A DNA stretch of 64,000 bases from the NCBI RefSeq assembly GCF_029203285.1, contig NZ_CP115669.1, positions 1,426,001 to 1,490,000 on the forward strand, given 5' to 3'. A program made the translations under genes and the position numbers. The notes beneath the pieces are model-generated. The model made no database searches, was not told the origin of the DNA, and saw nothing but the letters and a program-made list of their open reading frames with translations. Shown here piece after piece: positions 1 through 64,000 of the stretch. This DNA is from Pseudomonas sp. PSE14 (GTDB taxonomy: Bacteria > Pseudomonadota > Gammaproteobacteria > Pseudomonadales > Pseudomonadaceae). Each line of letters starts with the position of its first letter. The stretch's first letter is position 1.

Positions 1-1
1 C

Positions 2-217
2 CATTTCGACCGCTACGTGGTGGAAAAGCGCGTGCGCCGGCGCGACGGCGCGTATGTCTGGGTGCGCGTGCGCACCTCGCTGCAGCGCCGCCGCCAGGAT
101 GGCCTGCCCGACCACCTGATCAGCGTGTTCGAGGACATCAGCGCCGAGCGCGCCGAACGCGACCGCCTGCAGGCGCGCATCGCGGAACTGGAAGCCCGCC
201 TGGCCGAACGCGCCTGA
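2..217 (+). CDS. PAS/PAC-domain protein, C-terminal end (partial)
   Basis: An open frame enters from the left edge and ends at the TGA at 215-217. The visible residues (RRRDGAYVWVRVRTS, then LISVFEDISAERAERD) look like the closing strands of a PAS domain with its PAC motif. A short charged helix rich in Arg and Glu follows and ends the protein. PAS domains sense ligands, redox state or light, and usually feed an output domain. Here the PAS lies at the extreme C-terminus, so any output domain must be upstream and outside the window. The gene converges on glpM with one base between the stops. Family assignment is likely; function is unknown. Confidence 0.6.
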   Translation, partial: HFDRYVVEKRVRRRDGAYVWVRVRTSLQRRRQDGLPDHLISVFEDISAERAERDRLQARIAELEARLAERA

Positions 218-218
218 T

Positions 219-554
219 TCAGTGCAGGCGCACCCATACGCCCACCAGTAGCGAGGCGGCCACCAGCCAGGCCAGCGCCGCCATCGCCAGGGATAGCTCC
301 AGGCGCAGGCGATCCACCAGCAGGTAGAGCGCGGCGAGGTAGACGAAGTAGGGGATGATCGACCACATGCCGAAGGCGATGGTGGTCTTCAGGTCATCCA
401 GCGAGCGGCTCTTGCCGACGATGTAGTGGGCGATCAGGGCGAAGGTGGGGAACAGCGGCACCAGCCCGGCGATGTAGTAATTGCGCGTCTTCGACAGCGC
501 GGCGAGGATCAGCACCACGCCGGCGCCGAGGGTTGCCTTGAGAATCAGGTCCAC
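219..554 (-). CDS. glpM: GlpM family inner-membrane protein
   Basis: A 111-residue protein with four hydrophobic segments (about residues 5-22, 27-45, 60-82, 85-108), consistent with a polytopic inner-membrane protein. It lies just downstream of glpD on the same strand, which is where P. aeruginosa glpM sits. GlpM is a small conserved membrane protein of unclear biochemistry, linked genetically to glycerol metabolism and alginate production in P. aeruginosa. The start is a GTG (codon at 552-554); no better ATG is available. A hairpin at 571-595 separates it from glpD. Confidence 0.85.
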   Translation of the reverse strand: MDLILKATLGAGVVLILAALSKTRNYYIAGLVPLFPTFALIAHYIVGKSRSLDDLKTTIAFGMWSIIPYFVYLAALYLLVDRLRLELSLAMAALAWLVAASLLVGVWVRLH

Positions 555-570
555 GGAGTTCTCGATACAG

Positions 571-595
571 CGACGCCACCGGAATGGTGGCGTCG
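571..595. other. Hairpin between glpD and glpM
   Basis: A perfect 10-bp stem (CGACGCCACC / GGTGGCGTCG) with a 5-nt loop lies in the 85-bp gap between glpD and glpM. No T-run follows on either strand, so it is not a standard intrinsic terminator. It may be a processing or attenuation hairpin that lowers glpM expression relative to glpD. Confidence 0.5.
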
Positions 596-639
596 GGCAT
601 TATCGGCGAGCGCGGCAGGCCGTCAATCAGAGCGTGCGT

Positions 640-2181
640 TCAGGCCACCTGCGTGCTCGGCTCCAGCGGGCTTTCGCTGTGCAGGAACTGCTCCAGCCGC
701 TCCTGCTGCCGGTCGGTGAGGAACAGGCCGAGCTTGGTGCGGCGCCAGAGAATGTCTTCGGCTTCGCGCGCCCACTCCTCGCGGCACAGGTATTCCACTT
801 CACGGGCATAGAGCCCGCCACCCAGGTGTTCGCCCAGCTCGCTGAGGTTGGCGGCACCGTCCAGCAGCTTCCAGATGCGATTGCCGTAGGTGCTGGCCCA
901 GCGCCGGGCGAGAGCGGGGTCGAGCTGGCGCAGGTGCTCCATCAATTGGATGGCCAGGTCCTCGATGCCGAGCATCGCTTCGCCGCCGGGCAACGGGGCG
1001 CTGGCGGTCCAGCGCGGACCCATGACGCCGGCGAAGTAGGGCGCCAGTTGCTCCAGCGCGGCTTCGGCGAGCTTGCGGTAGGTGGTGAGCTTGCCGCCGA
1101 ACACTGAGAGCAGCGGGGCTTCGCCGGGGGTGTTGTCCAGCGCCAGGGTGTAGTCGCGGGTGACGGCGGACGGATCGTCGGACTCGTCATCGCACAGCGG
1201 GCGAACCCCGGAGAAGCTGCGCAGGATGTCCTCGCGGCCGAGTTGGCGCTTGAAGTGGGCATTGACCACGTTCAGCAGGTAATCGGTCTCTTCCTCGCTG
1301 ATGCAGATCTGCGCCGGGTCGCCCTTGTACTCGCGGTCGGTGGTGCCGATCAGGGTGAAGCGCTGCAGATACGGGATGGCGAAGACGATGCGGCGGTCCT
1401 CGTTCTGCAGGATGTAGGCATGATCGCCGTCGTAGAGGCGCGGCACGATCAGGTGGCTGCCCTGGATCAGACGGATGCCATAGGGCGGGCGCTGGCGCAG
1501 TTCCTCGCGCAGAAAGCGGTCGACCCAGGGGCCGGCGGCGTTCACCAGGCAGCGGGCGCGGACCGAGTAGAGGCTGCCGTCCTTGCGCTCCAGGTGCAGG
1601 TGCCACAGCCCCTTGCTGCGCCGTGCACTGACGCAGCGGGTGCGCGGGTGGATATGCGCGCCGTGCTCGCGGGCGCTCATGGCGTTGAGCACCACCAGGC
1701 GGGCGTCGTCCACCGAGCAGTCGGAATATTCGAAACCGCGGCTGATCTCGGCTTTCAGCGGGCTTTCCGGGCCGAAACGCAGGCCGCGCGAACCCGGCAG
1801 CTTCTCGCGCTTGCCGAGGTGGTCGTAAAGGAACAGGCCGGCGCGGATCATCCAGGCCGGACGCAGGTGCGGACGGTGCGGCAGGACGAAGCGCAGCGGA
1901 TGGACGATATGCGGTGCCTTGGCCAGCAGTACTTCGCGTTCGGCCAGGGCTTCGCGCACCAGGCGGAATTCGTGGTGTTCGAGGTAGCGCAGGCCACCGT
2001 GGATCAGCTTGCTGCTGGCGGAGGAGGTGTGGCTGGCCAGGTCATGCTGTTCGCAGAGGAACACCGACAGGCCGCGCCCGGCGGCGTCTGCCGCGATGCC
2101 CACGCCGTTGATGCCGCCGCCGACGACGGCCAGGTCATAGACTTCGGCCAGGGGCGCGTGGCGTGAGCGGGTTGGGTTCAT
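640..2181 (-). CDS. glpD: Aerobic glycerol-3-phosphate dehydrogenase
   Basis: A 513-residue FAD-dependent dehydrogenase that oxidises sn-glycerol-3-phosphate to dihydroxyacetone phosphate at the inner membrane and passes electrons to quinone. An N-terminal Rossmann motif GGGINGVG occupies residues 21-28. Further family landmarks are SSKLIHGGLRYLE, NAAGPWVD, the substrate-site segment FAIPYLQRFTLIGTTDREY, and FGGKLTTYRKLAE near residue 370. A C-terminal helical domain follows. Length matches the GlpD family (about 500-512). It is transcribed from its own promoter region, with glpR encoded upstream on the same strand and a GlpR-like operator at 2214-2255. Confidence 0.97.
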   Translation of the reverse strand: MNPTRSRHAPLAEVYDLAVVGGGINGVGIAADAAGRGLSVFLCEQHDLASHTSSASSKLIHGGLRYLEHHEFRLVREALAEREVLLAKAPHIVHPLRFVLPHRPHLRPAWMIRAGLFLYDHLGKREKLPGSRGLRFGPESPLKAEISRGFEYSDCSVDDARLVVLNAMSAREHGAHIHPRTRCVSARRSKGLWHLHLERKDGSLYSVRARCLVNAAGPWVDRFLREELRQRPPYGIRLIQGSHLIVPRLYDGDHAYILQNEDRRIVFAIPYLQRFTLIGTTDREYKGDPAQICISEEETDYLLNVVNAHFKRQLGREDILRSFSGVRPLCDDESDDPSAVTRDYTLALDNTPGEAPLLSVFGGKLTTYRKLAEAALEQLAPYFAGVMGPRWTASAPLPGGEAMLGIEDLAIQLMEHLRQLDPALARRWASTYGNRIWKLLDGAANLSELGEHLGGGLYAREVEYLCREEWAREAEDILWRRTKLGLFLTDRQQERLEQFLHSESPLEPSTQVA

Positions 2182-2213
2182 GGGGCGCCTCGGTATTGGA
2201 AATGAACGCGTTT

Positions 2214-2255
2214 ATGTTCGTTTTCGAAAATATCTTAGTTCGATGAACGAAACAT
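2214..2255. promoter_or_regulatory. Putative GlpR operator upstream of glpD
   Basis: Two related sites face each other: ATGTTCGTTTTCGAA (2214-2228) and TTCGATGAACGAAACAT (2239-2255), separated by a short AT-rich spacer. They lie 33-74 bp before the glpD start codon. Pseudomonas GlpR is known to bind TTCG/CGAA-rich palindromes in front of glp genes, so repression by the adjacent glpR product is a reasonable inference. No similar site was seen before glpK. Confidence 0.6.
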
Positions 2256-2334
2256 GACCAGCCGAAAGCGCGAAATCGCGCATGCGTTCGTCAGTTTCTT
2301 CGAAATTGAAAGTGCGGAGATTGGCGGCGCGCGC

Positions 2335-3090
2335 TCAGACCAGTTCGAGCTGGACCTTGTGCTGTGCCAGCAGGCGCGCCACGGCGGAGGGGGGCGGACT
2401 GTCGGTGAACACGCGGTTGACCAGGGCGATCGGTCCCAGGCGCACCATGGCGTTGCGCCCGAACTTGCTGGAGTCGGCGGCGAGGAACACCTGCCGGGCG
2501 TTGTCGATGATGGCGCGGGAGACGCGCACTTCCTGGTAGTCGAAGTCCAGCAGGCTGCCGTCGTCGTCGATGCCGCTGATGCCGACCACGGCGAAGTCGA
2601 CGCGGAACTGCTCGATGAAGTCCACGGCCGCCTGGCCGACCACGCCGCCGTCGCTGCGCACCGTGCCGCCGGCGACCAGCACTTCGAAGTCGGCCTTGCC
2701 GGCGAGGATGCTGGCCACGTGCAGGTTGTTGGTGATGATCTTCAGGTGGCTGTGGCCGAGCAGGGCGCGGGCGATCGCTTCGGTGGTGGTGCCGATGTTG
2801 ATGAACAGCGAGGCGTTGTCCGGGATGTGCGCGGCGATGGCTTCGGCGATGCGCTGCTTCTCGTCGCGCATCTGGTCGGCGCGGGTGTTGTAGGCGGTGT
2901 TCTCGACACTCGAGTCCCAGGCCGCGCCGCCGTGGTAGCGGCGCAGCAGGCTCTGTTCGGCGAGCTGGTTGATGTCGCGGCGGATGGTCTGCGGGGTGAC
3001 GGCGAACTGCTGGGCGAGTTCCTCGATGCTCAGGTAGCCGCGCTCGCGGACCAGGTCGAGGATGCTTTGCTGTCGGGGTGGCAGGTTCAT
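2335..3090 (-). CDS. glpR: Glycerol-3-phosphate regulon repressor (DeoR family)
   Basis: A 251-residue DeoR-family repressor. The N-terminal winged helix-turn-helix covers residues 5-55, with the recognition segment [20 protein letters not shown] at 21-40 and the family signature RRYHGGA just after it. The C-terminal DeoR sensor domain includes [11 protein letters not shown] and the phosphate-binding-like stretch [11 protein letters not shown]. GlpR proteins repress glp genes and are released by glycerol-3-phosphate or glycerol. The gene lies between glpK and glpD on the same strand, the usual pseudomonad order. Confidence 0.95.
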
Positions 3091-3159
3091 GCGCGGTGCT
3101 CGCTGGGACGGGCCGAAGGGGCAAGGATGCCGGAGTGGGCAGGGTCTGTCATGAACTTG

Positions 3160-3231
3160 TCGGAGCGAGCTTGCTCGCGAACCCCGCTTGGCACGTCGGC
3201 ATCAGGCGGTTCGCGAGCAAGCTCGCTCCTA
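3160..3231. repeat. REP pair (inverted) between glpK and glpR
   Basis: The arm at 3160-3181 (TCGGAGCGAGCTTGCTCGCG...) is the near-perfect reverse complement of the arm at 3210-3231, forming a long stem-loop. The same unit occurs at 58519-58583. This is the common Pseudomonas REP family found in intergenic DNA. It may stabilise or terminate the glpK transcript. Confidence 0.9.
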
Positions 3232-3247
3232 CAAAGAGCCTGTCGCG

Positions 3248-4762
<1,515 letters not shown>

Positions 4763-4934
4763 GGCGGCGGCCTTGTGCGGATTCCGTTCGGCGATCCCGG
4801 CTGCGGAGCCGAGAAGAGAATGGCGCAGAACATACGGGATTCATCCCCGTCGGTGAAGCGAACTCCGTGCAACGCACCACACCTTGGCTTACTGTTATGC
4901 GCTTGAAAGCCGCTCGCGAGAACCCTGCACGACC

Positions 4935-5405
4935 ATGACTCCCGCCATCGACCTGTTGAAGAAGAACCGCGCCGAACACCAGGTGCTGAGCTACGAGCAC
5001 GACCCCAAGGCGCCCTCTTATGGGCTGGAGGCTGCCGAGAAGCTCAACCTCGATCCGGCCCGGGTGTTCAAGACCCTGCTGGCCGCCAGCGAGAAGGGCG
5101 AGCTGCTGGTGGCCGTGGTGCCGGTGGCCGGCACCCTGGACCTCAAGGCGCTGGCCCATGCTGCCGGGGTGAAGAAGGCCGACATGGCCGACCCCAACGC
5201 CGCCCAGCGCGCCACCGGCTATCTGGTCGGCGGCATCAGCCCGCTGGGGCAGAAGAAGCGCCTGCGCACCTTCATCGACGAATCCGCCCAGGGTTTCCCG
5301 ACCATCCATGTCAGCGCCGGCCGGCGCGGCCTGGAAGTGGAACTGAGCGCCGGGACGCTGGCCACGCTGACTGCCGCGAAGTTCGCCCCGATCGGTCGAA
5401 GCTGA
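4935..5405 (+). CDS. ybaK: Cys-tRNA(Pro)/Cys-tRNA deacylase
   Basis: A 156-residue YbaK/EbsC-type editing enzyme that hydrolyses Cys mischarged on tRNA(Pro), acting in trans to prolyl-tRNA synthetase. The conserved catalytic-type lysine is in the context RVFKTLLA (K46), and the family loop [10 protein letters not shown] and the [12 protein letters not shown] segment are visible. I chose the ATG at 4935 rather than upstream codons because the family N-terminus (TPAIDLLKK) begins there. It is divergent from glpK and followed by the PhzF-like gene. Confidence 0.9.
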
Positions 5406-5498
5406 ACGGTCGAAGCAGTCGACTGTCTGGTCCGTTCTGTACGGTTCGCGGTTCGGTGGCTTCTGTCATGCTCGGGCATCACTTTTCAGGAGACTGCC

Positions 5499-6281
5499 AT
5501 GCAACTCGACTTCCATCAGGTCGATGCCTTCACCGACCGCCCCTTCGCCGGCAACCCGGCGATGGTCTACCGCCTGGATGCCTGGCTGGCCGACGAGTTG
5601 ATGCAGAAGATCGCCGCCGAGCACAACCTGTCCGAAACCGCGTTCCTGGTGAACGAGGCCGACGGCTGGCGCATCCGCTGGTTCACCCCGACCGCCGAGG
5701 TGCCGCTGTGCGGCCATGCAACGCTGGCGAGCGCCCATGTGCTGTTCGAGGTGTTCGGCGAGCCGGGCCAATCCCTGGAGTTCAATTCGCAATCCGGGCC
5801 GCTGCGGGTGTTCCGCGAGGAAGGCCGGCTGGCCCTGGATTTCCCCGCCCAGTCGCCAAGCGAGGCGGGCAGCACCGTGGAGCTGGAGCAGGCGCTGGGC
5901 CTGCCGGTAGTGGACGCCCTGAATACCCAGTCGCACCTGCTGGTGCTGCTGGAGTCGGAATACGCGGTGCGCAGTTGTTCGCCCGACTTCGCGGCACTGG
6001 CGCGCATGCCGTACCTGGGGGTGATCGTCACCGCGCGCAGCGACGACCATGACTTCGTCTCGCGCTTCTTCGCCCCGGCCATCGGCCTCAACGAAGACCC
6101 GGTCACCGGCGCTGCCCATTGCAGCCTGATTCCCTACTGGTCGCAGCGCCTGAACAAGCTGCAGATGCATGCTTACCAGTGCTCGGCGCGTGGCGGCGAG
6201 CTGTGGTGCCGCCTGGAGGGGGATCGGGTGCGTATCGCCGGCCATTCGCGGCTGATCGCCAGCGGCCGGATCGTCATCTGA
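5499..6281 (+). CDS. PhzF family isomerase/epimerase-like protein
   Basis: A 260-residue PhzF-fold protein. The start FHQVDAFTDRPFAGNPAMV, the acid residue equivalent to the PhzF catalytic Glu (E47 in HNLSETAFLV), the RWFTPTAEVPLCGHATL motif and the late DPVTGAAHCSLIPYW motif are all present. The fold is a two-lobed diaminopimelate-epimerase-like barrel pair. Members outside phenazine clusters are mostly uncharacterised, and no phenazine gene is nearby, so the substrate is unknown. An RBS (AGGAG, 5490-5494) precedes the ATG. It converges on the ABC ATPase gene. Confidence 0.9.
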   Translation: MQLDFHQVDAFTDRPFAGNPAMVYRLDAWLADELMQKIAAEHNLSETAFLVNEADGWRIRWFTPTAEVPLCGHATLASAHVLFEVFGEPGQSLEFNSQSGPLRVFREEGRLALDFPAQSPSEAGSTVELEQALGLPVVDALNTQSHLLVLLESEYAVRSCSPDFAALARMPYLGVIVTARSDDHDFVSRFFAPAIGLNEDPVTGAAHCSLIPYWSQRLNKLQMHAYQCSARGGELWCRLEGDRVRIAGHSRLIASGRIVI

Positions 6282-6284
6282 CGG

Positions 6285-7370
6285 TCAACGCTGGCGGTTG
6301 AGGACCTGTTGCGCTTCCACGCTGCCCTGGGCGGGGAACAGTACCAGGTGCTCGGCGGCCACGCTGATGCCTACCTCATCACCGGGTTGGTGATCGGCAT
6401 GGCTGGGGAAGATCGATTCCAGCTGGGTGCCGGTGGGAAGCTGAAGACGGTAAAGGGTCGCGGCGCCGAGGAATGACTTGCCGACGATCCGCGCCTTGAG
6501 CGCACCCTCGGCGGCAGGCACCAGGTCGTCCGGACGCAGCAGCACATCCACCGCGCTGCCATCGGGCAGGCTGTAGGCGCGGTTGCCGCGCAGCACACCC
6601 AGTTCGGTCTGCACCGCGTCGGCGCCGTGCATCTGGCCACGAATGAAGTAGCCCTGGCCGATGAAGCTGGCCACGAAGGGCGTCTGCGGTTCGTGGTAGA
6701 GATTGAACGGGGTATCCCACTGCTCCAGCCGGCCGTGGCGGAACACGCCCACATGGTCGCTGACGGCGAAGGCTTCTTCCTGATCATGGGTGACCAGGAT
6801 GGCACTGGTGCCGCGCGCCTTGAGAATGTCGCGCACCTCGTGGCTGAGCTGGCGGCGCAGCTCCACGTCGAGGTTGGAAAAGGGTTCGTCGAGCAGCAGC
6901 AGTTGCGGTTGCGGAGCCAGCGCACGGGCCAGGGCCACGCGCTGTTGCTGGCCGCCGGAGAGTTCGTGCGGGTAGCGCTGGCCCAGGGCATCGAGCTTCA
7001 CCAGTTGCAGCAGCTCGTCGACGATGCGCGTGCGCTCGGGATGCTTGCGAATGCCGAAGGCGATGTTGTCCGCCACCGACAGGTGCGGGAACAGCGCGTA
7101 GTCCTGGAACACCATGCCGATCCGGCGCTTCTCCGGCGACAGGGTGAAGCCGGGGCGGGAGATGACTTCGCCGGCCAGTTCGATGCGCCCGTCCTGCACC
7201 GGCTCGAATCCGGCGATGGCGCGCAGCGTGGTGGTCTTGCCGCACCCCGAAGGGCCCAGTAGGCAGCCGATGTCGCCGGCATTCAGGTGCAGGCTGACGC
7301 CTTGCACCACGCGCTGCTGTTCATAGCCACAGGAAAGGTTATCGAGGGTGAGCAGCAGCGGTTGTGTCAT
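6285..7370 (-). CDS. ABC transporter ATP-binding protein (FbpC/PotA-like)
   Basis: A 361-residue ABC ATPase of the iron(III)/polyamine import type. The Walker A motif GPSGCGKT is at residues 39-46, the signature LSGGQQQR at 137-144, Walker B LLLLDEP at 157-163, and the switch His is in VTHDQEE. A C-terminal TOBE-like regulatory domain covers roughly residues 280-350. No permease or binding-protein gene is adjacent, so it is an orphan here, as its homologue beside argF also appears to be in PAO1. The substrate cannot be assigned from sequence; iron and polyamine transport are the closest families. Confidence 0.85.
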   Translation of the reverse strand: MTQPLLLTLDNLSCGYEQQRVVQGVSLHLNAGDIGCLLGPSGCGKTTTLRAIAGFEPVQDGRIELAGEVISRPGFTLSPEKRRIGMVFQDYALFPHLSVADNIAFGIRKHPERTRIVDELLQLVKLDALGQRYPHELSGGQQQRVALARALAPQPQLLLLDEPFSNLDVELRRQLSHEVRDILKARGTSAILVTHDQEEAFAVSDHVGVFRHGRLEQWDTPFNLYHEPQTPFVASFIGQGYFIRGQMHGADAVQTELGVLRGNRAYSLPDGSAVDVLLRPDDLVPAAEGALKARIVGKSFLGAATLYRLQLPTGTQLESIFPSHADHQPGDEVGISVAAEHLVLFPAQGSVEAQQVLNRQR

Positions 7371-7503
7371 CGAGCTTGGAACCTGTTCGGCATCTCGCCG
7401 AGCGCAGTTCGGGCCGGGCGGAAGCAGGAAATGAGGCGCAGTCTACGCCGGTTCCTGCATCCAAGGCCGCCCGGTCAGGCACGGGCGGCGGATGGAGAGG
7501 CTG

Positions 7504-8421
7504 TCAGGCGTAGTGGGCGTGCTCGACCAGCAGTTCGAGCAGGGCTTTCTGGGCGTGCAGACGGTTTTCCGCCTGGTCCCAGGCCACCGAGCGCGCGTCG
7601 TCCAGCAGGTCTTCGCTGATCTCTTCGCCACGGTGGGCCGGCAGGCAGTGCATGAATAGTACATCCGCCGCCGCGCCATCGAGCAGCGCACGTGTTACCT
7701 GATATGGCTGGAACAGGCGCAGGCGCGCGGCCGCTTCGTCTTCCTGGCCCATCGAGGCCCAGACGTCGGTGCTCACCAGGTGCGCGCCGGCCGCCGCCTC
7801 GCGCGGGTCGCGGACGACCTTCACGCGATCGCCCGCCAGCTCCAGCAGGGCGGCGTTCGGCTCATAGCCTTCCGGGCAGGCCACGCGCAGCTGGAAGTCG
7901 AAGCGGATGGCCGCCTCGATGTAGCTGTTGCACATGTTGTTGCCGTCGCCGATCCAGGCCACGGTCTTGCCGGCGATGCTGCCGCGATGCTCATGGAAGG
8001 TCTGCATGTCGGCCAGCAGCTGGCAGGGGTGCAGGTCGTCCGACAGGCCGTTGATCACCGGCACGCGGGAATTCTCGGAGAACTCGATCAGGTTGCTGTG
8101 GGCGAAGGTGCGGATCATCACCGCATCGACCATCCGCGACATCACCTTCGCGGCATCGGCGATCGGCTCGCCGCGGCCCAGCTGGGTGTCGCGCGGGGAG
8201 AGGAAAATGGCCTGGCCGCCGAGCTGGATCATGCCGGCTTCGAAGGAAATCCGCGTACGGGTCGAGGCTTTCTCGAAGATCATGCCCAGCACGCGGTTCT
8301 TCAGGGGCTCGTAGAGCACGCCTCGGTCACGCAGGTCCTTCAGCTCGCTGCCGCGGCGGATCAGACCGAGAAGTTCGTCGGTCGTGTAATCCAGCATCGA
8401 GAGGAAGTGCCGTGCGCTCAT
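7504..8421 (-). CDS. argF: Ornithine carbamoyltransferase (anabolic)
   Basis: A 305-residue enzyme that joins carbamoyl phosphate and ornithine to give citrulline in arginine biosynthesis. The carbamoyl-phosphate motif STRTR is at residues 53-57. The ornithine loop ([10 protein letters not shown]) lies near residue 263 and the FMHCLP signature is intact. At 305 residues it matches the anabolic ArgF of Pseudomonas rather than catabolic ArcB (about 336). argG, the next pathway step, lies about 10 kb away. ArgR control is expected from the genus but I did not identify an operator. Confidence 0.95.
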
Positions 8422-8714
8422 GGTTCGTACCTACTACTTATTCTCAGAATCGGGCCGAGGTAGCGACCGGATTTCGTGAGAAAAAACGGCTGAACCTGCG
8501 GCGGGACCGCATGGAGCGGAAAATGGGGGAAGGCGCGATCCTATAAGGAAATTACGCATCTACGCAAGTTTCGTCCGGAGAGGGATCGAGTGGACACAGA
8601 AATTTCCCTCTGAGGGGACGGACGAGGCCGACATACGAGGCATTGGGGCGATTGATAGCTTTTCGCCGCCTTCGGAAGTTGGCCTATCTGTTTCATCCCT
8701 CAAGGAGTTGTTTC

Positions 8715-9152
8715 ATGAAAAAGTTCTGGATGTCCGCTGCCATCGCCGCCGTGATCGCCACTGCCAGCGGCTGCACCACCTACAACATCAGTCAGCCGAG
8801 CGCCGCGCTGGACCAGGAGGTCAAGACTGGCCTGAAGGCCGATGTCGCCGTAGGTGAGGCCATCAGTGGCCAGTCCCAGGTCAACATCCTGTTCGGTTTC
8901 CTGAAGTTCGGCGGCGACTCCCAGTTCGCCGACGGCGTGACCTACGGCGGCGAGTCCGGCGGCCTGGGCCTGGGCGCCTTCGATCCGATCTCCAGCGCCA
9001 AGGCGGCGGCTGCCTTCAAGGCAGTGAAGAGCTCTGGCTCCGACCTGATCGTGGCGCCGCGCTATGAAGTGAACGTCCAGGATTACTTCATCTTCAAGAA
9101 GGTCGACGTCAAGGTCACCGGCAACAAGGGCTCGATCAAGAGCATTCACTGA
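8715..9152 (+). CDS. Predicted lipoprotein of unknown function
   Basis: A 145-residue protein with a lipoprotein signal peptide ending in ATASGC (Cys at residue 19). The mature part contains short Gly/Ser-rich stretches (GGESGGLGLG) and ends in a Lys-rich strand. I chose the ATG at 8715 because it has a strong RBS (AAGGAG, 8702-8707) and begins a clean signal peptide. The 292 bp upstream to argF contain no other gene. Outer-membrane or periplasmic anchoring is likely; no function is recognised. Confidence 0.8.
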   Translation: MKKFWMSAAIAAVIATASGCTTYNISQPSAALDQEVKTGLKADVAVGEAISGQSQVNILFGFLKFGGDSQFADGVTYGGESGGLGLGAFDPISSAKAAAAFKAVKSSGSDLIVAPRYEVNVQDYFIFKKVDVKVTGNKGSIKSIH

Positions 9153-9185
9153 TCCGCCCCGCCGATGGGGTGATCCCGTCGGTGC

Positions 9186-9215
9186 ATTGCGCGGGCGCCA
9201 TGGCGCCCGCGCAAT
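9186..9215. terminator. Perfect 30-bp palindrome downstream of the lipoprotein gene
   Basis: A fully symmetrical palindrome (ATTGCGCGGGCGCCA followed by its exact complement) would form a 12-13 bp GC-rich hairpin in RNA. It is followed by CCTTCC rather than a strict T-run. It sits 33 bp after the lipoprotein stop and probably ends that transcript. Confidence 0.65.
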
Positions 9216-9356
9216 CCTTCCATCCTCCCCTCTGATGCCTCCTGATTCACCCGACTGACGCTGGTGGCGTTCGTCGTATCTCCGCTCCATAGTGCTTGCT
9301 CGACAAGACGACCGGTGTGCCACGCGCCCCCGGCGACAACAACGACGAGGCGAGCC

Positions 9357-11450
9357 ATGAGCAAGACCCTCCACCACCGTGCGTGCCATTTGTGCGAGGC
9401 CATCTGCGGCCTGACCATCGAGACCGAAGACGAGCGCATCCTCTCGATCAAGGGCGATTCGCAGGACAGCTTCAGCCGTGGCCATGTCTGTCCCAAGGCC
9501 GTGGCGCTGCAGGACATCCAGAATGACCCGGACCGCCTGCGCCAGCCGGTTCGACGGGTCGGCAGCGAATGGCAACCGATCGGCTGGGACGAGGCTTTCG
9601 AACTCGTCGCCTCACGGCTGGCGGATATCCGTGAACGCCATGGCAACGACGCTGTCGCGGTGTACCAGGGCAATCCCAGCGTGCACAACTACGGGCTGAT
9701 GACCCACAGCAACTACTTCCTCGGCCAGTTGAAGACGCGCAACCGCTACTCGGCGACCTCGGTGGACCAGCTGCCGCACCACCTGGTCAGCCAGCAGATG
9801 TTCGGCCACGGCCTGCTGATCCCGATCCCGGACATCGACCAGACCGATTTCATGTTGATCCTCGGCGGCAACCCGCTGGCGTCCAACGGCAGCATCATGA
9901 CCGTGCCGGACGTGGAGAAGCGCCTGAAGGCCGTGAAGGCGCGCGGTGGCAAGCTCGTGGTGGTCGACCCCCGGCGCACGGAAACTGCCGCGATTGCCGA
10001 CCAGCACCTGTTCGTCCGTCCCGGCGAGGACGCCGCGTTGTTGCTGGGTATCCTCGACACGCTGTTCAGCGAAGGGCTGACCCGCGAGAGCCATCTGCCG
10101 GTGAGCGGCCTTGCGGCTGTGCGGGAGGCGCTGAAACCGTTCAAGGTCGAGGCGATGGCGAAGCGTTGCGGCGTGCCGGCCGAGGACATCCGCCAGCTGG
10201 CGCGGGACTTCGCCGTCGCCGACAAGGCTGTCTGCTACGGCCGCATGGGTGTTTCCACGCAGGTCTTCGGCAGTCTCTGCCAGTGGCTGGTGCAACTGAT
10301 CAACCTGCTGACCGGCAACCTCGACCGGGTCGGTGGCACCCTGTGCACCACTCCGGCGGTGGACCTGGTGGCGAGCACCTCCGGTGGCGCCTTCAACCGT
10401 TGGCAGAGCCGCGTCTCCGGCCTGCCGGAGTACGGCGGCGAGCTGCCGGTGGCGGCACTGGCCGAAGAAATGCTCACCGACGGCGACGGACAGGTCCGCG
10501 CGCTGGTGACGGTGGCGGGCAACCCGGTGCTCTCCACGCCCAACGGCCGGCGCCTGGAGCAGGCGCTGGACGGCCTGGAATTCATGCTCAGTGTCGATCT
10601 CTACATCAACGAGACCACCCGCTACGCCGACCTGATCCTGCCGCCCACCGCGCCGCTGGAGCACGATCACTACGACACCACCTTCAATATCTTCGCGGTG
10701 CGCAACGTCACGCGCTTCAACGAGGCGGTGCTGCCCAAGCCGCAGGGCGCGCTGCACGACTGGGAAATCTTCGTGGGGCTGGCCAAGGCATACGCCGCAC
10801 GCATGGGCAGCGAACTCAAACCGACCATGGCGCCGGAGCAGATGATCGAGATGGGCCTGCGTTTCGGCCCCTATGGCGATGCCTCCGAGCACAAGCTCAA
10901 CCTGGCGCGGTTGCGGGAACATCCCCACGGGCTGGACCTCGGCCCGCTGCAGCCCAACCTTGCGGCGCGCCTGAAAACCGCCAGCCGCCAGGTCGAAGCA
11001 GCGCCGGAGATCCTGCTGAAAGACCTGCGCCGCTTTGCCGACACCCAGGCGCCGGCAGCGGACCAGTTGCTGCTGATCGGCCGCCGCCATGTGCGCAGCA
11101 ACAATTCCTGGATGCACAACTATCACCGCCTGGTGAAGGGCAAGCCACGTCACCAGTTGCTCATGCACCCGCGGGACCTGGCGGCGCGCGGGCTGGCGGA
11201 CGGGCAGAAGGTGCGGGTGCGCTCGCGGGTCGGCAGCATCGAGATCGAGGTGGCGGCCAGCGACGAGGTAATGGCCGGCGTGGTCAGCCTGCCCCACGGC
11301 TGGGGGCACGGGCGGCCGGGTGTACAACTGTCGATTGCTCGCGAGCAGGGTGGGGCCAGCGCCAACGACCTGACCGACGAGCGCCATCTGGATGCGCTCT
11401 CCGGCAACACGGCGCTGAACGGCGTGCCCGTTGAGGTCGAGTCGGCCTGA
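9357..11450 (+). CDS. Molybdopterin-dependent oxidoreductase (DMSO reductase superfamily)
   Basis: A 697-residue molybdo-bisPGD enzyme. The N-terminal [4Fe-4S] motif reads CHLCEAICG...HVCPKA (residues 9-45). It is followed by the Mo-bisPGD core and a C-terminal molydopterin-dinucleotide binding domain from about residue 570 (NNSWMHNY, PHGWGHG). No twin-arginine signal is seen, so it is probably cytoplasmic. No FeS-subunit or membrane-anchor partner gene is adjacent, suggesting a stand-alone soluble oxidoreductase. The Mo-ligand residue is not an obvious Cys or Sec. I chose the ATG at 9357 because the family N-terminus starts there. Substrate unknown. Confidence 0.88.
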   Translation: MSKTLHHRACHLCEAICGLTIETEDERILSIKGDSQDSFSRGHVCPKAVALQDIQNDPDRLRQPVRRVGSEWQPIGWDEAFELVASRLADIRERHGNDAVAVYQGNPSVHNYGLMTHSNYFLGQLKTRNRYSATSVDQLPHHLVSQQMFGHGLLIPIPDIDQTDFMLILGGNPLASNGSIMTVPDVEKRLKAVKARGGKLVVVDPRRTETAAIADQHLFVRPGEDAALLLGILDTLFSEGLTRESHLPVSGLAAVREALKPFKVEAMAKRCGVPAEDIRQLARDFAVADKAVCYGRMGVSTQVFGSLCQWLVQLINLLTGNLDRVGGTLCTTPAVDLVASTSGGAFNRWQSRVSGLPEYGGELPVAALAEEMLTDGDGQVRALVTVAGNPVLSTPNGRRLEQALDGLEFMLSVDLYINETTRYADLILPPTAPLEHDHYDTTFNIFAVRNVTRFNEAVLPKPQGALHDWEIFVGLAKAYAARMGSELKPTMAPEQMIEMGLRFGPYGDASEHKLNLARLREHPHGLDLGPLQPNLAARLKTASRQVEAAPEILLKDLRRFADTQAPAADQLLLIGRRHVRSNNSWMHNYHRLVKGKPRHQLLMHPRDLAARGLADGQKVRVRSRVGSIEIEVAASDEVMAGVVSLPHGWGHGRPGVQLSIAREQGGASANDLTDERHLDALSGNTALNGVPVEVESA

Positions 11451-11582
11451 CAGGCTGTCGCAGTGCTCCTGCAAAGCCGAGCGTAGTGCTCGGCTTTGCA
11501 GTACAATGCGCGCAACCGTGCCGGCCAAACGCCGCCTGTGGCGATGCCGGGTCAGTATCTGATAGTTCAGCCGAGGAAGTTC

Positions 11583-11909
11583 ATGGATATCATCGATACC
11601 ATCAAAGAACAGATCGCCAACAACCCCGTCCTGCTGTACATGAAGGGCTCGCCGAACGCTCCGCAGTGCGGTTTCTCGGCCCGCGCTGCGCAGGTGCTGA
11701 TGGCATGCGGCGAGAAGTTCGCCTACGTCGACATCCTGCAGAACCCGGAAATCCGCGCCAACCTGCCCAAGTACGCCAACTGGCCGACCTTCCCGCAACT
11801 GTGGGTCGGCGGTGAGCTGGTCGGCGGCAGCGACATCCTGGTCGAGATGTTCGAAAAGGGCGAATTGCAGCCGCTGATCAAGGACGCCGTAGGCAAGGCC
11901 GACGCCTGA
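11583..11909 (+). CDS. grxD: Monothiol glutaredoxin (Grx4 type)
   Basis: A 108-residue monothiol glutaredoxin with the active site CGFS at C29. The glutathione-binding WPTFPQLWV and GGSDI segments are present. Grx4 proteins bind a [2Fe-2S] cluster as dimers or with BolA proteins and take part in iron-sulfur delivery and iron sensing. The start at 11583 gives the standard length; an AGGAAG RBS lies at 11573-11578. A strong terminator follows. Iron-handling bfrB and bfd lie 1.3-2.1 kb downstream. Confidence 0.95.
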   Translation: MDIIDTIKEQIANNPVLLYMKGSPNAPQCGFSARAAQVLMACGEKFAYVDILQNPEIRANLPKYANWPTFPQLWVGGELVGGSDILVEMFEKGELQPLIKDAVGKADA

Positions 11910-11927
11910 GTCTTTCGTGCTGTCGCA

Positions 11928-11957
11928 CAAAGCCCCGCTTCGGCGGGGCTTTGTTTT
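11928..11957 (+). terminator. Intrinsic terminator after grxD
   Basis: The stem CAAAGCCCCGC / GCGGGGCTTTG with a TTCG tetraloop is followed by a T-rich tract (TTTTTGG). Confidence 0.9.
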
Positions 11958-11970
11958 TGGGAAGAAATAA

Positions 11971-13134
11971 ATGACTGAGCAAACACGGACGAACGCTGCC
12001 CGCTGGGCCTGTGGATACTGCTTCGCCATGGGCGGGATGGTGCACGGCAGCGTGATGGGCCGGGTACCGGCCCTGAAGAGCATGACCGGGGTCGACGAGC
12101 AGGAGCTGGGCCAGGCATTGCTGGGCGCGGGCTTTGGCGCGCTGCTGGCGTTCGTCTTCGCCGGCGCCCTGGTGCGCCGTTACGGCAGCCGGGCGATCAC
12201 TGTCGTCTCCGGTCTGGCGCTGATGGCCAGCTTCCCGCTGCTGGGCCTGGCGCAGAACGTGTGGGAGCTGGCGGCGGGCTTTCTGGTGGTCGGCCTGACC
12301 TTCGCCACCATGGATGTGGCGATGAACACCCAGGCGGTGGAAGTGGAGCGGCGCCTCGGCCGGCCGTGTATTGCCAGCTTGCATGGCATGTACAGCCTGG
12401 GCGGGCTGGTCGGCGCGGTTGGCGCAGCGGCCTTCGCCGATCTGGCGCCTGTGTGGCATTTCACCCTGCTGGCGGCGATCGCGGTGGCCATACTGCCCTT
12501 TTTCGCCCGCAACCTGTTCGAAGGGCGCCCGGAGCCCATGGAGGAGGCGGCGCCAGCCCAACGTGGCTGGCGCCTGCCGCCACTGTCGCTGATCGGTCTT
12601 GGATTGCTGACGGCGTGCGCGTTCGTTTCCGAAGGGGCGGTCGCCGACTGGGGCGCGTTGCTGCTGCATCAGGTGATGGGCGCGTCCGAACGCCTGGCGG
12701 CACTGGGCTTCGCGGCGTTCTCCGCGACCATGGTGCTGGGACGGCTGTTCGGCGATCGCCTGCGTGTGCGATTCGCCGACGAGGCCTTGGTGCGCAACCT
12801 GGCGTTGCTGGCCATCGCGGGCATGTTGCTGGCGCTGTTCAGTCCCTGGGTAGCGAGTGCTATCGCCGGCTTCGCCCTGGTGGGCGTAGGCCTGTCGGTG
12901 GTGGTGCCGATCCTGATCGGGGCGGCGGGCAATCGGCCGGGCATCGAACCGTCCAAAGGCGTGGCGGCGGTGGCGGGGTTCGGTTACGGGGGCTTGCTGA
13001 TGGGGCCGCCGCTGATCGGCTTCCTCGCCGAGCACGTGGGGCTGCGCCTGTCATTGCTGGTGGTGGTGGGGCTGTGCGCCGGGCTGGTGCTCAAGGCGTC
13101 ACTGGTGCGGCGCCCGCCGAAGGCGAACGGCTAG
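11971..13134 (+). CDS. MFS transporter (YbjJ-like)
   Basis: A 387-residue major facilitator with about 12 hydrophobic segments. The inter-helix motif after TM2 reads GALVRRYGSR, and the second half shows FGDRLRVRFAD between TM8 and TM9. It resembles the YbjJ/fucose-permease-like branch; no substrate can be named. It starts just 14 bp after the grxD terminator. It converges on bfrB with a 48-bp gap. Confidence 0.8.
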   Translation: MTEQTRTNAARWACGYCFAMGGMVHGSVMGRVPALKSMTGVDEQELGQALLGAGFGALLAFVFAGALVRRYGSRAITVVSGLALMASFPLLGLAQNVWELAAGFLVVGLTFATMDVAMNTQAVEVERRLGRPCIASLHGMYSLGGLVGAVGAAAFADLAPVWHFTLLAAIAVAILPFFARNLFEGRPEPMEEAAPAQRGWRLPPLSLIGLGLLTACAFVSEGAVADWGALLLHQVMGASERLAALGFAAFSATMVLGRLFGDRLRVRFADEALVRNLALLAIAGMLLALFSPWVASAIAGFALVGVGLSVVVPILIGAAGNRPGIEPSKGVAAVAGFGYGGLLMGPPLIGFLAEHVGLRLSLLVVVGLCAGLVLKASLVRRPPKANG

Positions 13135-13182
13135 GAGGGAAGGGCACCGGCGTCCACAACCGCGCCGGTGCCTTTTCGTTGA

Positions 13183-13659
13183 TCAGTCGTCTTCGTGCAT
13201 GTGCGACTGCAGGTAGTTCTCCAGGCCGACCTTCTGGATCAGGCCCAGCTGGGTTTCCAGGTAATCGATGTGCTCTTCCTCGGACTCGAGGATGTTCTTG
13301 AGCAGGTCGCGGCTCACGTAGTCATGCACGCTTTCGCAATGCACGATGGCGTCGCGCAGGTCCTTGCAGGCCTTGAGTTCCAGGTTCAGGTCGCACTGCA
13401 GCATTTCCTGGGTGTTCTCGCCGATCAGCAGCTTGCCCAGGTCCTGCAGGTTGGGCAGGCCCTCGAGGAACAGGATGCGTTCGATGAGCTTGTCAGCGTG
13501 CTTCATCTCATCGATGGACTCATGGTACTCGTGCGCGCCGAGGCGTTTCAGGCCCCAGTCGTTCCACATGCGCGAGTGCAGGAAATATTGGTTGATGGCG
13601 ATCAGCTCGTTACCGAGGACCTTGTTCAAGTGCTGGATGACTTTCTTGTCGCCTTTCAT
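13183..13659 (-). CDS. bfrB: Bacterioferritin B
   Basis: A 158-residue haem-containing ferritin subunit, forming a 24-mer that stores iron as a ferric mineral. The haem-ligating methionine is M52 ([12 protein letters not shown]). Ferroxidase-type ligands are visible in [10 protein letters not shown] (E18), [13 protein letters not shown] (E51, H54), LNLELK and [11 protein letters not shown]. Length and context match P. aeruginosa BfrB. The partner ferredoxin bfd, which releases the stored iron, is encoded upstream on the same strand but is separated by a terminator and a promoter region, so the two are separately controlled. Confidence 0.96.
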
Positions 13660-13813
13660 GCCGGTGTCCTGCCGTGTGGAGTGGGAGAGACTGAAAGTGT
13701 GGTCCTCTTATAACTGACTGTCAAACATAAGTGCTTGAATTTGCTATAAAAAGGAATATGAATGCGAATGTTTTCATTCCGCAATTCGGCGTTAAAGCTC
13801 TGAATTTCAGGCA

Positions 13814-13843
13814 TAAAAAAACCGGGCATGGCCCGGTTTTTTT
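13814..13843. terminator. Bidirectional-looking terminator between bfd and bfrB
   Basis: The stem AAAAAAACCGGGC / GCCCGGTTTTTTT with an ATG loop. On the minus strand it lies 28 bp past the bfd stop, so it ends bfd transcription before bfrB. Confidence 0.9.
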
Positions 13844-13870
13844 CGGAATCTCTGCTGAGTTGGCCGTCGA

Positions 13871-14086
13871 TCAGCTTGCCGCGTAGGCGAGGGAGTAGTT
13901 CATCGACTGCGCGCTCTGCAGTTCGCCCAGGGTCTCGCGGACGACCTGCTTGGCGAGGCAGGCGCACTTGCCGCACTGGGTGCCGACACCGGTGCTTTCA
14001 CGCACTTCGCGGTAATTGCAGCAGCCTTCGTAGATCGCATCGCGGATCTGGGTATCGGTGACACCTTGGCAGAGGCAGACGTACAT
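13871..14086 (-). CDS. bfd: Bacterioferritin-associated ferredoxin
   Basis: A 71-residue [2Fe-2S] protein that docks on BfrB and donates electrons through its haem to mobilise stored iron. The four cluster cysteines sit in the Bfd pattern: C4 and C6 (MYVCLCQGV), then C38 and C41 in TQCGKCACL. A Fur-like box lies 45-63 bp before the start codon, consistent with induction when iron is scarce, as known for Pseudomonas bfd. Confidence 0.96.
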   Translation of the reverse strand: MYVCLCQGVTDTQIRDAIYEGCCNYREVRESTGVGTQCGKCACLAKQVVRETLGELQSAQSMNYSLAYAAS

Positions 14087-14130
14087 GGTTGCACTAGCAT
14101 CGCTGTGGGGTTGTTGGAGGCGATACTAAT

Positions 14131-14149
14131 CTTAATGAGAATGATTGTC
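14131..14149. promoter_or_regulatory. Putative Fur box upstream of bfd
   Basis: The 19-mer CTTAATGAGAATGATTGTC matches the Fur consensus GATAATGATAATCATTATC at 14 of 19 positions by eye. It lies in the bfd promoter region. Iron-dependent repression of bfd by Fur is established in P. aeruginosa, which supports the call. Confidence 0.75.
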
Positions 14150-14363
14150 AAAGTTTGCTGGGCAGGCTTTCCCATGACCAGATAAATGGTCATGTCCGTC
14201 AATGGCTTAGCCTTGTGGGGCGATGGGGCAAAGCGCTGGGCGCCTCGGAAAACGGCGGTGTATCATGACCGGCCCACTGGAGTGGATAACCCGCCGATCC
14301 GGCTTTTCGAGCCAGGCAGGGCATCTTGCACTCCCTCACGTCCTCACCCGAAGGAGACATGGA

Positions 14364-14966
14364 ATGAGCGTACTCGTAGGTAAGAAAGCTCCCGACTTCA
14401 ACGTAGCCGCCGTCCTCGGTAGCGGCGAAATCGTCGACAGCTTCGTGCTGTCCGAAGCCATCAAGGGCAAGTACGGCCTGGTGTTCTTCTACCCGCTGGA
14501 CTTCACCTTCGTCTGCCCGTCCGAGCTGATCGCCCTGGACCGTCGCATCCCTGAGTTCCAGGCGCGCAACGTCGAAGTGATCGGCGTGTCCATCGACTCC
14601 CATTTCACCCACAACGCCTGGCGTAACACCCCGGTGGACAAGGGCGGCATCGGCCCGGTCAAGTACACCCTGGCCGCCGACATCACCCACGAGATCGCCA
14701 AGGCCTATGACGTCGAGTCCGCCGACGGTGTCGCGTTCCGTGGTGCCTTCCTGATCGACCAGAATGGCGTGGTGCGTTCGCAGATCGTCAACGACCTGCC
14801 GCTGGGCCGCAACATGGACGAGCTGCTGCGTCTGGTCGATGCCCTGCAGTTCACCGAAGAACACGGCGAAGTCTGCCCGGCCAACTGGAAGAAAGGCGAC
14901 AGCGGCATGACCGCATCGCCGGAAGGCGTTGCCGCCTACCTGGCCCAGCATGCCAGCAAGCTGTAA
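14364..14966 (+). CDS. 2-Cys peroxiredoxin (AhpC/Prx1 type)
   Basis: A 200-residue thiol peroxidase that reduces H2O2 and organic hydroperoxides. The peroxidatic cysteine is C51 (DFTFVCPSE) and the resolving cysteine is in GEVCPANW near residue 172. The YF-type C-terminal tail is only partly present (YLAQHAS). I chose the ATG at 14364 because it follows a strong RBS (AAGGAGA, 14351-14357) and gives the family N-terminus; the upstream open frame is untranslated leader. It is divergent from bfd, so iron release and peroxide defence are neighbours. Two terminators follow. Confidence 0.93.
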   Translation: MSVLVGKKAPDFNVAAVLGSGEIVDSFVLSEAIKGKYGLVFFYPLDFTFVCPSELIALDRRIPEFQARNVEVIGVSIDSHFTHNAWRNTPVDKGGIGPVKYTLAADITHEIAKAYDVESADGVAFRGAFLIDQNGVVRSQIVNDLPLGRNMDELLRLVDALQFTEEHGEVCPANWKKGDSGMTASPEGVAAYLAQHASKL

Positions 14967-14981
14967 GGCTGTCCGGTGATG

Positions 14982-15010
14982 AAAGAGCCCCGCTTCGGCG
15001 GGGCTTTTTC
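14982..15010 (+). terminator. Terminator after peroxiredoxin
   Basis: The stem AGCCCCGC-TTCG-GCGGGGCT is followed by TTTTTC, 16 bp past the stop codon. Confidence 0.9.
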
Positions 15011-15068
15011 ATGGGCGCGCAGGATTGCTTTTCGTAGGAAGCCGGCAAGCCCTGCGTGCAGGAAAGAA

Positions 15069-15092
15069 AAAGCCCCGCCTGAGCGGGGCTTT
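15069..15092 (-). terminator. Terminator after rnt
   Basis: The stem AAAGCCCCGC / GCGGGGCTTT. On the minus strand it is 24 bp beyond the rnt stop and leads into a T-rich run (complement of GGAAAGAAAA). Confidence 0.85.
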
Positions 15093-15115
15093 GTCATGGG
15101 ATCAGGAAGAGAGGA

Positions 15116-15796
15116 TCAGTCCTCGTCTTCCATCCAGCCGCCGAATTCCTTCCAGCGGTTGACGATGCCGCAGAACAGCTCGGCGGTTTTCTCGGTGTCG
15201 TAGCGTGCCGAGTGCGCCTCGCGGTTGTCGAACTCGATGCCGGCGGTCTGGCAGGCCTTGGCCAGTACGGTCTGGCCGTAGGCGAGGCCGGCAAGGGTCG
15301 CGGTGTCGAAGCTGGAGAAGGGGTGGAACGGATTGCGCTTCACGCCACTGCGGTTTACTGCGGCGTTGAGGAAGCCCAGGTCGAAGCTGCTGTTGTGGCC
15401 AACCAGGATCGCCCGTTTGCAGCCGTTGGACTTCAGCGACTTGCGCACGCCCCGGAAGATCTCGGTCAGCGCCTGTTCTTCCGGCACGGCCATGCGCAGC
15501 GGGTGGTCCAGCTTGATGCCGGTGAACTCCAGCGCAGCCTGCTCGATGTTGGCGCCTTCGAAAGGCTCCACGCGGAAGAAGTAGGTGTGCTCGGGGAACA
15601 GGTAGCCGCTCTCATCCATGCCGATAGTGACGGCGGCGATTTCCAGCAGGGCGTCGGTGCCGGCGTTGAAGCCGCCGGTCTCGACGTCCACCACGACCGG
15701 CAGGTAGCCACGGAAACGGCGTGCCATCGGGTGGCGCGGGCCAGGCGGGAAGGAACCGTCGAGTTCTTCCTCGAAGATTTCGTTCTCGTCACTCAT
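15116..15796 (-). CDS. rnt: Ribonuclease T
   Basis: A 226-residue DEDDh-family 3'-5' exonuclease that trims tRNA and other stable RNA 3' ends. Exo I is VVDVETGG (D37, E39), Exo II is [12 protein letters not shown], and Exo III is [12 protein letters not shown] with the catalytic His before the Asp. The start overlaps the pyrC stop in an ATGA arrangement, so the two are translationally coupled. Confidence 0.96.
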
Positions 15797-16839
15797 GCCT
15801 CGGTCTCCAGCAGGCGCCAGCGCAGTTTCTCGCCGGCACGCAGCGGGACGACATCGAAATCACCGAACGGCAGGGCCGCTGGGGCTTCCCATTCTTCACG
15901 CACCAGGGTGATGCGGTCGCTGTTGCGCGGCAGGCCGTAGAAGTCCGGACCATGGAAGCTGGCGAAGGCTTCCAGCTTGTCCAGCGCGTTGCGCTGCTCG
16001 AAGGCCTCGGCGTACATCTCGATGGCGGCATAGGCGGTGTAGCAGCCGGCGCAACCGCAGGCGGCTTCCTTGGCGTGGCGCGCGTGGGGCGCGGAGTCCG
16101 TGCCGAGGAAGAATTTCGGGCTGCCGCTGGTGGCCGCATCCAGCAGGGCTTCCTGGTGGGTGTTGCGCTTGAGAATCGGCAGGCAATAGAAGTGCGGACG
16201 GATACCGCCGACCAGCATGTGGTTGCGGTTGTACAGCAGGTGGTGCGCGGTGATGGTGGCGCCGACATTGGCCGGGGCGGCCTTGACGAAGGCGGCGGCA
16301 TCGCCGGTGGTGATGTGCTCGAGAACCACCTTGAGGGTCGGGAAGCGCTCGACCACACGGGTCAGGTGCTCGTCGATGAAGCGCTTCTCGCGGTCGAACA
16401 CGTCGACTTCGGAGCGGGTCACCTCGCCATGCACCAGCAGCGGCAGGCCGACTTCGGCCATGGCTTCCAGGACGTGGAAGATATTGTCGACGCTGGTCAC
16501 GCCGGAATCGGAGTTGGTGGTGGCGCCGGCCGGGTACAGCTTGGCGGCGTGCACGTAGCCTGAGGCCTTGGCTGCGCGCACGTCCTCGACGCTGGTGCGG
16601 TCGGTGAGGTAGAGCACCATCAGCGGCTCGAAGCGGCTGCCGGCCGGACGGGCGGCCAGGATGCGCTGGCGGTAGGCGTCGGCTTCGACGGCGTTGCGCA
16701 CCGGCGGAACCAGGTTCGGCATGATGATGGCGCGGCCGAAGGTACGGGCGGCGTCGCCGACGGTTTGCGCGAGTGCGGCGCCGTCGCGCAGGTGAATGTG
16801 CCAGTCGTCGGGGCGCAGGAGTGTCAGGCGGTCGGACAT
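15793..16839 (-). CDS. pyrC: Dihydroorotase (type II)
   Basis: A 348-residue zinc amidohydrolase that closes carbamoyl-aspartate to dihydroorotate in pyrimidine synthesis. The metal motif HIHLRDG has H14 and H16. The bridging carboxylated lysine is in [16 protein letters not shown], further His ligands lie in LVHGEVT and LEHITT, and the catalytic Asp is in [15 protein letters not shown]. Length and motifs fit E. coli-type PyrC. It is co-transcribed with rnt and divergent from motY. Confidence 0.97.
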
Positions 16840-16977
16840 GCGGATTCCAGGAAGGCGGTTGCAGCGGAGAAAGTAGGGAAATGCTACCGGAAAAGGCCGT
16901 CGGCGGCACTCGCTATCAAGTTTCGCCGTGGCTGACCGATAGATTCAGAGACCCCATCCTGCTTGTGTGGAACCGCC

Positions 16978-17994
16978 GTGCGCCAGCCATCTCTTCTCCT
17001 GCTCGTACTTTGCGCGAGCCTCCCGGCCTGGGGGCTGACGTTCCAGCCGCGCCTGGAAAGCGCCGAATGGACGGTGGTGGGCGACCAGTTCGAGTGCCGG
17101 CTGTCGCAGAACGTGGCGGGTTTCGGCGTGGGCGAGTTCGTCTGGCGCGCCGGCGAGCAGCCGACTTTTCGTCTCAAGTCGCAGCAGGACTGGCTCGGGC
17201 GCGGCTCGGCAACGCTGCTCGCGGCAGCTCCGCCGTGGCGGCCGGGGCAGGGCGACGTGAACCTGGGCTCGGTGCAGGTGAGCGGCGGCGAGGTGCCGTT
17301 CAACAGCAGCCAGCAGCAGGCGGGGCGCCTGCTCAGCGGTTTGCTGGAAGGGCGCACGCCGGAAGTGCGGCACCGCACCCGGGACGGCGACCGCTTGCTG
17401 GTGCGTCTGCTGCCGACGCGCTTCGCCGCCGGCTACGCGCAGTTCCAGGATTGTTCGGCGAAGATGCTGCCGGTCAATTTCGACCAGGTACGACAGAGCC
17501 AGATCGGTTTCCCCAGCGGCACCGAACTCGACGCCCTGGGCCGCGCCAAACTGGACATCATCCTGCAGTACCTGAAGGCCGACCCGAGCGTGAACCACAT
17601 CGAGATCGACGGTCACTCGGACAACAGCGGCAATCGCCTGGTCAATCGCGACACGTCGCGCCGTCGTGCTCTCGCGGTGATGGAATATCTCAAGGCCAAT
17701 GGCGTGCCGGAGTCGCAGATCGTCGTGCGCTTCTATGGCGAACGTTATCCGTTGGTGAAGAACAATTCCGAAGCCAACCGGGCGCGCAATCGCCGGGTGA
17801 CGGTGAACCTGTCCCGCGAAGTGGTTCCTGAGGAGGTCCCGGCCGAGGCGCCGACGGCTCCTGTTGCTCCCCCCGCCTCGGCGCCCGCCGCGCCGACGTC
17901 CAGCGCCAGTGCCCCGGCGAAGGCCGCGGTTCCTGCCGCTCCGGCGGCGCCCGCCACCAACGCTGCCACACCGCCTGCGACGCCCAAGGGCTGA
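16978..17994 (+). CDS. motY: MotY-type flagellar stator-associated protein
   Basis: A 338-residue secreted protein with a signal peptide ([18 protein letters not shown]). It has an N-terminal MotY domain (about 20-150) and a C-terminal OmpA-like peptidoglycan-binding domain (about 165-285; [28 protein letters not shown]). MotY forms the T-ring that anchors stators in polar flagella, and its homologue sits between pyrC and argG in P. aeruginosa, where it supports motility. A GTG at 16978 gives the best signal peptide. After the OmpA domain comes a roughly 50-residue Ala/Pro-rich low-complexity tail, an unusual extension. Confidence 0.88.
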
Positions 17995-18127
17995 GCCTGC
18001 GGCAGCGAGTCGCACCGACGATAGTATTTGTCGCTTTGTCGTCAAAAGCTGTCGCGCCTCTGTAAATTATCCTGGGCGGGCAGTAGAATCGATCCCTTTC
18101 GTGACAACCCCCGTGGAGTTGAGTGGC

Positions 18128-19345
<1,218 letters not shown>

Positions 19346-19370
19346 TAAGCTGGTGACCCCGTGACAAGCG

Positions 19371-19397
19371 AACCCCGGCCACGAGCCGGGGTTTGCG
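19371..19397 (+). terminator. Terminator after argG
   Basis: The stem AACCCCGGC / GCCGGGGTT lies 25 bp past the argG stop. Only a weak T-tract follows, so some read-through into gloA is possible. Confidence 0.7.
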
Positions 19398-19439
19398 TTT
19401 ATAGGCCCCGCATCCGGGGCGCCTGAAGAGGAAGAATCG

Positions 19440-19832
<393 letters not shown>

Positions 19833-19862
19833 TCTTCCGCTCCTTGTGATTCGTCTCTGGAG

Positions 19863-19891
19863 AAACCCCGCCCTTGAAGGCGGGGTTTTTC
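19863..19891 (+). terminator. Terminator after gloA
   Basis: The stem AAACCCCGCC / GGCGGGGTTT is followed by TTTC, 31 bp after the stop. The rest of the 298-bp gap up to ppnN shows no other gene; it holds the ppnN promoter and an AAGGAA RBS (20119-20124). Confidence 0.9.
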
Positions 19892-20936
19892 TTTATTGGC
19901 TGTCATCAGAAAGTCACCGGAGCGGTCATACTCAATCTTGCATCGACGTCGGATGCGTCGATTGCGGAAGCAGTTTTCGCCATTTGCTTGTCAGAGACAG
20001 AGGAGCATCGTGCACGGGCCGGACAATCCCCGTTGCACCGCTTCCGATAATGACGACCGATGGACGGCCGCACCGATTTTTCCGGGTGCCCGGCGCTCTG
20101 CGTCCGGCAGCCTAAGTCAAGGAATACAGTATGTCCCCAAGACCGGTAAACAATGCCTCGGTCAGCCCCAAGGGCAGCCTCGAAACCCTCTCCCAACGTG
20201 AAGTGCACCAGCTCAGCGAAGCGGGCTCGGGCAGCAGCTACAAACTCTTCCGCCAGTGTGCCCTGGCCATCCTCAACACCGGCACGCAGATCGACAACGC
20301 CAAGCACATCCTCGACGCCTACCGCGACTTCGAACTGGAAATCCACCAGCAGGACCGTGGCGTGCGCCTGGAGCTGTTCAACGCTCCGGCCGATGCCTTC
20401 GTCGACGGCGAGATGATCGCCAGCACCCGCGAGATGCTCTTCAGCGCCCTGCGCGACATCGTCTACACCCAGAACGAACTCAACAGCCGGCGCTTCGACC
20501 TGGAGAGCTCGGCCGGCATCACCGACTACGTCTTCCATCTGTTGCGTAACGCCCGCGCGCTGCGTCCCGGCGTGGAGCCGAAGATCGTCGTGTGCTGGGG
20601 CGGCCACTCCATCAGCACCAACGAGTACAAGTACACCAAGAAGGTCGGCCACGAACTGGGCCTGCGTAGCCTCGATGTTTGCACCGGCTGCGGGCCGGGC
20701 GTGATGAAGGGCCCGATGAAGGGCGCCACCATCGGCCACGCCAAGCAGCGCAACACCGAAGGACGCTACCTGGGCCTGACCGAGCCTGGGATCATCGCCG
20801 CCGAGGCGCCGAACCCCATCGTCAACGAACTGGTGATCCTGCCGGATATCGAGAAACGCCTTGAGGCCTTCGTCCGCGTCGGCCACGGCATCATCGTGTT
20901 CCCCGGCGGCGTCGGCACGGCGGAGGAGTTCCTCTA

Positions 20937-21144
20937 CCTGCTGGGCATCCTGATGCACCCGGACAACCAGGACATGCCGTTCCCACTGGTGCTCACCGGC
21001 CCGCGCAGCGCCGCGGCTTACATCGAGCAGTTGCACGCCTTCGTCGGCGCGACCCTGGGCGAGGCGGCGCAGCAGCGCTACCGCATCATCATCGACGACC
21101 CGGCGGAAGTGGCGCGGGAGATGAGCGACGGCCTGAAGCGGGTC
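20937..21144 (+). repeat. Segmental duplication in ppnN, copy 1 (original)
   Basis: A 208-bp segment in native context, encoding [11 protein letters not shown] through SDGLKRV. It is repeated at 21303-21509 with no difference except one missing base in the second copy. Confidence 0.95.
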
Positions 21145-21302
21145 AAGCAGTTCCGCCGCGAGCGCAACGACGCCTACCACTTCAACTGGTTGCTGAAGAT
21201 CGACGAAGGCTTCCAGCGTCCGTTCGAGCCGACCCACGAGAACATGGCGGGCCTGGACCTGGGCTGCGACGTGCCGCCTCACGAGTTGGCGGCGAACCTG
21301 CG

Positions 21303-21509
21303 CCTGCTGGGCATCCTGATGCACCCGGACAACCAGGACATGCCGTTCCCACTGGTGCTCACCGGCCCGCGCAGCGCCGCGGCTACATCGAGCAGTTGCA
21401 CGCCTTCGTCGGCGCGACCCTGGGCGAGGCGGCGCAGCAGCGCTACCGCATCATCATCGACGACCCGGCGGAAGTGGCGCGGGAGATGAGCGACGGCCTG
21501 AAGCGGGTC
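21303..21509 (+). repeat. Segmental duplication in ppnN, copy 2 (inserted)
   Basis: A 207-bp direct repeat of 20937-21144, spaced 158 bp from it. It differs only by loss of one T (GCGGCTTACATC becomes GCGGCTACATC). With the missing base restored, the insertion would be exactly 69 codons and in frame. Confidence 0.95.
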
Positions 21510-21728
21510 CGGGCGTTCTCCGGCATCGTCGCCGGCAACGTGAAGGACCGTGGCATTCGCCTGATCGAGGAGTTCGGCCCATACGAGATCAACGGCGATG
21601 CGGCGATCATGGAGCCGCTGGATGCGTTGCTGCAGGCGTTCGTCGAGCAGCATCGGATGAAGCTGCCGGGCGGCGCGGCGTATGAGCCGTGCTATCGGGT
21701 GGTGCAGCGCGCCGGAGTCGCGGTCTAA

Positions 21729-22122
21729 GCCTCCCCGACTTTGCCGGCGATGCCTTGATCAGGTGTCCTGCGCCGCTTCGGTGTGTGCTGAGAAATTCTG
21801 TTTCGCCCACTCGGGCGACCTACTTTGGAAAGACCCAAAGTAGGCAAAGGTCTTGCCCCGACATCCGGTTTTTCGCTTCGCGAAAAATACCCTCGGTTCT
21901 TCGGAGTTTCAGGGGCCCGCCGCGAAGGGCCATCCCTGGCCCATCGCGGCTCTCGCGACATCCATGTCGCTCAACCCCTGAAACTCCGATCACCTTCGGC
22001 CTCCTGAAAGGGGCATTCCGGAGCGTGCGGATGTTTCTCTGGAAGGCTGCAGGAGCCAAAGCGTGAGTTGGGGGCGTATTCCCGTATGCGCGCATGGCGC
22101 GTTCCTGCACAGAGCAAAAAAC
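21729..22122. repeat. Hairpin-rich intergenic element (about 390 bp, no gene)
   Basis: No credible coding sequence lies here. Two adjacent perfect hairpins stand out: CGCCC-ACTC-GGGCG (21804-21817) and CCTACTTTGG-AAAGAC-CCAAAGTAGG (21819-21844). Further palindromic text such as GGGCCATCCCTGGCCC (21926-21941) follows. Similar CCTACTTT...AAAGTAGG intergenic blocks are familiar from other pseudomonads and xanthomonads, so this is probably a dispersed repeat rather than a unique regulatory region. Confidence 0.6.
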
Positions 22123-22152
22123 AAAAAGCCCCGCCAGGATGCGGGGCTTTTT
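22123..22152. terminator. Terminator for the PA3496-like gene (works on both strands)
   Basis: The stem AAAAAGCCCCGC / GCGGGGCTTTTT with a CAGGAT loop lies 28 bp past the stop of the small minus-strand gene. Confidence 0.85.
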
Positions 22153-22180
22153 CATACGGGTCTTACATTCAGGAGAAGGC

Positions 22181-22363
22181 TTACAGATCGAAATCGTAGT
22201 CGGACAGCTGACGCTGCAGGCGACGTTCTTCGAGATAGTTGTCGATGATGCGGCGCTTGGTCAGGTTGGTCTTGGCGACCTCTGCTGCGGCTTCGGCGCC
22301 GTCATCGCTGTCGTCTGTGCTGACATCGTCCTCGAGTTCGAGGTCTTCTTTGTCGTTTGCCAT
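22181..22363 (-). CDS. PA3496-family small acidic protein (putative envelope integrity)
   Basis: A 60-residue protein with an acidic N-terminal half (EDLELEDDVSTDDSDDG) and a basic, conserved C-terminal half (NLTKRRIIDNYLEERRLQRQL), ending in SDYDFDL. It lies next to nth exactly as PA3496 lies next to PA3495 in PAO1. Database families for PA3496 carry the label putative envelope integrity protein; there is no signal peptide or membrane segment. The ATG at 22363 is preferred over the codon three residues upstream because it begins the conserved ANDKED start. Confidence 0.8.
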   Translation of the reverse strand: MANDKEDLELEDDVSTDDSDDGAEAAAEVAKTNLTKRRIIDNYLEERRLQRQLSDYDFDL

Positions 22364-22470
22364 TCGGTGCACTCCACAACACGGGGTGTGTTGGCGCCCC
22401 TTATAGCGACAAAGGACCGGGCGGTAAAAAAGATTTTTTCAATGAAGCTGAAGGATTTTTCCCATAACGC

Positions 22471-23109
22471 TCAATCGTCCGAGGTCTTGTGCTTGTACTC
22501 GCACAGGTCTTCGATCCGGCAACTGCCGCACTGAGGCTTGCGCGCCTTGCAAACGTAGCGCCCGTGCAGGATCAGCCAGTGGTGTGCGTCGAGCAGGTAT
22601 TCCTTGGGTACGAACTTCAGCAGTTTCTTCTCGACTTCCAGCACATTCTTGCCCGGCGCTATCCCCGTGCGGTTGGCGACGCGGAAGATGTGGGTGTCCA
22701 CCGCCATCGCCGGCTGCCGGAAGGCGGTATTGAGCACCACGTTGGCGGTCTTGCGGCCGACGCCGGGCAGGGCTTCGAGGTCTTCGCGATTGTCCGGCAC
22801 CTGGCTGCCGTGCTTCTCGATGAGGATGCGGCAGGTCTCGATGACGTTCTTCGCCTTGCTGTTGTACAGGCCGATGGTCTTGATGTACTCCGACAGACCC
22901 TCCACGCCGAGGGCGTAGATGGCTTCCGGGGTATTGGCCACCGGGTAGAGCCTGGCCGTGGCCTTATTCACCCCGACGTCGGTGGCCTGGGCGGAGAGCA
23001 CCACCGCGATCAGCAGCTCGAAGGGCGTGCTGTACGCCAGTTCGGTCTCGGGGTTGGGGTTGTCTTCTCGCAGTCGGCGGAAAATCTCCGCACGCTTGGC
23101 GGCGTTCAT
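22471..23109 (-). CDS. nth: Endonuclease III
   Basis: A 212-residue DNA glycosylase/AP lyase that removes oxidised pyrimidines. The helix-hairpin-helix [12 protein letters not shown] carries the catalytic K120, D138 is in AVDTHIFRV, and the C-terminal [4Fe-4S] ligands follow the Cys-X6-Cys-X2-Cys-X5-Cys pattern ([17 protein letters not shown]). The start overlaps the rnfE stop by 4 bp, making it the last gene of the rnf operon, as in other gammaproteobacteria. Confidence 0.97.
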
Positions 23110-23822
23110 TCAATCACTCCGGTCACGCGGACGCGCTGGCGCTCGGTCGCGGGTACGTCGCCCGCCTGCGCCTTGGCGCGTTCCGCCAGGCTTTCATCGA
23201 TACGGTTTTTCAGTGCGATCAGCAGGCCCAGCACCAGGAAGGCGCCGGGCGGCAGGATGGCCAGCAGGAAGCCCTGGTAGTTCGTGAACAGCTGGATCTT
23301 CCAGGCGGCCGCCGTCGGGCCGAACAGCAGGTTCATGCCGGCCAGCAGGGTGCCGTGGCCGAGCAGTTCGCGCAGCGTGCCCACCACCAGCAGCACCAGG
23401 GCGAAACCGGCGCCCATCACCAGGCCATCGAAGGCCGAGCGTGCCACGCTGTGACGCGAGGCGAAGGCTTCGGCGCGGCCGAGGATCACGCAGTTGGTGG
23501 TGATCAGCGGGATGAAGATGCCGAGGATCTGGTACAGCTCATAGGTCCAGGCCTGCATCAGCAGTTCGATGCAGGTGGTCAGCGCGGCGATGATCAGGAC
23601 GAAGGCGGGCAGGCGCACGGCTTCGCTCACCGAACCACGGATCAGCGCCACGGCGGCGTTGGAGCAGGCCAGCACGAAGAGGGTCGCCAACCCCAGGCCG
23701 AGGGCGTTGACCATGGAGTTGCTGGTGCCCAGCAGCGGGCACAGGCCGAGCAGTTGCACCAGGCCCGGGTTGTTCTTCCACAGCCCCTGCAGGGCCAGTT
23801 CGCGGTAGCCGGGATCACTCAT
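23106..23822 (-). CDS. rnfE: Rnf complex subunit RnfE
   Basis: A 238-residue polytopic inner-membrane protein of the ion-translocating ferredoxin:NAD+ oxidoreductase. Landmarks are [14 protein letters not shown] and [20 protein letters not shown], with the Cys in each of these conserved segments positioned for the membrane [2Fe-2S] site shared with RnfA. It overlaps rnfG by 8 bp and nth by 4 bp. Confidence 0.96.
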
Positions 23823-24468
23823 GGCTCTCTCCTGCGGCCGGTTGCGCGGCGGGCGCGAGCAGTTCGCCCTTGTGCGCGTCGAAGTATTGCAGCGCCTTGT
23901 GCGTGGCCTTTACCACCGCGCGCGGGGTGACGGTGGCGCCGGCGAACTGGTCGAACTGGCCGCCGTCCTTCTTCACCCGCCAGCCGGAATCCCCCGGATC
24001 GTTCAGCGAGCGACCGTCGAAGCCATGCAGCCAGTCGCTCTTGCCCAGCTCGATCTTGTCGCCCAGCCCCGGGGTTTCCTTGTGCGCCACGACGCGCACA
24101 CCGAGCAGCCGGCCTTCGGCGGTGACGCCCACCAGCAGCTTAATGGAGCCGCTGTAGCCGTCCGGCGCAGTGGCCTGGAGGATCACGGCGGTGGCCTGGC
24201 CCTGACGGCGCGCGACGAAAGCGGGCGCGGGCTCGTTGCGGCCGAGCAGCTTGGGATCGAACGCCTCGACCTGGCTGTCCAGCGGGTGGTTGTCATAGCT
24301 GCCCGCCGGCAGCAGTTCCAGCAGGGCGCGGCCGCGTGCCTCGCGCTGGGCGTCGTCAATACGCTGCGCGGTGAACTGGTGGACCAGCGCCACCACGCCC
24401 ACCGTGACCACGGCGAACAGGCCGAGCACCAGGGCATTCTTGAGCATCGAGCGGTTGGCGTCGGACAT
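23815..24468 (-). CDS. rnfG: Rnf complex subunit RnfG (FMN-binding)
   Basis: A 217-residue protein with one N-terminal transmembrane helix (about 8-29) and a periplasmic FMN-binding domain. The covalent flavin attachment motif is GATVTPRA (Thr in AGATV, near residue 180). [13 protein letters not shown] is a second conserved segment. It follows rnfD with a 1-bp gap. Confidence 0.96.
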
Positions 24469-24469
24469 G

Positions 24470-25507
24470 TCAGTCCCCCACCTTGAAGCCGCGCTCGGGC
24501 TTCTTGTGCCCGTAGGTGCGCGGGCGCGTGTAGTAATCGATGGTCGGCGCGGCGAGGTTCATCAACAGTACGGCGAAGGCCACGCCGTCCGGGTAGCCGC
24601 CCCAGGCGCGGATCACGTAGGTGAGCACGCCGACACCGATGCCGAACACCAGGCGGCCACGGTTGCTGGTGGCGCAGGATACCGGGTCGGTGACGATGAA
24701 GAAGGCGCCGAGCATGGTCGCGCCGCTGAACAGATGCAGCAATGGTGAACCGTGGGAATCCGAGCCGGAACCGTTCCAGAACAGCAGGCCCATGACGAAC
24801 AGCGCGCCGAGCATGCCCACCGGCGCGTGCCAGGTGAACAGCTTGCGCCAGAGCAGGAACAACCCGCCGGCGAGGAAGGCCAGGTTGACCAGCTCCATGC
24901 CGCGCCCGCCGAAGTGGCCGAAGGCGCTGGACTGCGCCACCAGTTCGTCCATGGTCAGGCTGTTGTTGTTGCGCACCACGTCCAGCACGGTGGCGCCAAC
25001 CCAGGCGTCCGGCGTCTGGCTGGGGATGCCGAATATCTGCCGGAGCCCTTCGGCGAAGCCCAGCGCGCTGTCCGGCGACGGCCATTGGCTCATCTGCAGT
25101 GGGAAGGACACCAGCACCACTACGTAGCCGACCATTGCCGGGTTGAATGGGTTCTGCCCCAGGCCGCCATACAGGTGCTTGCCGAACACCAGGGCGAACA
25201 CCGTGGCGATCCCGCTCAACCACCAGGGCGCATAGGGCGGCAGGGCGAGGGCGAGCAACACGGCGGTGACCAGCGCGCTGCCGTCCTTGAGGAAGAAGTC
25301 CAGCGGGCGGTTGCGCAGCTTGAGCATCGCTGCTTCGGTGGTCAGCGCGATCAGGCTGCACCAGAGCAGGTTGAACAGGGGGCCGATGCCGTACAGGCCG
25401 ATCAGCACCAGGGCGCCCGGTGCGCAGGCGGCCAGCAGGGTCAGCATGACCTTCTGTGTGCGGTTGCTGCCGGTGGCGTGGGGCGAGGTGATTCGGGGCA
25501 GCTTCAT
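24470..25507 (-). CDS. rnfD: Rnf complex subunit RnfD
   Basis: A 345-residue NqrB/RnfD-type membrane protein with about eight to ten transmembrane helices. The flavin-binding segment [18 protein letters not shown], with its modified Thr, is near residue 240. [12 protein letters not shown] is also typical. Its start overlaps the rnfC stop in an ATGA arrangement. Confidence 0.96.
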
Positions 25508-27828
25508 CGGGATTCCTCACCGCTGGCATCGGCCACGGCGCGTTCGGCCGCCTGCAGGCGGGCGCGGGCGTTGGCCAGGGCGTCGTCGCCGGCGCCTTCG
25601 CGTTCGAGTTTCTTCAGGTCGGCGCGGGCGTAGGCCAGTTCGGTCTTGGCGGCGCGCAGGGCGGCGCTGACCGGGCGCTTGTCGGTACGCACCAATTCCG
25701 GCGGCGCCTTGCCGCTGGCGTCTTCGGCGGCGTGCAGGGCCTGTTCGGCTGCGGCCAGCGTCTGGCGCACCGAGGTCAGTTCCTCCTCGCAGGCGCCGTC
25801 GCGCTCGGCCTGGCGCAGGGCGTCGCGCTGGACCACGTAATCCTGCTTGGCCTGGCGCAAGGCGAGTACACCGTCGGTGGGTTCGCTGGTCTGCGGGGCA
25901 GGTGCGGCGGCGGATTGCAGCTCGCCCAGGCGCTGCTCGATGCGCTCGACGTCCTCGCGCAGGGCGGCGAGGGTGGCGCGTTGTTCGTCCGTGGGCGTCT
26001 CGCCGAAGGCCTTCTCGGATTTCTTCAGCTGGGCGCGGGCCATGGCGGCGTCGATCTTGGCTTTCTTCAACGCCGCTTCGTTATCGGCCGGGGCGGCGGC
26101 GGGCGCCGGTGCGGGGCTCGCATCCGCGGCTTCGGCGGCGGCCAGCGCCGTCTTGGCCTGCTCGGCAGCGCTGCGCAGTTCGGCGACCTGGGCGCGCAGC
26201 TGTTCGGTGTCGTGGGCGGCCAGTTGCTTCTCGGCCTTCTTCAGCGCGACCTGGGCCATGCTCGCGTCGATCTTCAACCGCTTGAGCTGGTCCGGCGCAT
26301 TGCCTACGGCCTTTTCAGCCTTCACCCGTTCGATCACCGATTGGGCCGCCGGAGCCGTCGCTTCTACCTTGATCTCGTTCGCCTGCGCCTGTGCGGCGCG
26401 CTCCTGGCGGGCCAGGCGCTCGGCGGCGCGCTGTTCTTCCTCGCGGCGCAGGCGGTCCTGGCGCTGCTCGAAACGCAGGCGCGACTGTTCGGCCTTCAGC
26501 TGGCGCTGTTGCAGCTCACGGATATCGGCCTTGGCCGCGCGGTAGTACTGCACCAGCGGGATACTCGACGGGCAGACGTAGGCGCAGGCGCCGCACTCGA
26601 TGCAGTCGAATAGGTTGTGCGCCTGCAACTGCTCGTGCTCTGCGCCCAGGGCGAAGTAGTGCAGCTGCTGCGGCAACAGGCTGGCGGGGCAGACCTGGGC
26701 GCAGTCGCCGCAACGGATGCACGGCATGGCCGGTGGTGGTGGCGGCAGTTCCGCGCGGCTGGCCGCCAGCAGGCAGTTGCTGGTCTTGATCAGCGGCACG
26801 TCCAGCGACGGCAGGCTGATGCCCATCAGCGGGCCGCCGAGGATCAGGCGGTCCAGCTTCGAACGGTCGAGGCCGGCGAAATCCAGCAGCTCACCCACTG
26901 GCGTGCCGAGCAGTGCTTCGACGTTGCACGGGCGCTCCAGGGCCGCGCCGGTCAGGGTGGTGATGCGCGAGATCAGCGGCCGCCCGCGAAGCACGGCGTC
27001 GGCCACGGCCACGGCGGTGCCGACGTTCACGCAGAGCATGCCGATATCCGCCGGCAGGCCGCCGGAGGGCACTTCGCGGCCAGTGAGAATCTGGATCAGC
27101 TGGCGTTCGCCGCCCGACGGATACCGGGTCGGGATCGCTGTCAGCGTGACGTTGCGTTCGCCGATGGCGGCCTGCACTGCGGCCAGGGCCTCGGGCTTGT
27201 TGTCCTCGATGCCGATCAGCACCTGATCGGGCTGCAGGATGTGCATGAGGATGTCGATGCCTTGCACCAGCTCTGCCGCGCGCTCGCGCATCAGCAGGTC
27301 GTCGGCGCTGATGTAGGGCTCACATTCGGCGCCGTTGATGACCAGGGTGTGCAGGTCGTCCTGCGGGCGCGTGGCCAGCTTGGCGGCGGTGGGGAAGCCG
27401 GCACCACCCAGCCCGGCGATGCCGGCGTGGCGGATGCGCTCCAGCAGTTCGACCGCGGAGAGAGACGCATACTCGGGGCAGGGCGCTAGCTCAGTCCATT
27501 CATCCTGACCGTCGCTGTCGATGACGATGGCCGACGCCGTCAGCCCGGAGGCGTGCGGGTAAGGCTGTTCGCCCAGCGCGACCACGGTGCCGGAGGTTGG
27601 CGCGTGCAGGGCGGCGCTGATGGCGCTGCCCGGCTCGGCGATGCGCTGGCCCTTGAGCACGCGCTGGCCGACTTCCACGCAGGGCCGCGCCGGCTCGCCG
27701 ATATGTTGCTGCAGCGGCAGCACCAGCAGGCGTGGCAGCGGCGCTTGCTGGATCGGCGTTGCCGTGGACTGCTGCTTGTTCTCCGGCGGATGGATGCCAC
27801 CGGGGAAGCTCCAGACCTGCGCATTCAT
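25504..27828 (-). CDS. rnfC: Rnf complex subunit RnfC with long C-terminal coiled-coil
   Basis: A 774-residue electron-input subunit. An N-terminal barrel ([11 protein letters not shown] start) precedes an NADH/FMN-type Complex I 51-kDa-like domain ([21 protein letters not shown]). Two [4Fe-4S] ferredoxin motifs follow: [12 protein letters not shown] and [12 protein letters not shown], at about residues 370-425. The last roughly 330 residues are Ala/Glu/Lys/Arg-rich and helical, with recurrent units such as [16 protein letters not shown] and [16 protein letters not shown]. The ATG at 27828 overlaps the rnfB stop (ATGA); the longer upstream frame is only rnfB read out of frame. Confidence 0.95.
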
Positions 27829-28391
27829 GCTGCCTGCTCCCGATCGCTGGCGATCAGCCGGGTATCCGGCAGCGGCCATTTCCAGTCGCTGACGCGCACC
27901 GGCAGCTCGCGCATCTCGATGCAGTCCACCGGGCAGGGTTCCAGGCACAGGTCGCAGCCGGTGCATTCGTCGATGATCACCGTGTGCATCAGCTTGGCCG
28001 CGCCGACGATGGCGTCCACCGGGCAGGCGCGGATGCACTTGGTGCAGCCGATGCACTCGGCCTCGCGGATGTAGGCCACGCGTGGCGGGGTTTCCGCGGC
28101 GGCGTCCAGCGGCTGCGGCTCGACGTCCAGTAGGGCGGCGAGGGCGGCGATGGTGGCGGCGCCACCGGGCGGGCACTTGTTGATCGTGTCGCCCGCCGCG
28201 ATGGCCTGGGCGTAGGGCTTGCAGCCGGCGTAGCCGCACTGACCGCACTGGGTCTGCGGCAGCAGGGCGTTGATCTGTTCGGCCACCGGGTCGCCTTCCA
28301 CCTTCAGGCGCACCGCCGCATAGCCCAGCAGCGCGCCGCTGGCGAGGCAGAGCAGGGCGACGATGGCGACGGCGAGCAGCACCGCGCTCAT
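27825..28391 (-). CDS. rnfB: Rnf complex subunit RnfB
   Basis: A 188-residue ferredoxin-like subunit. An N-terminal membrane anchor (about 5-28) is followed by the four-Cys [4Fe-4S] domain ([14 protein letters not shown]...KCPPGG). Two clustered ferredoxin motifs come next, [12 protein letters not shown] and [12 protein letters not shown]. It overlaps both rnfA and rnfC by 4 bp. Confidence 0.96.
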
Positions 28392-28972
28392 GGCTTGAGC
28401 AACCCGGTGAAGCCCATGAAGGCCAGGGACATCAGCCCGGCGGTGATCATGCCGATGGCGGCGCCCTGGAACGGCTTGGGCACGTCGGCGATGGCGATGC
28501 GCTCACGCAGGGCGGCGAACAGCACCAGCACCAGGGAGAAACCCAGCCCCGCGCCGAAGCCCTGGAGGGTGGACTGCAGGAAACCGTATTCGGGCTTGTT
28601 GGCGTTGAGCAGCGCCACGCCCAGGACGATGCAGTTGGTGGTGATCAGCGGCAGGAAGATACCCAGCACCCGGTACAGCAGCGGACTGCTCTTCTTCACC
28701 AGCAGCTCGGTGAACTGCACCACCACGGCGATCACCAGGATGAAGCCGATGGTGCGCAGGAACTCCAGGTCCAGCGGTTGCAGCACATAGCGTTGCAGGA
28801 TGTAGCTGCACACCGAGGCAAGGGTGAGGACGAAGGTGGTAGCCAGGGACAGGCCGATGGCGGTCTCGATCTTGCGCGACACGCCCATGAACGGGCACAG
28901 GCCGAGGAACTGCACCAGCACGAAGTTGTTGACCAGGATGGCGCTGACCAGGATCAGGGCAAGTTCGGTCAT
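28388..28972 (-). CDS. rnfA: Rnf complex subunit RnfA
   Basis: A 194-residue six-helix inner-membrane protein, first gene of rnfABCDGE-nth. Conserved landmarks are [18 protein letters not shown] and [18 protein letters not shown], a paralogue of RnfE with inverted topology. I chose the ATG at 28970-28972, which gives the family N-terminus [12 protein letters not shown]; the open frame further upstream is not conserved. In gammaproteobacteria, Rnf (Rsx) complexes couple NADH/ferredoxin electron transfer to ion movement, and some help reset SoxR. Confidence 0.96.
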
Positions 28973-29179
28973 TGCCGGGCCCGCGTGGCTGGGCGCGAAG
29001 GGAGGCGATTCATGCTCGGATACCGGCGGTAAGCAGGTTGATGGCAGCGAGGGCGCATAGGTTATGTACAAGAAGCGAGGTGGACAATTGTAACTCCCGG
29101 AAATCGGTTGCGGGGCCGGGGCCGGCCGGAGGAGTATCTTTGCCCGTGGAATCAATCAGTTCCCTTCATGGAAGTTGCC

Positions 29180-29710
29180 ATGCCCAGAAGCCTGCCCAGG
29201 AGTTTCATCGTCCTCTGTCTGCTGTTTTCCTGCGGCTTGGCCGCTGCAGCGCCGTTCACTACCGCCGACCTGGTCACCTGGCCGCGCATGGGCGTGGCCG
29301 ATTTCGCCTGCCTGCTGGAACAGCGCACCGGGCAGGCCGATCCGCAGTTCAGTTGCGCCGCCAGCAAGCAGATGAGCAACTGGGGCGATGCCTGCAATGG
29401 CACGGACCTCAGCTATGCCGGCCCGCAGTTGCCGGCCGCGGCGGTGAGACAGTTGAATCCGCGCATCTCGGAGGTACAGCTGGACTGGGAATACGGTCGC
29501 CTGCAATCGGTGACGGTCACCTTCGACAAGCTTATGACGGCGGAGGAGGTGGCGGACATCTTCCCGGAGGTGAACCTGGAGGACGCCACCTCGCTGCCGA
29601 ACCTGACCAACGCCTCGCTGCAGGACTGCGCGGCGGACAGCTCCTGTCTCTACCTGGAGGGCTTCGAGCACATGGGCGGCGGGGATGTGGACTGCGAGGT
29701 CGCTCAGTAG
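29180..29710 (+). CDS. Secreted protein of unknown function
   Basis: A 176-residue protein with a Sec signal peptide (about residues 1-24, cleaved after GLAAAA). The mature part contains six cysteines, suggesting disulfides in the periplasm. No domain is recognised. I prefer the ATG at 29180 because it has a GGAAG RBS at 29170-29174 and a cleaner signal peptide than the ATG at 29168. It is divergent from rnfA and its 3' end overlaps the convergent DUF350 gene by 7 bp. Confidence 0.75.
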   Translation: MPRSLPRSFIVLCLLFSCGLAAAAPFTTADLVTWPRMGVADFACLLEQRTGQADPQFSCAASKQMSNWGDACNGTDLSYAGPQLPAAAVRQLNPRISEVQLDWEYGRLQSVTVTFDKLMTAEEVADIFPEVNLEDATSLPNLTNASLQDCAADSSCLYLEGFEHMGGGDVDCEVAQ

Positions 29711-30102
29711 GTCATGCAGGCCGCGTTGAGCAATCCCACGCTGAGCGAAGCGCCGCCGAGCAGCACGCCGTGGGCGAGGGTGTTGCTGGCGATGCCGTCC
29801 TTGAGTTCTGGCATCAGGCGCGACAGACCGAGGAACACCAGCACCTGCACCAGCATGGCGATCACGCCCCAGACCAGCATGTCGATCAGGCTGACGCTGT
29901 GGGCGATGGCGCTGGAGAGCGGCAGGGCGAAGCCCAGCAGGGTGCCGACCAGGGCCGCCGCGGCGCTGATGTTGCCCTGGCGGATCAGCTGGATTTCCGC
30001 GTAGGGCGTCAGGCGCAGATAGAGGCTGGTGAACAGGCCGAACAAGCCGATGGCCGAGGCGAAGTAGGCGAGGAAGTTGGGCAGGGTCTGCAGCAGGTTC
30101 AT
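29704..30102 (-). CDS. DUF350 family inner-membrane protein
   Basis: A 132-residue protein with four hydrophobic helices (about 10-28, 45-66, 72-92, 108-128), matching the DUF350 (YjfL-like) pattern of paired-helix repeats. The acid-to-hydrophobic boundary and the SAAAALVGTLLGFALPLSSAI segment are typical. It is the last gene of a three-gene minus-strand cassette with the YgiC-like ATP-grasp (9-bp gap) and YgiB-like proteins. The molecular function of DUF350 is not established. Confidence 0.85.
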   Translation of the reverse strand: MNLLQTLPNFLAYFASAIGLFGLFTSLYLRLTPYAEIQLIRQGNISAAAALVGTLLGFALPLSSAIAHSVSLIDMLVWGVIAMLVQVLVFLGLSRLMPELKDGIASNTLAHGVLLGGASLSVGLLNAACMTY

Positions 30103-30111
30103 GGCGGATTC

Positions 30112-31227
30112 TCAGACGAAATAGTGGGGAACGAAGCGGCTGCTGTCGCGGGTGATGGGGCTGGAGTCCTCACGGATGCCCAGGCCCGCGGCCTGGCCGT
30201 CGATCACCCAGCAGCCGAGCACAGCGTAGTTGCCGTCGTGGTTGGCCAGCGGTGCGTAGCCCTGGTAGATGCAGGGCGCGTCGGCGTGGGGGCCGTCGCT
30301 TTCCAGTTGCAGGTCGTCGGCGACGATGCGGATGTTCTCGCCCTCGCGCGAATACAGCGGCTTGCGCACGTAGGCGCCGGGGATGTCCTGGCGGTAGCTG
30401 GCCGGTAGTAGGTTGGGGTGCCTGGGGTTGAGCTTCCAGAGGATCGGCAGCATGGCCTTGCTCGACATCAGCAGCTTCCACGCCGGCTCCAGGAAGCGGA
30501 TGCCGCTGCGTTCCAGGTGCTCGGCGAAGCTGTCCTGCAGCAGCCATTCCCAAGGGTAGAGCTTGAAGCAGTGGCGGATGTCCTGCTCGTACTGGTCGAT
30601 GAAGGTGCCGCGCGCGGCGTGGTGGCCGATGAACTCCAGCGGCAGGTAGCGCGTCGGCAAGCCGGCCTGGTGCGCGGTGTCGAGCAGGTAGAGGACGTTG
30701 CCGGTGTCTTCCTCGTGGCCGTCGATGGCGGTGAAGTGCAGCAGGCCGTCCGGCGCGATGGCCTTCCAGCGTTCGATCAGCTTCTCGTGCAGCGAGTTGA
30801 ACTGGTCAGCGGCCGGGTTCACGTCGTTCAGCCATTGCCACTGCACCACGCTGGCCTCCAGCAGGCCGGTGGGGGTGTCGGCGTTGTACTCCAGCATCTT
30901 CGGCGGGCCCTCGCCGTTCCAGGCGAAATCGAAGCGGCCGTAGAGGCTTGGGTCCTGACGCTGCCAGGAGCGGATGATTTCCTCACGGGCGCCCGGCGGC
31001 AGGCGGAAGGGCTCGAAGTGGCCGGTGCGGATCACCCACTCGACACATTCCAGGTAGCGCTGGTGCAGGTCCTCGCTGGCGGCCTCCAGCGTCTCGATCT
31101 GTTCGAGGCTGAACTCGTAGGCCACCGACTCGTCCCAGTAACGGCCGTCGATGCTGTGGAAGGTGAAGCCGACCGCCTCGCAGCGCTCGCGCCAGTCGGC
31201 GCGCGGCGTCATGGCCAGGCGGCGCAT
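30112..31227 (-). CDS. Glutathionylspermidine synthase-like ATP-grasp protein (YgiC/YjfC type)
   Basis: A 371-residue protein of the GSP_synth family, the C-terminal ligase half of E. coli bifunctional Gss without the amidase half. Motifs include FDFAWNGEGPPKMLEYNADT, the triad-like VQWQWL, FIGHHAARG and the late ATP-grasp segments YVRKPLYSREGENI and YQGYAPLANHDG. Family members predicted to ligate amines to peptides exist, but stand-alone YgiC-type proteins have no confirmed substrate. Its ATG overlaps the stop of the YgiB-like gene (TGATG), so they are coupled. Confidence 0.88.
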   Translation of the reverse strand: MRRLAMTPRADWRERCEAVGFTFHSIDGRYWDESVAYEFSLEQIETLEAASEDLHQRYLECVEWVIRTGHFEPFRLPPGAREEIIRSWQRQDPSLYGRFDFAWNGEGPPKMLEYNADTPTGLLEASVVQWQWLNDVNPAADQFNSLHEKLIERWKAIAPDGLLHFTAIDGHEEDTGNVLYLLDTAHQAGLPTRYLPLEFIGHHAARGTFIDQYEQDIRHCFKLYPWEWLLQDSFAEHLERSGIRFLEPAWKLLMSSKAMLPILWKLNPRHPNLLPASYRQDIPGAYVRKPLYSREGENIRIVADDLQLESDGPHADAPCIYQGYAPLANHDGNYAVLGCWVIDGQAAGLGIREDSSPITRDSSRFVPHYFV

Positions 31228-31556
31228 CAGCCACCCCCGGAGAAGCGGGCACCGGAGTGGCCGAAGCCACCGCGGGTGACCAACTGGCGCGACTGCACCT
31301 GGTAGGTCTGCGCGGTCTTCGGGCGCGAGCCTTCCTCGTAGCTCGGTCCGCGATAGCGGCCAGAGCTGCCGCTGTAGCCGCCGGAGCCGCCGCTGCTGGA
31401 GGGCTCGGGTTCGCAGGCGTTGGGCGTGGTGCCCCAGTCCTTCAGGCAGTCTTCGCGGTTGGCGTAGAGGTCGCGGTACACCGGGTTGTGGTGCAGCACG
31501 CTGTAGAGCACCCCGCCGGTGAGCAGGGTAGTGAAGACGAGATTGGATTTCTTCAT
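31227..31556 (-). CDS. YgiB-like (DUF1190) envelope protein
   Basis: A 109-residue protein with an N-terminal hydrophobic segment (about 5-22) and a mature part rich in Ser, Gly and Tyr. It has two Cys (EDCLKDWGTTPNAC) and a Gly-rich end (GGFGHSGARFSGGG). Residues 25-50 resemble the YgiB core. In E. coli, ygiB and ygiC are adjacent, and the same pairing here supports the identification. The Ser/Gly-rich exposed part could be the target of the ligase, which is inference only. Confidence 0.75.
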   Translation of the reverse strand: MKKSNLVFTTLLTGGVLYSVLHHNPVYRDLYANREDCLKDWGTTPNACEPEPSSSGGSGGYSGSSGRYRGPSYEEGSRPKTAQTYQVQSRQLVTRGGFGHSGARFSGGG

Positions 31557-31679
31557 GGTCGGGCGCCCAGGGCGCTGCGGGGAGGCAGCGTCGGCAGGTC
31601 CTTGCGCGTGCGTTGAGTCCTTGAGGGGGCGAGTCTAGCGATTATCCACCGCAGGCAGAAGTGATGCCTGTCGCACACG

Positions 31680-31706
31680 AAAACGCCGGCAATCCGCCGG
31701 CGTTTT
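31680..31706. terminator. Terminator of metG (works on both strands)
   Basis: The stem AAAACGCCGGC / GCCGGCGTTTT with an AATCC loop lies 17-43 bp past the metG stop. Confidence 0.9.
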
Positions 31707-31722
31707 CGTGGAGGCTAGGGTC

Positions 31723-33756
31723 TTACTTGACGCGCTGACCCGGCTTGGCGCCGCTGTCGGGGCTGAGCAGGTAGATCTCTTCACCGCCGGGGCCGGCAGC
31801 CAGGACCATGCCTTCGGAGATGCCGAACTTCATCTTGCGCGGGGCGAGGTTGGCCACGTACAGGGTCAGGCGGCCTTCGAGCTTGCTCGGGTCCGGGTAG
31901 GCGCTCTTGATGCCGGAGAACACGTTGCGCTTCTCGTCGCCGATGTCCAGGGACAGGCGCAGCAGCTTGTCGGCGCCTTCGACGAACTCGCACTTCTCGA
32001 TCAGCGCGATGCGCAGGTCGACGGCGGCGAAGGCGTCGAAGTTGATTTCCGCGGCCAGCGGGTCTTTCACCAGTTCGCCATTACCGGCGGGCTTGTTGGC
32101 GGCGGCGAGGTCTTCCTTGGAGGCTTCGATCATGGCTTCGATTTTCGCGGGTTCGATACGGGTCATCAGCGGGTTGAACGGGTTCAGTTTGTGGTTGGCC
32201 AGCAGTTGCTCGTGGTCGGCCCACTTCAGCGGGGCGACGTTGAGGAAGGCTTCGGCGGCTTCGGCCAGCTTCGGCAGCACGGGCTTGAGGAAGATCACCA
32301 GCTGGCGGAACAGGTTCACACCCAGGGCGCAGATGGCCTGGACTTCATCCTGCTTGCCTTCCTGCTTGTTCAGCGACCAGGGCGCCTTGTCGGCGATCCA
32401 GGCGTTGGCCTGGTCGGCCAGGGCCATGATCTCGCGCATGGCGCGGCCGAAGTCACGGGCTTCATAGGCGGCGGCGATGCTCGGCGCGGCGCTGCGGAAG
32501 GACTCGACCAGCTCCGGCGCAGGGCTTGCGTCCACCAGCAGGCCGTTGTTGCCCTTGTGGATGAAGCCGGCGCAACGGCTGGCGATGTTGACCACCTTGC
32601 CGACCAGGTCGGAGTTGACCTTCTGCACGAAGTCCTCGAGGTTCAGGTCGAGGTCGTCCACGCCACGGCCCAGCTTGGAGGCGTAGTAGTAGCGCAGGTA
32701 TTCCGGGTCCAGGTGGTCCAGGTAGGTGCGCGCCTTGACGAAGGTGCCGCGCGACTTGGACATCTTCTGGCCGTTGACGGTCAGGTAGCCGTGCACGTTC
32801 AGTGCGGTCGGCTTGCGGTAGCCGGCGCCTTCGAGCATGGCCGGCCAGAACAGCGCGTGGAAGTTGACGATGTCCTTGCCGATGAAGTGGTACAGCTCGG
32901 CGTCGGAGTCCTTCTTCCAGTAGGAATCGAAGTCCAGTTCCGGACGGCGCGCGCAGAGGTTCTTGAAGCTGGCCATGTAGCCGATCGGCGCGTCCAGCCA
33001 GACGTAGAAGTACTTGCCCGGCGCATCGGGGATCTCGAAGCCGAAGTACGGCGCGTCACGGCTGATGTCCCACTCCTGCAGGCCGGAATCCAGCCATTCG
33101 GCGATCTTGTTGGCCACCGACTCCTGCAGGGCGCCGCTGCGGGTCCACTGCTTGAGCATGGCGTCGAAGTCGGGGAGCTTGAAGAAGTAGTGCAGCGACT
33201 CCTTGAGCACCGGGGTGGCGCCGGAGATGGCGGACTTCGGGTCTTTCAGCTCGGTGGGCGAGTAGGTTGCGCCACAGGCTTCGCAGTTGTCGCCGTACTG
33301 GTCGGCGGTGCCGCACTTGGGGCAGGTGCCCTTGATGAAGCGGTCGGCCAGGAACATCTGCTTTTCCGGGTCGAAGTACTGGGTTACCGGACGAGTGGCG
33401 ATGTGGCCGGCTTCGCGCAGCTTCACGTAGATGGCCGACGACAGCTCGCGGTTCTCGTCCGAGTGGGTCGAGTAGTAGTTGTCGAAGTTCACCTGGAAGT
33501 CGGCGAAGTCGGCCATGTGCTCGGCGCGCACGGCGTCGATCAACTGCTCGGAGGTAATGCCTTCGCGCTCGGCGCGCAGCATGATGGCCGAGCCGTGGGC
33601 GTCGTCCGCGCACACGTACACCGCCTGGTTGCCACGCATCTTCTGGAAACGCACCCAGATGTCGGTCTGGATGTACTCCAGCATGTGACCCAGGTGGATC
33701 GAACCATTGGCGTAGGGCAGGGCGCTGGTGACGAGGATCTTGCGGGCTTCGGACAT
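31723..33756 (-). CDS. metG: Methionyl-tRNA synthetase
   Basis: A 677-residue class I synthetase that charges tRNA-Met. The HIGH signature is HLGH at residues 21-24 and the KMSKS signature GQKMSKSRG is near residue 335. The zinc knuckle reads CPKCG...CEACG, and a C-terminal EMAP/Trbp111-like tRNA-binding domain (about 580-677) is fused. Length fits the long dimeric form of gammaproteobacteria. It is divergent from mrp, as in PAO1. Confidence 0.98.
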
Positions 33757-33941
33757 GATGATCGGCCGTTCCGGTTAAAACGAGGGAATCGGCAACTATA
33801 TAGGGGCGGGGCGAAATTTTCATCCGTAGGCCGCTTGGGAGTAAGCCCGGGCCGCTCCTGCGACCGATGACCCCGAGCAAGGCCGCGACGAGAGGCGTAA
33901 GATACCCGCCCATTCTGCTCAGTCTTTCATCGGGAGTACCC

Positions 33942-35036
33942 ATGGGCGCCGCCAACCGAGCCACGGTAGAAAACCTTCTCCGCCAGATCACCGATCCCCA
34001 CACCGGCCAGAACCTGATGGACGCCGGCTACCTGCGCGAGCTGGACATCCAGGGCGGGCGCGTCTCGCTGACCCTGGAGCTGGGCTACGCCGCCGGCCTG
34101 TTCAGGAACGGCCTGGCGCAGACCGTGCAGATGGCCCTGGAAGCGCTGGACGGCGTCGATTCGGCCCAGGTCAAGGTGGAAACCCATATTGCCGCGCACA
34201 AGGCCCAGGCCCAGGTGCCGGGCATGAGCAACGTGAAGAACATCATCGCCGTGGCCTCCGGCAAGGGCGGCGTGGGCAAGTCCACAACCGCCGCCAACCT
34301 CGCGCTGGCGCTGGCCCGCGAAGGCGCCAAGGTCGGTATCCTCGATGCGGACATCTACGGCCCCAGCCAGGGCATCATGTTCGGCATCCCCGAAGGCACC
34401 CGGCCGAAGATTCGCGACCAGAAGTGGTTCATCCCGCTGGAAGCCCACGGCGTCGAGGTCATGTCCATGGCCTTCCTCACCGACGACAACACTCCGGTGG
34501 TCTGGCGCGGCCCGATGGTTTCCGGCGCGCTGATCCAGCTGATCACCCAGACCGCCTGGAACGACCTGGATTACCTGGTCATCGATATGCCGCCGGGCAC
34601 CGGCGACATCCAGCTGACCTTGGCGCAGAAGGTCCCGGTGGCCGGCTCGGTGATCGTCACCACCCCGCAGGACCTGGCCCTGCTCGACGCCAAGAAGGGC
34701 GTGGAGATGTTCCGCAAGGTCAACATCCCGGTGCTGGGCGTGGTGGAGAACATGGCCGTGCACATCTGCTCCAACTGCGGCCATGCCGAGCACCTGTTCG
34801 GCGAGGGCGGCGGCGAGAAGCTGGCGGCCCAGTACGGCGTCGAGCTGCTGGCCTCGTTGCCGCTGTCCATGGCCATCCGCATGCAGGCCGACGGCGGCAA
34901 GCCCACCGTGATCGCCGATCCGGAAAGCCAGCTGGCGATGATCTACCAGGAAATGGCGCGCTGCGTCGGCGCCCGCATCGCCCTGAGCGAGAAGGCCGCG
35001 CCGGCAATGCCGAACATTTCCATCAGCGACGACTGA
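33942..35036 (+). CDS. Iron-sulfur cluster carrier ATPase Mrp/ApbC
   Basis: A 364-residue P-loop ATPase that binds and transfers Fe-S clusters. An N-terminal MIP18/DUF59 domain (about 1-90) precedes the deviant Walker A GKGGVGKST near residue 107. The cluster-binding CxxC is in HICSNCGHAEH near residue 275. I chose the ATG at 33942, which begins the conserved domain after a GGGAG RBS (33932-33936). It is divergent from metG and followed by dcd. Confidence 0.94.
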   Translation: MGAANRATVENLLRQITDPHTGQNLMDAGYLRELDIQGGRVSLTLELGYAAGLFRNGLAQTVQMALEALDGVDSAQVKVETHIAAHKAQAQVPGMSNVKNIIAVASGKGGVGKSTTAANLALALAREGAKVGILDADIYGPSQGIMFGIPEGTRPKIRDQKWFIPLEAHGVEVMSMAFLTDDNTPVVWRGPMVSGALIQLITQTAWNDLDYLVIDMPPGTGDIQLTLAQKVPVAGSVIVTTPQDLALLDAKKGVEMFRKVNIPVLGVVENMAVHICSNCGHAEHLFGEGGGEKLAAQYGVELLASLPLSMAIRMQADGGKPTVIADPESQLAMIYQEMARCVGARIALSEKAAPAMPNISISDD

Positions 35037-35134
35037 AGACGCGACGGTGCCGCTTGGCGCGCCCCTTTGCCGGGCGGCGCGCCTGTCGGTAAGATTCGCG
35101 CTTCTTTTTCCATCCGCCTTACAGGACGCTCGCC

Positions 35135-35701
35135 ATGACCATCAAATCGGACAAGTGGATTCGCCGCATGGCTCTGGAGCACGGCATGATCGAGCCGTTC
35201 GTCGAGCGCCAGATTCGCGGTGCCGATGACAGCCGGGTGATCTCCTACGGTGTCTCCAGCTACGGCTACGACGTGCGTTGCGCTGCCGAATTCAAGGTGT
35301 TCACCAACATCCATTCGGCCGTGGTCGACCCGAAGAACTTCGACGAGAAGAGCTTCGTGGACATCAACAGCGACGTCTGCATCATCCCCCCGAACTCCTT
35401 CGCCCTGGCCCGCACCGTCGAGTACTTCCGCATTCCGCGCGATGTGCTGACCATCTGCCTGGGCAAGAGCACCTACGCGCGCTGCGGCATCATCGTCAAC
35501 GTGACCCCGCTGGAACCCGAGTGGGAAGGGCACGTGACCCTGGAGTTCTCCAACACCACCAACCTGCCGGCGAAGATCTACGCCCATGAAGGTGTGGCGC
35601 AGATGCTGTTCCTGCAGTCGGACGAAGCCTGCGAGGTTTCGTACAAGGATCGCGGCGGCAAGTACCAGGGCCAGACCGGTGTGACTCTGCCGAAGGCCTG
35701 A
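35135..35701 (+). CDS. dcd: dCTP deaminase
   Basis: A 188-residue trimeric enzyme that deaminates dCTP to dUTP for thymidylate synthesis. The nucleotide-binding signature [10 protein letters not shown] and the catalytic Glu segment [15 protein letters not shown] (near residue 130) are both present, with the C-terminal closing strand [13 protein letters not shown]. An AGGA RBS is at 35123-35126. A strong terminator follows at 35719. Confidence 0.97.
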
Positions 35702-35718
35702 TAACTCCGCAGTGCATG

Positions 35719-35745
35719 AAAAACCGGGCCCTGGCCCGGTTTTTT
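35719..35745 (+). terminator. Terminator after dcd
   Basis: The stem AAAACCGGGCC / GGCCCGGTTTT is followed by TTG, 18 bp past the stop. Confidence 0.9.
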
Positions 35746-35868
35746 GTTGCCTGTGATTTGTTCCGCGTAAGCCAATTGGCTTCGACTGGGAGCGCATGCG
35801 CCAGGCCCAACAGGGGGAGACCCGTAGGAGCAACTGTCTTCGTCTGGGGGAGTCCGTGCCGATGCATC

Positions 35869-35980
35869 CCCCTCATCCCAGCCCTCTCCCACAGGGAGAG
35901 GGAGCAGTCCGAGCCGACTGACGCCTAGGTTTCATCCTGCGCCGAACGGTCCCCTCTCCCTCTGGGAGAGGGTGAGGGCC
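35869..35980. repeat. Pair of REP-like palindromes (inverted)
   Basis: Two hairpins with identical stems, CCCTCTCCC-ACA-GGGAGAGGG (35882-35902) and CCCTCTCCC-TCT-GGGAGAGGG (35952-35972). Their outer flanks (CCCTCA... and ...TGAGGG) are complementary, so the pair can also fold together. They fill the gap between dcd and the ABC operon and resemble dispersed pseudomonad palindromes. No gene is present in this 308-bp gap. Confidence 0.75.
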
Positions 35981-36010
35981 AACCCGAGCGCAGATATATC
36001 TCGTAGGCGG

Positions 36011-36775
<765 letters not shown>

Positions 36776-36819
36776 GCGGGCCTCAGGAGTGCGACACGGG
36801 GGTGGCGTTGGGCTGGAGG

Positions 36820-37533
36820 TCAGCCATGGCTGGGACCGAGGAAGGCCAGCCAGCGCCGTTCGGCCAGGCGGAACAGCCCGACCAGGGTGAAGGAGGTCAC
36901 CAGGTAGAGCATCGCGGCGATGCCGAAGGACTGGAAGGACAGGAAGGTCGCGGCGTTGGCGTCGCGGGCGATCTTCATCAGGTCCGGCACGGTGGCGGTG
37001 AAGGCCACGGTGGTGGAGTGCAGCATGAGGATCACTTCATTGCTGTAGTACGGCAGCGCGCGGCGCAGCGCCGAGGGCATGATCACGTAGCGGTACAGCC
37101 GCCAGCCGCTCAGGCCGTAGGCATGGGCGGCCTCGACTTCTCCGTGGGCGATGTTGCGGATGGCGCCGGCGAAGATTTCCGTGGTGTAGGCGCAGGTGTT
37201 CAGGGCGAAGGCCAGCAGGGTGCAGTTCAGGCCGTTGCGGAAGAAGGCGTCGAGCACCGGCTGCTCGCGCACCGCCGCCAGGCTGTAGATGCCCGTGTAG
37301 CAGACCAGCAGCTGGATATACAGCGGCGTGCCGCGGAACACGTAGGTGTAGAACTGCACCGGCCAGCGCACCAGCGGGTTGCGCGAAACGCGGGCGATGG
37401 ACAGGGGAATGGCGAAGGTGAAACCGAAGGCGATGGACACCACCAGCAGCCAGAGCGTCATGGCCAGGCCGGTGATGTGGTAGCCGTCGGTCCAGAGGAA
37501 GGCTTTGCCGTACTGCTGCAGCAATTCGATCAT
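36820..37533 (-). CDS. Basic amino acid ABC transporter permease (HisM-like)
   Basis: A 237-residue inner-membrane permease with five transmembrane segments and the EAA-type cytoplasmic loop EVEAAHAYGLSGWRLYRYVI near residues 152-171. FRGTPLYIQLLVCYTG is the usual HisM-family segment. Its ATG overlaps the stop of the upstream permease gene by 4 bp. Confidence 0.92.
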   Translation of the reverse strand: MIELLQQYGKAFLWTDGYHITGLAMTLWLLVVSIAFGFTFAIPLSIARVSRNPLVRWPVQFYTYVFRGTPLYIQLLVCYTGIYSLAAVREQPVLDAFFRNGLNCTLLAFALNTCAYTTEIFAGAIRNIAHGEVEAAHAYGLSGWRLYRYVIMPSALRRALPYYSNEVILMLHSTTVAFTATVPDLMKIARDANAATFLSFQSFGIAAMLYLVTSFTLVGLFRLAERRWLAFLGPSHG

Positions 37534-38243
37534 CGCAGGGCCTCGCGCACGCCGATGGCATAACGGCGCTCAAGGGCGTTGAGCACGAAATTGGACAGGG
37601 TGGTGAAGACCAGGTAGATCACCGCCGCCACCATCAGGAAGAAGAACAGCCGGTAGCTGCTCTTGCCGGCGTCCTGCGCGGCGCGGACCACGTCGGAGAG
37701 GCCGATGATGGAGACCAGCGCGGTGGACTTGATCAGCACCATCCAGTTGTTGCCCAGGCCCGGCAGGGCGAAGCGCATCAGTTGCGGGAAGAGCACGAAG
37801 CGGAAGCGCTGGGCCCGGCTCAGGCCGAAGGCGCTGGCCGCTTCCAGCTGGCCGCGCGGCACCGCGAGGATGGCGCCGCGGAAGGTTTCGGTGAAGTAGG
37901 CGCCGTAGATGAAGCCCAGGGTGATCACGCCGGCGCTGAAGGGATCGATCTCGATGTATTCCCATTCCATGTAGTCGGTGAGATCGGCCAGCCAGGTCTG
38001 CAGGCTGTAGAAGATCAGCAGCATCAGTACCAGGTCGGGGACGCCGCGAATGAGTGTGGTGTACAGGATCGCCGGGAAGCGCAGCAGTCTGGAGCCGGAG
38101 AGCTTGGCGCTGGCGCCGATCAGGCCGAGCAGGACCGACAGCAGCAGTGAGCAGATCGATAGCTTGACGGTCATCCAGGTGCCATCCAGCAGGATCGCCC
38201 CGTAGCCCTTGAGGCTGATGCTTTCGAGGAATGCCTGGAGCAT
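37530..38243 (-). CDS. Basic amino acid ABC transporter permease (HisQ-like)
   Basis: A 237-residue permease with about five transmembrane segments. The EAA loop is QLEAASAFGLSRAQRFRFVL near residue 140, and IRGVPDLVLMLLIFY is typical of HisQ. It follows the binding-protein gene with a 79-bp gap containing a hairpin. Confidence 0.92.
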   Translation of the reverse strand: MLQAFLESISLKGYGAILLDGTWMTVKLSICSLLLSVLLGLIGASAKLSGSRLLRFPAILYTTLIRGVPDLVLMLLIFYSLQTWLADLTDYMEWEYIEIDPFSAGVITLGFIYGAYFTETFRGAILAVPRGQLEAASAFGLSRAQRFRFVLFPQLMRFALPGLGNNWMVLIKSTALVSIIGLSDVVRAAQDAGKSSYRLFFFLMVAAVIYLVFTTLSNFVLNALERRYAIGVREALR

Positions 38244-38284
38244 GCGCGCAGCGCTCCCGTGATGCGGCCGTTGCCGTAACGGAC

Positions 38285-38321
38285 CCGCCCCGGCCGGTGG
38301 GGGCGAGCCCGTTCGGGGCGG
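38285..38321 (-). promoter_or_regulatory. Intra-operon hairpin between binding-protein and permease genes
   Basis: The arms CCGCCCCG (38285-38292) and CGGGGCGG (38314-38321) form a GC stem directly after the binding-protein stop. In the Salmonella his transport operon a 3' hairpin after hisJ protects its mRNA so that binding protein outnumbers permease; the same role is inferred here. Confidence 0.6.
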
Positions 38322-38322
38322 A

Positions 38323-39102
38323 TCAGTCGTTGTAGATGTCGAGGTCGCCGAAGTATTTCTTCTGCAGCTTGTCGTAGGTGCCGTCGTCGTGAATGGCCTT
38401 GATGCCCTTGTTCAGCATCGCGCGCAGCTCGTCGTTACCCTTGCGGATGCCGATGGCGATGTCCGCCGGCATCAGCGGGTCGTGCACCGGCTTGCTGATC
38501 TCGAAGCCCTTGCCCTGGTCGGTGGTGAGGAAGCCCTGCTCGGCCTGCAGGAGGTCCTGCAGCGAGGCGTCCAGGCGGCCGGACACCAGGTCGGAGTAGA
38601 CCTGATCCTGGTTCTGGTAGCTCTTCACGTTGACGCCGGCCGGTTCCAGCCTGGTCTTGGCGAAGGTCTCCTGGATGGTGCCTTGTTCCACGCCCACGGT
38701 CTTGCCCTTGAGCGAGTCGGCGGTGGGTTCCAGGCCTGCCCCTTTTTTACTGATCATCGCCGAGGGGCCGGTGAAGAGTTTGTCGCTGAAGTCGATTTCC
38801 TTCTTGCGCGCTTCGGTGACGGTCATCGAGGAGATCACGCCGTCGAACTTGCGCGCTTTCAGGCCGGGGATCATGCCGTCGAAGTCGTTGGGCATCCACA
38901 CGCACTTGACCTTCAGGTGCGCGCAGATGGCATTGCCCAGGTCGATGTCGAAGCCGACCAGGCTGCCGTCCGGGGCCTTGGACTCGAAGGGGGCGTAGGA
39001 AGGGTCGGTGGCGAAGCGGATTTCCTTCCACTCCTTGGCTTGCAGGGCGCCGGCGCTGGCCATCAGGACCAGGGCGGAGAGAGTCAACCAGGCTTTTTTC
39101 AT
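38323..39102 (-). CDS. Basic amino acid ABC transporter, periplasmic binding protein (HisJ/ArgT-like)
   Basis: A 259-residue SBP_bac_3 protein with a Sec signal peptide (residues 1-22, ending in LQAKE). The ligand-binding landmarks fit lysine/arginine/ornithine/histidine receptors: FATDPSYAPFES, GFDIDLGNAICAHL, DFDGMIPGLKARKFD and VGVEQGT. It heads the operon. The 335-bp region upstream, to quiP, holds the quiP terminator and presumably this operon's promoter; I see no gene there. Confidence 0.93.
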   Translation of the reverse strand: MKKAWLTLSALVLMASAGALQAKEWKEIRFATDPSYAPFESKAPDGSLVGFDIDLGNAICAHLKVKCVWMPNDFDGMIPGLKARKFDGVISSMTVTEARKKEIDFSDKLFTGPSAMISKKGAGLEPTADSLKGKTVGVEQGTIQETFAKTRLEPAGVNVKSYQNQDQVYSDLVSGRLDASLQDLLQAEQGFLTTDQGKGFEISKPVHDPLMPADIAIGIRKGNDELRAMLNKGIKAIHDDGTYDKLQKKYFGDLDIYND

Positions 39103-39329
39103 CGAATGGAATCCTTAGAGGTTGGTCAAGCAGGTGGAAATGACGGAAACACCTGTGCAACAGCGCAAGGACAGCAATTTTCGAACCAGGCACGGGGCGG
39201 CGGACGCCAGCGATGGGAGAGGGATGACGGACGCGGTCCTGCAAAAGGTATAGCAGCGGCAACTCCGGCTTGCGCACCTGGCTGGTGCGAGGGAGTGAGG
39301 CGTCGGGTAACGGGATGGTGCGCGGCGGA

Positions 39330-39355
39330 AAAAAGAAAGGCACCCGAAGGTGCCT
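39330..39355 (-). terminator. Terminator after quiP
   Basis: The stem AGGCACC / GGTGCCT (39338-39355) is followed on the minus strand by a T-rich run (complement of GGAAAAAAGAA). Confidence 0.75.
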
Positions 39356-39437
39356 GAAAATGATCATGGAGTAAGTCGACTGTTCTGATTCCTGGGTGGG
39401 ATACAAGTTCCCGACCCCGGAGAAATTTTTCAGCCGA

Positions 39438-41977
39438 TTACTTGCCCGGTACCAGTGTCAGACGCTTCACACCGTAGACCTTGTCCAGGTTCTGCGACTG
39501 GAAGGGGAAGCTCATGTAGTTGCCCTTCAGCCAGGCATCGATGCCGTCGGCGTAGTGCGGGCTGGCCGGATTGCCGGACTGGCCGCTGCTGTTGAGGCCC
39601 ATCATCGGCTCGCTCTGGCCGAAGTCGACGACGATGCGCATGGCCGGGATCAGCCAGGTGTCGAAGTCCTGGCCCCAGTGGTAGGCGGCGACGTTCAGCG
39701 TGGTGTGGTCGCCGCCGGCTGGGTAGGGGCCACGGTCCAGGTAGCCCTTGATCGCACCCAGGCTGGCGCGCTCGCTGGCGCTCAGGTTCGGCGCCATCTT
39801 GGTGCTGTCGCTGACCCACTCGTAGGTGTGCAGCTTGCCCCACTGCCAGGCGCGGCGGTCGCTGCCCATCTTCTGTTCGCAGAAGGTCGTGGCGGCGGCC
39901 AGGCTGCGGGCGAGGATCGCCGGCTTGTCTTCCTTCTGCGGGGTGCGGGTGTCATCCCAGAACGGACTGTCGTCGCGGCCCAGCAGGTGGTCGGCCTGGG
40001 CCGAATAGGACAGGTTGGCGTTCTCCACGAAGGCCTTCCAGGAGGGGCTGTCTTCCGGGCCGAGTTCGTCGAGGAAGATTTGCTTGCTGCTTTCCTGCAG
40101 GAAGGCTTCGTACAGGGCCGCATCCGAGGATGTCGCGGCCAGCTTGCCGTCGAACGCCATGATGCGGTCGAGCGCTTCGCGGGCGCGGGCTCGCTGGTCA
40201 TCGGGCAGCGCGTCGATGGCCTTCTTCAGCGGCTGCGCCATGCCCGGTGCGTCCAGCATCGACTGCAGCTTGCCGGCAAAGGGCGTGGTCTGGTCGTACT
40301 GCATGGCGATCATGCTGCGGTAGTCGTGGCTCTTGCTGGCGCCGGCGAGCTGGGCGATGCGCTCGTAGCGCTCCGGGTAGTACCAGGAGCTGGACAGCTG
40401 GGCGCCGTAACCGGGCTGCACGCTGCGGTGGTTGGCGGTGCCCAGCCAGCCTTGCATCGGGTCCTGGTCGGACGGATGCAGGATCGGATCGGCGTAGCCG
40501 TCCCAGTCGTAGCGGCCGTCCCAGCCGGGGAGGGCAGCAGGCCGCGACCTTCCTTGCGGTTGGGGAAGCGCCCGGTGACCTGCCAGCCAATGTGCTTCTC
40601 GTCGGCGAACAGGATGTTCAGCGCCATCGCGCGGACGTCGCGGGTGGCGTCGAATGCCTGCTCGACGCTCTTGGCGCGGGACAGGTCGAAGAAGGCATCG
40701 AGGGTGCGGTCGGACTCGCCCTGGATGCTCTGGTAGGCGATGCCATAGCCGCTGGACAGCGGCAGCGGTTGCAGGTCGTGCTTGCGCTCGCCCAGGGCGC
40801 TGTTGAGCAGCGGGCCGTGGCGGGTCTCGTAGATGGTCTCGCGGACCGGGCTCTGGCCCTTGATGAAGAAGGTCTCGTTGCGCTCGATGGCCGGCTTCCA
40901 CTGGCCGTCGGCGAGGTAGTAGAGCTTGCTGCCCTGACGCTTCACCTGTTCCAGGAACAGGTCCTGGTTGTCGCCCATGACCATGGTCATGCCCCAGGCC
41001 AGCTTGCCGTTGAAGCCAGCCACCACGCCCGGTACGCCGGCGATGGAAACACCGGCGGCGCTGAATTTTGGCGAGCGGATCTGCACGTAGTTCCACACCG
41101 AGGGCATGGACAACGGCAGGTGGGTGTCGTTGGCCAGGAGGCTCTTGCCGCTGCGGCTGCGCTGCGGGGCGATGGCCCAGTTGTTGGAGGCGGCAACGCC
41201 CATCATCTGTAGTGCGGCGATCTGGCCGGCGGCGCGGTCCAGGGCGTCGAGGCCGGCGATTTTCCCTTCCAGGCGCAGGCCCTTGAGCTTCTCGGCCTCT
41301 TCGAAGGGCAGCGGCTCGTCGGGATAGATCGGCGTCAGCCAGGGCAGTTTGTCGGCACCGACCTTCTGCGCCAGTACCAGGGAGGCGATTTCTTCCTGCA
41401 GGTTCACCGCCAGGCCGAAGTTCAGCAGGCTGAAGACCAGCGCGGAGTCTTCCGGCTTCCAGTACTCAGGACGGTAGCCGGACTCGGCCAGGTCCATCGG
41501 CAGCTTGTCGCGGTAGCGGAACAGGTAGGCGTTGACGCCGCGCGCGTAGGTCTCGAAGAAGCGCTTGATGCGCGGCGAGGAGCCGGCATAAAGGGCATCA
41601 GCGGCTTTCTTCAGGTTCACCGTGCGCATGAAACGGTCGGTTTCCAGCGCGCCGGGGCCGACCATTTCCGACAGGCGCCCCTGGGCCATCAGACGCAGGC
41701 CGACCATCTGGCTGATGCGGTCGCTGGCGTGCACATAGCCCAGGGTGAACAGCGCGTCGTGGAAGTTGCTGCTCTCGATCAGCGGCATCCCTAAGCTGTT
41801 GCGGCGGATCGATACGTTGTCCGCCAGGCCCTTGATCGGCTGCACGCCGCTGGTCGGCGTCACGCTGTCGGCGTAGTGGTCGTTCAGCCAGCTCTGGCAG
41901 CCGGCGAGGCTGACGGCGGCGCTGAGGGTGGCGGCAAGGCCGAAGCTGGGAAGCCGGCGGAAGGCTCGCGGGGCCAT
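39438..41977 (-). pseudogene. quiP: Acyl-homoserine lactone acylase QuiP, frameshifted
   Basis: A penicillin-acylase family Ntn-hydrolase. Its signal peptide ends in LAGC (C27), and the nucleophile serine is S264 in [11 protein letters not shown], where autocleavage would separate the alpha and beta chains. The frame breaks in the G4 run at 40527-40530: coding ends after [10 protein letters not shown] and resumes one base away at [14 protein letters not shown]. Adding one base gives 846 residues, almost exactly QuiP (847 in P. aeruginosa as I recall). Flanking genes match the PA1032-PA1045 neighbourhood. QuiP degrades long-chain acyl-homoserine lactones. The lesion is either real or a homopolymer sequencing error. 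Confidence 0.88.
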
Positions 41978-42168
41978 GAAGGGCGTGCTCCTGCACAAAA
42001 GGGTCGCGGGAAAGGCGCTACGTTAGTGAGCTGGCGATGGGCGCGCAAGCCACGCACGGCGGGATTTGCGGCGGCCGACATTTAGTTGAGGCGGACAGAG
42101 GAAAAGTTGGAGCGGACAGCAGAAGGCCCGCGCTGGGCGGGCCTTCTACGGGAGCGTCAAAGCGCGCT

Positions 42169-42369
42169 TCAGGCGCCGTGGCACTTCTTGAACTTGTTGC
42201 CGCTGCCGCAGGGGCATGGATCGTTGCGGCCCACGTCCTTGAGCGGGTTGCGCACCGGCTCGTGGCTGTGGTTGCAGTGCGGGCCGTGCACGTGACCGTG
42301 ATCATGGTGGTGGTCATGATCGTGGTCGTGGTTGCAGTTCGGACCGTGTACGTGGGGTTCCTGGCTCAT
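42169..42369 (-). CDS. His-rich SEC-C motif protein
   Basis: A 66-residue protein. Residues 5-35 are almost all His/Asp/Asn with Cys-X-His elements ([18 protein letters not shown]), and the C-terminal SEC-C zinc motif reads [19 protein letters not shown]. It is the same end seen in SecA and in YchJ, encoded 2 kb away. The His-rich part suggests metal binding or storage. The ATG at 42369 is chosen; a GTG four codons upstream overlaps the preceding stop. Confidence 0.85.
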
Positions 42370-42377
42370 GGTGAAGC

Positions 42378-42845
42378 TCACTCGGGGATGAAATCGCCGG
42401 GAATTATCTCGCCATTGCGGGCAATGTGCACGCTCTGTCCGAACAGCAGGCCAGTCTTCACCTCGCCGTCGAGGCGGTAGCGGATCGGCTTGTCGGGATC
42501 TTCCAGCAGCTTGACGATGTACTTCATGTGCCGCCAGAGGTTGGTGGTCACCGGGACTTCGAAGGTCTCGTGGCCGTTGGCCGGCACTGTGAACCAGTTA
42601 TTCGACTCGCCTTCGGCCAGGTCGATATCGTTCAGCTTGACCTTGTAGGCCAGGCCGCGAACCGGAAGGCTGAAATCATTCGGGTTGTCGATGCGGAAAT
42701 GCAGGATGAATTCCTGCTCCAGCAGGCGGGCTTTCACCACGTCGACCTTCTGCAGCTTCACGTCGGGCTGCTGGAAGTCGCCAGCCATCCAGCCGCAGCC
42801 GGAAACGAGGCTGACCAGCCAGAACAGGCTGAGAATTCTTATCAT
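42378..42845 (-). CDS. LEA-type-2 (WHy-domain) lipoprotein
   Basis: A 155-residue predicted lipoprotein whose signal peptide ends in LVSGC. A single LEA14/WHy domain follows (about 35-145). Its landmarks are the [20 protein letters not shown] strand pair and the [15 protein letters not shown] segment. Such proteins are linked to desiccation or envelope stress, without a defined reaction. Its stop is next to the start of the SEC-C gene, and both belong to the conserved quiP-distal block. Confidence 0.85.
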
Positions 42846-42985
42846 TTGCGCCTGATAATTCATGTCTATCCCCCAGGATGCCCCAGTGTACCAAGCACCT
42901 GCTCGGCTGCAAGTTGTTGTTAGGTTAAAAAAAGCTGCACCATACTGGCCAAATGTAACCGGCGGGTTAACACAGGAGAGTGAAG

Positions 42986-43519
42986 ATGAGCCGCTATGAG
43001 ATCGCCTTTTCCGGGCGGACCGTACCGGGTGCCCAGCTCGACGGCGTGAAGGCCAACCTGGCCCGGCTGTTCCAGGCCGATGCGCAGCGCATCGAGCTGC
43101 TGTTCTCCGGCCGGCGCATGGTGATCAAGAACAACCTGGATGCGGAGGCGGCGGAGAAGTACCGCAGCGTGATCGAGCGCGCCGGCGCCATCGTCGAGGT
43201 GGTGGACATGGACGCGCCGATCGAGGAGATCGAGCTGGCGCCGCCGCCGGCTGCCGATCCTCAGCAGCCTGCAGCGCCGGGGCGCCTGCAGGTTGCGCCG
43301 CGTGACGGGTACATGGCGGCGTTCGCCGATGTCGAGGCGCTGGACTTCGGTCTCGCGCCGGTGGGCGCCGACCTGCAGGACGACAAGCCCGAAGTCCCGG
43401 CGCCGAGCGTGGACCTCAGCCAGTTCAGCCTGGCGCCGGTCGGCAGCGACATGGGCCAGGCCAAGGCGGAGCCGGCAGGTCCCGCACCGGACACCAGCCA
43501 TCTCAAGCTGGCGGACTGA
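42986..43519 (+). CDS. Pseudomonas-conserved protein with C-terminal LAPVG repeats
   Basis: A 177-residue soluble protein. Residues 1-75 look like a small alpha/beta domain (RYEIAFSGRTVPG, LLFSGRRMVIKNN), and the rest is Pro/Ala-rich. The linker carries a repeated motif, FGLAPVGAD, FSLAPVGSD, and a degenerate third copy HLKLAD at the end. I chose ATG 42986 because AGGAG (42974-42978) sits correctly before it. Its stop abuts the convergent TRIC gene with no gap. Function unknown. Confidence 0.75.
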   Translation: MSRYEIAFSGRTVPGAQLDGVKANLARLFQADAQRIELLFSGRRMVIKNNLDAEAAEKYRSVIERAGAIVEVVDMDAPIEEIELAPPPAADPQQPAAPGRLQVAPRDGYMAAFADVEALDFGLAPVGADLQDDKPEVPAPSVDLSQFSLAPVGSDMGQAKAEPAGPAPDTSHLKLAD

Positions 43520-44146
43520 TCAGTCGCCCTGCTGCGGATCGTCCTTGTAGACGAACTTGGGCATTTCCCAGCGGAAGCGGATCGCCAGCATGCGGAACAG
43601 GAAGCCGGCGAACAGGGTGATCAGCATGGCCTGCTCCTTGGGCAGGTCGATCTGCAGGCAGATCAGGTAGCACCAGGCACTGGCGAAGGAGACGCTGGCG
43701 TACAGCTCGCGGCGGAAGATCAGCGGCACGTCGTTGCAGAAGATGTCCCGCAGGATGCCGCCGAAGACCCCGGTGATCACGCCGCTGACCGCGGCGATCA
43801 GCAGGCTGTGGCCCATCTCCAGGCTGACCTGGCAGCCGATCAGGGTGAAGGCCACCAGGCCTACGGCGTCCAGCGCGAGGAACAGCGAGCGCAGGTGGCG
43901 CATCAGCGGGGCGATGAATACGGTGACCAGCGCTGCGGCTGCGGTGAGTGCCAGGTACTCCGGATGGCGCACCCAGGTCAGCGGGTAGTGGCCCAGCAGC
44001 ATGTCGCGCACCGAGCCGCCGCCCAGGGCGGTGACGCAGGCCACCAGCACCACGCCGAACAGGTCCATGCTGCGGCGGCCGGCGGAAAGCGCGCCGGTCA
44101 TGGCTTCGGCGGTGATAGCGATGATGTAGAGAACGGTCAGCAGCAT
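43520..44146 (-). CDS. TRIC/UPF0126 family cation channel
   Basis: A 208-residue inner-membrane protein with seven hydrophobic segments and two internal repeats, each with the glycine-rich signature before an Arg-Asp: ALGGGSVRDML and GVFGGILRDIF. This is the bacterial YadS/TRIC family, related to trimeric intracellular cation channels that conduct K+. It forms part of the conserved block near quiP. Confidence 0.9.
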   Translation of the reverse strand: MLLTVLYIIAITAEAMTGALSAGRRSMDLFGVVLVACVTALGGGSVRDMLLGHYPLTWVRHPEYLALTAAAALVTVFIAPLMRHLRSLFLALDAVGLVAFTLIGCQVSLEMGHSLLIAAVSGVITGVFGGILRDIFCNDVPLIFRRELYASVSFASAWCYLICLQIDLPKEQAMLITLFAGFLFRMLAIRFRWEMPKFVYKDDPQQGD

Positions 44147-44312
44147 GGCAAGGTCCGGCAGGGGAAACCGGTGCGGCGAACGGCCGCCGCCCCGAAAAAG
44201 GCGCGGATTCTAGCCGAGACGCCTGCCGGCCCCAAGTAGGGCGCCTTCACACCTTAGTCGGGGCCGGGGCATCGGGCGCACATCCGCGAACGGCCGCACG
44301 CCCTGCGCTTCA

Positions 44313-44786
44313 TCATTCGATCCAGGGGCCACAGCATTTCTTCAGCTTGCCGCCGGCGCCACAGGGGCAGGGATCGTTGCGCCCCAGCTTCATTGGCACG
44401 GTTGGATCGAGGAAATACCAGCGGCCCTCGCGCTGGACGAAGCCCGAGCACTCGCGGTGGCTATGCTCGCCGTTGCTGTCGTGCCAGCGGGCGACGAAGG
44501 TGACCCGCGCGTGCTCGGGCTGACCGCCGAGCACCTCATGGCTCTCCACCTCCAGGCCGAGCCAGGTGCTGCCCAGGCTCCAGGCGCGAATGGCGTCCAG
44601 GTCCAGGCCCTGCTGCTGGGCCGGCAGGGTGGTGTCGCGCAGGTAATCCACCAGGCCCAGCGCATAGGCGCTGTAGCGCGAGCGCATCAGGGCTTCGGCG
44701 GTGGGGGCGGCAACGCCGGCATGGAAGCGTCCGCAGCACTCGGTCAGCGGACGGCCGCTACCGCAGGGGCAGGTCGGTTCGATCAT
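44313..44786 (-). CDS. YchJ family SEC-C protein (UPF0225)
   Basis: A 157-residue protein with an N-terminal Cys motif ([14 protein letters not shown]), a central conserved domain ([18 protein letters not shown]), an NTF2-like body and a C-terminal SEC-C motif ([19 protein letters not shown]). It likely binds zinc at both ends. I chose the ATG at 44786. It begins 2 bp after a stop that matches the end of the DUF6231 gene, so in the ancestral arrangement the two genes were coupled. Confidence 0.92.
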
Positions 44787-44788
44787 GG

Positions 44789-44872
44789 TCACCACCAGTA
44801 CTTGCCGAAGTTTTCCGGGTTGGCCCAGAACTGGGACACAGGTGGCTGCAGGCCAAGCGTCGCGGGCTTCAT
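44789..44872 (-). CDS. 27-residue remnant open frame ending in the DUF6231 C-terminus
   Basis: An ATG at 44870-44872, preceded by a GAGGA RBS on the minus strand, opens a 27-codon frame. Its last 14 residues ([14 protein letters not shown]) match the C-terminus of the DUF6231 protein encoded at 47892-48380, except the first. The frame stops 2 bp before the ychJ start. It appears to be the old 3' end of that gene left behind by the island insertion, now with a new start. It is short and may not be translated. Confidence 0.45.
44791..44832. repeat. 42-bp direct repeat, island left end
   Basis: A perfect 42-bp match to 47894-47935, same orientation. It lies in the 3' end of the DUF6231 coding sequence (copy next to ychJ). 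The two copies bracket the lysP/lrp island. Confidence 0.95.
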
Positions 44873-45129
44873 GGCGGTCCTCAAAGTGTTCTGGCGACAC
44901 GAAGGTTACACCATCGGTGCCGGTTCGCGAGGAGCACAAGGGACTCGGAGGGCCGTCCGGGGTAATTCATCCCGTGTGAGCTTTCGAGATCGCTTCGCGA
45001 TGGGAGCGCTGTAGCCAGAAGTGTCGATGGAACCAGTCCGCAAGGCATGGCCGGCAGAATATGGTCAGAAGCAGTTGTATTGGTAAGGGGGCGGTTTTGT
45101 AAAGCTATTTACAATTCCGAAGAAGCAGA

Positions 45130-45591
45130 TCAAAGAGGATGTCCGCGATCAATTTTACTGCTAAGGATAATGGAAGTGGTGGTCTTTGCAACGCCTTCTA
45201 GACTTCCAATTTGATCTAAAATTTGATCAAGGCGCTCAGGCGAGTTTGCACGTAACCAGGCAACATAGTCGAACTCGCCGCTAACAGCACACAGTTGTTC
45301 TACCTCTGACATTGCACTTAGTCGCTTTACAACATCCTTTCCTGATCGCGAGTGGACGGTGATCCCGACGTAAGCTTGTAAACCACCATCCAGCAACTGC
45401 TGCCCTAGGCGAACTCCATATCCAGTGATGATTTTGGCACTTTCAAGTTTGGATAGCCGCGAGTTAACAGTTGTGCGGGCGATGCCTAGATTTCGGGCAA
45501 GGACAGCCACGGTTTCACGGGCATTTATCTTCAGGGCTGCAATGAGCTGAAGATCAATCTCATCAAGGGTGGCCGGACGCAATTCGGACAT
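45130..45591 (-). CDS. Lrp/AsnC family transcriptional regulator
   Basis: A 153-residue regulator. The N-terminal helix-turn-helix is at residues 9-60 (LDEIDLQLIAALKINARET, NLGIARTTVNSRLSKLESA). The C-terminal RAM ligand-binding domain (about 70-145) contains AYVGITVHSRSG and VSGEFDYVAWLR. Family members sense amino acids and usually act on an adjacent transport or catabolic gene; the adjacent same-strand lysP is the likely target. Codon usage is less GC-rich than in neighbouring genes. Confidence 0.92.
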   Translation of the reverse strand: MSELRPATLDEIDLQLIAALKINARETVAVLARNLGIARTTVNSRLSKLESAKIITGYGVRLGQQLLDGGLQAYVGITVHSRSGKDVVKRLSAMSEVEQLCAVSGEFDYVAWLRANSPERLDQILDQIGSLEGVAKTTTSIILSSKIDRGHPL

Positions 45592-45774
45592 GGGCGGTCA
45601 GTCTCATGTTTGAAGAATACACGGGTATGTATTGTCTTTGCCGGTTACGTTTGATTCTTGAGTCTATATGGAAATATTGGTGTGCTGCGCAGTGGATGTT
45701 GAATTGCTGTCTGGGCGCTGCTGCGATCAGGTGACACAGCGCCCAGGTTTTCGTCAGTATTGGCGCTTGGCAAT

Positions 45775-47271
45775 CTAGCGATGGCTTAGCTGTAGATGTG
45801 CTTGTAAGGGGAGGGGTTCGTCTATCCGATTCCCCTCTATATCCATTTCATTATAACTTACCAGTCGAGTGCCGTGCTTGATTCGATAACCAATCCAGAC
45901 TGCAAGGAATAGTGGGAGGCTAACATAGGTTGCTACGAGACCACTCCAGTCGATATGCTCGCCGATGAATGCGCTATAATTTTGGCCAAGAACAATTATC
46001 ATGCAGAGGCTAAAGGCAAACAGCGGGCCAAATGGGAAGAGGGTGGCTCGGTAAGGTAGTTCTTCTAAGCGTCCTCCTTGAGCAAGGAATCCTTTTCGAA
46101 AGCGATAATGAGAGACGGCAATCCCCAACCATGCAATGAATCCGCACATGCCCGAAGTGTTGAGTAGTGCGTTATATATGAATTTGTCGCCAAATACGGA
46201 AGTCAGGAAGCACAGTGCGCCGATCAATGTGGTTGCATAAAGTGCATTGCGCGGCACCCCGTTGCGCGAGATTTTAGAGAAAATCTTAGGCGCTTTACCC
46301 TGCTCGGCAAGACTATGGAGCATGCGGGTGGATGCATACATCCCCGAGTTACCTGCCGAGAGAATGGCGGTTAGGATGACGGCGTTCATCAGCGCAGCCG
46401 CTGATGCAAAACCGGCACGTTCGAAAAGCAATGTGAATGGGGAGACGCTAATGTCCGTTGTTTCGTTGCGTAATAGACTTGGGTCAGTGTATGGAATCAT
46501 TGCTCCAATCACAAAGATTGCAAGAATATAGAATAACGTGATGCGCCAGAATACTTGGCGGACAGCAATAGGTACGTTTTTACTGGGATTTTTGGATTCT
46601 GCTGCCGCAACGCCTACGATTTCCGTGCCTTGAAACGAGAAGCCGGCAATCATTACAACTCCAACCAAGGCTTGGAATCCGCCTGCGAACGGTGCGTCGC
46701 CAGTTGTGAAGTTTTTAAATCCGGGTGATTCTATTCCGTGCATCAATCCAAAAATAGTGGCTAATCCTATGATGATGAATACAATTACCACTAAGACTTT
46801 AATCAATGCGAACCAGAACTCGCTTTCACCAAAGCAACGTACTGAGACGAAATTTAGCAAGAATATTATTGCCAGGAAAGCGCCGCTCCAATAAATTCCT
46901 GGAGTGTCGGGGAACCAGAACTCCATAACTAGCTGGGCGGCTACAAGTTCGGCGGCGATAGTCACGGCCCAGTTAAACCAATAGTTCCAGCCTAGTGCAA
47001 ATCCGAAGCCGCTCTCAACAAATTTGCTTCCGTAAGTGCTAAATGAGCCGGCGACAGGCATGTACGCGGCCATTTCGCCAAGACTGGTCATCAGGAAGTA
47101 AACCATTACCCCGATCAGTGCGTACGCTAGGAGTGTTCCCCCGGGACCCGAACTGGCAATGGAAGCGCCTGTTGCTACAAATAGCCCAGTGCCAATTGAG
47201 CCACCTATGGCGATCATGTTTAGGTGGCGTGTTGATAGTGTTCGTTTCAGGGTGTTTTCTGGTGTGCTCAT
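45775..47271 (-). CDS. lysP: Lysine-specific permease (APC superfamily)
   Basis: A 498-residue amino-acid:H+ symporter with about 12 transmembrane segments. From memory it is clearly similar to E. coli LysP over its length. Shared stretches include HLNMIAIGGSIGTGLFVA at the start, VYFLMTSLGEMAAYMPV, FSFQGTEIVGVAA, ILSAGNSGMYASTRML and CGFIAWLGIAVSHYRFRKGF. The related AAT-family gene would import lysine. Its base composition is clearly AT-richer than the window, with many A/T-ending codons. It is on the same strand as the Lrp regulator, 183 bp upstream of it in transcription order. Confidence 0.93.
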   Translation of the reverse strand: MSTPENTLKRTLSTRHLNMIAIGGSIGTGLFVATGASIASSGPGGTLLAYALIGVMVYFLMTSLGEMAAYMPVAGSFSTYGSKFVESGFGFALGWNYWFNWAVTIAAELVAAQLVMEFWFPDTPGIYWSGAFLAIIFLLNFVSVRCFGESEFWFALIKVLVVIVFIIIGLATIFGLMHGIESPGFKNFTTGDAPFAGGFQALVGVVMIAGFSFQGTEIVGVAAAESKNPSKNVPIAVRQVFWRITLFYILAIFVIGAMIPYTDPSLLRNETTDISVSPFTLLFERAGFASAAALMNAVILTAILSAGNSGMYASTRMLHSLAEQGKAPKIFSKISRNGVPRNALYATTLIGALCFLTSVFGDKFIYNALLNTSGMCGFIAWLGIAVSHYRFRKGFLAQGGRLEELPYRATLFPFGPLFAFSLCMIIVLGQNYSAFIGEHIDWSGLVATYVSLPLFLAVWIGYRIKHGTRLVSYNEMDIEGNRIDEPLPLQAHLQLSHR

Positions 47272-47891
47272 TTTCCCGTCTCCTGCTTCAGGTAGTCAGG
47301 ATCGGGTTTTGGTTTAATACTTAACTTTGGTGTGGTCATTATTAAACTTCATTTTTGGATTTATTATAATTCCGCCTGTGCCGGGAAGGCGGCGGGTGCA
47401 TGTAAGGCAATGAGCTATTTAGGCTACCGCTGGCATGCAGTACACCATCAAATCAGGCTCACCTAATGAATTCTAAAATTGGTAGGGTTCATAAAGAAGA
47501 CGCAATATGCAGCGTTTTGACGCGATTTTCGTCATTTTGATGATAGCGTTGATCATAATGACAAGGTTTCCCTGGTCGCGTAGCCATATCCAGGCCCCAC
47601 GATAAGGCCCATCACGAGGTGCCATGAGCAGTCAGCGTTACTCCGAAGATGACCTTGGAGAACGGCATTGCGGTCGGCCTATTGGTGGAGCGGAGGGAGA
47701 GCGTGAAGCTGCGCGAGGAGCAGCCCGAGGGCGGGCCCTGAGGTAGTAGATTCCTGAGCGGCGGTAGTGCCAAACCGACAGTCTTTGCCGGGGCTGGTGA
47801 CAGTGTTGGTTACAGGCTGGTGACCCTTGGCCCTGCCCGGGCATGGCGTTGAGGTCGGTCATGATGAGGTAAGCCCTTGATGTTCATGGGT

Positions 47892-48380
47892 TTACCACCA
47901 GTACTTGCCGAAGTTTTCCGGGTTGGCCCAGAACTTGGCATTGAGCCAGTCCGGGACCTGCTTGTATTCGTGCAGATCGTAGGTGAACAGGGTGAGCACC
48001 TGCGAGTCGCGCTGGAAGCGTTCGCTGGCCTGCATGGCCAGCGCATAGAAGTCGGTGTCCTGTGCCTGCGCGGCGTCGAGGTCGACCAGCACGGCGACCT
48101 TGCTGCTGTTGAGGTTGCGGATGCCCCCCACCAACTGCTGCGCCTCGCGCCGTGGCAGATGCTCCAGGCAGTCGGCGAGCAGTGCCAGGTCATAACGCTG
48201 CGCGGCGATGTCCGCCGGCAGCGTGCCGGCGGGGGCGTGAAACAGTTCGCAATCCGGATGCGCCGCGCAGAAGGCGTCCACCGCCGGGATCTGGCTGGCG
48301 CCCACCAGCAGAAGACGCTGCGGTGCGTAGCGGTCGAGCAGGGCGGCAAGGGCTTGTTGCGGCGTGCGTGATGAGATCAT
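47892..48380 (-). CDS. DUF6231 family protein
   Basis: A 162-residue protein conserved in Pseudomonas beside ychJ. It has a methyltransferase-like topology, with a first strand RLLLVGAS, a second acidic turn, and LALLADCLEHLPRREAQQL resembling the post-IV region of class I methyltransferases. A complete SAM-binding glycine motif is not evident, so activity is uncertain. Its last 13 codons lie in the 42-bp repeat. It ends in TAA here, whereas the displaced copy by ychJ ends in TGA. Confidence 0.8.
   Translation of the reverse strand: MISSRTPQQALAALLDRYAPQRLLLVGASQIPAVDAFCAAHPDCELFHAPAGTLPADIAAQRYDLALLADCLEHLPRREAQQLVGGIRNLNSSKVAVLVDLDAAQAQDTDFYALAMQASERFQRDSQVLTLFTYDLHEYKQVPDWLNAKFWANPENFGKYWW
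47894..47935. repeat. 42-bp direct repeat, island right end
   Basis: Perfect copy of 44791-44832, in the last codons of the intact DUF6231 gene. Confidence 0.95.
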
Positions 48381-48521
48381 GTGGTTTCGTCGAAGGCGAT
48401 GATGAATGGACGAAGACTAGCGTGTGACACCCCCGTGGCCTAGTGCTGGCGCATTCTGCGAGTGCCGTCTTTACTCCGTAAGTGTCGGTCAAGACCCGAT
48501 CATTAGAGGAGAGTTGAATTT

Positions 48522-49154
48522 ATGAGTATCACAAGGACCGCCTTACCCCTGCTGCTGGTCAGCACGTTGCTTACCGGTTGCGCAGGATTGCAGAAGTCCG
48601 ATTGGCCTACGTGCGCCGTGGTTGGCGGTGTCGGCGGTGCTGGCCTGGGTTCCATTGAAAGCAGCACCTGGGCTGGTTGGGGCGCCCTGATCGGTGGTGT
48701 GCTGGGGGCTTCCTATTGCTGGGTGCATGGTGCAGAGGAACAAGTGGCGGAGGTTCCGCCGCCCGCTCCGGCTCCTGAGCCCGCTCCGGCTCCGTTGCCC
48801 AAGGAAGAGACCATTGTCGTGCGCGATCTGCACTTCGCCTTCGACTCGTCGAAAGTCGATGCGCAGGACAAGGACAAGCTCAACGAAATCGCTTCCCGCC
48901 TGAAGGGCGAAGCGGCCACCACCGAGCTGAACATCGCAGGTCACACCGACAGCGTCGGCAGCGATGCGTACAACCAGAAACTGTCTGAGCGCCGCGCCCA
49001 CGCGGTAGCCAACTATCTGGTGGATGCAGGCGTTCCGGCCAGCAGCATCAAGTCGGTCGAAGGCTATGGCGAGAGCCAGCCGGTCGCTGACAACAAGACC
49101 AAGGAAGGCCGTGCCGAGAACCGCCGTGTAGAGATCAAGATCACCCGTCAATGA
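48522..49154 (+). CDS. OmpA-family lipoprotein
   Basis: A 210-residue outer-membrane lipoprotein with signal peptide ending LLTGC (C20). A glycine-zipper-like segment (GGVGGAGLG, about 35-60) is followed by a Pro/Ala linker of repeated PAPAPEP units. A C-terminal OmpA domain (about 100-208; HFAFDSSKVD, NIAGHTDSVGSDAYN, ENRRVEIKI) binds peptidoglycan. It probably tethers the outer membrane to the wall. The position beside DUF6231 matches PA1041 in my memory of PAO1. Confidence 0.9.
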   Translation: MSITRTALPLLLVSTLLTGCAGLQKSDWPTCAVVGGVGGAGLGSIESSTWAGWGALIGGVLGASYCWVHGAEEQVAEVPPPAPAPEPAPAPLPKEETIVVRDLHFAFDSSKVDAQDKDKLNEIASRLKGEAATTELNIAGHTDSVGSDAYNQKLSERRAHAVANYLVDAGVPASSIKSVEGYGESQPVADNKTKEGRAENRRVEIKITRQ

Positions 49155-49174
49155 TCCAGGCGTGATGAAGTACT

Positions 49175-49203
49175 CAAAGGGGGCCATTTGGCCCCCTTTG
49201 TCA
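49175..49203 (+). terminator. Terminator after OmpA-family lipoprotein
   Basis: The stem CAAAGGGGGCC / GGCCCCCTTTG is followed by TCAT, 20 bp past the stop. Confidence 0.85.
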
Positions 49204-49275
49204 TAGTGGCCTGCCACTGGCATCGACCCCGGCAGCGGAGTATGTTCCCCGGCAAGGAAAAAATGGGGGCATTTC

Positions 49276-49563
49276 ATGAAAGCGTTGTTGGGCCTGGGCA
49301 AGCTGATTGCCCTGTTGTTCTGGCTGGCGGTGCTGGCCAATCTGATCCAGCCCTTCGCACATCCCTTCAGCTCGCTGCTCAATGTGGCCGGCGCGCTGAT
49401 TCTGCTGATCCACATCATCGAGGTCATGGCGCTGCGCAATCGCCTGCGCGGCCGTCCGCATCCGGGGATGGATCGTCTGCAGATACTGCTGTTCGGCGTA
49501 TTCCACTTCGCCACTTTGCCGCAGCCGGCATCCGCGAAAGTAGAAGGAGATACTCATGCGTAA
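49276..49563 (+). CDS. DUF1145 family small membrane protein
   Basis: A 95-residue protein with two transmembrane helices (about 6-24 and 32-51) separated by a short loop, and a hydrophobic third segment (DRLQILLFGVFHFATL). The family is conserved in gammaproteobacteria without known function. Its last 8 bases overlap the next gene, so they are co-translated. Confidence 0.85.
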   Translation: MKALLGLGKLIALLFWLAVLANLIQPFAHPFSSLLNVAGALILLIHIIEVMALRNRLRGRPHPGMDRLQILLFGVFHFATLPQPASAKVEGDTHA

Positions 49564-50320
49564 GTCGTTGCTGGGCCTGGCGCTGTTCGCGCCGCTGGTG
49601 TGCTCGGCTGCCGGAAACGTCTCGGTCCAGGCCAACACCGTGCTGCGTCTGCCGGTGAAGGGCGACAGCCTGAGCCTGGATCGCATCAGCGTCGGCGCGG
49701 AAGGCGCGCTGCTGATCCCATCGCAGGTGAAGGTGCTGAAGATCGGCGAGCTGGACCTGGCGAAGAATGCGCGCCTGGGGGTGTTCCCCGGCGGCGATAC
49801 GCTGCAGATCGAGGTACAGCACGGCAACCTGGCCGATGGCAGTGTGATCGCCGCACAGGGTAGCTCGGGCAGCTTCGAGAAGCCGGCCAGCGGCGGCCGT
49901 AACCTGGTGCTGCGTCTGCAGAATGTGCAGGTGGAAAACCTGCTGATCGATGTTCGCGGCGGCGTCGGCGCGCCGGGTTATGACGGCCTGGACGGCGGCA
50001 GTGCACAGACCTCCGGTTGCCTGTGGGGCAGCGGCCGGCCTGCCGGTGACGGCCAGAATGGCGCCAATGGCCGTTCCGGTGCGGCCGGCGGCGTGGTGCG
50101 CCTGGAAGTGCCGGAGCAGTTCGACGTCACGCGGGTGAAAGTGCGCCTGGAAGGTGGCGCGGGCGGGGCGGGTGGCAAACCTGGCAAGGCAGGTCCGCGC
50201 AGTAGCGAGAAGGGTTGCTGGTTCTATTCGGTTTCCGGCGAGGGACCAGGCTCGGATGGCAAGGCTGGGGCAGAGGGGCAGGCGGGGCGCGAAGGTCGCC
50301 TGGAAGTACAGCGTTTCTGA
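49556..50320 (+). CDS. Secreted protein with collagen-like Gly-rich region
   Basis: A 254-residue protein with signal peptide (residues 1-19). Residues 20-120 form a beta-rich part with repeated LRLQN/IEVQ strands. From about residue 130 Gly-rich text follows (GGVGAPGYDGLDGG, GQNGANGRSGAAGG, GGAGGAGGKPGKAGP, DGKAGAEGQAGREG), with many Gly-X-X triplets interrupted by two Cys-containing segments. This resembles bacterial collagen-like proteins but is not a continuous triple-helix domain. It is coupled to the DUF1145 gene. Function unknown. Confidence 0.8.
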   Translation: MRKSLLGLALFAPLVCSAAGNVSVQANTVLRLPVKGDSLSLDRISVGAEGALLIPSQVKVLKIGELDLAKNARLGVFPGGDTLQIEVQHGNLADGSVIAAQGSSGSFEKPASGGRNLVLRLQNVQVENLLIDVRGGVGAPGYDGLDGGSAQTSGCLWGSGRPAGDGQNGANGRSGAAGGVVRLEVPEQFDVTRVKVRLEGGAGGAGGKPGKAGPRSSEKGCWFYSVSGEGPGSDGKAGAEGQAGREGRLEVQRF

Positions 50321-50336
50321 TCCGTCGTTCTTGAGT

Positions 50337-50369
50337 AAAGGCCCGCCCGGCAACCGGGCGGGCCTTTTT
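50337..50369. terminator. Bidirectional terminator between convergent genes
   Basis: The stem AAAGGCCCGCCCGG / CCGGGCGGGCCTTT with a CAA loop and T-runs on both strands serves both the collagen-like gene and the CopD-like gene. Confidence 0.92.
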
Positions 50370-50371
50370 AT

Positions 50372-50836
50372 TTACCAGTGCGGGCGCGCGGCGACGAACG
50401 CCACCAGCGCCATGCCGATCAGCAGGTTGAGGCCCACGGTCTTGCGGATCTTGCCCAGAGCGGCACCGCCGGCTGGCCAGTCCTGGGCTTCCACCGCGCG
50501 GCGCAGCTCCGGCAACTGCAAGGCCTGGATGCGCAGGAACAGTGCGAGCATCGCGACATACAGTCCCATCATCACCTGCACATAGCGCGGCGCGCCGGCC
50601 ATGCCGTTGAAGCTCAGGTGCAGCATGCCCACGCCTGTCACCGGCAGCAGGAACACCGCGGCCCACACCCAGCGGAAGAAGCGCGGGAATACCTCGAGCC
50701 ACAGCTTCAGCCTTGCCGGCGGCTCCAGCGCGGCGACGGCGGCCGGGCGCAGCACCATCCAGGCGAAGAACATGCCGCCGACCCAGACCAGGGCGGCCAG
50801 GACGTGCAGGGCATAGACGGGGGCAAAGGGTGTCAT
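50372..50836 (-). CDS. CopD family membrane protein
   Basis: A 154-residue inner-membrane protein with four helices. Conserved His occur in LHVLAALVWVGGMFF (H11) and in MLHLSF, a CopD/YcnJ-like pattern used in haem or copper handling. No copA/B/C genes are nearby. Divergent from dinG. Confidence 0.85.
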   Translation of the reverse strand: MTPFAPVYALHVLAALVWVGGMFFAWMVLRPAAVAALEPPARLKLWLEVFPRFFRWVWAAVFLLPVTGVGMLHLSFNGMAGAPRYVQVMMGLYVAMLALFLRIQALQLPELRRAVEAQDWPAGGAALGKIRKTVGLNLLIGMALVAFVAARPHW

Positions 50837-50958
50837 TCGGACGATCTCCGCTGGCGGTTGTGGTCAGTCGCGCTATCATAGCCGCCGATTCGAACCACTG
50901 AAAATTTATCCAGCATCCGGATGTGTCCACAAAGGCGCCGCCGGGGCCCGGGAAGTCC

Positions 50959-53102
50959 ATGCTCAGCACCGAACTCAAGGCCACGATCCAGGGCGCCTAC
51001 TCGCGCTTCCTCGAGGCCAAGGAACTCAAGCCGCGCTACGGCCAGCGCCTGATGATCGCCGAAGTGGCCAAGGTCCTCGGCACCATCTCCAGCGACGAGG
51101 AAGGCCATCGCCTGGGCGACGCCGCCGTGGTCGCCGTGGAAGCCGGCACCGGCACCGGCAAGACCGTCGCCTACAGCCTGGCCGCCATCGCCTGCGCCAA
51201 GGCCGCCGGCAAGCGCCTGGTCGTCGCCACCGCCACCGTCGCCCTGCAGGAGCAGATCGTCCACAAGGACCTGCCCGACCTGCTGCGCAACAGCGGTCTT
51301 TCCTTCAGCTTCGCCCTGGCCAAGGGGCGCGGGCGCTACATGTGCCTGTCCAAGCTCGACCATTTGCTGCAGGAAGGCCAGGCGCAGAGCGCCACCGCCC
51401 AGCTGTTCGAGGAGGAAGGCTTCCGTCTCGACGTGGACGAGACGTCGAGCAAGCTGTTCAACCAGATGATCGAGCGCCTGGCCGGCAACCGCTGGGATGG
51501 CGACCGCGACTCCTGGCCCGAGGCCATCGAGGACGCGCACTGGTCGCAGGTCACTACCGACCACAGCCAGTGCACCAACCGTCATTGCCCGAACTTCCAG
51601 CAGTGCGCCTTCTACAAGGCGCGCGAAGGCATGACCAAGGTCGACGTGATCGTCACCAACCATGACCTGGTGCTGGCGGACCTGGCCCTGGGCGGTGGGG
51701 CGATCCTGCCGGACCCGCGCGACACCCTCTACGTGTTCGACGAAGGCCATCACCTGCCAGACAAGGCCATCGGCCACTTCGCCCACTTCACCCGCCTGCG
51801 CGCCACCGCCGACTGGCTGGCCCAGGTGGACAAGAACCTCACCAAGCTGTTGGCGCAGAACCCGCTGCCGGGCGACCTCGGCCGCCTGATCGAGCAGGTG
51901 CCGGAGCTGGCCCGCGAACTGCGGACGCACCAGCAGTTCATGTTCACCGCCTGCGAGGAGATCGGCGATTTCCGCGCCGGCGAGGACATGGAAGGCCGCG
52001 AGCGGCCGCGCCATCGCTTCGAGGGTGGGGTGATCCCCGAGCACATCCGCGAGATGGGCATCGAACTGAAGAAGGGCTTCTCCAAGCTCACCGACCTTTT
52101 CACCCGCCTCACCGAATTGCTCAAGGAGGCAATGGACGGGGAGGGCAGCATTGGCATCGCCAGCTACCAGGCCGAAGAGTGGTACCCGCTGTTCGGCAGC
52201 CTGCTGTCCCGCGCCCAGGGCAACTGGGAGCTGTGGACCGCCTTCACCTGCGAGGACCCGGAAGACAGCCCGCCCATGGCGCGCTGGCTGACCCTGGCCG
52301 AGAGCGGCACCTTCTATGACATCGAGGCCAACGCCAGCCCGATCCTTGCCGCCGAGACCTTGCGCCGCAACCTGTGGAACGTCGCCTACGGCGTGCTGGT
52401 GACTTCGGCGACCCTGACCGCGCTGGGCACCTTCGACCGCTACCGCATGCGCGCCGGCCTGCCGCGCTCGGCGGTCACCGCGGTGGTGCCGAGCCCGTTC
52501 CACCACGCTGATGCCGGCGTGCTGCGGGTACCCGACCTCAAGGCCGACCCGCGCGACGCTGCCGCCCATACCGCCGCGATCATCCGCGAGTTGCCGGCGA
52601 TGGTCGAAGGCTCGCGCGGGTCGCTGATCCTTTTCGCCTCGCGCAAGCAGATGCAGGAAGTCTTCGACGGTCTCGAGCGTGACTGGCGCAAGCGCGTGCT
52701 GATCCAGGGCAACCTGTCCAAGCAGGAGACCCTGAACAAACACCGATCCCGCGTCGACGACGGCGAGCCGAGCGTACTGTTCGGCTTGGCCAGCTTCGCC
52801 GAGGGCGTGGATTTGCCGGGCGCCTACTGTGAACACGTGGTGATCGCCAGATTCCCTTCGCCGTGCCGGACGACCCAGTGGAAGCGGCGTTGTCGGAATG
52901 GATCGAGGCGCGTGGCGGTAATCCCTTCATGGAAATCGCCGTGCCCGACGCTTCGCTGCGCCTGGTCCAGGCCTGCGGCCGCCTGCTGCGTACCGAGCAG
53001 GATCGCGGCACCATCACGCTGCTCGACCGCCGCGTGGTGACGCAACGCTACGGCAAGGCCATCCTTAATGCGCTGCCCCCGTTCCGCCGCGAAATCGCCT
53101 GA
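50959..53102 (+). pseudogene. dinG: ATP-dependent DNA helicase DinG, frameshifted
   Basis: An XPD-like Fe-S superfamily 2 helicase (5'-3'). Walker A is GTGTGKT at residues 63-69, the [4Fe-4S] ligands are in RYMCLSKL and CTNRHCPNFQQC, and the DEAH-like box is FDEGHH. One base is missing near 52849 (reads GCCAGATTC; GCCAAGATTC would keep the frame) at about codon 630. The original frame then gives non-homologous sequence to 53040. The true C-terminus, with helicase motif VI QACGRLLRTEQDRG, is in the next frame and ends at 53102. With one base restored the protein is 714 residues, a normal DinG length. Confidence 0.88.
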
Positions 53103-53184
53103 GTCGTGTGCGGGAGCGTAATCCCGCACTTGCTGTCAAACGAGCGCCCGCCGTCCGGCGGGCGAGTTTCAAGGACAAGTAAAG

Positions 53185-55461
53185 ATGACCTCGATGCGTT
53201 GGCACCTGCCACTGCTGCTCAGTCTGGCGATTGCCAGTGCCCCGGCCTGGGCGGCCGGCGGCAATGAAACCCTGTTCAACTTCGTAAAACCCATGGCCGT
53301 GGTCACGGTCACCACGCAGAACGCCGACCTGCCCAGCGCCACGGCTGAAGCCACGCCCGAGGGCGAGATCCTGCGCCGGGTGAATTTCAACCCGGCGCCA
53401 CAGCCGACCCTGAGCCTGGCGCCGTCCAGCGGCAGCTGGGACTGGTCCCAGGCCGACAGCGTGAGCCTGCGCATCCAGAACGCGATGGGCTGGGCCATCA
53501 CCCTGGAAGTGGCGATCGAAGGTGTCGCCGGCGCACCGGGTCTGCACGCCAGCATCGCGCTGCCGCCCGGCCCCGCGCAGACCCTGCTGATCCCGCTGCG
53601 GGCCACCGCGCCGGAAGACTTCGGCATGCGCGCCGGTGTGCCCATGCCCGTCACCCAGGACGGCCAGCGCCTGCTGCTGGCCAGCAAGGTGACCGGTGAA
53701 CTGAACCGCAGCCAGGTCGGCGCCGTAAAGCTGTACCTGAATTCGCCCAAGGCGGCACAGGACATCCTGCTGGGCCGCTTCGGCACCAACGCCGACGGTG
53801 ACCAGTGGCGCAAGGCCTATACCGGCATCGTCGATGGCTTCGGCCAGGCCAGCCGTGGCGACTGGCCGGAGAAGGTGAAAAGCGTCGAACAGCTCGCCAG
53901 CGCCTGGAAGGCCGAAGGCGAGCAACTGAAGAAGCAGCAGCCGGCGGCGGGACGCGATGCCTTTGGCGGCCTGCTGGACGGCCCGGCCTTCGAAGGCACC
54001 GGGTTCTTCCGCACCGAGAAGCGCAACGGCCGCTGGTGGCTGGTCACGCCCGAGGGGCATTCCTTCTGGTCCCTGGGCGTCAACGCGGTGAATGCCGACA
54101 GCAGCCAGACCTACGTCGAAGGCCGCGAATACATGTTCGCCAGCCTGCCCAAGGAGGGCGACCCGCTGGCGGCCTTCTACGGCCAGAGCGATGACCGCAA
54201 CGGTGTCGGCGCCCAGCAGGGGCGCGCCTTCGGCAATGGCCGCTGGTATGACTTCTATGCCGCCAACCGCTTCCGCGCCGACGGTGGCCTGACCGGCGAT
54301 GCCGCAGCCGCCGCCTGGCGCGAACGCACCTTGCAGCGCCTCGGCGCCTGGGGCTTCAACTCCCTGGGCGACTGGAGCGATCCGGCCTTCGCGGAGGAGC
54401 CGCGCCTGCCGTACAGCGTGCCGCTGTCGATCAGCGGAGACTACGCCACCGTCAGCACCGGCTACGACTGGTGGGGCGCCATGCCCGACCCCTTCGACCC
54501 GCGTTTCGCCATGGCCGCCGAGCGCGCCATCGCCATCGCCGCCCGCGACCATCGCGAGGACGCCTGGCTGCTCGGCTACTACGCCGACAACGAACTGGCC
54601 TGGGCCGGACGCGGCGACGATGAGCAGTCGCACTACGCGCTGGCCTTCGGCGCGCTGAAGCTGTCCACCGACAGCCCGGCCAAGCGCGCCTTCATCAAGC
54701 AGCTGAAGGACAAGTACAAGGATCACGAGGCGCTTGCCGAAGCCTGGGGCGTTCCCATCGCCGCCTGGGAGGACCTCGACGCGCCCGGCTACCAGGCGCC
54801 GCAGCCGAGCGCCGCGCACCTGGCCATCGCCCAGGACTACAGCGCCTTCCTGCGCCTGTATGCCGACCAGTACTTCAAGACCCTCAAGGACGCGCTGAAG
54901 TGGCACGCGCCGAACCACCTGCTGCTCGGCCCGCGCTTCGCCGTCAGCACACCGGAGGCGCTGGCGTCCTGCGCGCAGTACTGCGACTTGCTCAGCTTCA
55001 ACCTCTATGTGCCGCTGCCGCACCAGGGGTACGACGCCGCCTACCTGAACAGCCTGGACAAGCCGGTGCTGATCACCGAGTTCCACTTCGGCTCCCGTGA
55101 TCGCGGGCCGTTCTGGGGCGGGGTGGCTGAGGTGTACAACGAGCAGCAACGCGGCGAAGCCTACCAGCGCTTCCTCGCCGAGGCGGTGAAGGCCCCGAAC
55201 GTGGTCGGCGCGCACTGGTTCCAGTACCTCGACCAGCCGGTGACCGGCCGCCTGCTCGACGGCGAGAATGGCCACATCGGCCTGGTCGGCATCACCGATC
55301 TGCCCTTCACCGGCTTCGTCGACGCCGTGCGCAAGGCCAACCAGCAGGCGCTCAAGGCCATCGACGAGCAGGCCCGCGCGGCGGCGAAGGCCGCGCCGGA
55401 ACCCAAGCCCACACCGGTGAACGACAGCGGCGCCGACGAGGAGCAGGCCGACAGCCAATGA
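53185..55461 (+). CDS. Secreted glycoside hydrolase, GH50/beta-agarase-like
   Basis: A 758-residue secreted protein (signal peptide 1-24, ends AWAAGG). Residues 25-250 form a beta-sandwich-like N-terminal domain, followed by a TIM-barrel-type catalytic domain. The segment FFRTEKRNGRWWLVTPEGHSFWSLGVNAVN is typical of GH50-type proteins. Candidate catalytic acids are E in YYADNELAWAG (acid/base) and E in VLITEFHFGSRDRG (nucleophile). A Glu/Asp-rich tail ends the protein. Pseudomonads of this group are not agar degraders, so the substrate is likely another beta-galactoside-containing polymer. Confidence 0.65.
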   Translation: MTSMRWHLPLLLSLAIASAPAWAAGGNETLFNFVKPMAVVTVTTQNADLPSATAEATPEGEILRRVNFNPAPQPTLSLAPSSGSWDWSQADSVSLRIQNAMGWAITLEVAIEGVAGAPGLHASIALPPGPAQTLLIPLRATAPEDFGMRAGVPMPVTQDGQRLLLASKVTGELNRSQVGAVKLYLNSPKAAQDILLGRFGTNADGDQWRKAYTGIVDGFGQASRGDWPEKVKSVEQLASAWKAEGEQLKKQQPAAGRDAFGGLLDGPAFEGTGFFRTEKRNGRWWLVTPEGHSFWSLGVNAVNADSSQTYVEGREYMFASLPKEGDPLAAFYGQSDDRNGVGAQQGRAFGNGRWYDFYAANRFRADGGLTGDAAAAAWRERTLQRLGAWGFNSLGDWSDPAFAEEPRLPYSVPLSISGDYATVSTGYDWWGAMPDPFDPRFAMAAERAIAIAARDHREDAWLLGYYADNELAWAGRGDDEQSHYALAFGALKLSTDSPAKRAFIKQLKDKYKDHEALAEAWGVPIAAWEDLDAPGYQAPQPSAAHLAIAQDYSAFLRLYADQYFKTLKDALKWHAPNHLLLGPRFAVSTPEALASCAQYCDLLSFNLYVPLPHQGYDAAYLNSLDKPVLITEFHFGSRDRGPFWGGVAEVYNEQQRGEAYQRFLAEAVKAPNVVGAHWFQYLDQPVTGRLLDGENGHIGLVGITDLPFTGFVDAVRKANQQALKAIDEQARAAAKAAPEPKPTPVNDSGADEEQADSQ

Positions 55462-55573
55462 CTCGGCATTCGTAAGGCCAATACCCGCCTTTAGCGGGGT
55501 TCACAGGGGCGGAGGGCACTGGAAGAATGGTGCCTCCGCCCCTTCGTTTTCGTCCCGCCCACTGGAGATTCCG

Positions 55574-56719
55574 ATGACCCTGCACGGCCATTGCGACCAC
55601 CGCTTCACCCCTGTTGCCGATGCCTTCAGCGCCCTGTTCGAAGACCCTCAGGAGCGCGGTGCGGCGCTGTGCATCCAGGTTGGCGGCGAGACGCTGGTCG
55701 ATCTGTGGGCCGGCAGCGCGGGCAAGGAGCCTGGCCAGGACTGGCAGGCCGATACCCTGCTCAACCTGTTCTCCTGCACCAAGACCTTTGCGGCCGTTGC
55801 CGCCTTGCAACTGGTGGGGGAGGGCAAGCTGGAACTCGACGCCCCGGTGGCGCGCTACTGGCCGGAGTTTGCCCAGGCTGGCAAGCAGGCCATCACCGTG
55901 CGCCAACTGCTCTGCCACCGTGCCGGCCTGCCGGCGATCCGCGAGCAACTGGCGCCGGAAGCGCTCTACGACTGGTCGACCATGACCGCCGCGCTGGCGG
56001 CCGAAACACCCTGGTGGACGCCGGGCGCCGAGCACGGCTACGCCCCGATCACCTACGGCTGGCTGGTGGGGGAGGTGATCCGCCGCGTCGATGGTCGCGA
56101 GCCGGGAACCGCCATCGTCGCGCGCACGGCCGAACCGCTCGGTCTCGATTTCCATATCGGCCTGGATGACGCCGAATTCCACCGAGTGGCGCACATCGCC
56201 CGTGGCAAGGGCAACCTGGGCGATGCCGCCGCCCAGCGCCTGCTCAAGACCATGATGACCGAGCCGACGGCGCTCTCCACTCGCGCCTTCACCAATCCGC
56301 CGTCGGTGCTGACCAGCACCAACAAGCCCGAGTGGCGACGCATGCAGCAGCCGGCGGCGAATGGCCATGGCAACGCGCGCTCGCTGGCCGGTTTCTACAG
56401 CGGACTGCTGCAGGGCAAGCTGCTGGACGAGACGCTGCTGGCTGAGCTCACCCGCGAACACGCGGAGGGTGAAGATCGAACCTTGTTGACTTGCACTCGC
56501 TTCGGCCTGGGCACCATGCTTGACCAGCCGGACGTGGCCAACGCCACCTACGGCCTGGGTGCACGCGCCTTCGGTCATCCGGGGGCCGGCGGCTCCATCG
56601 GATTCGCCGACCCCGAGCGCGAACTGGCCTTTGGCTTCGTCACCAACACCCTCGGCCCCTATGTGCTGATGGATCCGCGCGCACAGCGCCTGGCGCGCAT
56701 CGTCGGCGAATGCCTGTAG
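55574..56719 (+). CDS. Serine hydrolase, beta-lactamase/esterase class C fold
   Basis: A 381-residue enzyme of the EstB/class C penicillin-binding-like family. The active-site motif SxxK is SCTK (about residue 67), the YxN-equivalent is YAPITYGWL, and the third motif (KTG-like) is HPGAGG. No signal peptide, so probably a cytoplasmic esterase. The GGAG RBS at 55563-55566 precedes the ATG. Substrate unknown. Confidence 0.88.
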   Translation: MTLHGHCDHRFTPVADAFSALFEDPQERGAALCIQVGGETLVDLWAGSAGKEPGQDWQADTLLNLFSCTKTFAAVAALQLVGEGKLELDAPVARYWPEFAQAGKQAITVRQLLCHRAGLPAIREQLAPEALYDWSTMTAALAAETPWWTPGAEHGYAPITYGWLVGEVIRRVDGREPGTAIVARTAEPLGLDFHIGLDDAEFHRVAHIARGKGNLGDAAAQRLLKTMMTEPTALSTRAFTNPPSVLTSTNKPEWRRMQQPAANGHGNARSLAGFYSGLLQGKLLDETLLAELTREHAEGEDRTLLTCTRFGLGTMLDQPDVANATYGLGARAFGHPGAGGSIGFADPERELAFGFVTNTLGPYVLMDPRAQRLARIVGECL

Positions 56720-56725
56720 CGACGG

Positions 56726-56747
56726 ACGGGAGGAACCTTCCTCCCGT
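56726..56747 (+). terminator. Weak terminator after the serine hydrolase gene
   Basis: A 9-bp stem (ACGGGAGGA / TCCTCCCGT) with a 4-nt loop, 7 bp past the stop; only a short T-tract follows. Confidence 0.6.
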
Positions 56748-56947
56748 TGCGCCTTCGAAGGGTCGTCCGCAAACGTGACGGTCATCTCATTAGCGTGGAC
56801 ATGCACCGCTCGTCAGTTGGAGCTTAAAATCTCGTTCCAACTGAGTAAGTTATGATCAACTCCTAAGCTGATGGTTGAAGTCAGGGCGCCACTTTTTGCC
56901 TGTCGCGCCCAGGCCTCGCTTCGTGTCCCGACTGATGGTACCGCCCC

Positions 56948-57724
56948 ATGAAAGTGCTGAAGATCTCCATGCTCGCCCTCTGCATCGGCCTCTCGGCTTG
57001 CAGTCAGTTCCAGTCCAAGGACAAGGACAGCACCGCCGCCGCGCCCACTGCAGGTAGCAGCCATTACTGGTGGCCTTTCGGCGCCGAGAGCGAGGCGACT
57101 GCCGTAGCTCCGGCGGTAGAGAAAAAGCCCGTCGAGGCGCCGAAGGTTGCCGCCGTTGGCAACAAGCAGCAGCCCGGCGGCCACTGGTGGTGGCCGTTCG
57201 GCGCTGAGGCTGGCCAGACCGCTGGCGACACCGGCGCGAAGGTGCAGGACCAGCAGGTCAGCAAGGAATGGCTGGACCAGCATGAGCAGGCTCTGCGTAC
57301 CGCCGTGGCTGGCAGCAAGTTCACCGTCGAGCGGCGCGAGAATGCGTTGGTGCTGATCGCACCGGTGGACAGCTCGTTCAACCCCAAGCGTCCTGAGCTG
57401 CTGCTGCCGATCACCCTCGGCCCGCTGGGCAACGTGGCGAAGATGCTGCAGAACGACCCGGAAAGCGGCGTGCTGGTACTGGGCCACAGCGACAGCTCGG
57501 GCGACAAGGCGCTCAACGACAAGGTCAGCCTGCAGCGCGCCCAAGCGGTGTCATCGATCTTCCGCCTGAGCGGCCTGGGCGCCGACCGCCTGCGCCTGAA
57601 GGGCGTCGGTTCCAGCCTGCCGCGTGCCGATAACGGCAGCGCCGAGGGGCGCGCGCAGAATCGTCGTGTCGAGGTGCTGCTGACCCAGCGCACCAGCCTG
57701 CTGGCGTTGGCGCAGAAGAACTGA
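56948..57724 (+). CDS. OmpA-family lipoprotein with duplicated WWPFGAE motif
   Basis: A 258-residue outer-membrane lipoprotein; the signal peptide ends LSAC (C18). The linker has two copies of an unusual aromatic motif, SHYWWPFGAES (about residue 38) and GHWWWPFGAEA (about residue 78). The C-terminal OmpA-like peptidoglycan-binding domain (about 140-245; VLGHSDSSGD, AEGRAQNRRVEVLL) is intact. The aromatic pairs may contact the membrane or wall. The 228-bp upstream gap carries the promoter only. Confidence 0.85.
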   Translation: MKVLKISMLALCIGLSACSQFQSKDKDSTAAAPTAGSSHYWWPFGAESEATAVAPAVEKKPVEAPKVAAVGNKQQPGGHWWWPFGAEAGQTAGDTGAKVQDQQVSKEWLDQHEQALRTAVAGSKFTVERRENALVLIAPVDSSFNPKRPELLLPITLGPLGNVAKMLQNDPESGVLVLGHSDSSGDKALNDKVSLQRAQAVSSIFRLSGLGADRLRLKGVGSSLPRADNGSAEGRAQNRRVEVLLTQRTSLLALAQKN

Positions 57725-57834
57725 TCCCTACCGCGCGAAAGCGGCATTCCGGGCGGAATGTCGCTTGTCGTGGATCAAGCGCGAAGGCGCAACTCTGGAT
57801 AAGCTTAGGGCCTTCGTTCTGAAGGAGACTTCCG

Positions 57835-58482
57835 ATGGCTCAGACCCTGGCCGATATGCGCCGCGAATACACCCGTGACGGACTGAATGAATCCCAGGCT
57901 CCTGATGAGCCTTTCAGTCTCTTCCACCAGTGGTTCGAGGAGGCCGTGAAGACCGAGCAACTGCCGGTCGAACCCAATGCGATGATGCTCGCCACCGTGG
58001 ATGCCCAGGGCCAGCCACATTGCCGGGTGCTCCTGCTCAAGGGCCTGGATGAGCGCGGCTTCACCTTCTTCAGCAACTATGAAAGCGCCAAGGGGCAGCA
58101 ACTGGGTGAGAACCCGCGTGCGGCCATGACCTTCTTCTGGCCGGCCCTGGAGCGCCAGGTGCGCATCGAGGGACAGGTCGAGAAGGTGTCCAACGAAGAG
58201 TCCGCTGCCTATTACCGGGTGCGCCCGCTGGGTAGTCGCCTTGGCGCCTGGGCTTCGCCGCAGAGCCGGGTGATCGATGGGCGCGGCGAGCTGGAGCAGT
58301 TGCTTGCGGAAACCGAAAGGCGCTTCGCCGATTCCGCGCCGACCTGCCCGGAGTTCTGGGGTGGCTACCGTCTGCTGCCGAGCCGTATCGAGTTCTGGCA
58401 GGGGCGGCCGAGTCGCCTGCACGACCGCCTCAACTTCCGCGTCGAGAACGGTGCCTGGGTACGTGAGCGCCTCGCTCCCTGA
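57835..58482 (+). CDS. pdxH: Pyridoxine/pyridoxamine 5'-phosphate oxidase
   Basis: A 215-residue FMN enzyme that makes pyridoxal 5'-phosphate, the last step of vitamin B6 salvage and synthesis. Substrate and flavin motifs include [35 protein letters not shown], and the C-terminal signature [15 protein letters not shown]. The RBS GAAGGAGA (57819-57826) gives a clear start. A REP element follows. Confidence 0.96.
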
Positions 58483-58518
58483 CTTGCCACGCTTGACCGT
58501 TACGACGATGCGTTTTTC

Positions 58519-58583
58519 GTAGGAGCGAGCTTGCTCGCGAAGCAGCTCGCTGTGGGGCTGTTCGCGAGCAAGCTCGCTCCTAC
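58519..58583. repeat. REP pair (inverted) after pdxH
   Basis: The arms GTAGGAGCGAGCTTGCTCGC... (58519-58541) and its exact complement (58561-58583) flank a 19-nt loop. Same family as 3160-3231. Confidence 0.95.
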
Positions 58584-58646
58584 AGGCCAGTCGTCTTTCG
58601 TGCGGTGTAGGATGCCTTCATCCTTCCGCACAACGGTCCCGCCCCC

Positions 58647-59786
58647 ATGAAAGTCGTCATCGCTCCGGACTCCTTCAAGGAAAGTCTTTCCGCCCCCGAG
58701 GTCGCGCAGGCCATCGCCCGTGGCTGGCAGCGTGCACGTCCAACCGACGAGGTGCTGCTGCGACCGATGGCGGATGGCGGGGAGGGCACGGTGGACGCCG
58801 TGCTTGCCGCCAAGCCGGGCGAGCGGCGCGAGTGCCGGGTCTGCGGTCCGCTCGGTCAGCCGGTAACGGCACACTGGGGATGGCTGGAGGATGGCACCGC
58901 GGTGATCGAAATGGCCGCTGCCAGTGGTTTGCACTGGGTGCCGCAGCGCAAGCGCGATGCAACCCGCACCACCAGTCGCGGCACCGGCGAGCTGGTGCGC
59001 GAGGCGCTTGAGGCCGGTGCGCGGAAGATCATTCTCGGCCTGGGCGGCAGCGCCACCAATGATGCCGGGCTCGGTTTGTTGCAAGCGCTGGGCGCACGCT
59101 TCCTGGATGCCCAGGGCGCCGATCTCGGCGCCGGCGGCGCGGCGCTGGGCACGCTGATGGCGATCGACCTGTCCGGCCTCGATCCGCGATTGCAACAGGT
59201 GGAAGTCGAAGTCGCCGCCGACGTGAACAATCCCCTTTGCGGGCCTCATGGCGCATCAGCGGTATTCGGTCCGCAGAAGGGCGCAAGTCCCGCGCAGGTG
59301 GAGCAGTTGGATGCGGCGCTGCGGCATTTCGCCGAGGTCGCCGCGCGAACCCTGGGCGAGGATCACAGCCTGTTCCCCGGCGTCGGGGCAGCAGGGGGGC
59401 TGGGCTTTGCCAGCCGGGCCTTCCTCAAGGCACGGTTCCGTCCTGGCATCGAACTGGTTGCCGAGTTGTCCGGGCTGGAGCAGGCCCTGCAAGGCGCCGC
59501 GCTGGTGATCACCGGGGAAGGTCGTCTGGATGGCCAGAGCCTTCACGGCAAGACGCCGGTGGGCGTGGCACGCCTGGCCCGTCGCGCCGGGGTGCCGGTG
59601 ATTGCGCTGGCCGGCAGCCTGGGCGAGGGATTGGGCGGGTTGCGCGAGGAGGGGATCGAGGCAGCCTTCAGCCTGGTACCGGGGCCGATGAGTCTCGCAC
59701 AGGCCTGTGCGCAGGCCGCAGTTGAGCTGGAGAGTCGCGCCGAGGCATTGGCGCGATTCTGGACGCTGGCTCAGGCGGCGCGGTAA
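58647..59786 (+). CDS. Glycerate kinase
   Basis: A 379-residue GarK/GlxK-family kinase that phosphorylates D-glycerate to 2-phosphoglycerate. Landmarks are IAPDSFKESLSAPEVAQAI at the start, RPMADGGEGTVDAV, LGGSATNDAGLGLLQALGA, and TGEGRLDGQSLHGKTPVGVA. It feeds glycerate from glyoxylate or aldarate degradation into glycolysis; no such pathway genes are in the window. Its last 16 bases overlap the convergent small gene at 59771. Confidence 0.94.
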   Translation: MKVVIAPDSFKESLSAPEVAQAIARGWQRARPTDEVLLRPMADGGEGTVDAVLAAKPGERRECRVCGPLGQPVTAHWGWLEDGTAVIEMAAASGLHWVPQRKRDATRTTSRGTGELVREALEAGARKIILGLGGSATNDAGLGLLQALGARFLDAQGADLGAGGAALGTLMAIDLSGLDPRLQQVEVEVAADVNNPLCGPHGASAVFGPQKGASPAQVEQLDAALRHFAEVAARTLGEDHSLFPGVGAAGGLGFASRAFLKARFRPGIELVAELSGLEQALQGAALVITGEGRLDGQSLHGKTPVGVARLARRAGVPVIALAGSLGEGLGGLREEGIEAAFSLVPGPMSLAQACAQAAVELESRAEALARFWTLAQAAR

Positions 59787-60007
59787 TCGTCGGCGGCTTG
59801 CTGCAGCCACTGTGGCAGGTCGCGGCGCTTGATGCGCTGGCGCTTGGCTTCTTCCAGGCGTTTCAGCAGGTAGCTGCGCTTGGCCGGATCGTCGCCAGCC
59901 AGCGACAAGGCCAGGTCGCGGTCCATCCAGCGGCGGATGCGCCAGTAGATCCACCAGTGGAAGTACAGGCCGGCAGCGGTGGTGACGACGATGATGAAGT
60001 AGTCCAT
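59771..60007 (-). CDS. Small membrane-anchored protein
   Basis: A 78-residue protein with one N-terminal transmembrane helix (residues 3-24, WWIYW at the edge) and an amphipathic, very basic C-terminal half (SYLLKRLEEAKRQRIKRRDLP). Likely inner-membrane with cytoplasmic tail. The GGAG RBS lies before the ATG on the minus strand. It overlaps the 3' end of the glycerate kinase gene by 16 bp. No family recognised. Confidence 0.7.
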   Translation of the reverse strand: MDYFIIVVTTAAGLYFHWWIYWRIRRWMDRDLALSLAGDDPAKRSYLLKRLEEAKRQRIKRRDLPQWLQQAADDYRAA

Positions 60008-60201
60008 GGGCGCTCCTCGTGCGGGCGCCTACCCTAGCCGATCCGCCAACCCACATAAAGCTGAGCTGAGACAGGCATTTTCGCTTTTGTTGGCTAAGAC
60101 TGTACAAAAGCTGAACCGAATGAGTTTGTTGCAAGGCCTGGCGTGACAGCAGGGCTGTCGTCGGAGTCTAATATTCGTAGCCCTATCCGGAGGTTTCATA
60201 C

Positions 60202-60666
60202 ATGCGTAAATCTGCCCTGTTCGCTGTGACGTTCGCTGCACTGGCCCTGACCCTCGGCGGCTGCCAGTCCAGCCTGACTGGCGACACTTACACCCGCGAA
60301 GAGGCACGTACCGTGCAGAACGTTCGCATGGGTACCATCCAGGCCCTGCGTCCGGTGAAGATCGAGGGCACCAAGACCCCGATCGGCTCGGTTGCCGGCG
60401 CCGCCGTTGGTGGTATCGGTGGCAGCTCCATCGGTGGTGGCAAGGGTAGCTACGTCACCGCCATCATCGGCGCCGTGGCTGGCGGCCTGCTCGGTGCGGC
60501 CACCGAGGAAGGCCTGACCCGTACCCAGGGTGTGGAAATCACCGTTCGTGAAGACGACGGCAGCACCCGCGCCTACGTCCAGGAAGTTGATGAGGGCGCC
60601 GTGTTCCGCGTCGGTGAGCGTGTACGCATCCTGACCGTCAACGGCACCAGCCGCGTTTCCCACTAA
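60202..60666 (+). CDS. SlyB-like glycine-zipper outer-membrane lipoprotein
   Basis: A 154-residue lipoprotein; the signal peptide ends LTLGGC (C19). The central Gly-zipper region has repeated GxxxG pairs (GSVAGAAVGGIGGSSIGGGKGS, then AIIGAVAGGLLGAATEEG, about residues 60-105). A small beta-rich C-terminal domain follows. SlyB/Pcp family proteins stabilise the outer membrane under stress. CGGAGG RBS (60188-60193) and an ATG at 60202 agree. The 193-bp upstream gap carries its promoter. Confidence 0.92.
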   Translation: MRKSALFAVTFAALALTLGGCQSSLTGDTYTREEARTVQNVRMGTIQALRPVKIEGTKTPIGSVAGAAVGGIGGSSIGGGKGSYVTAIIGAVAGGLLGAATEEGLTRTQGVEITVREDDGSTRAYVQEVDEGAVFRVGERVRILTVNGTSRVSH

Positions 60667-60919
60667 GCTCTCCGCGGCTGCCCATGAGGTAGCCGGCTTT
60701 CAGCGCGCGACAGCCATTGTGGTTGTCGCGCGCTATTGTTTTCGGGGGACGGATTTCCTCCGCACGGCTCGCTAGCTGCGCGGGCGGCCTGAATTTTAGT
60801 AATATTTCAATCCATGACACGTCATCGATAGATATGGATAATCGTGGCCTTCGCACGCCGGCGCACTTGGCGCGAGGGCGTTTGTATGGGGGCCGCCCGG
60901 CGGTGGATAGGAGTGGGTC

Positions 60920-63720
<2,801 letters not shown>

Positions 63721-63721
<1 letters not shown>

Positions 63722-64000
63722 TGGAAGCGCTGTTCGCCGTCACCCTCGGCCTGCTGACCGCCAGCGGCGTGTACCTGCTGCTGCGTGCGCGGACCTTCCC
63801 GGTGGTGCTGGGGCTCACCCTGTTGTCCTACGCGGTCAACCTGTTCCTCTTCGCCATGGGCCGGCTGGCCGGCGACCCGGCGGTGATCGGCAAGGTTGCC
63901 AACGCCGGCGACCCGATCCCCCAAGCGCTGGTGCTGACCGCCATCGTCATCGGCTTCGCCATGACGGCGTTCGTCATTGTCCTGGCCCTGCGTGGGCTGG
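63721..64000 (+). CDS. shaC: Na+/H+ antiporter subunit C (MrpC/ShaC), partial
   Basis: The ATG overlaps the shaA stop (TGATG). The visible 93 residues form three transmembrane segments of a NuoK-like protein: LFAVTLGLLTASGVYLLLR, then VVLGLTLLSYAVNLFLFAMG, and PQALVLTAIVIGFAMTAFV. The PQALVLTAIVI motif is the family signature with a conserved Glu-like position. The gene runs off the right edge; subunits D-G are expected beyond. Confidence 0.93.

Follow-up and report, generated by a model that had tools for sequence, protein, structure and literature searches.

A lysP-lrp islet in Pseudomonas as a probable remnant of an integrative island at the 3' end of the DUF6231 gene

We analyzed a 64,000-nucleotide stretch of the genome of Pseudomonas sp. 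PSE14 (NZ_CP115669.1, positions 1,426,001 to 1,490,000; hereafter, the window, with coordinates counted from its first nucleotide, and G000 for the genome). An islet in this window that carries a lysine permease gene and a regulator gene is very probably what remains, old and no longer mobile, of a small integrative island that inserted at the 3' end of the DUF6231 gene. All features described below are on the minus strand, except for an inverted repeat, to which no strand is assigned.

The insertion site and its repeats

The islet separates the target gene, encoding a DUF6231 protein (47892..48380; PF19742, E 9.7e-51) and with its frame restored after the insertion, from ychJ (44313..44786; PF17775 and PF02810), its former immediate neighbour judging by empty sites. 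We take these two genes to correspond to PA1040 and PA1039, respectively, from a neighbouring match to the 'PA1041 family'. The first-pass annotation placed the insertion at the 3' end of DUF6231 and predicted that the two genes had been 2 bp apart before it. Both proposals held: in the empty sites of G015 and G019, the DUF6231 stop codon TGA is followed by CC and then by the ychJ ATG. The site is empty in 23 of the 24 other genomes of the genus, G022 alone carrying the same islet, and in 76 of 80 named Pseudomonas loci, where for both counts ychJ was found via an overlapping frame of the query and adjacency was seen on the DNA at the displayed sites. As also noted in the first pass, the GC content of the cargo genes lysP and lrp (0.488 and 0.489; GC3 0.503 and 0.429, respectively) is lower than that of the flanking DUF6231 (0.654) and ychJ (0.690); the value for the whole window is 0.650.

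The islet is bounded by two identical 42-bp copies in direct orientation, exactly as first described: copy A (47894..47935) forms the present DUF6231 3' end, with the stop codon TAA, and copy B (44791..44832), with the stop codon TGA, is the displaced native 3' end beside ychJ, the start-to-start distance being 3,103 bp. A 100-bp query from copy B found no third place for the repeat in the 5.98-Mb genome (E <= 0.001). The tail of copy B and the ychJ leader are the same as in the empty site of G019. The earlier comparison of the two copies to an attL/attR pair stands, but in the family the recombination core is not the 42 bp. Among 13 occupied sites (11 integrase-bearing elements, G000 and G022), the run shared by A and B is 10-22 bp in 11, including 12 bp in G022, which has the same islet, and reaches 42-43 bp in G000 and G146 only. 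In all 13 sites, the shared run contains GTTCTGGGC (47926..47934 in copy A), the putative crossover core. As the shared run is short in most sites and every site has GTTCTGGGC, what remains of the 42 bp is mostly a gene-restoring tail.

In the same 11 sites, A and B differ at 3-9 of the 36 gene-tail bases, one copy being native and the other element-like. In G000 and G146, A equals B across the whole tail, which leaves the exchange point there without a right-hand bound; a native-like tail in copy A of these genomes requires either subsequent gene conversion or a donor whose tail was identical. Copy B agrees with the native tail and the ychJ leader in relatives that have the empty site, most clearly in G000, G322, G478 and G628, in a comparison with 128 empty tails (loci L005-L137 minus L037, L058, L071, L098 and L099; some genomes are represented twice). 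In G093 and G120, the best match among the 128 tails is just 72% and 67% alike upstream, respectively, so that the assignment of native and element sequence is less certain there.

An integrase relic and related integrase-bearing elements

The statement in the first-pass annotation that the islet lacks an integrase has to be revised. Directly after DUF6231, at the end expected for an integrase, lies a frameshifted and truncated relic of a tyrosine integrase (47645..47862) that retains codons 1-74 of about 494 and matches the integrase of locus L157 with 74% and 59% identity (tblastn, E 4e-19, database of 9 regions); the earlier suggestion of a remnant is supported. The L157 integrase contains the catalytic domain PF00589 (E 3.6e-12) and weakly matches solved chains named Integrase (E 8e-4). 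Residues R337, H434, R437, H460 and Y470 (L157 numbering), which are invariant in the family and presumably catalytic, are outside the remaining relic. No integrase of this family was detected elsewhere in the window genome at E 1e-40, with 3 of the 12 first-look candidates scored.

Eleven related integrases (at least 63% identity; one interrupted) all start 29-30 bp past the DUF6231 stop codon, and all 11 sites have two gene-end copies, an arrangement found for none of 23 looser integrase relatives (loci of about 1.5 kb on each side). The G478 match has one internal stop, and its ORF ends at 486 aa, close to where the related proteins have their C-terminus. All 13 insertions are at DUF6231. 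In the islet, both copies contain GTTCTGGGC and the gene end is restored, and both ends align with those of all 11 integrase-bearing elements; missing is an integrase with its catalytic part 29-30 bp past the stop codon. We file the islet as a putative decayed derivative, not an active member, of the DUF6231-site integrase islands.

In blastn comparisons, the proximal islet end, copy A included, aligns with 7 elements over 317-323 bp at 78.6-81.3% identity, and the distal end, copy B included, with the same 7 elements over 109-153 bp at 75-86%. The homology stops at about 47645 on the proximal side and about 44910 on the distal side. The distal element end (44833..44910), alignable in all 11 elements, retains one arm-type site within one mismatch (44892-44899). 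Repeats of TGTCACCA, which look like arm sites, are present at both element ends, partly within the integrase's own first codons, and a motif search located three arm-type sites (GGTCACCA, TGTAACCA and TGTCACCA) inside the relic (47795..47825). A motif derived from an alignment of the same ends that were then counted yielded 74 matches at 26 ends, compared to 3.2 in shuffled sequences, none of the matches being reversed. The 11 integrase-bearing elements have 67 such sites at their 22 ends (mean 6.1, the number per end not always being three). Within one mismatch, 3+1 sites are left in G000 and 1+2 in G022.

The cargo of the integrase-bearing elements includes SIR2, TIR and PDC-M68 genes and others, several of unknown function; some of this cargo, in other Pseudomonas, resembles phage defences. 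Neither lysP nor lrp was detected in any of the 11 elements at E 1e-3, so that the islet cargo may have arrived once the element had decayed, or may have taken the place of what the element first carried. Comparison of 10 element proteins with PHROGs identified an integrase, a transcription regulator, an anti-repressor, an RNase H, an invertase and one internal virion protein (of the head-and-packaging category), with four proteins left without a match; none of the 10 was recognised as the product of a packaging gene. No close relative of the integrase was found in phage records (40 records, best identity 45.1%) or plasmids (18 records; the one with at least 80% coverage at 33.5%), and none of 8 stretches in viral contigs was confirmed. 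Thus, the family seems to be chromosomal in these collections.

A model for insertion and decay

We infer that a tyrosine integrase catalysed recombination between two copies of GTTCTGGGC, or of a slightly longer stretch, one close to the DUF6231 3' end and the other on a circular form of the element. The element would have supplied its own version of the last ~10 DUF6231 codons (copy A), so that the C-terminus was preserved, and the displaced native end would have been left beside ychJ (copy B). The TGTCACCA arm-type repeats at both ends, the proximal ones located in the first codons of the integrase, would have served as binding sites that kept the complex assembled. Subsequently, the integrase probably lost everything beyond codon 74 and the arm sites decayed, while lysP and lrp were retained by selection despite the chromosome's own lysP.

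The cargo genes

The islet lysP (45775..47271), a second lysine permease gene besides that of the chromosome, is predicted to encode a permease that is of the LysP type along almost all of its sequence: it scores 814.7 bits with NF008094 (cut-off 735), matches AA_permease (PF00324) and matches 9eyd, 'Lysine-specific permease', over residues 9-479 (E 1.5e-256). The product of lrp (45130..45591; PF01037 and PF13404) reaches 70.7 bits with the LysM-type profile NF040947, below the cut-off of 180, and is thus assigned to the Lrp/AsnC family only. These are the only ORFs of at least 100 aa wholly between the copies. Both genes are under purifying selection, with dN/dS between G000 and G022 of 0.061 for lysP and 0.072 for lrp.

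The two genes are not paired at any of 28 other lysP loci (about 1.5 kb on each side), around the native lysP (L219) or at any of 4 other Lrp loci. An inverted repeat upstream of lysP, GTCATTTTGAT-N10-ATCATAATGAC (47531..47562), with both arms unchanged in G022, is a candidate operator, and the Lrp-type regulator may control the islet lysP. Promoter and terminator scans gave no excess over shuffled sequences. Among plasmid records, 67 match the islet DNA in part, none exceeding 80% of the query; in the best 10 of the 67, the match lies within the lysP portion. An IS scar suspected by eye at the inner joint was rejected: in a search of the own genome, the 421 bp concerned yielded, beyond themselves, only 25- and 22-bp matches.

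Age and alternative origins of the islet

Recent acquisition, considered in the first-pass annotation, is not clearly indicated, as the islet is 92.9% identical between G000 and G022 and the chromosomal flank 92.2%. In a four-species tree from 27,688 flank columns, 267, 259 and 226 sites favour the three splits, respectively, and three genes likewise fail to settle the species tree; one gain followed by a loss in G019 is therefore indistinguishable from a gain in G000 and G022 only.

A possible, though doubtful, course of events is that the element decayed in place first and that lysP-lrp later replaced its middle, from about integrase codon 75 to 44910, never having moved with it. The limits of element homology coincide with this interval, the 11 relatives lack both cargo genes, and the two genes are unpaired at the other loci surveyed. 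However, the 421 bp upstream of lysP have no other copy in the genome (22-25-bp matches only), which gives no sign of repeat-mediated replacement, and variable cargo at this place is normal for the family. It is unlikely that the islet is still mobile in trans through the integrase of a related element: both cores are kept, and G000 and G022 have 4 and 3 arm-type sites within one mismatch, respectively, but these are fewer than in the integrase-bearing elements, the search of the window genome described above did not find such an integrase, and G000 and G022 have diverged as would be expected after long residence.

We consider it highly improbable that an unrelated duplication, or an insertion of lysP-lrp by homologous recombination, copied the DUF6231 end with no site-specific element involved. 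The same integrase search and the presence of just two ORFs of at least 100 aa between the copies would agree with such an event, but the islet shares the relic, the distal end and the arm-type repeats with 11 integrase-bearing elements that occupy the corresponding position in DUF6231. Target-site duplications of a transposon would also leave cargo between direct repeats, but this origin is scarcely credible for copies that, with tail differences in 11 of 13 sites, are unlike a fresh duplication and that enclose lysP and lrp, which are not transposases.

Comparison with known islands

The islet, a probable decayed integrative island, and its relatives can be compared with several described systems. 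The IntY islands of Pseudomonas, located downstream of the tmRNA gene between 14-bp direct repeats and shown to be excised and transferred by a jumbo phage, similarly have a tyrosine integrase adjoining the target, direct repeats and putative phage-defence cargo, and the passages available report no autonomous-transfer genes for them (PMC12595487). They differ in the target, which is DUF6231 in all 13 sites here, in carrying alpA and sharing a region of about 18 kb at their 3' end, and in their experimental support, the elements described here being known from sequence alone. The available parts of PMC4482086 describe dusA-associated islands, in which an integrase clade is likewise tied to one protein-coding gene and the element supplies replacement gene sequence; the integrase is described as their sole universal feature, and excision was shown by PCR. 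Those islands occupy the 5' end of dusA, in contrast to the 3' end of DUF6231 for the present family.

P4-like satellites and P2-like phages that contain defence hotspots are also small mobile elements with exchangeable defence genes, as described in the accessible text of PMC9122126; a difference is that, apart from the one match to an internal virion protein, PHROGs revealed no packaging gene among the 10 proteins of the DUF6231-site elements. The core defence hotspots cDHS1 and cDHS2 of P. aeruginosa share a fixed chromosomal place with varied defence cargo but differ in their flanking genes, among them one for a tRNA or tmRNA, and are not tied to one type of element; neither PA1039 nor PA1040 appears in the accessible text (PMC10250203). 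Titles, the beginnings of abstracts and some passages of papers on related islands contained no description of the DUF6231-site family. Literature searches for DUF6231 in Pseudomonas, for islands with ychJ and an integrase, and for PA1040 with an integrase found nothing, and that for lysP with Lrp found nothing relevant.

The balance tips slightly towards a broader proposal, in which the DUF6231 3' end would be a hitherto undescribed docking site, across Pseudomonadaceae, of small islands that belong to one clade and whose cargo is interchangeable and in part defensive, the N-terminal codons of the integrase would double as arm sites bound by the enzyme itself, and islands could become immobile and turn into metabolic loci, in this case a spare importer of lysine together with a regulator of its own. 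That arm-type sites overlap integrase codons can be tested directly. The window islet probably represents a late stage, with the integrase lost, the attachment arms eroding and the cargo kept by selection. The landing site is defined by a core of ~9-10 bp in a conserved gene plus a matching integrase, so that two short searches suffice to locate islands at DUF6231 in Pseudomonas genomes, and several of these elements, with genes of unknown function next to SIR2, TIR and PDC-M68 genes, are candidates for new defence systems.

Occupied and empty DUF6231 sites

In the genome of Pseudomonas sp. PSE14 (G000; 5.98 Mb, a single contig), lysP and an Lrp-type regulator gene (lrp) are located between two identical 42-bp direct repeats, copy B (44791-44832), which touches the ychJ start, and copy A (47894-47935), at the end of the DUF6231 gene. 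The perfect, same-orientation pair reported in the first-pass annotation was thus confirmed, and a search of the whole genome found no further place for the repeat. The closest named records for the DUF6231 protein in the scan are from Pseudomonas sp. 30_B (98%), followed by P. nitroreducens and kin (92-93%).

Comparison of the DUF6231-ychJ junction across 25 genus genomes (PSE14 included) showed that the two genes directly adjoin each other in 23, and that the islet is present in two, PSE14 and G022. The empty junction in G015 and G019 reads TGA-CC-ATG, exactly the 2-bp gap previously guessed for the state before insertion. Of 80 named loci retained from a broader scan, 76 are empty, the exceptions being those of G022 (L058), G181 (L071) and G146 (L098), and L099. 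The latter (Pseudomonas sp. AKS31) carries a different island (10649-15356), about 160 bp past DUF6231, with three consecutive ORFs that appear recombinase-like by eye; ychJ was not found within the 10 kb examined.

The DUF6231-end pattern was matched in 299 of 398 family genomes, eight of which contain two copies: PSE14, G022, and G093, G120, G146, G181, G322 and G368, the last six with elements whose integrase starts 29 bp past the DUF6231 stop. When the integrase of an element at this site (L157) was used as the query (E 1e-40), matches were detected in 40 of 396 family genomes; the integrases with at least 63% identity, in seven genomes, are all encoded beside DUF6231, as are none of the 23 looser relatives with an examined locus. 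This search added G153, whose copy A differs from the pattern at three positions. A further search (E 1e-150), of 398 genomes from the genus to which G368 belongs, matched nine, including the new G457, G478, G536 and G628, all four with two DUF6231-end copies. The resulting 13 occupied sites comprise 11 integrase-bearing elements, with a copy-to-copy span of 6.4-8.6 kb, and two lysP islets (3.1 kb). In G120 (L153), a transposase-like gene, by eye of the IS3 type, splits the integrase gene into parts matching residues 1-388 and 383-489. In G153, a second integrase-like gene (L218:7987-9309; 50% identity over residues 166-490) directly follows the first.

No description of the DUF6231 site as an island site was found among the literature matches listed; the islands may be known under another name.

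An integrase relic in the islet

The islet had been described as lacking an integrase, which did not hold: tblastn with the L157 integrase detected, immediately past DUF6231, residues 1-42 in one frame (47862-47740) and residues 46-74 in another (47731-47645). The same relic, additionally with a stop, is present in G022. Both islet ends match all seven elements compared at the DNA level, the proximal end over ~320 bp, including copy A, and the distal end over 109-153 bp, including copy B. From ~47645 to 44910, a region consisting of lrp, lysP and their upstream regions, the comparison found no substantial match to the other elements.

Frame changes occur in two other genes of the window, both named by eye. 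An acylase-like gene (39441-41950, minus strand; related to an 813-aa protein in L230) is in two frames, split near 40527, but three relatives (L238, L239, L240) match it in a single frame, reflecting either a recent frameshift or a sequencing error. A DinG-like helicase gene (50959-53099, plus strand) changes frame near 52850, and its matches in three relatives (L241, L242, L243) each stay in one frame.

Probable exchange point and restoration of the gene end

Compared with 128 tails of empty relatives, copy B corresponds to the native gene end and retains the native ychJ leader, and copy A is native on the left and element-like on the right, encoding EMFGKYWW in 7 of 13 sites, where the native end is ENFGKYWW or QNFGKYWW. 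The exact run shared by the two copies is 10-22 bp in 11 sites; its right limit is set by G322 (TGGGCC vs TGGGCT) and its left limit by G146, G536 and G022. Because of these limits, and because GTTCTGGGC is common to the shared runs of all 13 sites, the exchange most likely occurs within about 9-10 bp, and the element restores the DUF6231 gene end.

Copies A and B show no difference along the entire tail in PSE14 (42 bp) and G146 (43 bp), but in G022, which shares the PSE14 islet, 6 of 36 tail bases differ. Later gene conversion may account for the native-like copy A tail of PSE14; a donor carrying that tail would explain it equally well. Hence the perfect 42-bp match does not mark the recombination core. 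The proposed attL/attR-like pair stands, but not in its 42-bp extent.

Arm-type repeats

With at most one mismatch, TGTCACCA occurs 35 times in the proximal 110 bp and 39 times in the distal 110 bp across the 13 elements; dinucleotide shuffles predict 3.2. As the motif was taken from the same alignment, these counts speak to strength and position and not to an independent motif. None of the matches is reversed, and nearly all are at fixed places, about +66, +77 and +89 past the stop and -95, -83 and -72 before copy B, with four additional matches at -23. By analogy with the usual layout of such systems, these repeats would be putative integrase-binding arm sites. Such repeats number 67 in the 11 integrase-bearing elements (mean 6.1), and the relic islets retain four (PSE14) and three (G022).

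The proximal sites fall in integrase codons 13-23 (...SPACHQPCHQ...), where the G628 integrase lacks four residues, equal to one repeat length, and has one arm-type site fewer. Among the looser integrases, the five nearest (50-54%) align from residue 31 only. Alignments of the more distant ones mostly start at residues 24-34, in some cases at 8-19, and for three (L173-L175) at residue 1 (tblastn), so that this N-terminal stretch is largely, though not entirely, specific to the DUF6231 clade.

Cargo and age of the islet

PADLOC was searched with ten cargo candidates from the other elements, and PHROGs with ten additional proteins. These scans recognized a SIR2-domain protein (G628), a TIR-TM protein (G536), a PDC-M68B-like protein with a weakly matching partner (G181), anti-repressor- and transcription-regulator-like proteins, an invertase, RNase H and an internal virion protein. 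Six of the ten PADLOC queries had no match, including the second integrase-like gene of G153. Low-GC cargo genes without a PADLOC match (441-681 aa; L157:6883-8928, L152:7676-9220, L154:7623-8948) are candidates for novel defence systems.

The cargo in the window consists of lysP (solved relative 9eyd, a lysine-specific permease) and the Lrp/AsnC regulator; neither gene was found in the 11 integrase-bearing elements. The pair may have moved together with the element or may have taken the place of its middle part at a later time. A native lysP elsewhere in the PSE14 genome is 73% identical to the islet gene (GC 0.639 vs 0.488), and a non-islet lysP is present in 23 of 25 genus genomes (E 1e-120). 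An inverted repeat at 47531-47562, with arms unchanged in G022, is a candidate operator through which Lrp might regulate lysP.

Between PSE14 and G022, dN/dS is 0.061 for lysP and 0.072 for lrp, within the 0.016-0.118 spanned by six neighbouring genes, while the integrase decayed. Because islet identity between these genomes (92.9%) resembles that of the flanks (92.2%), the islet probably dates back to about the time when the two species split.
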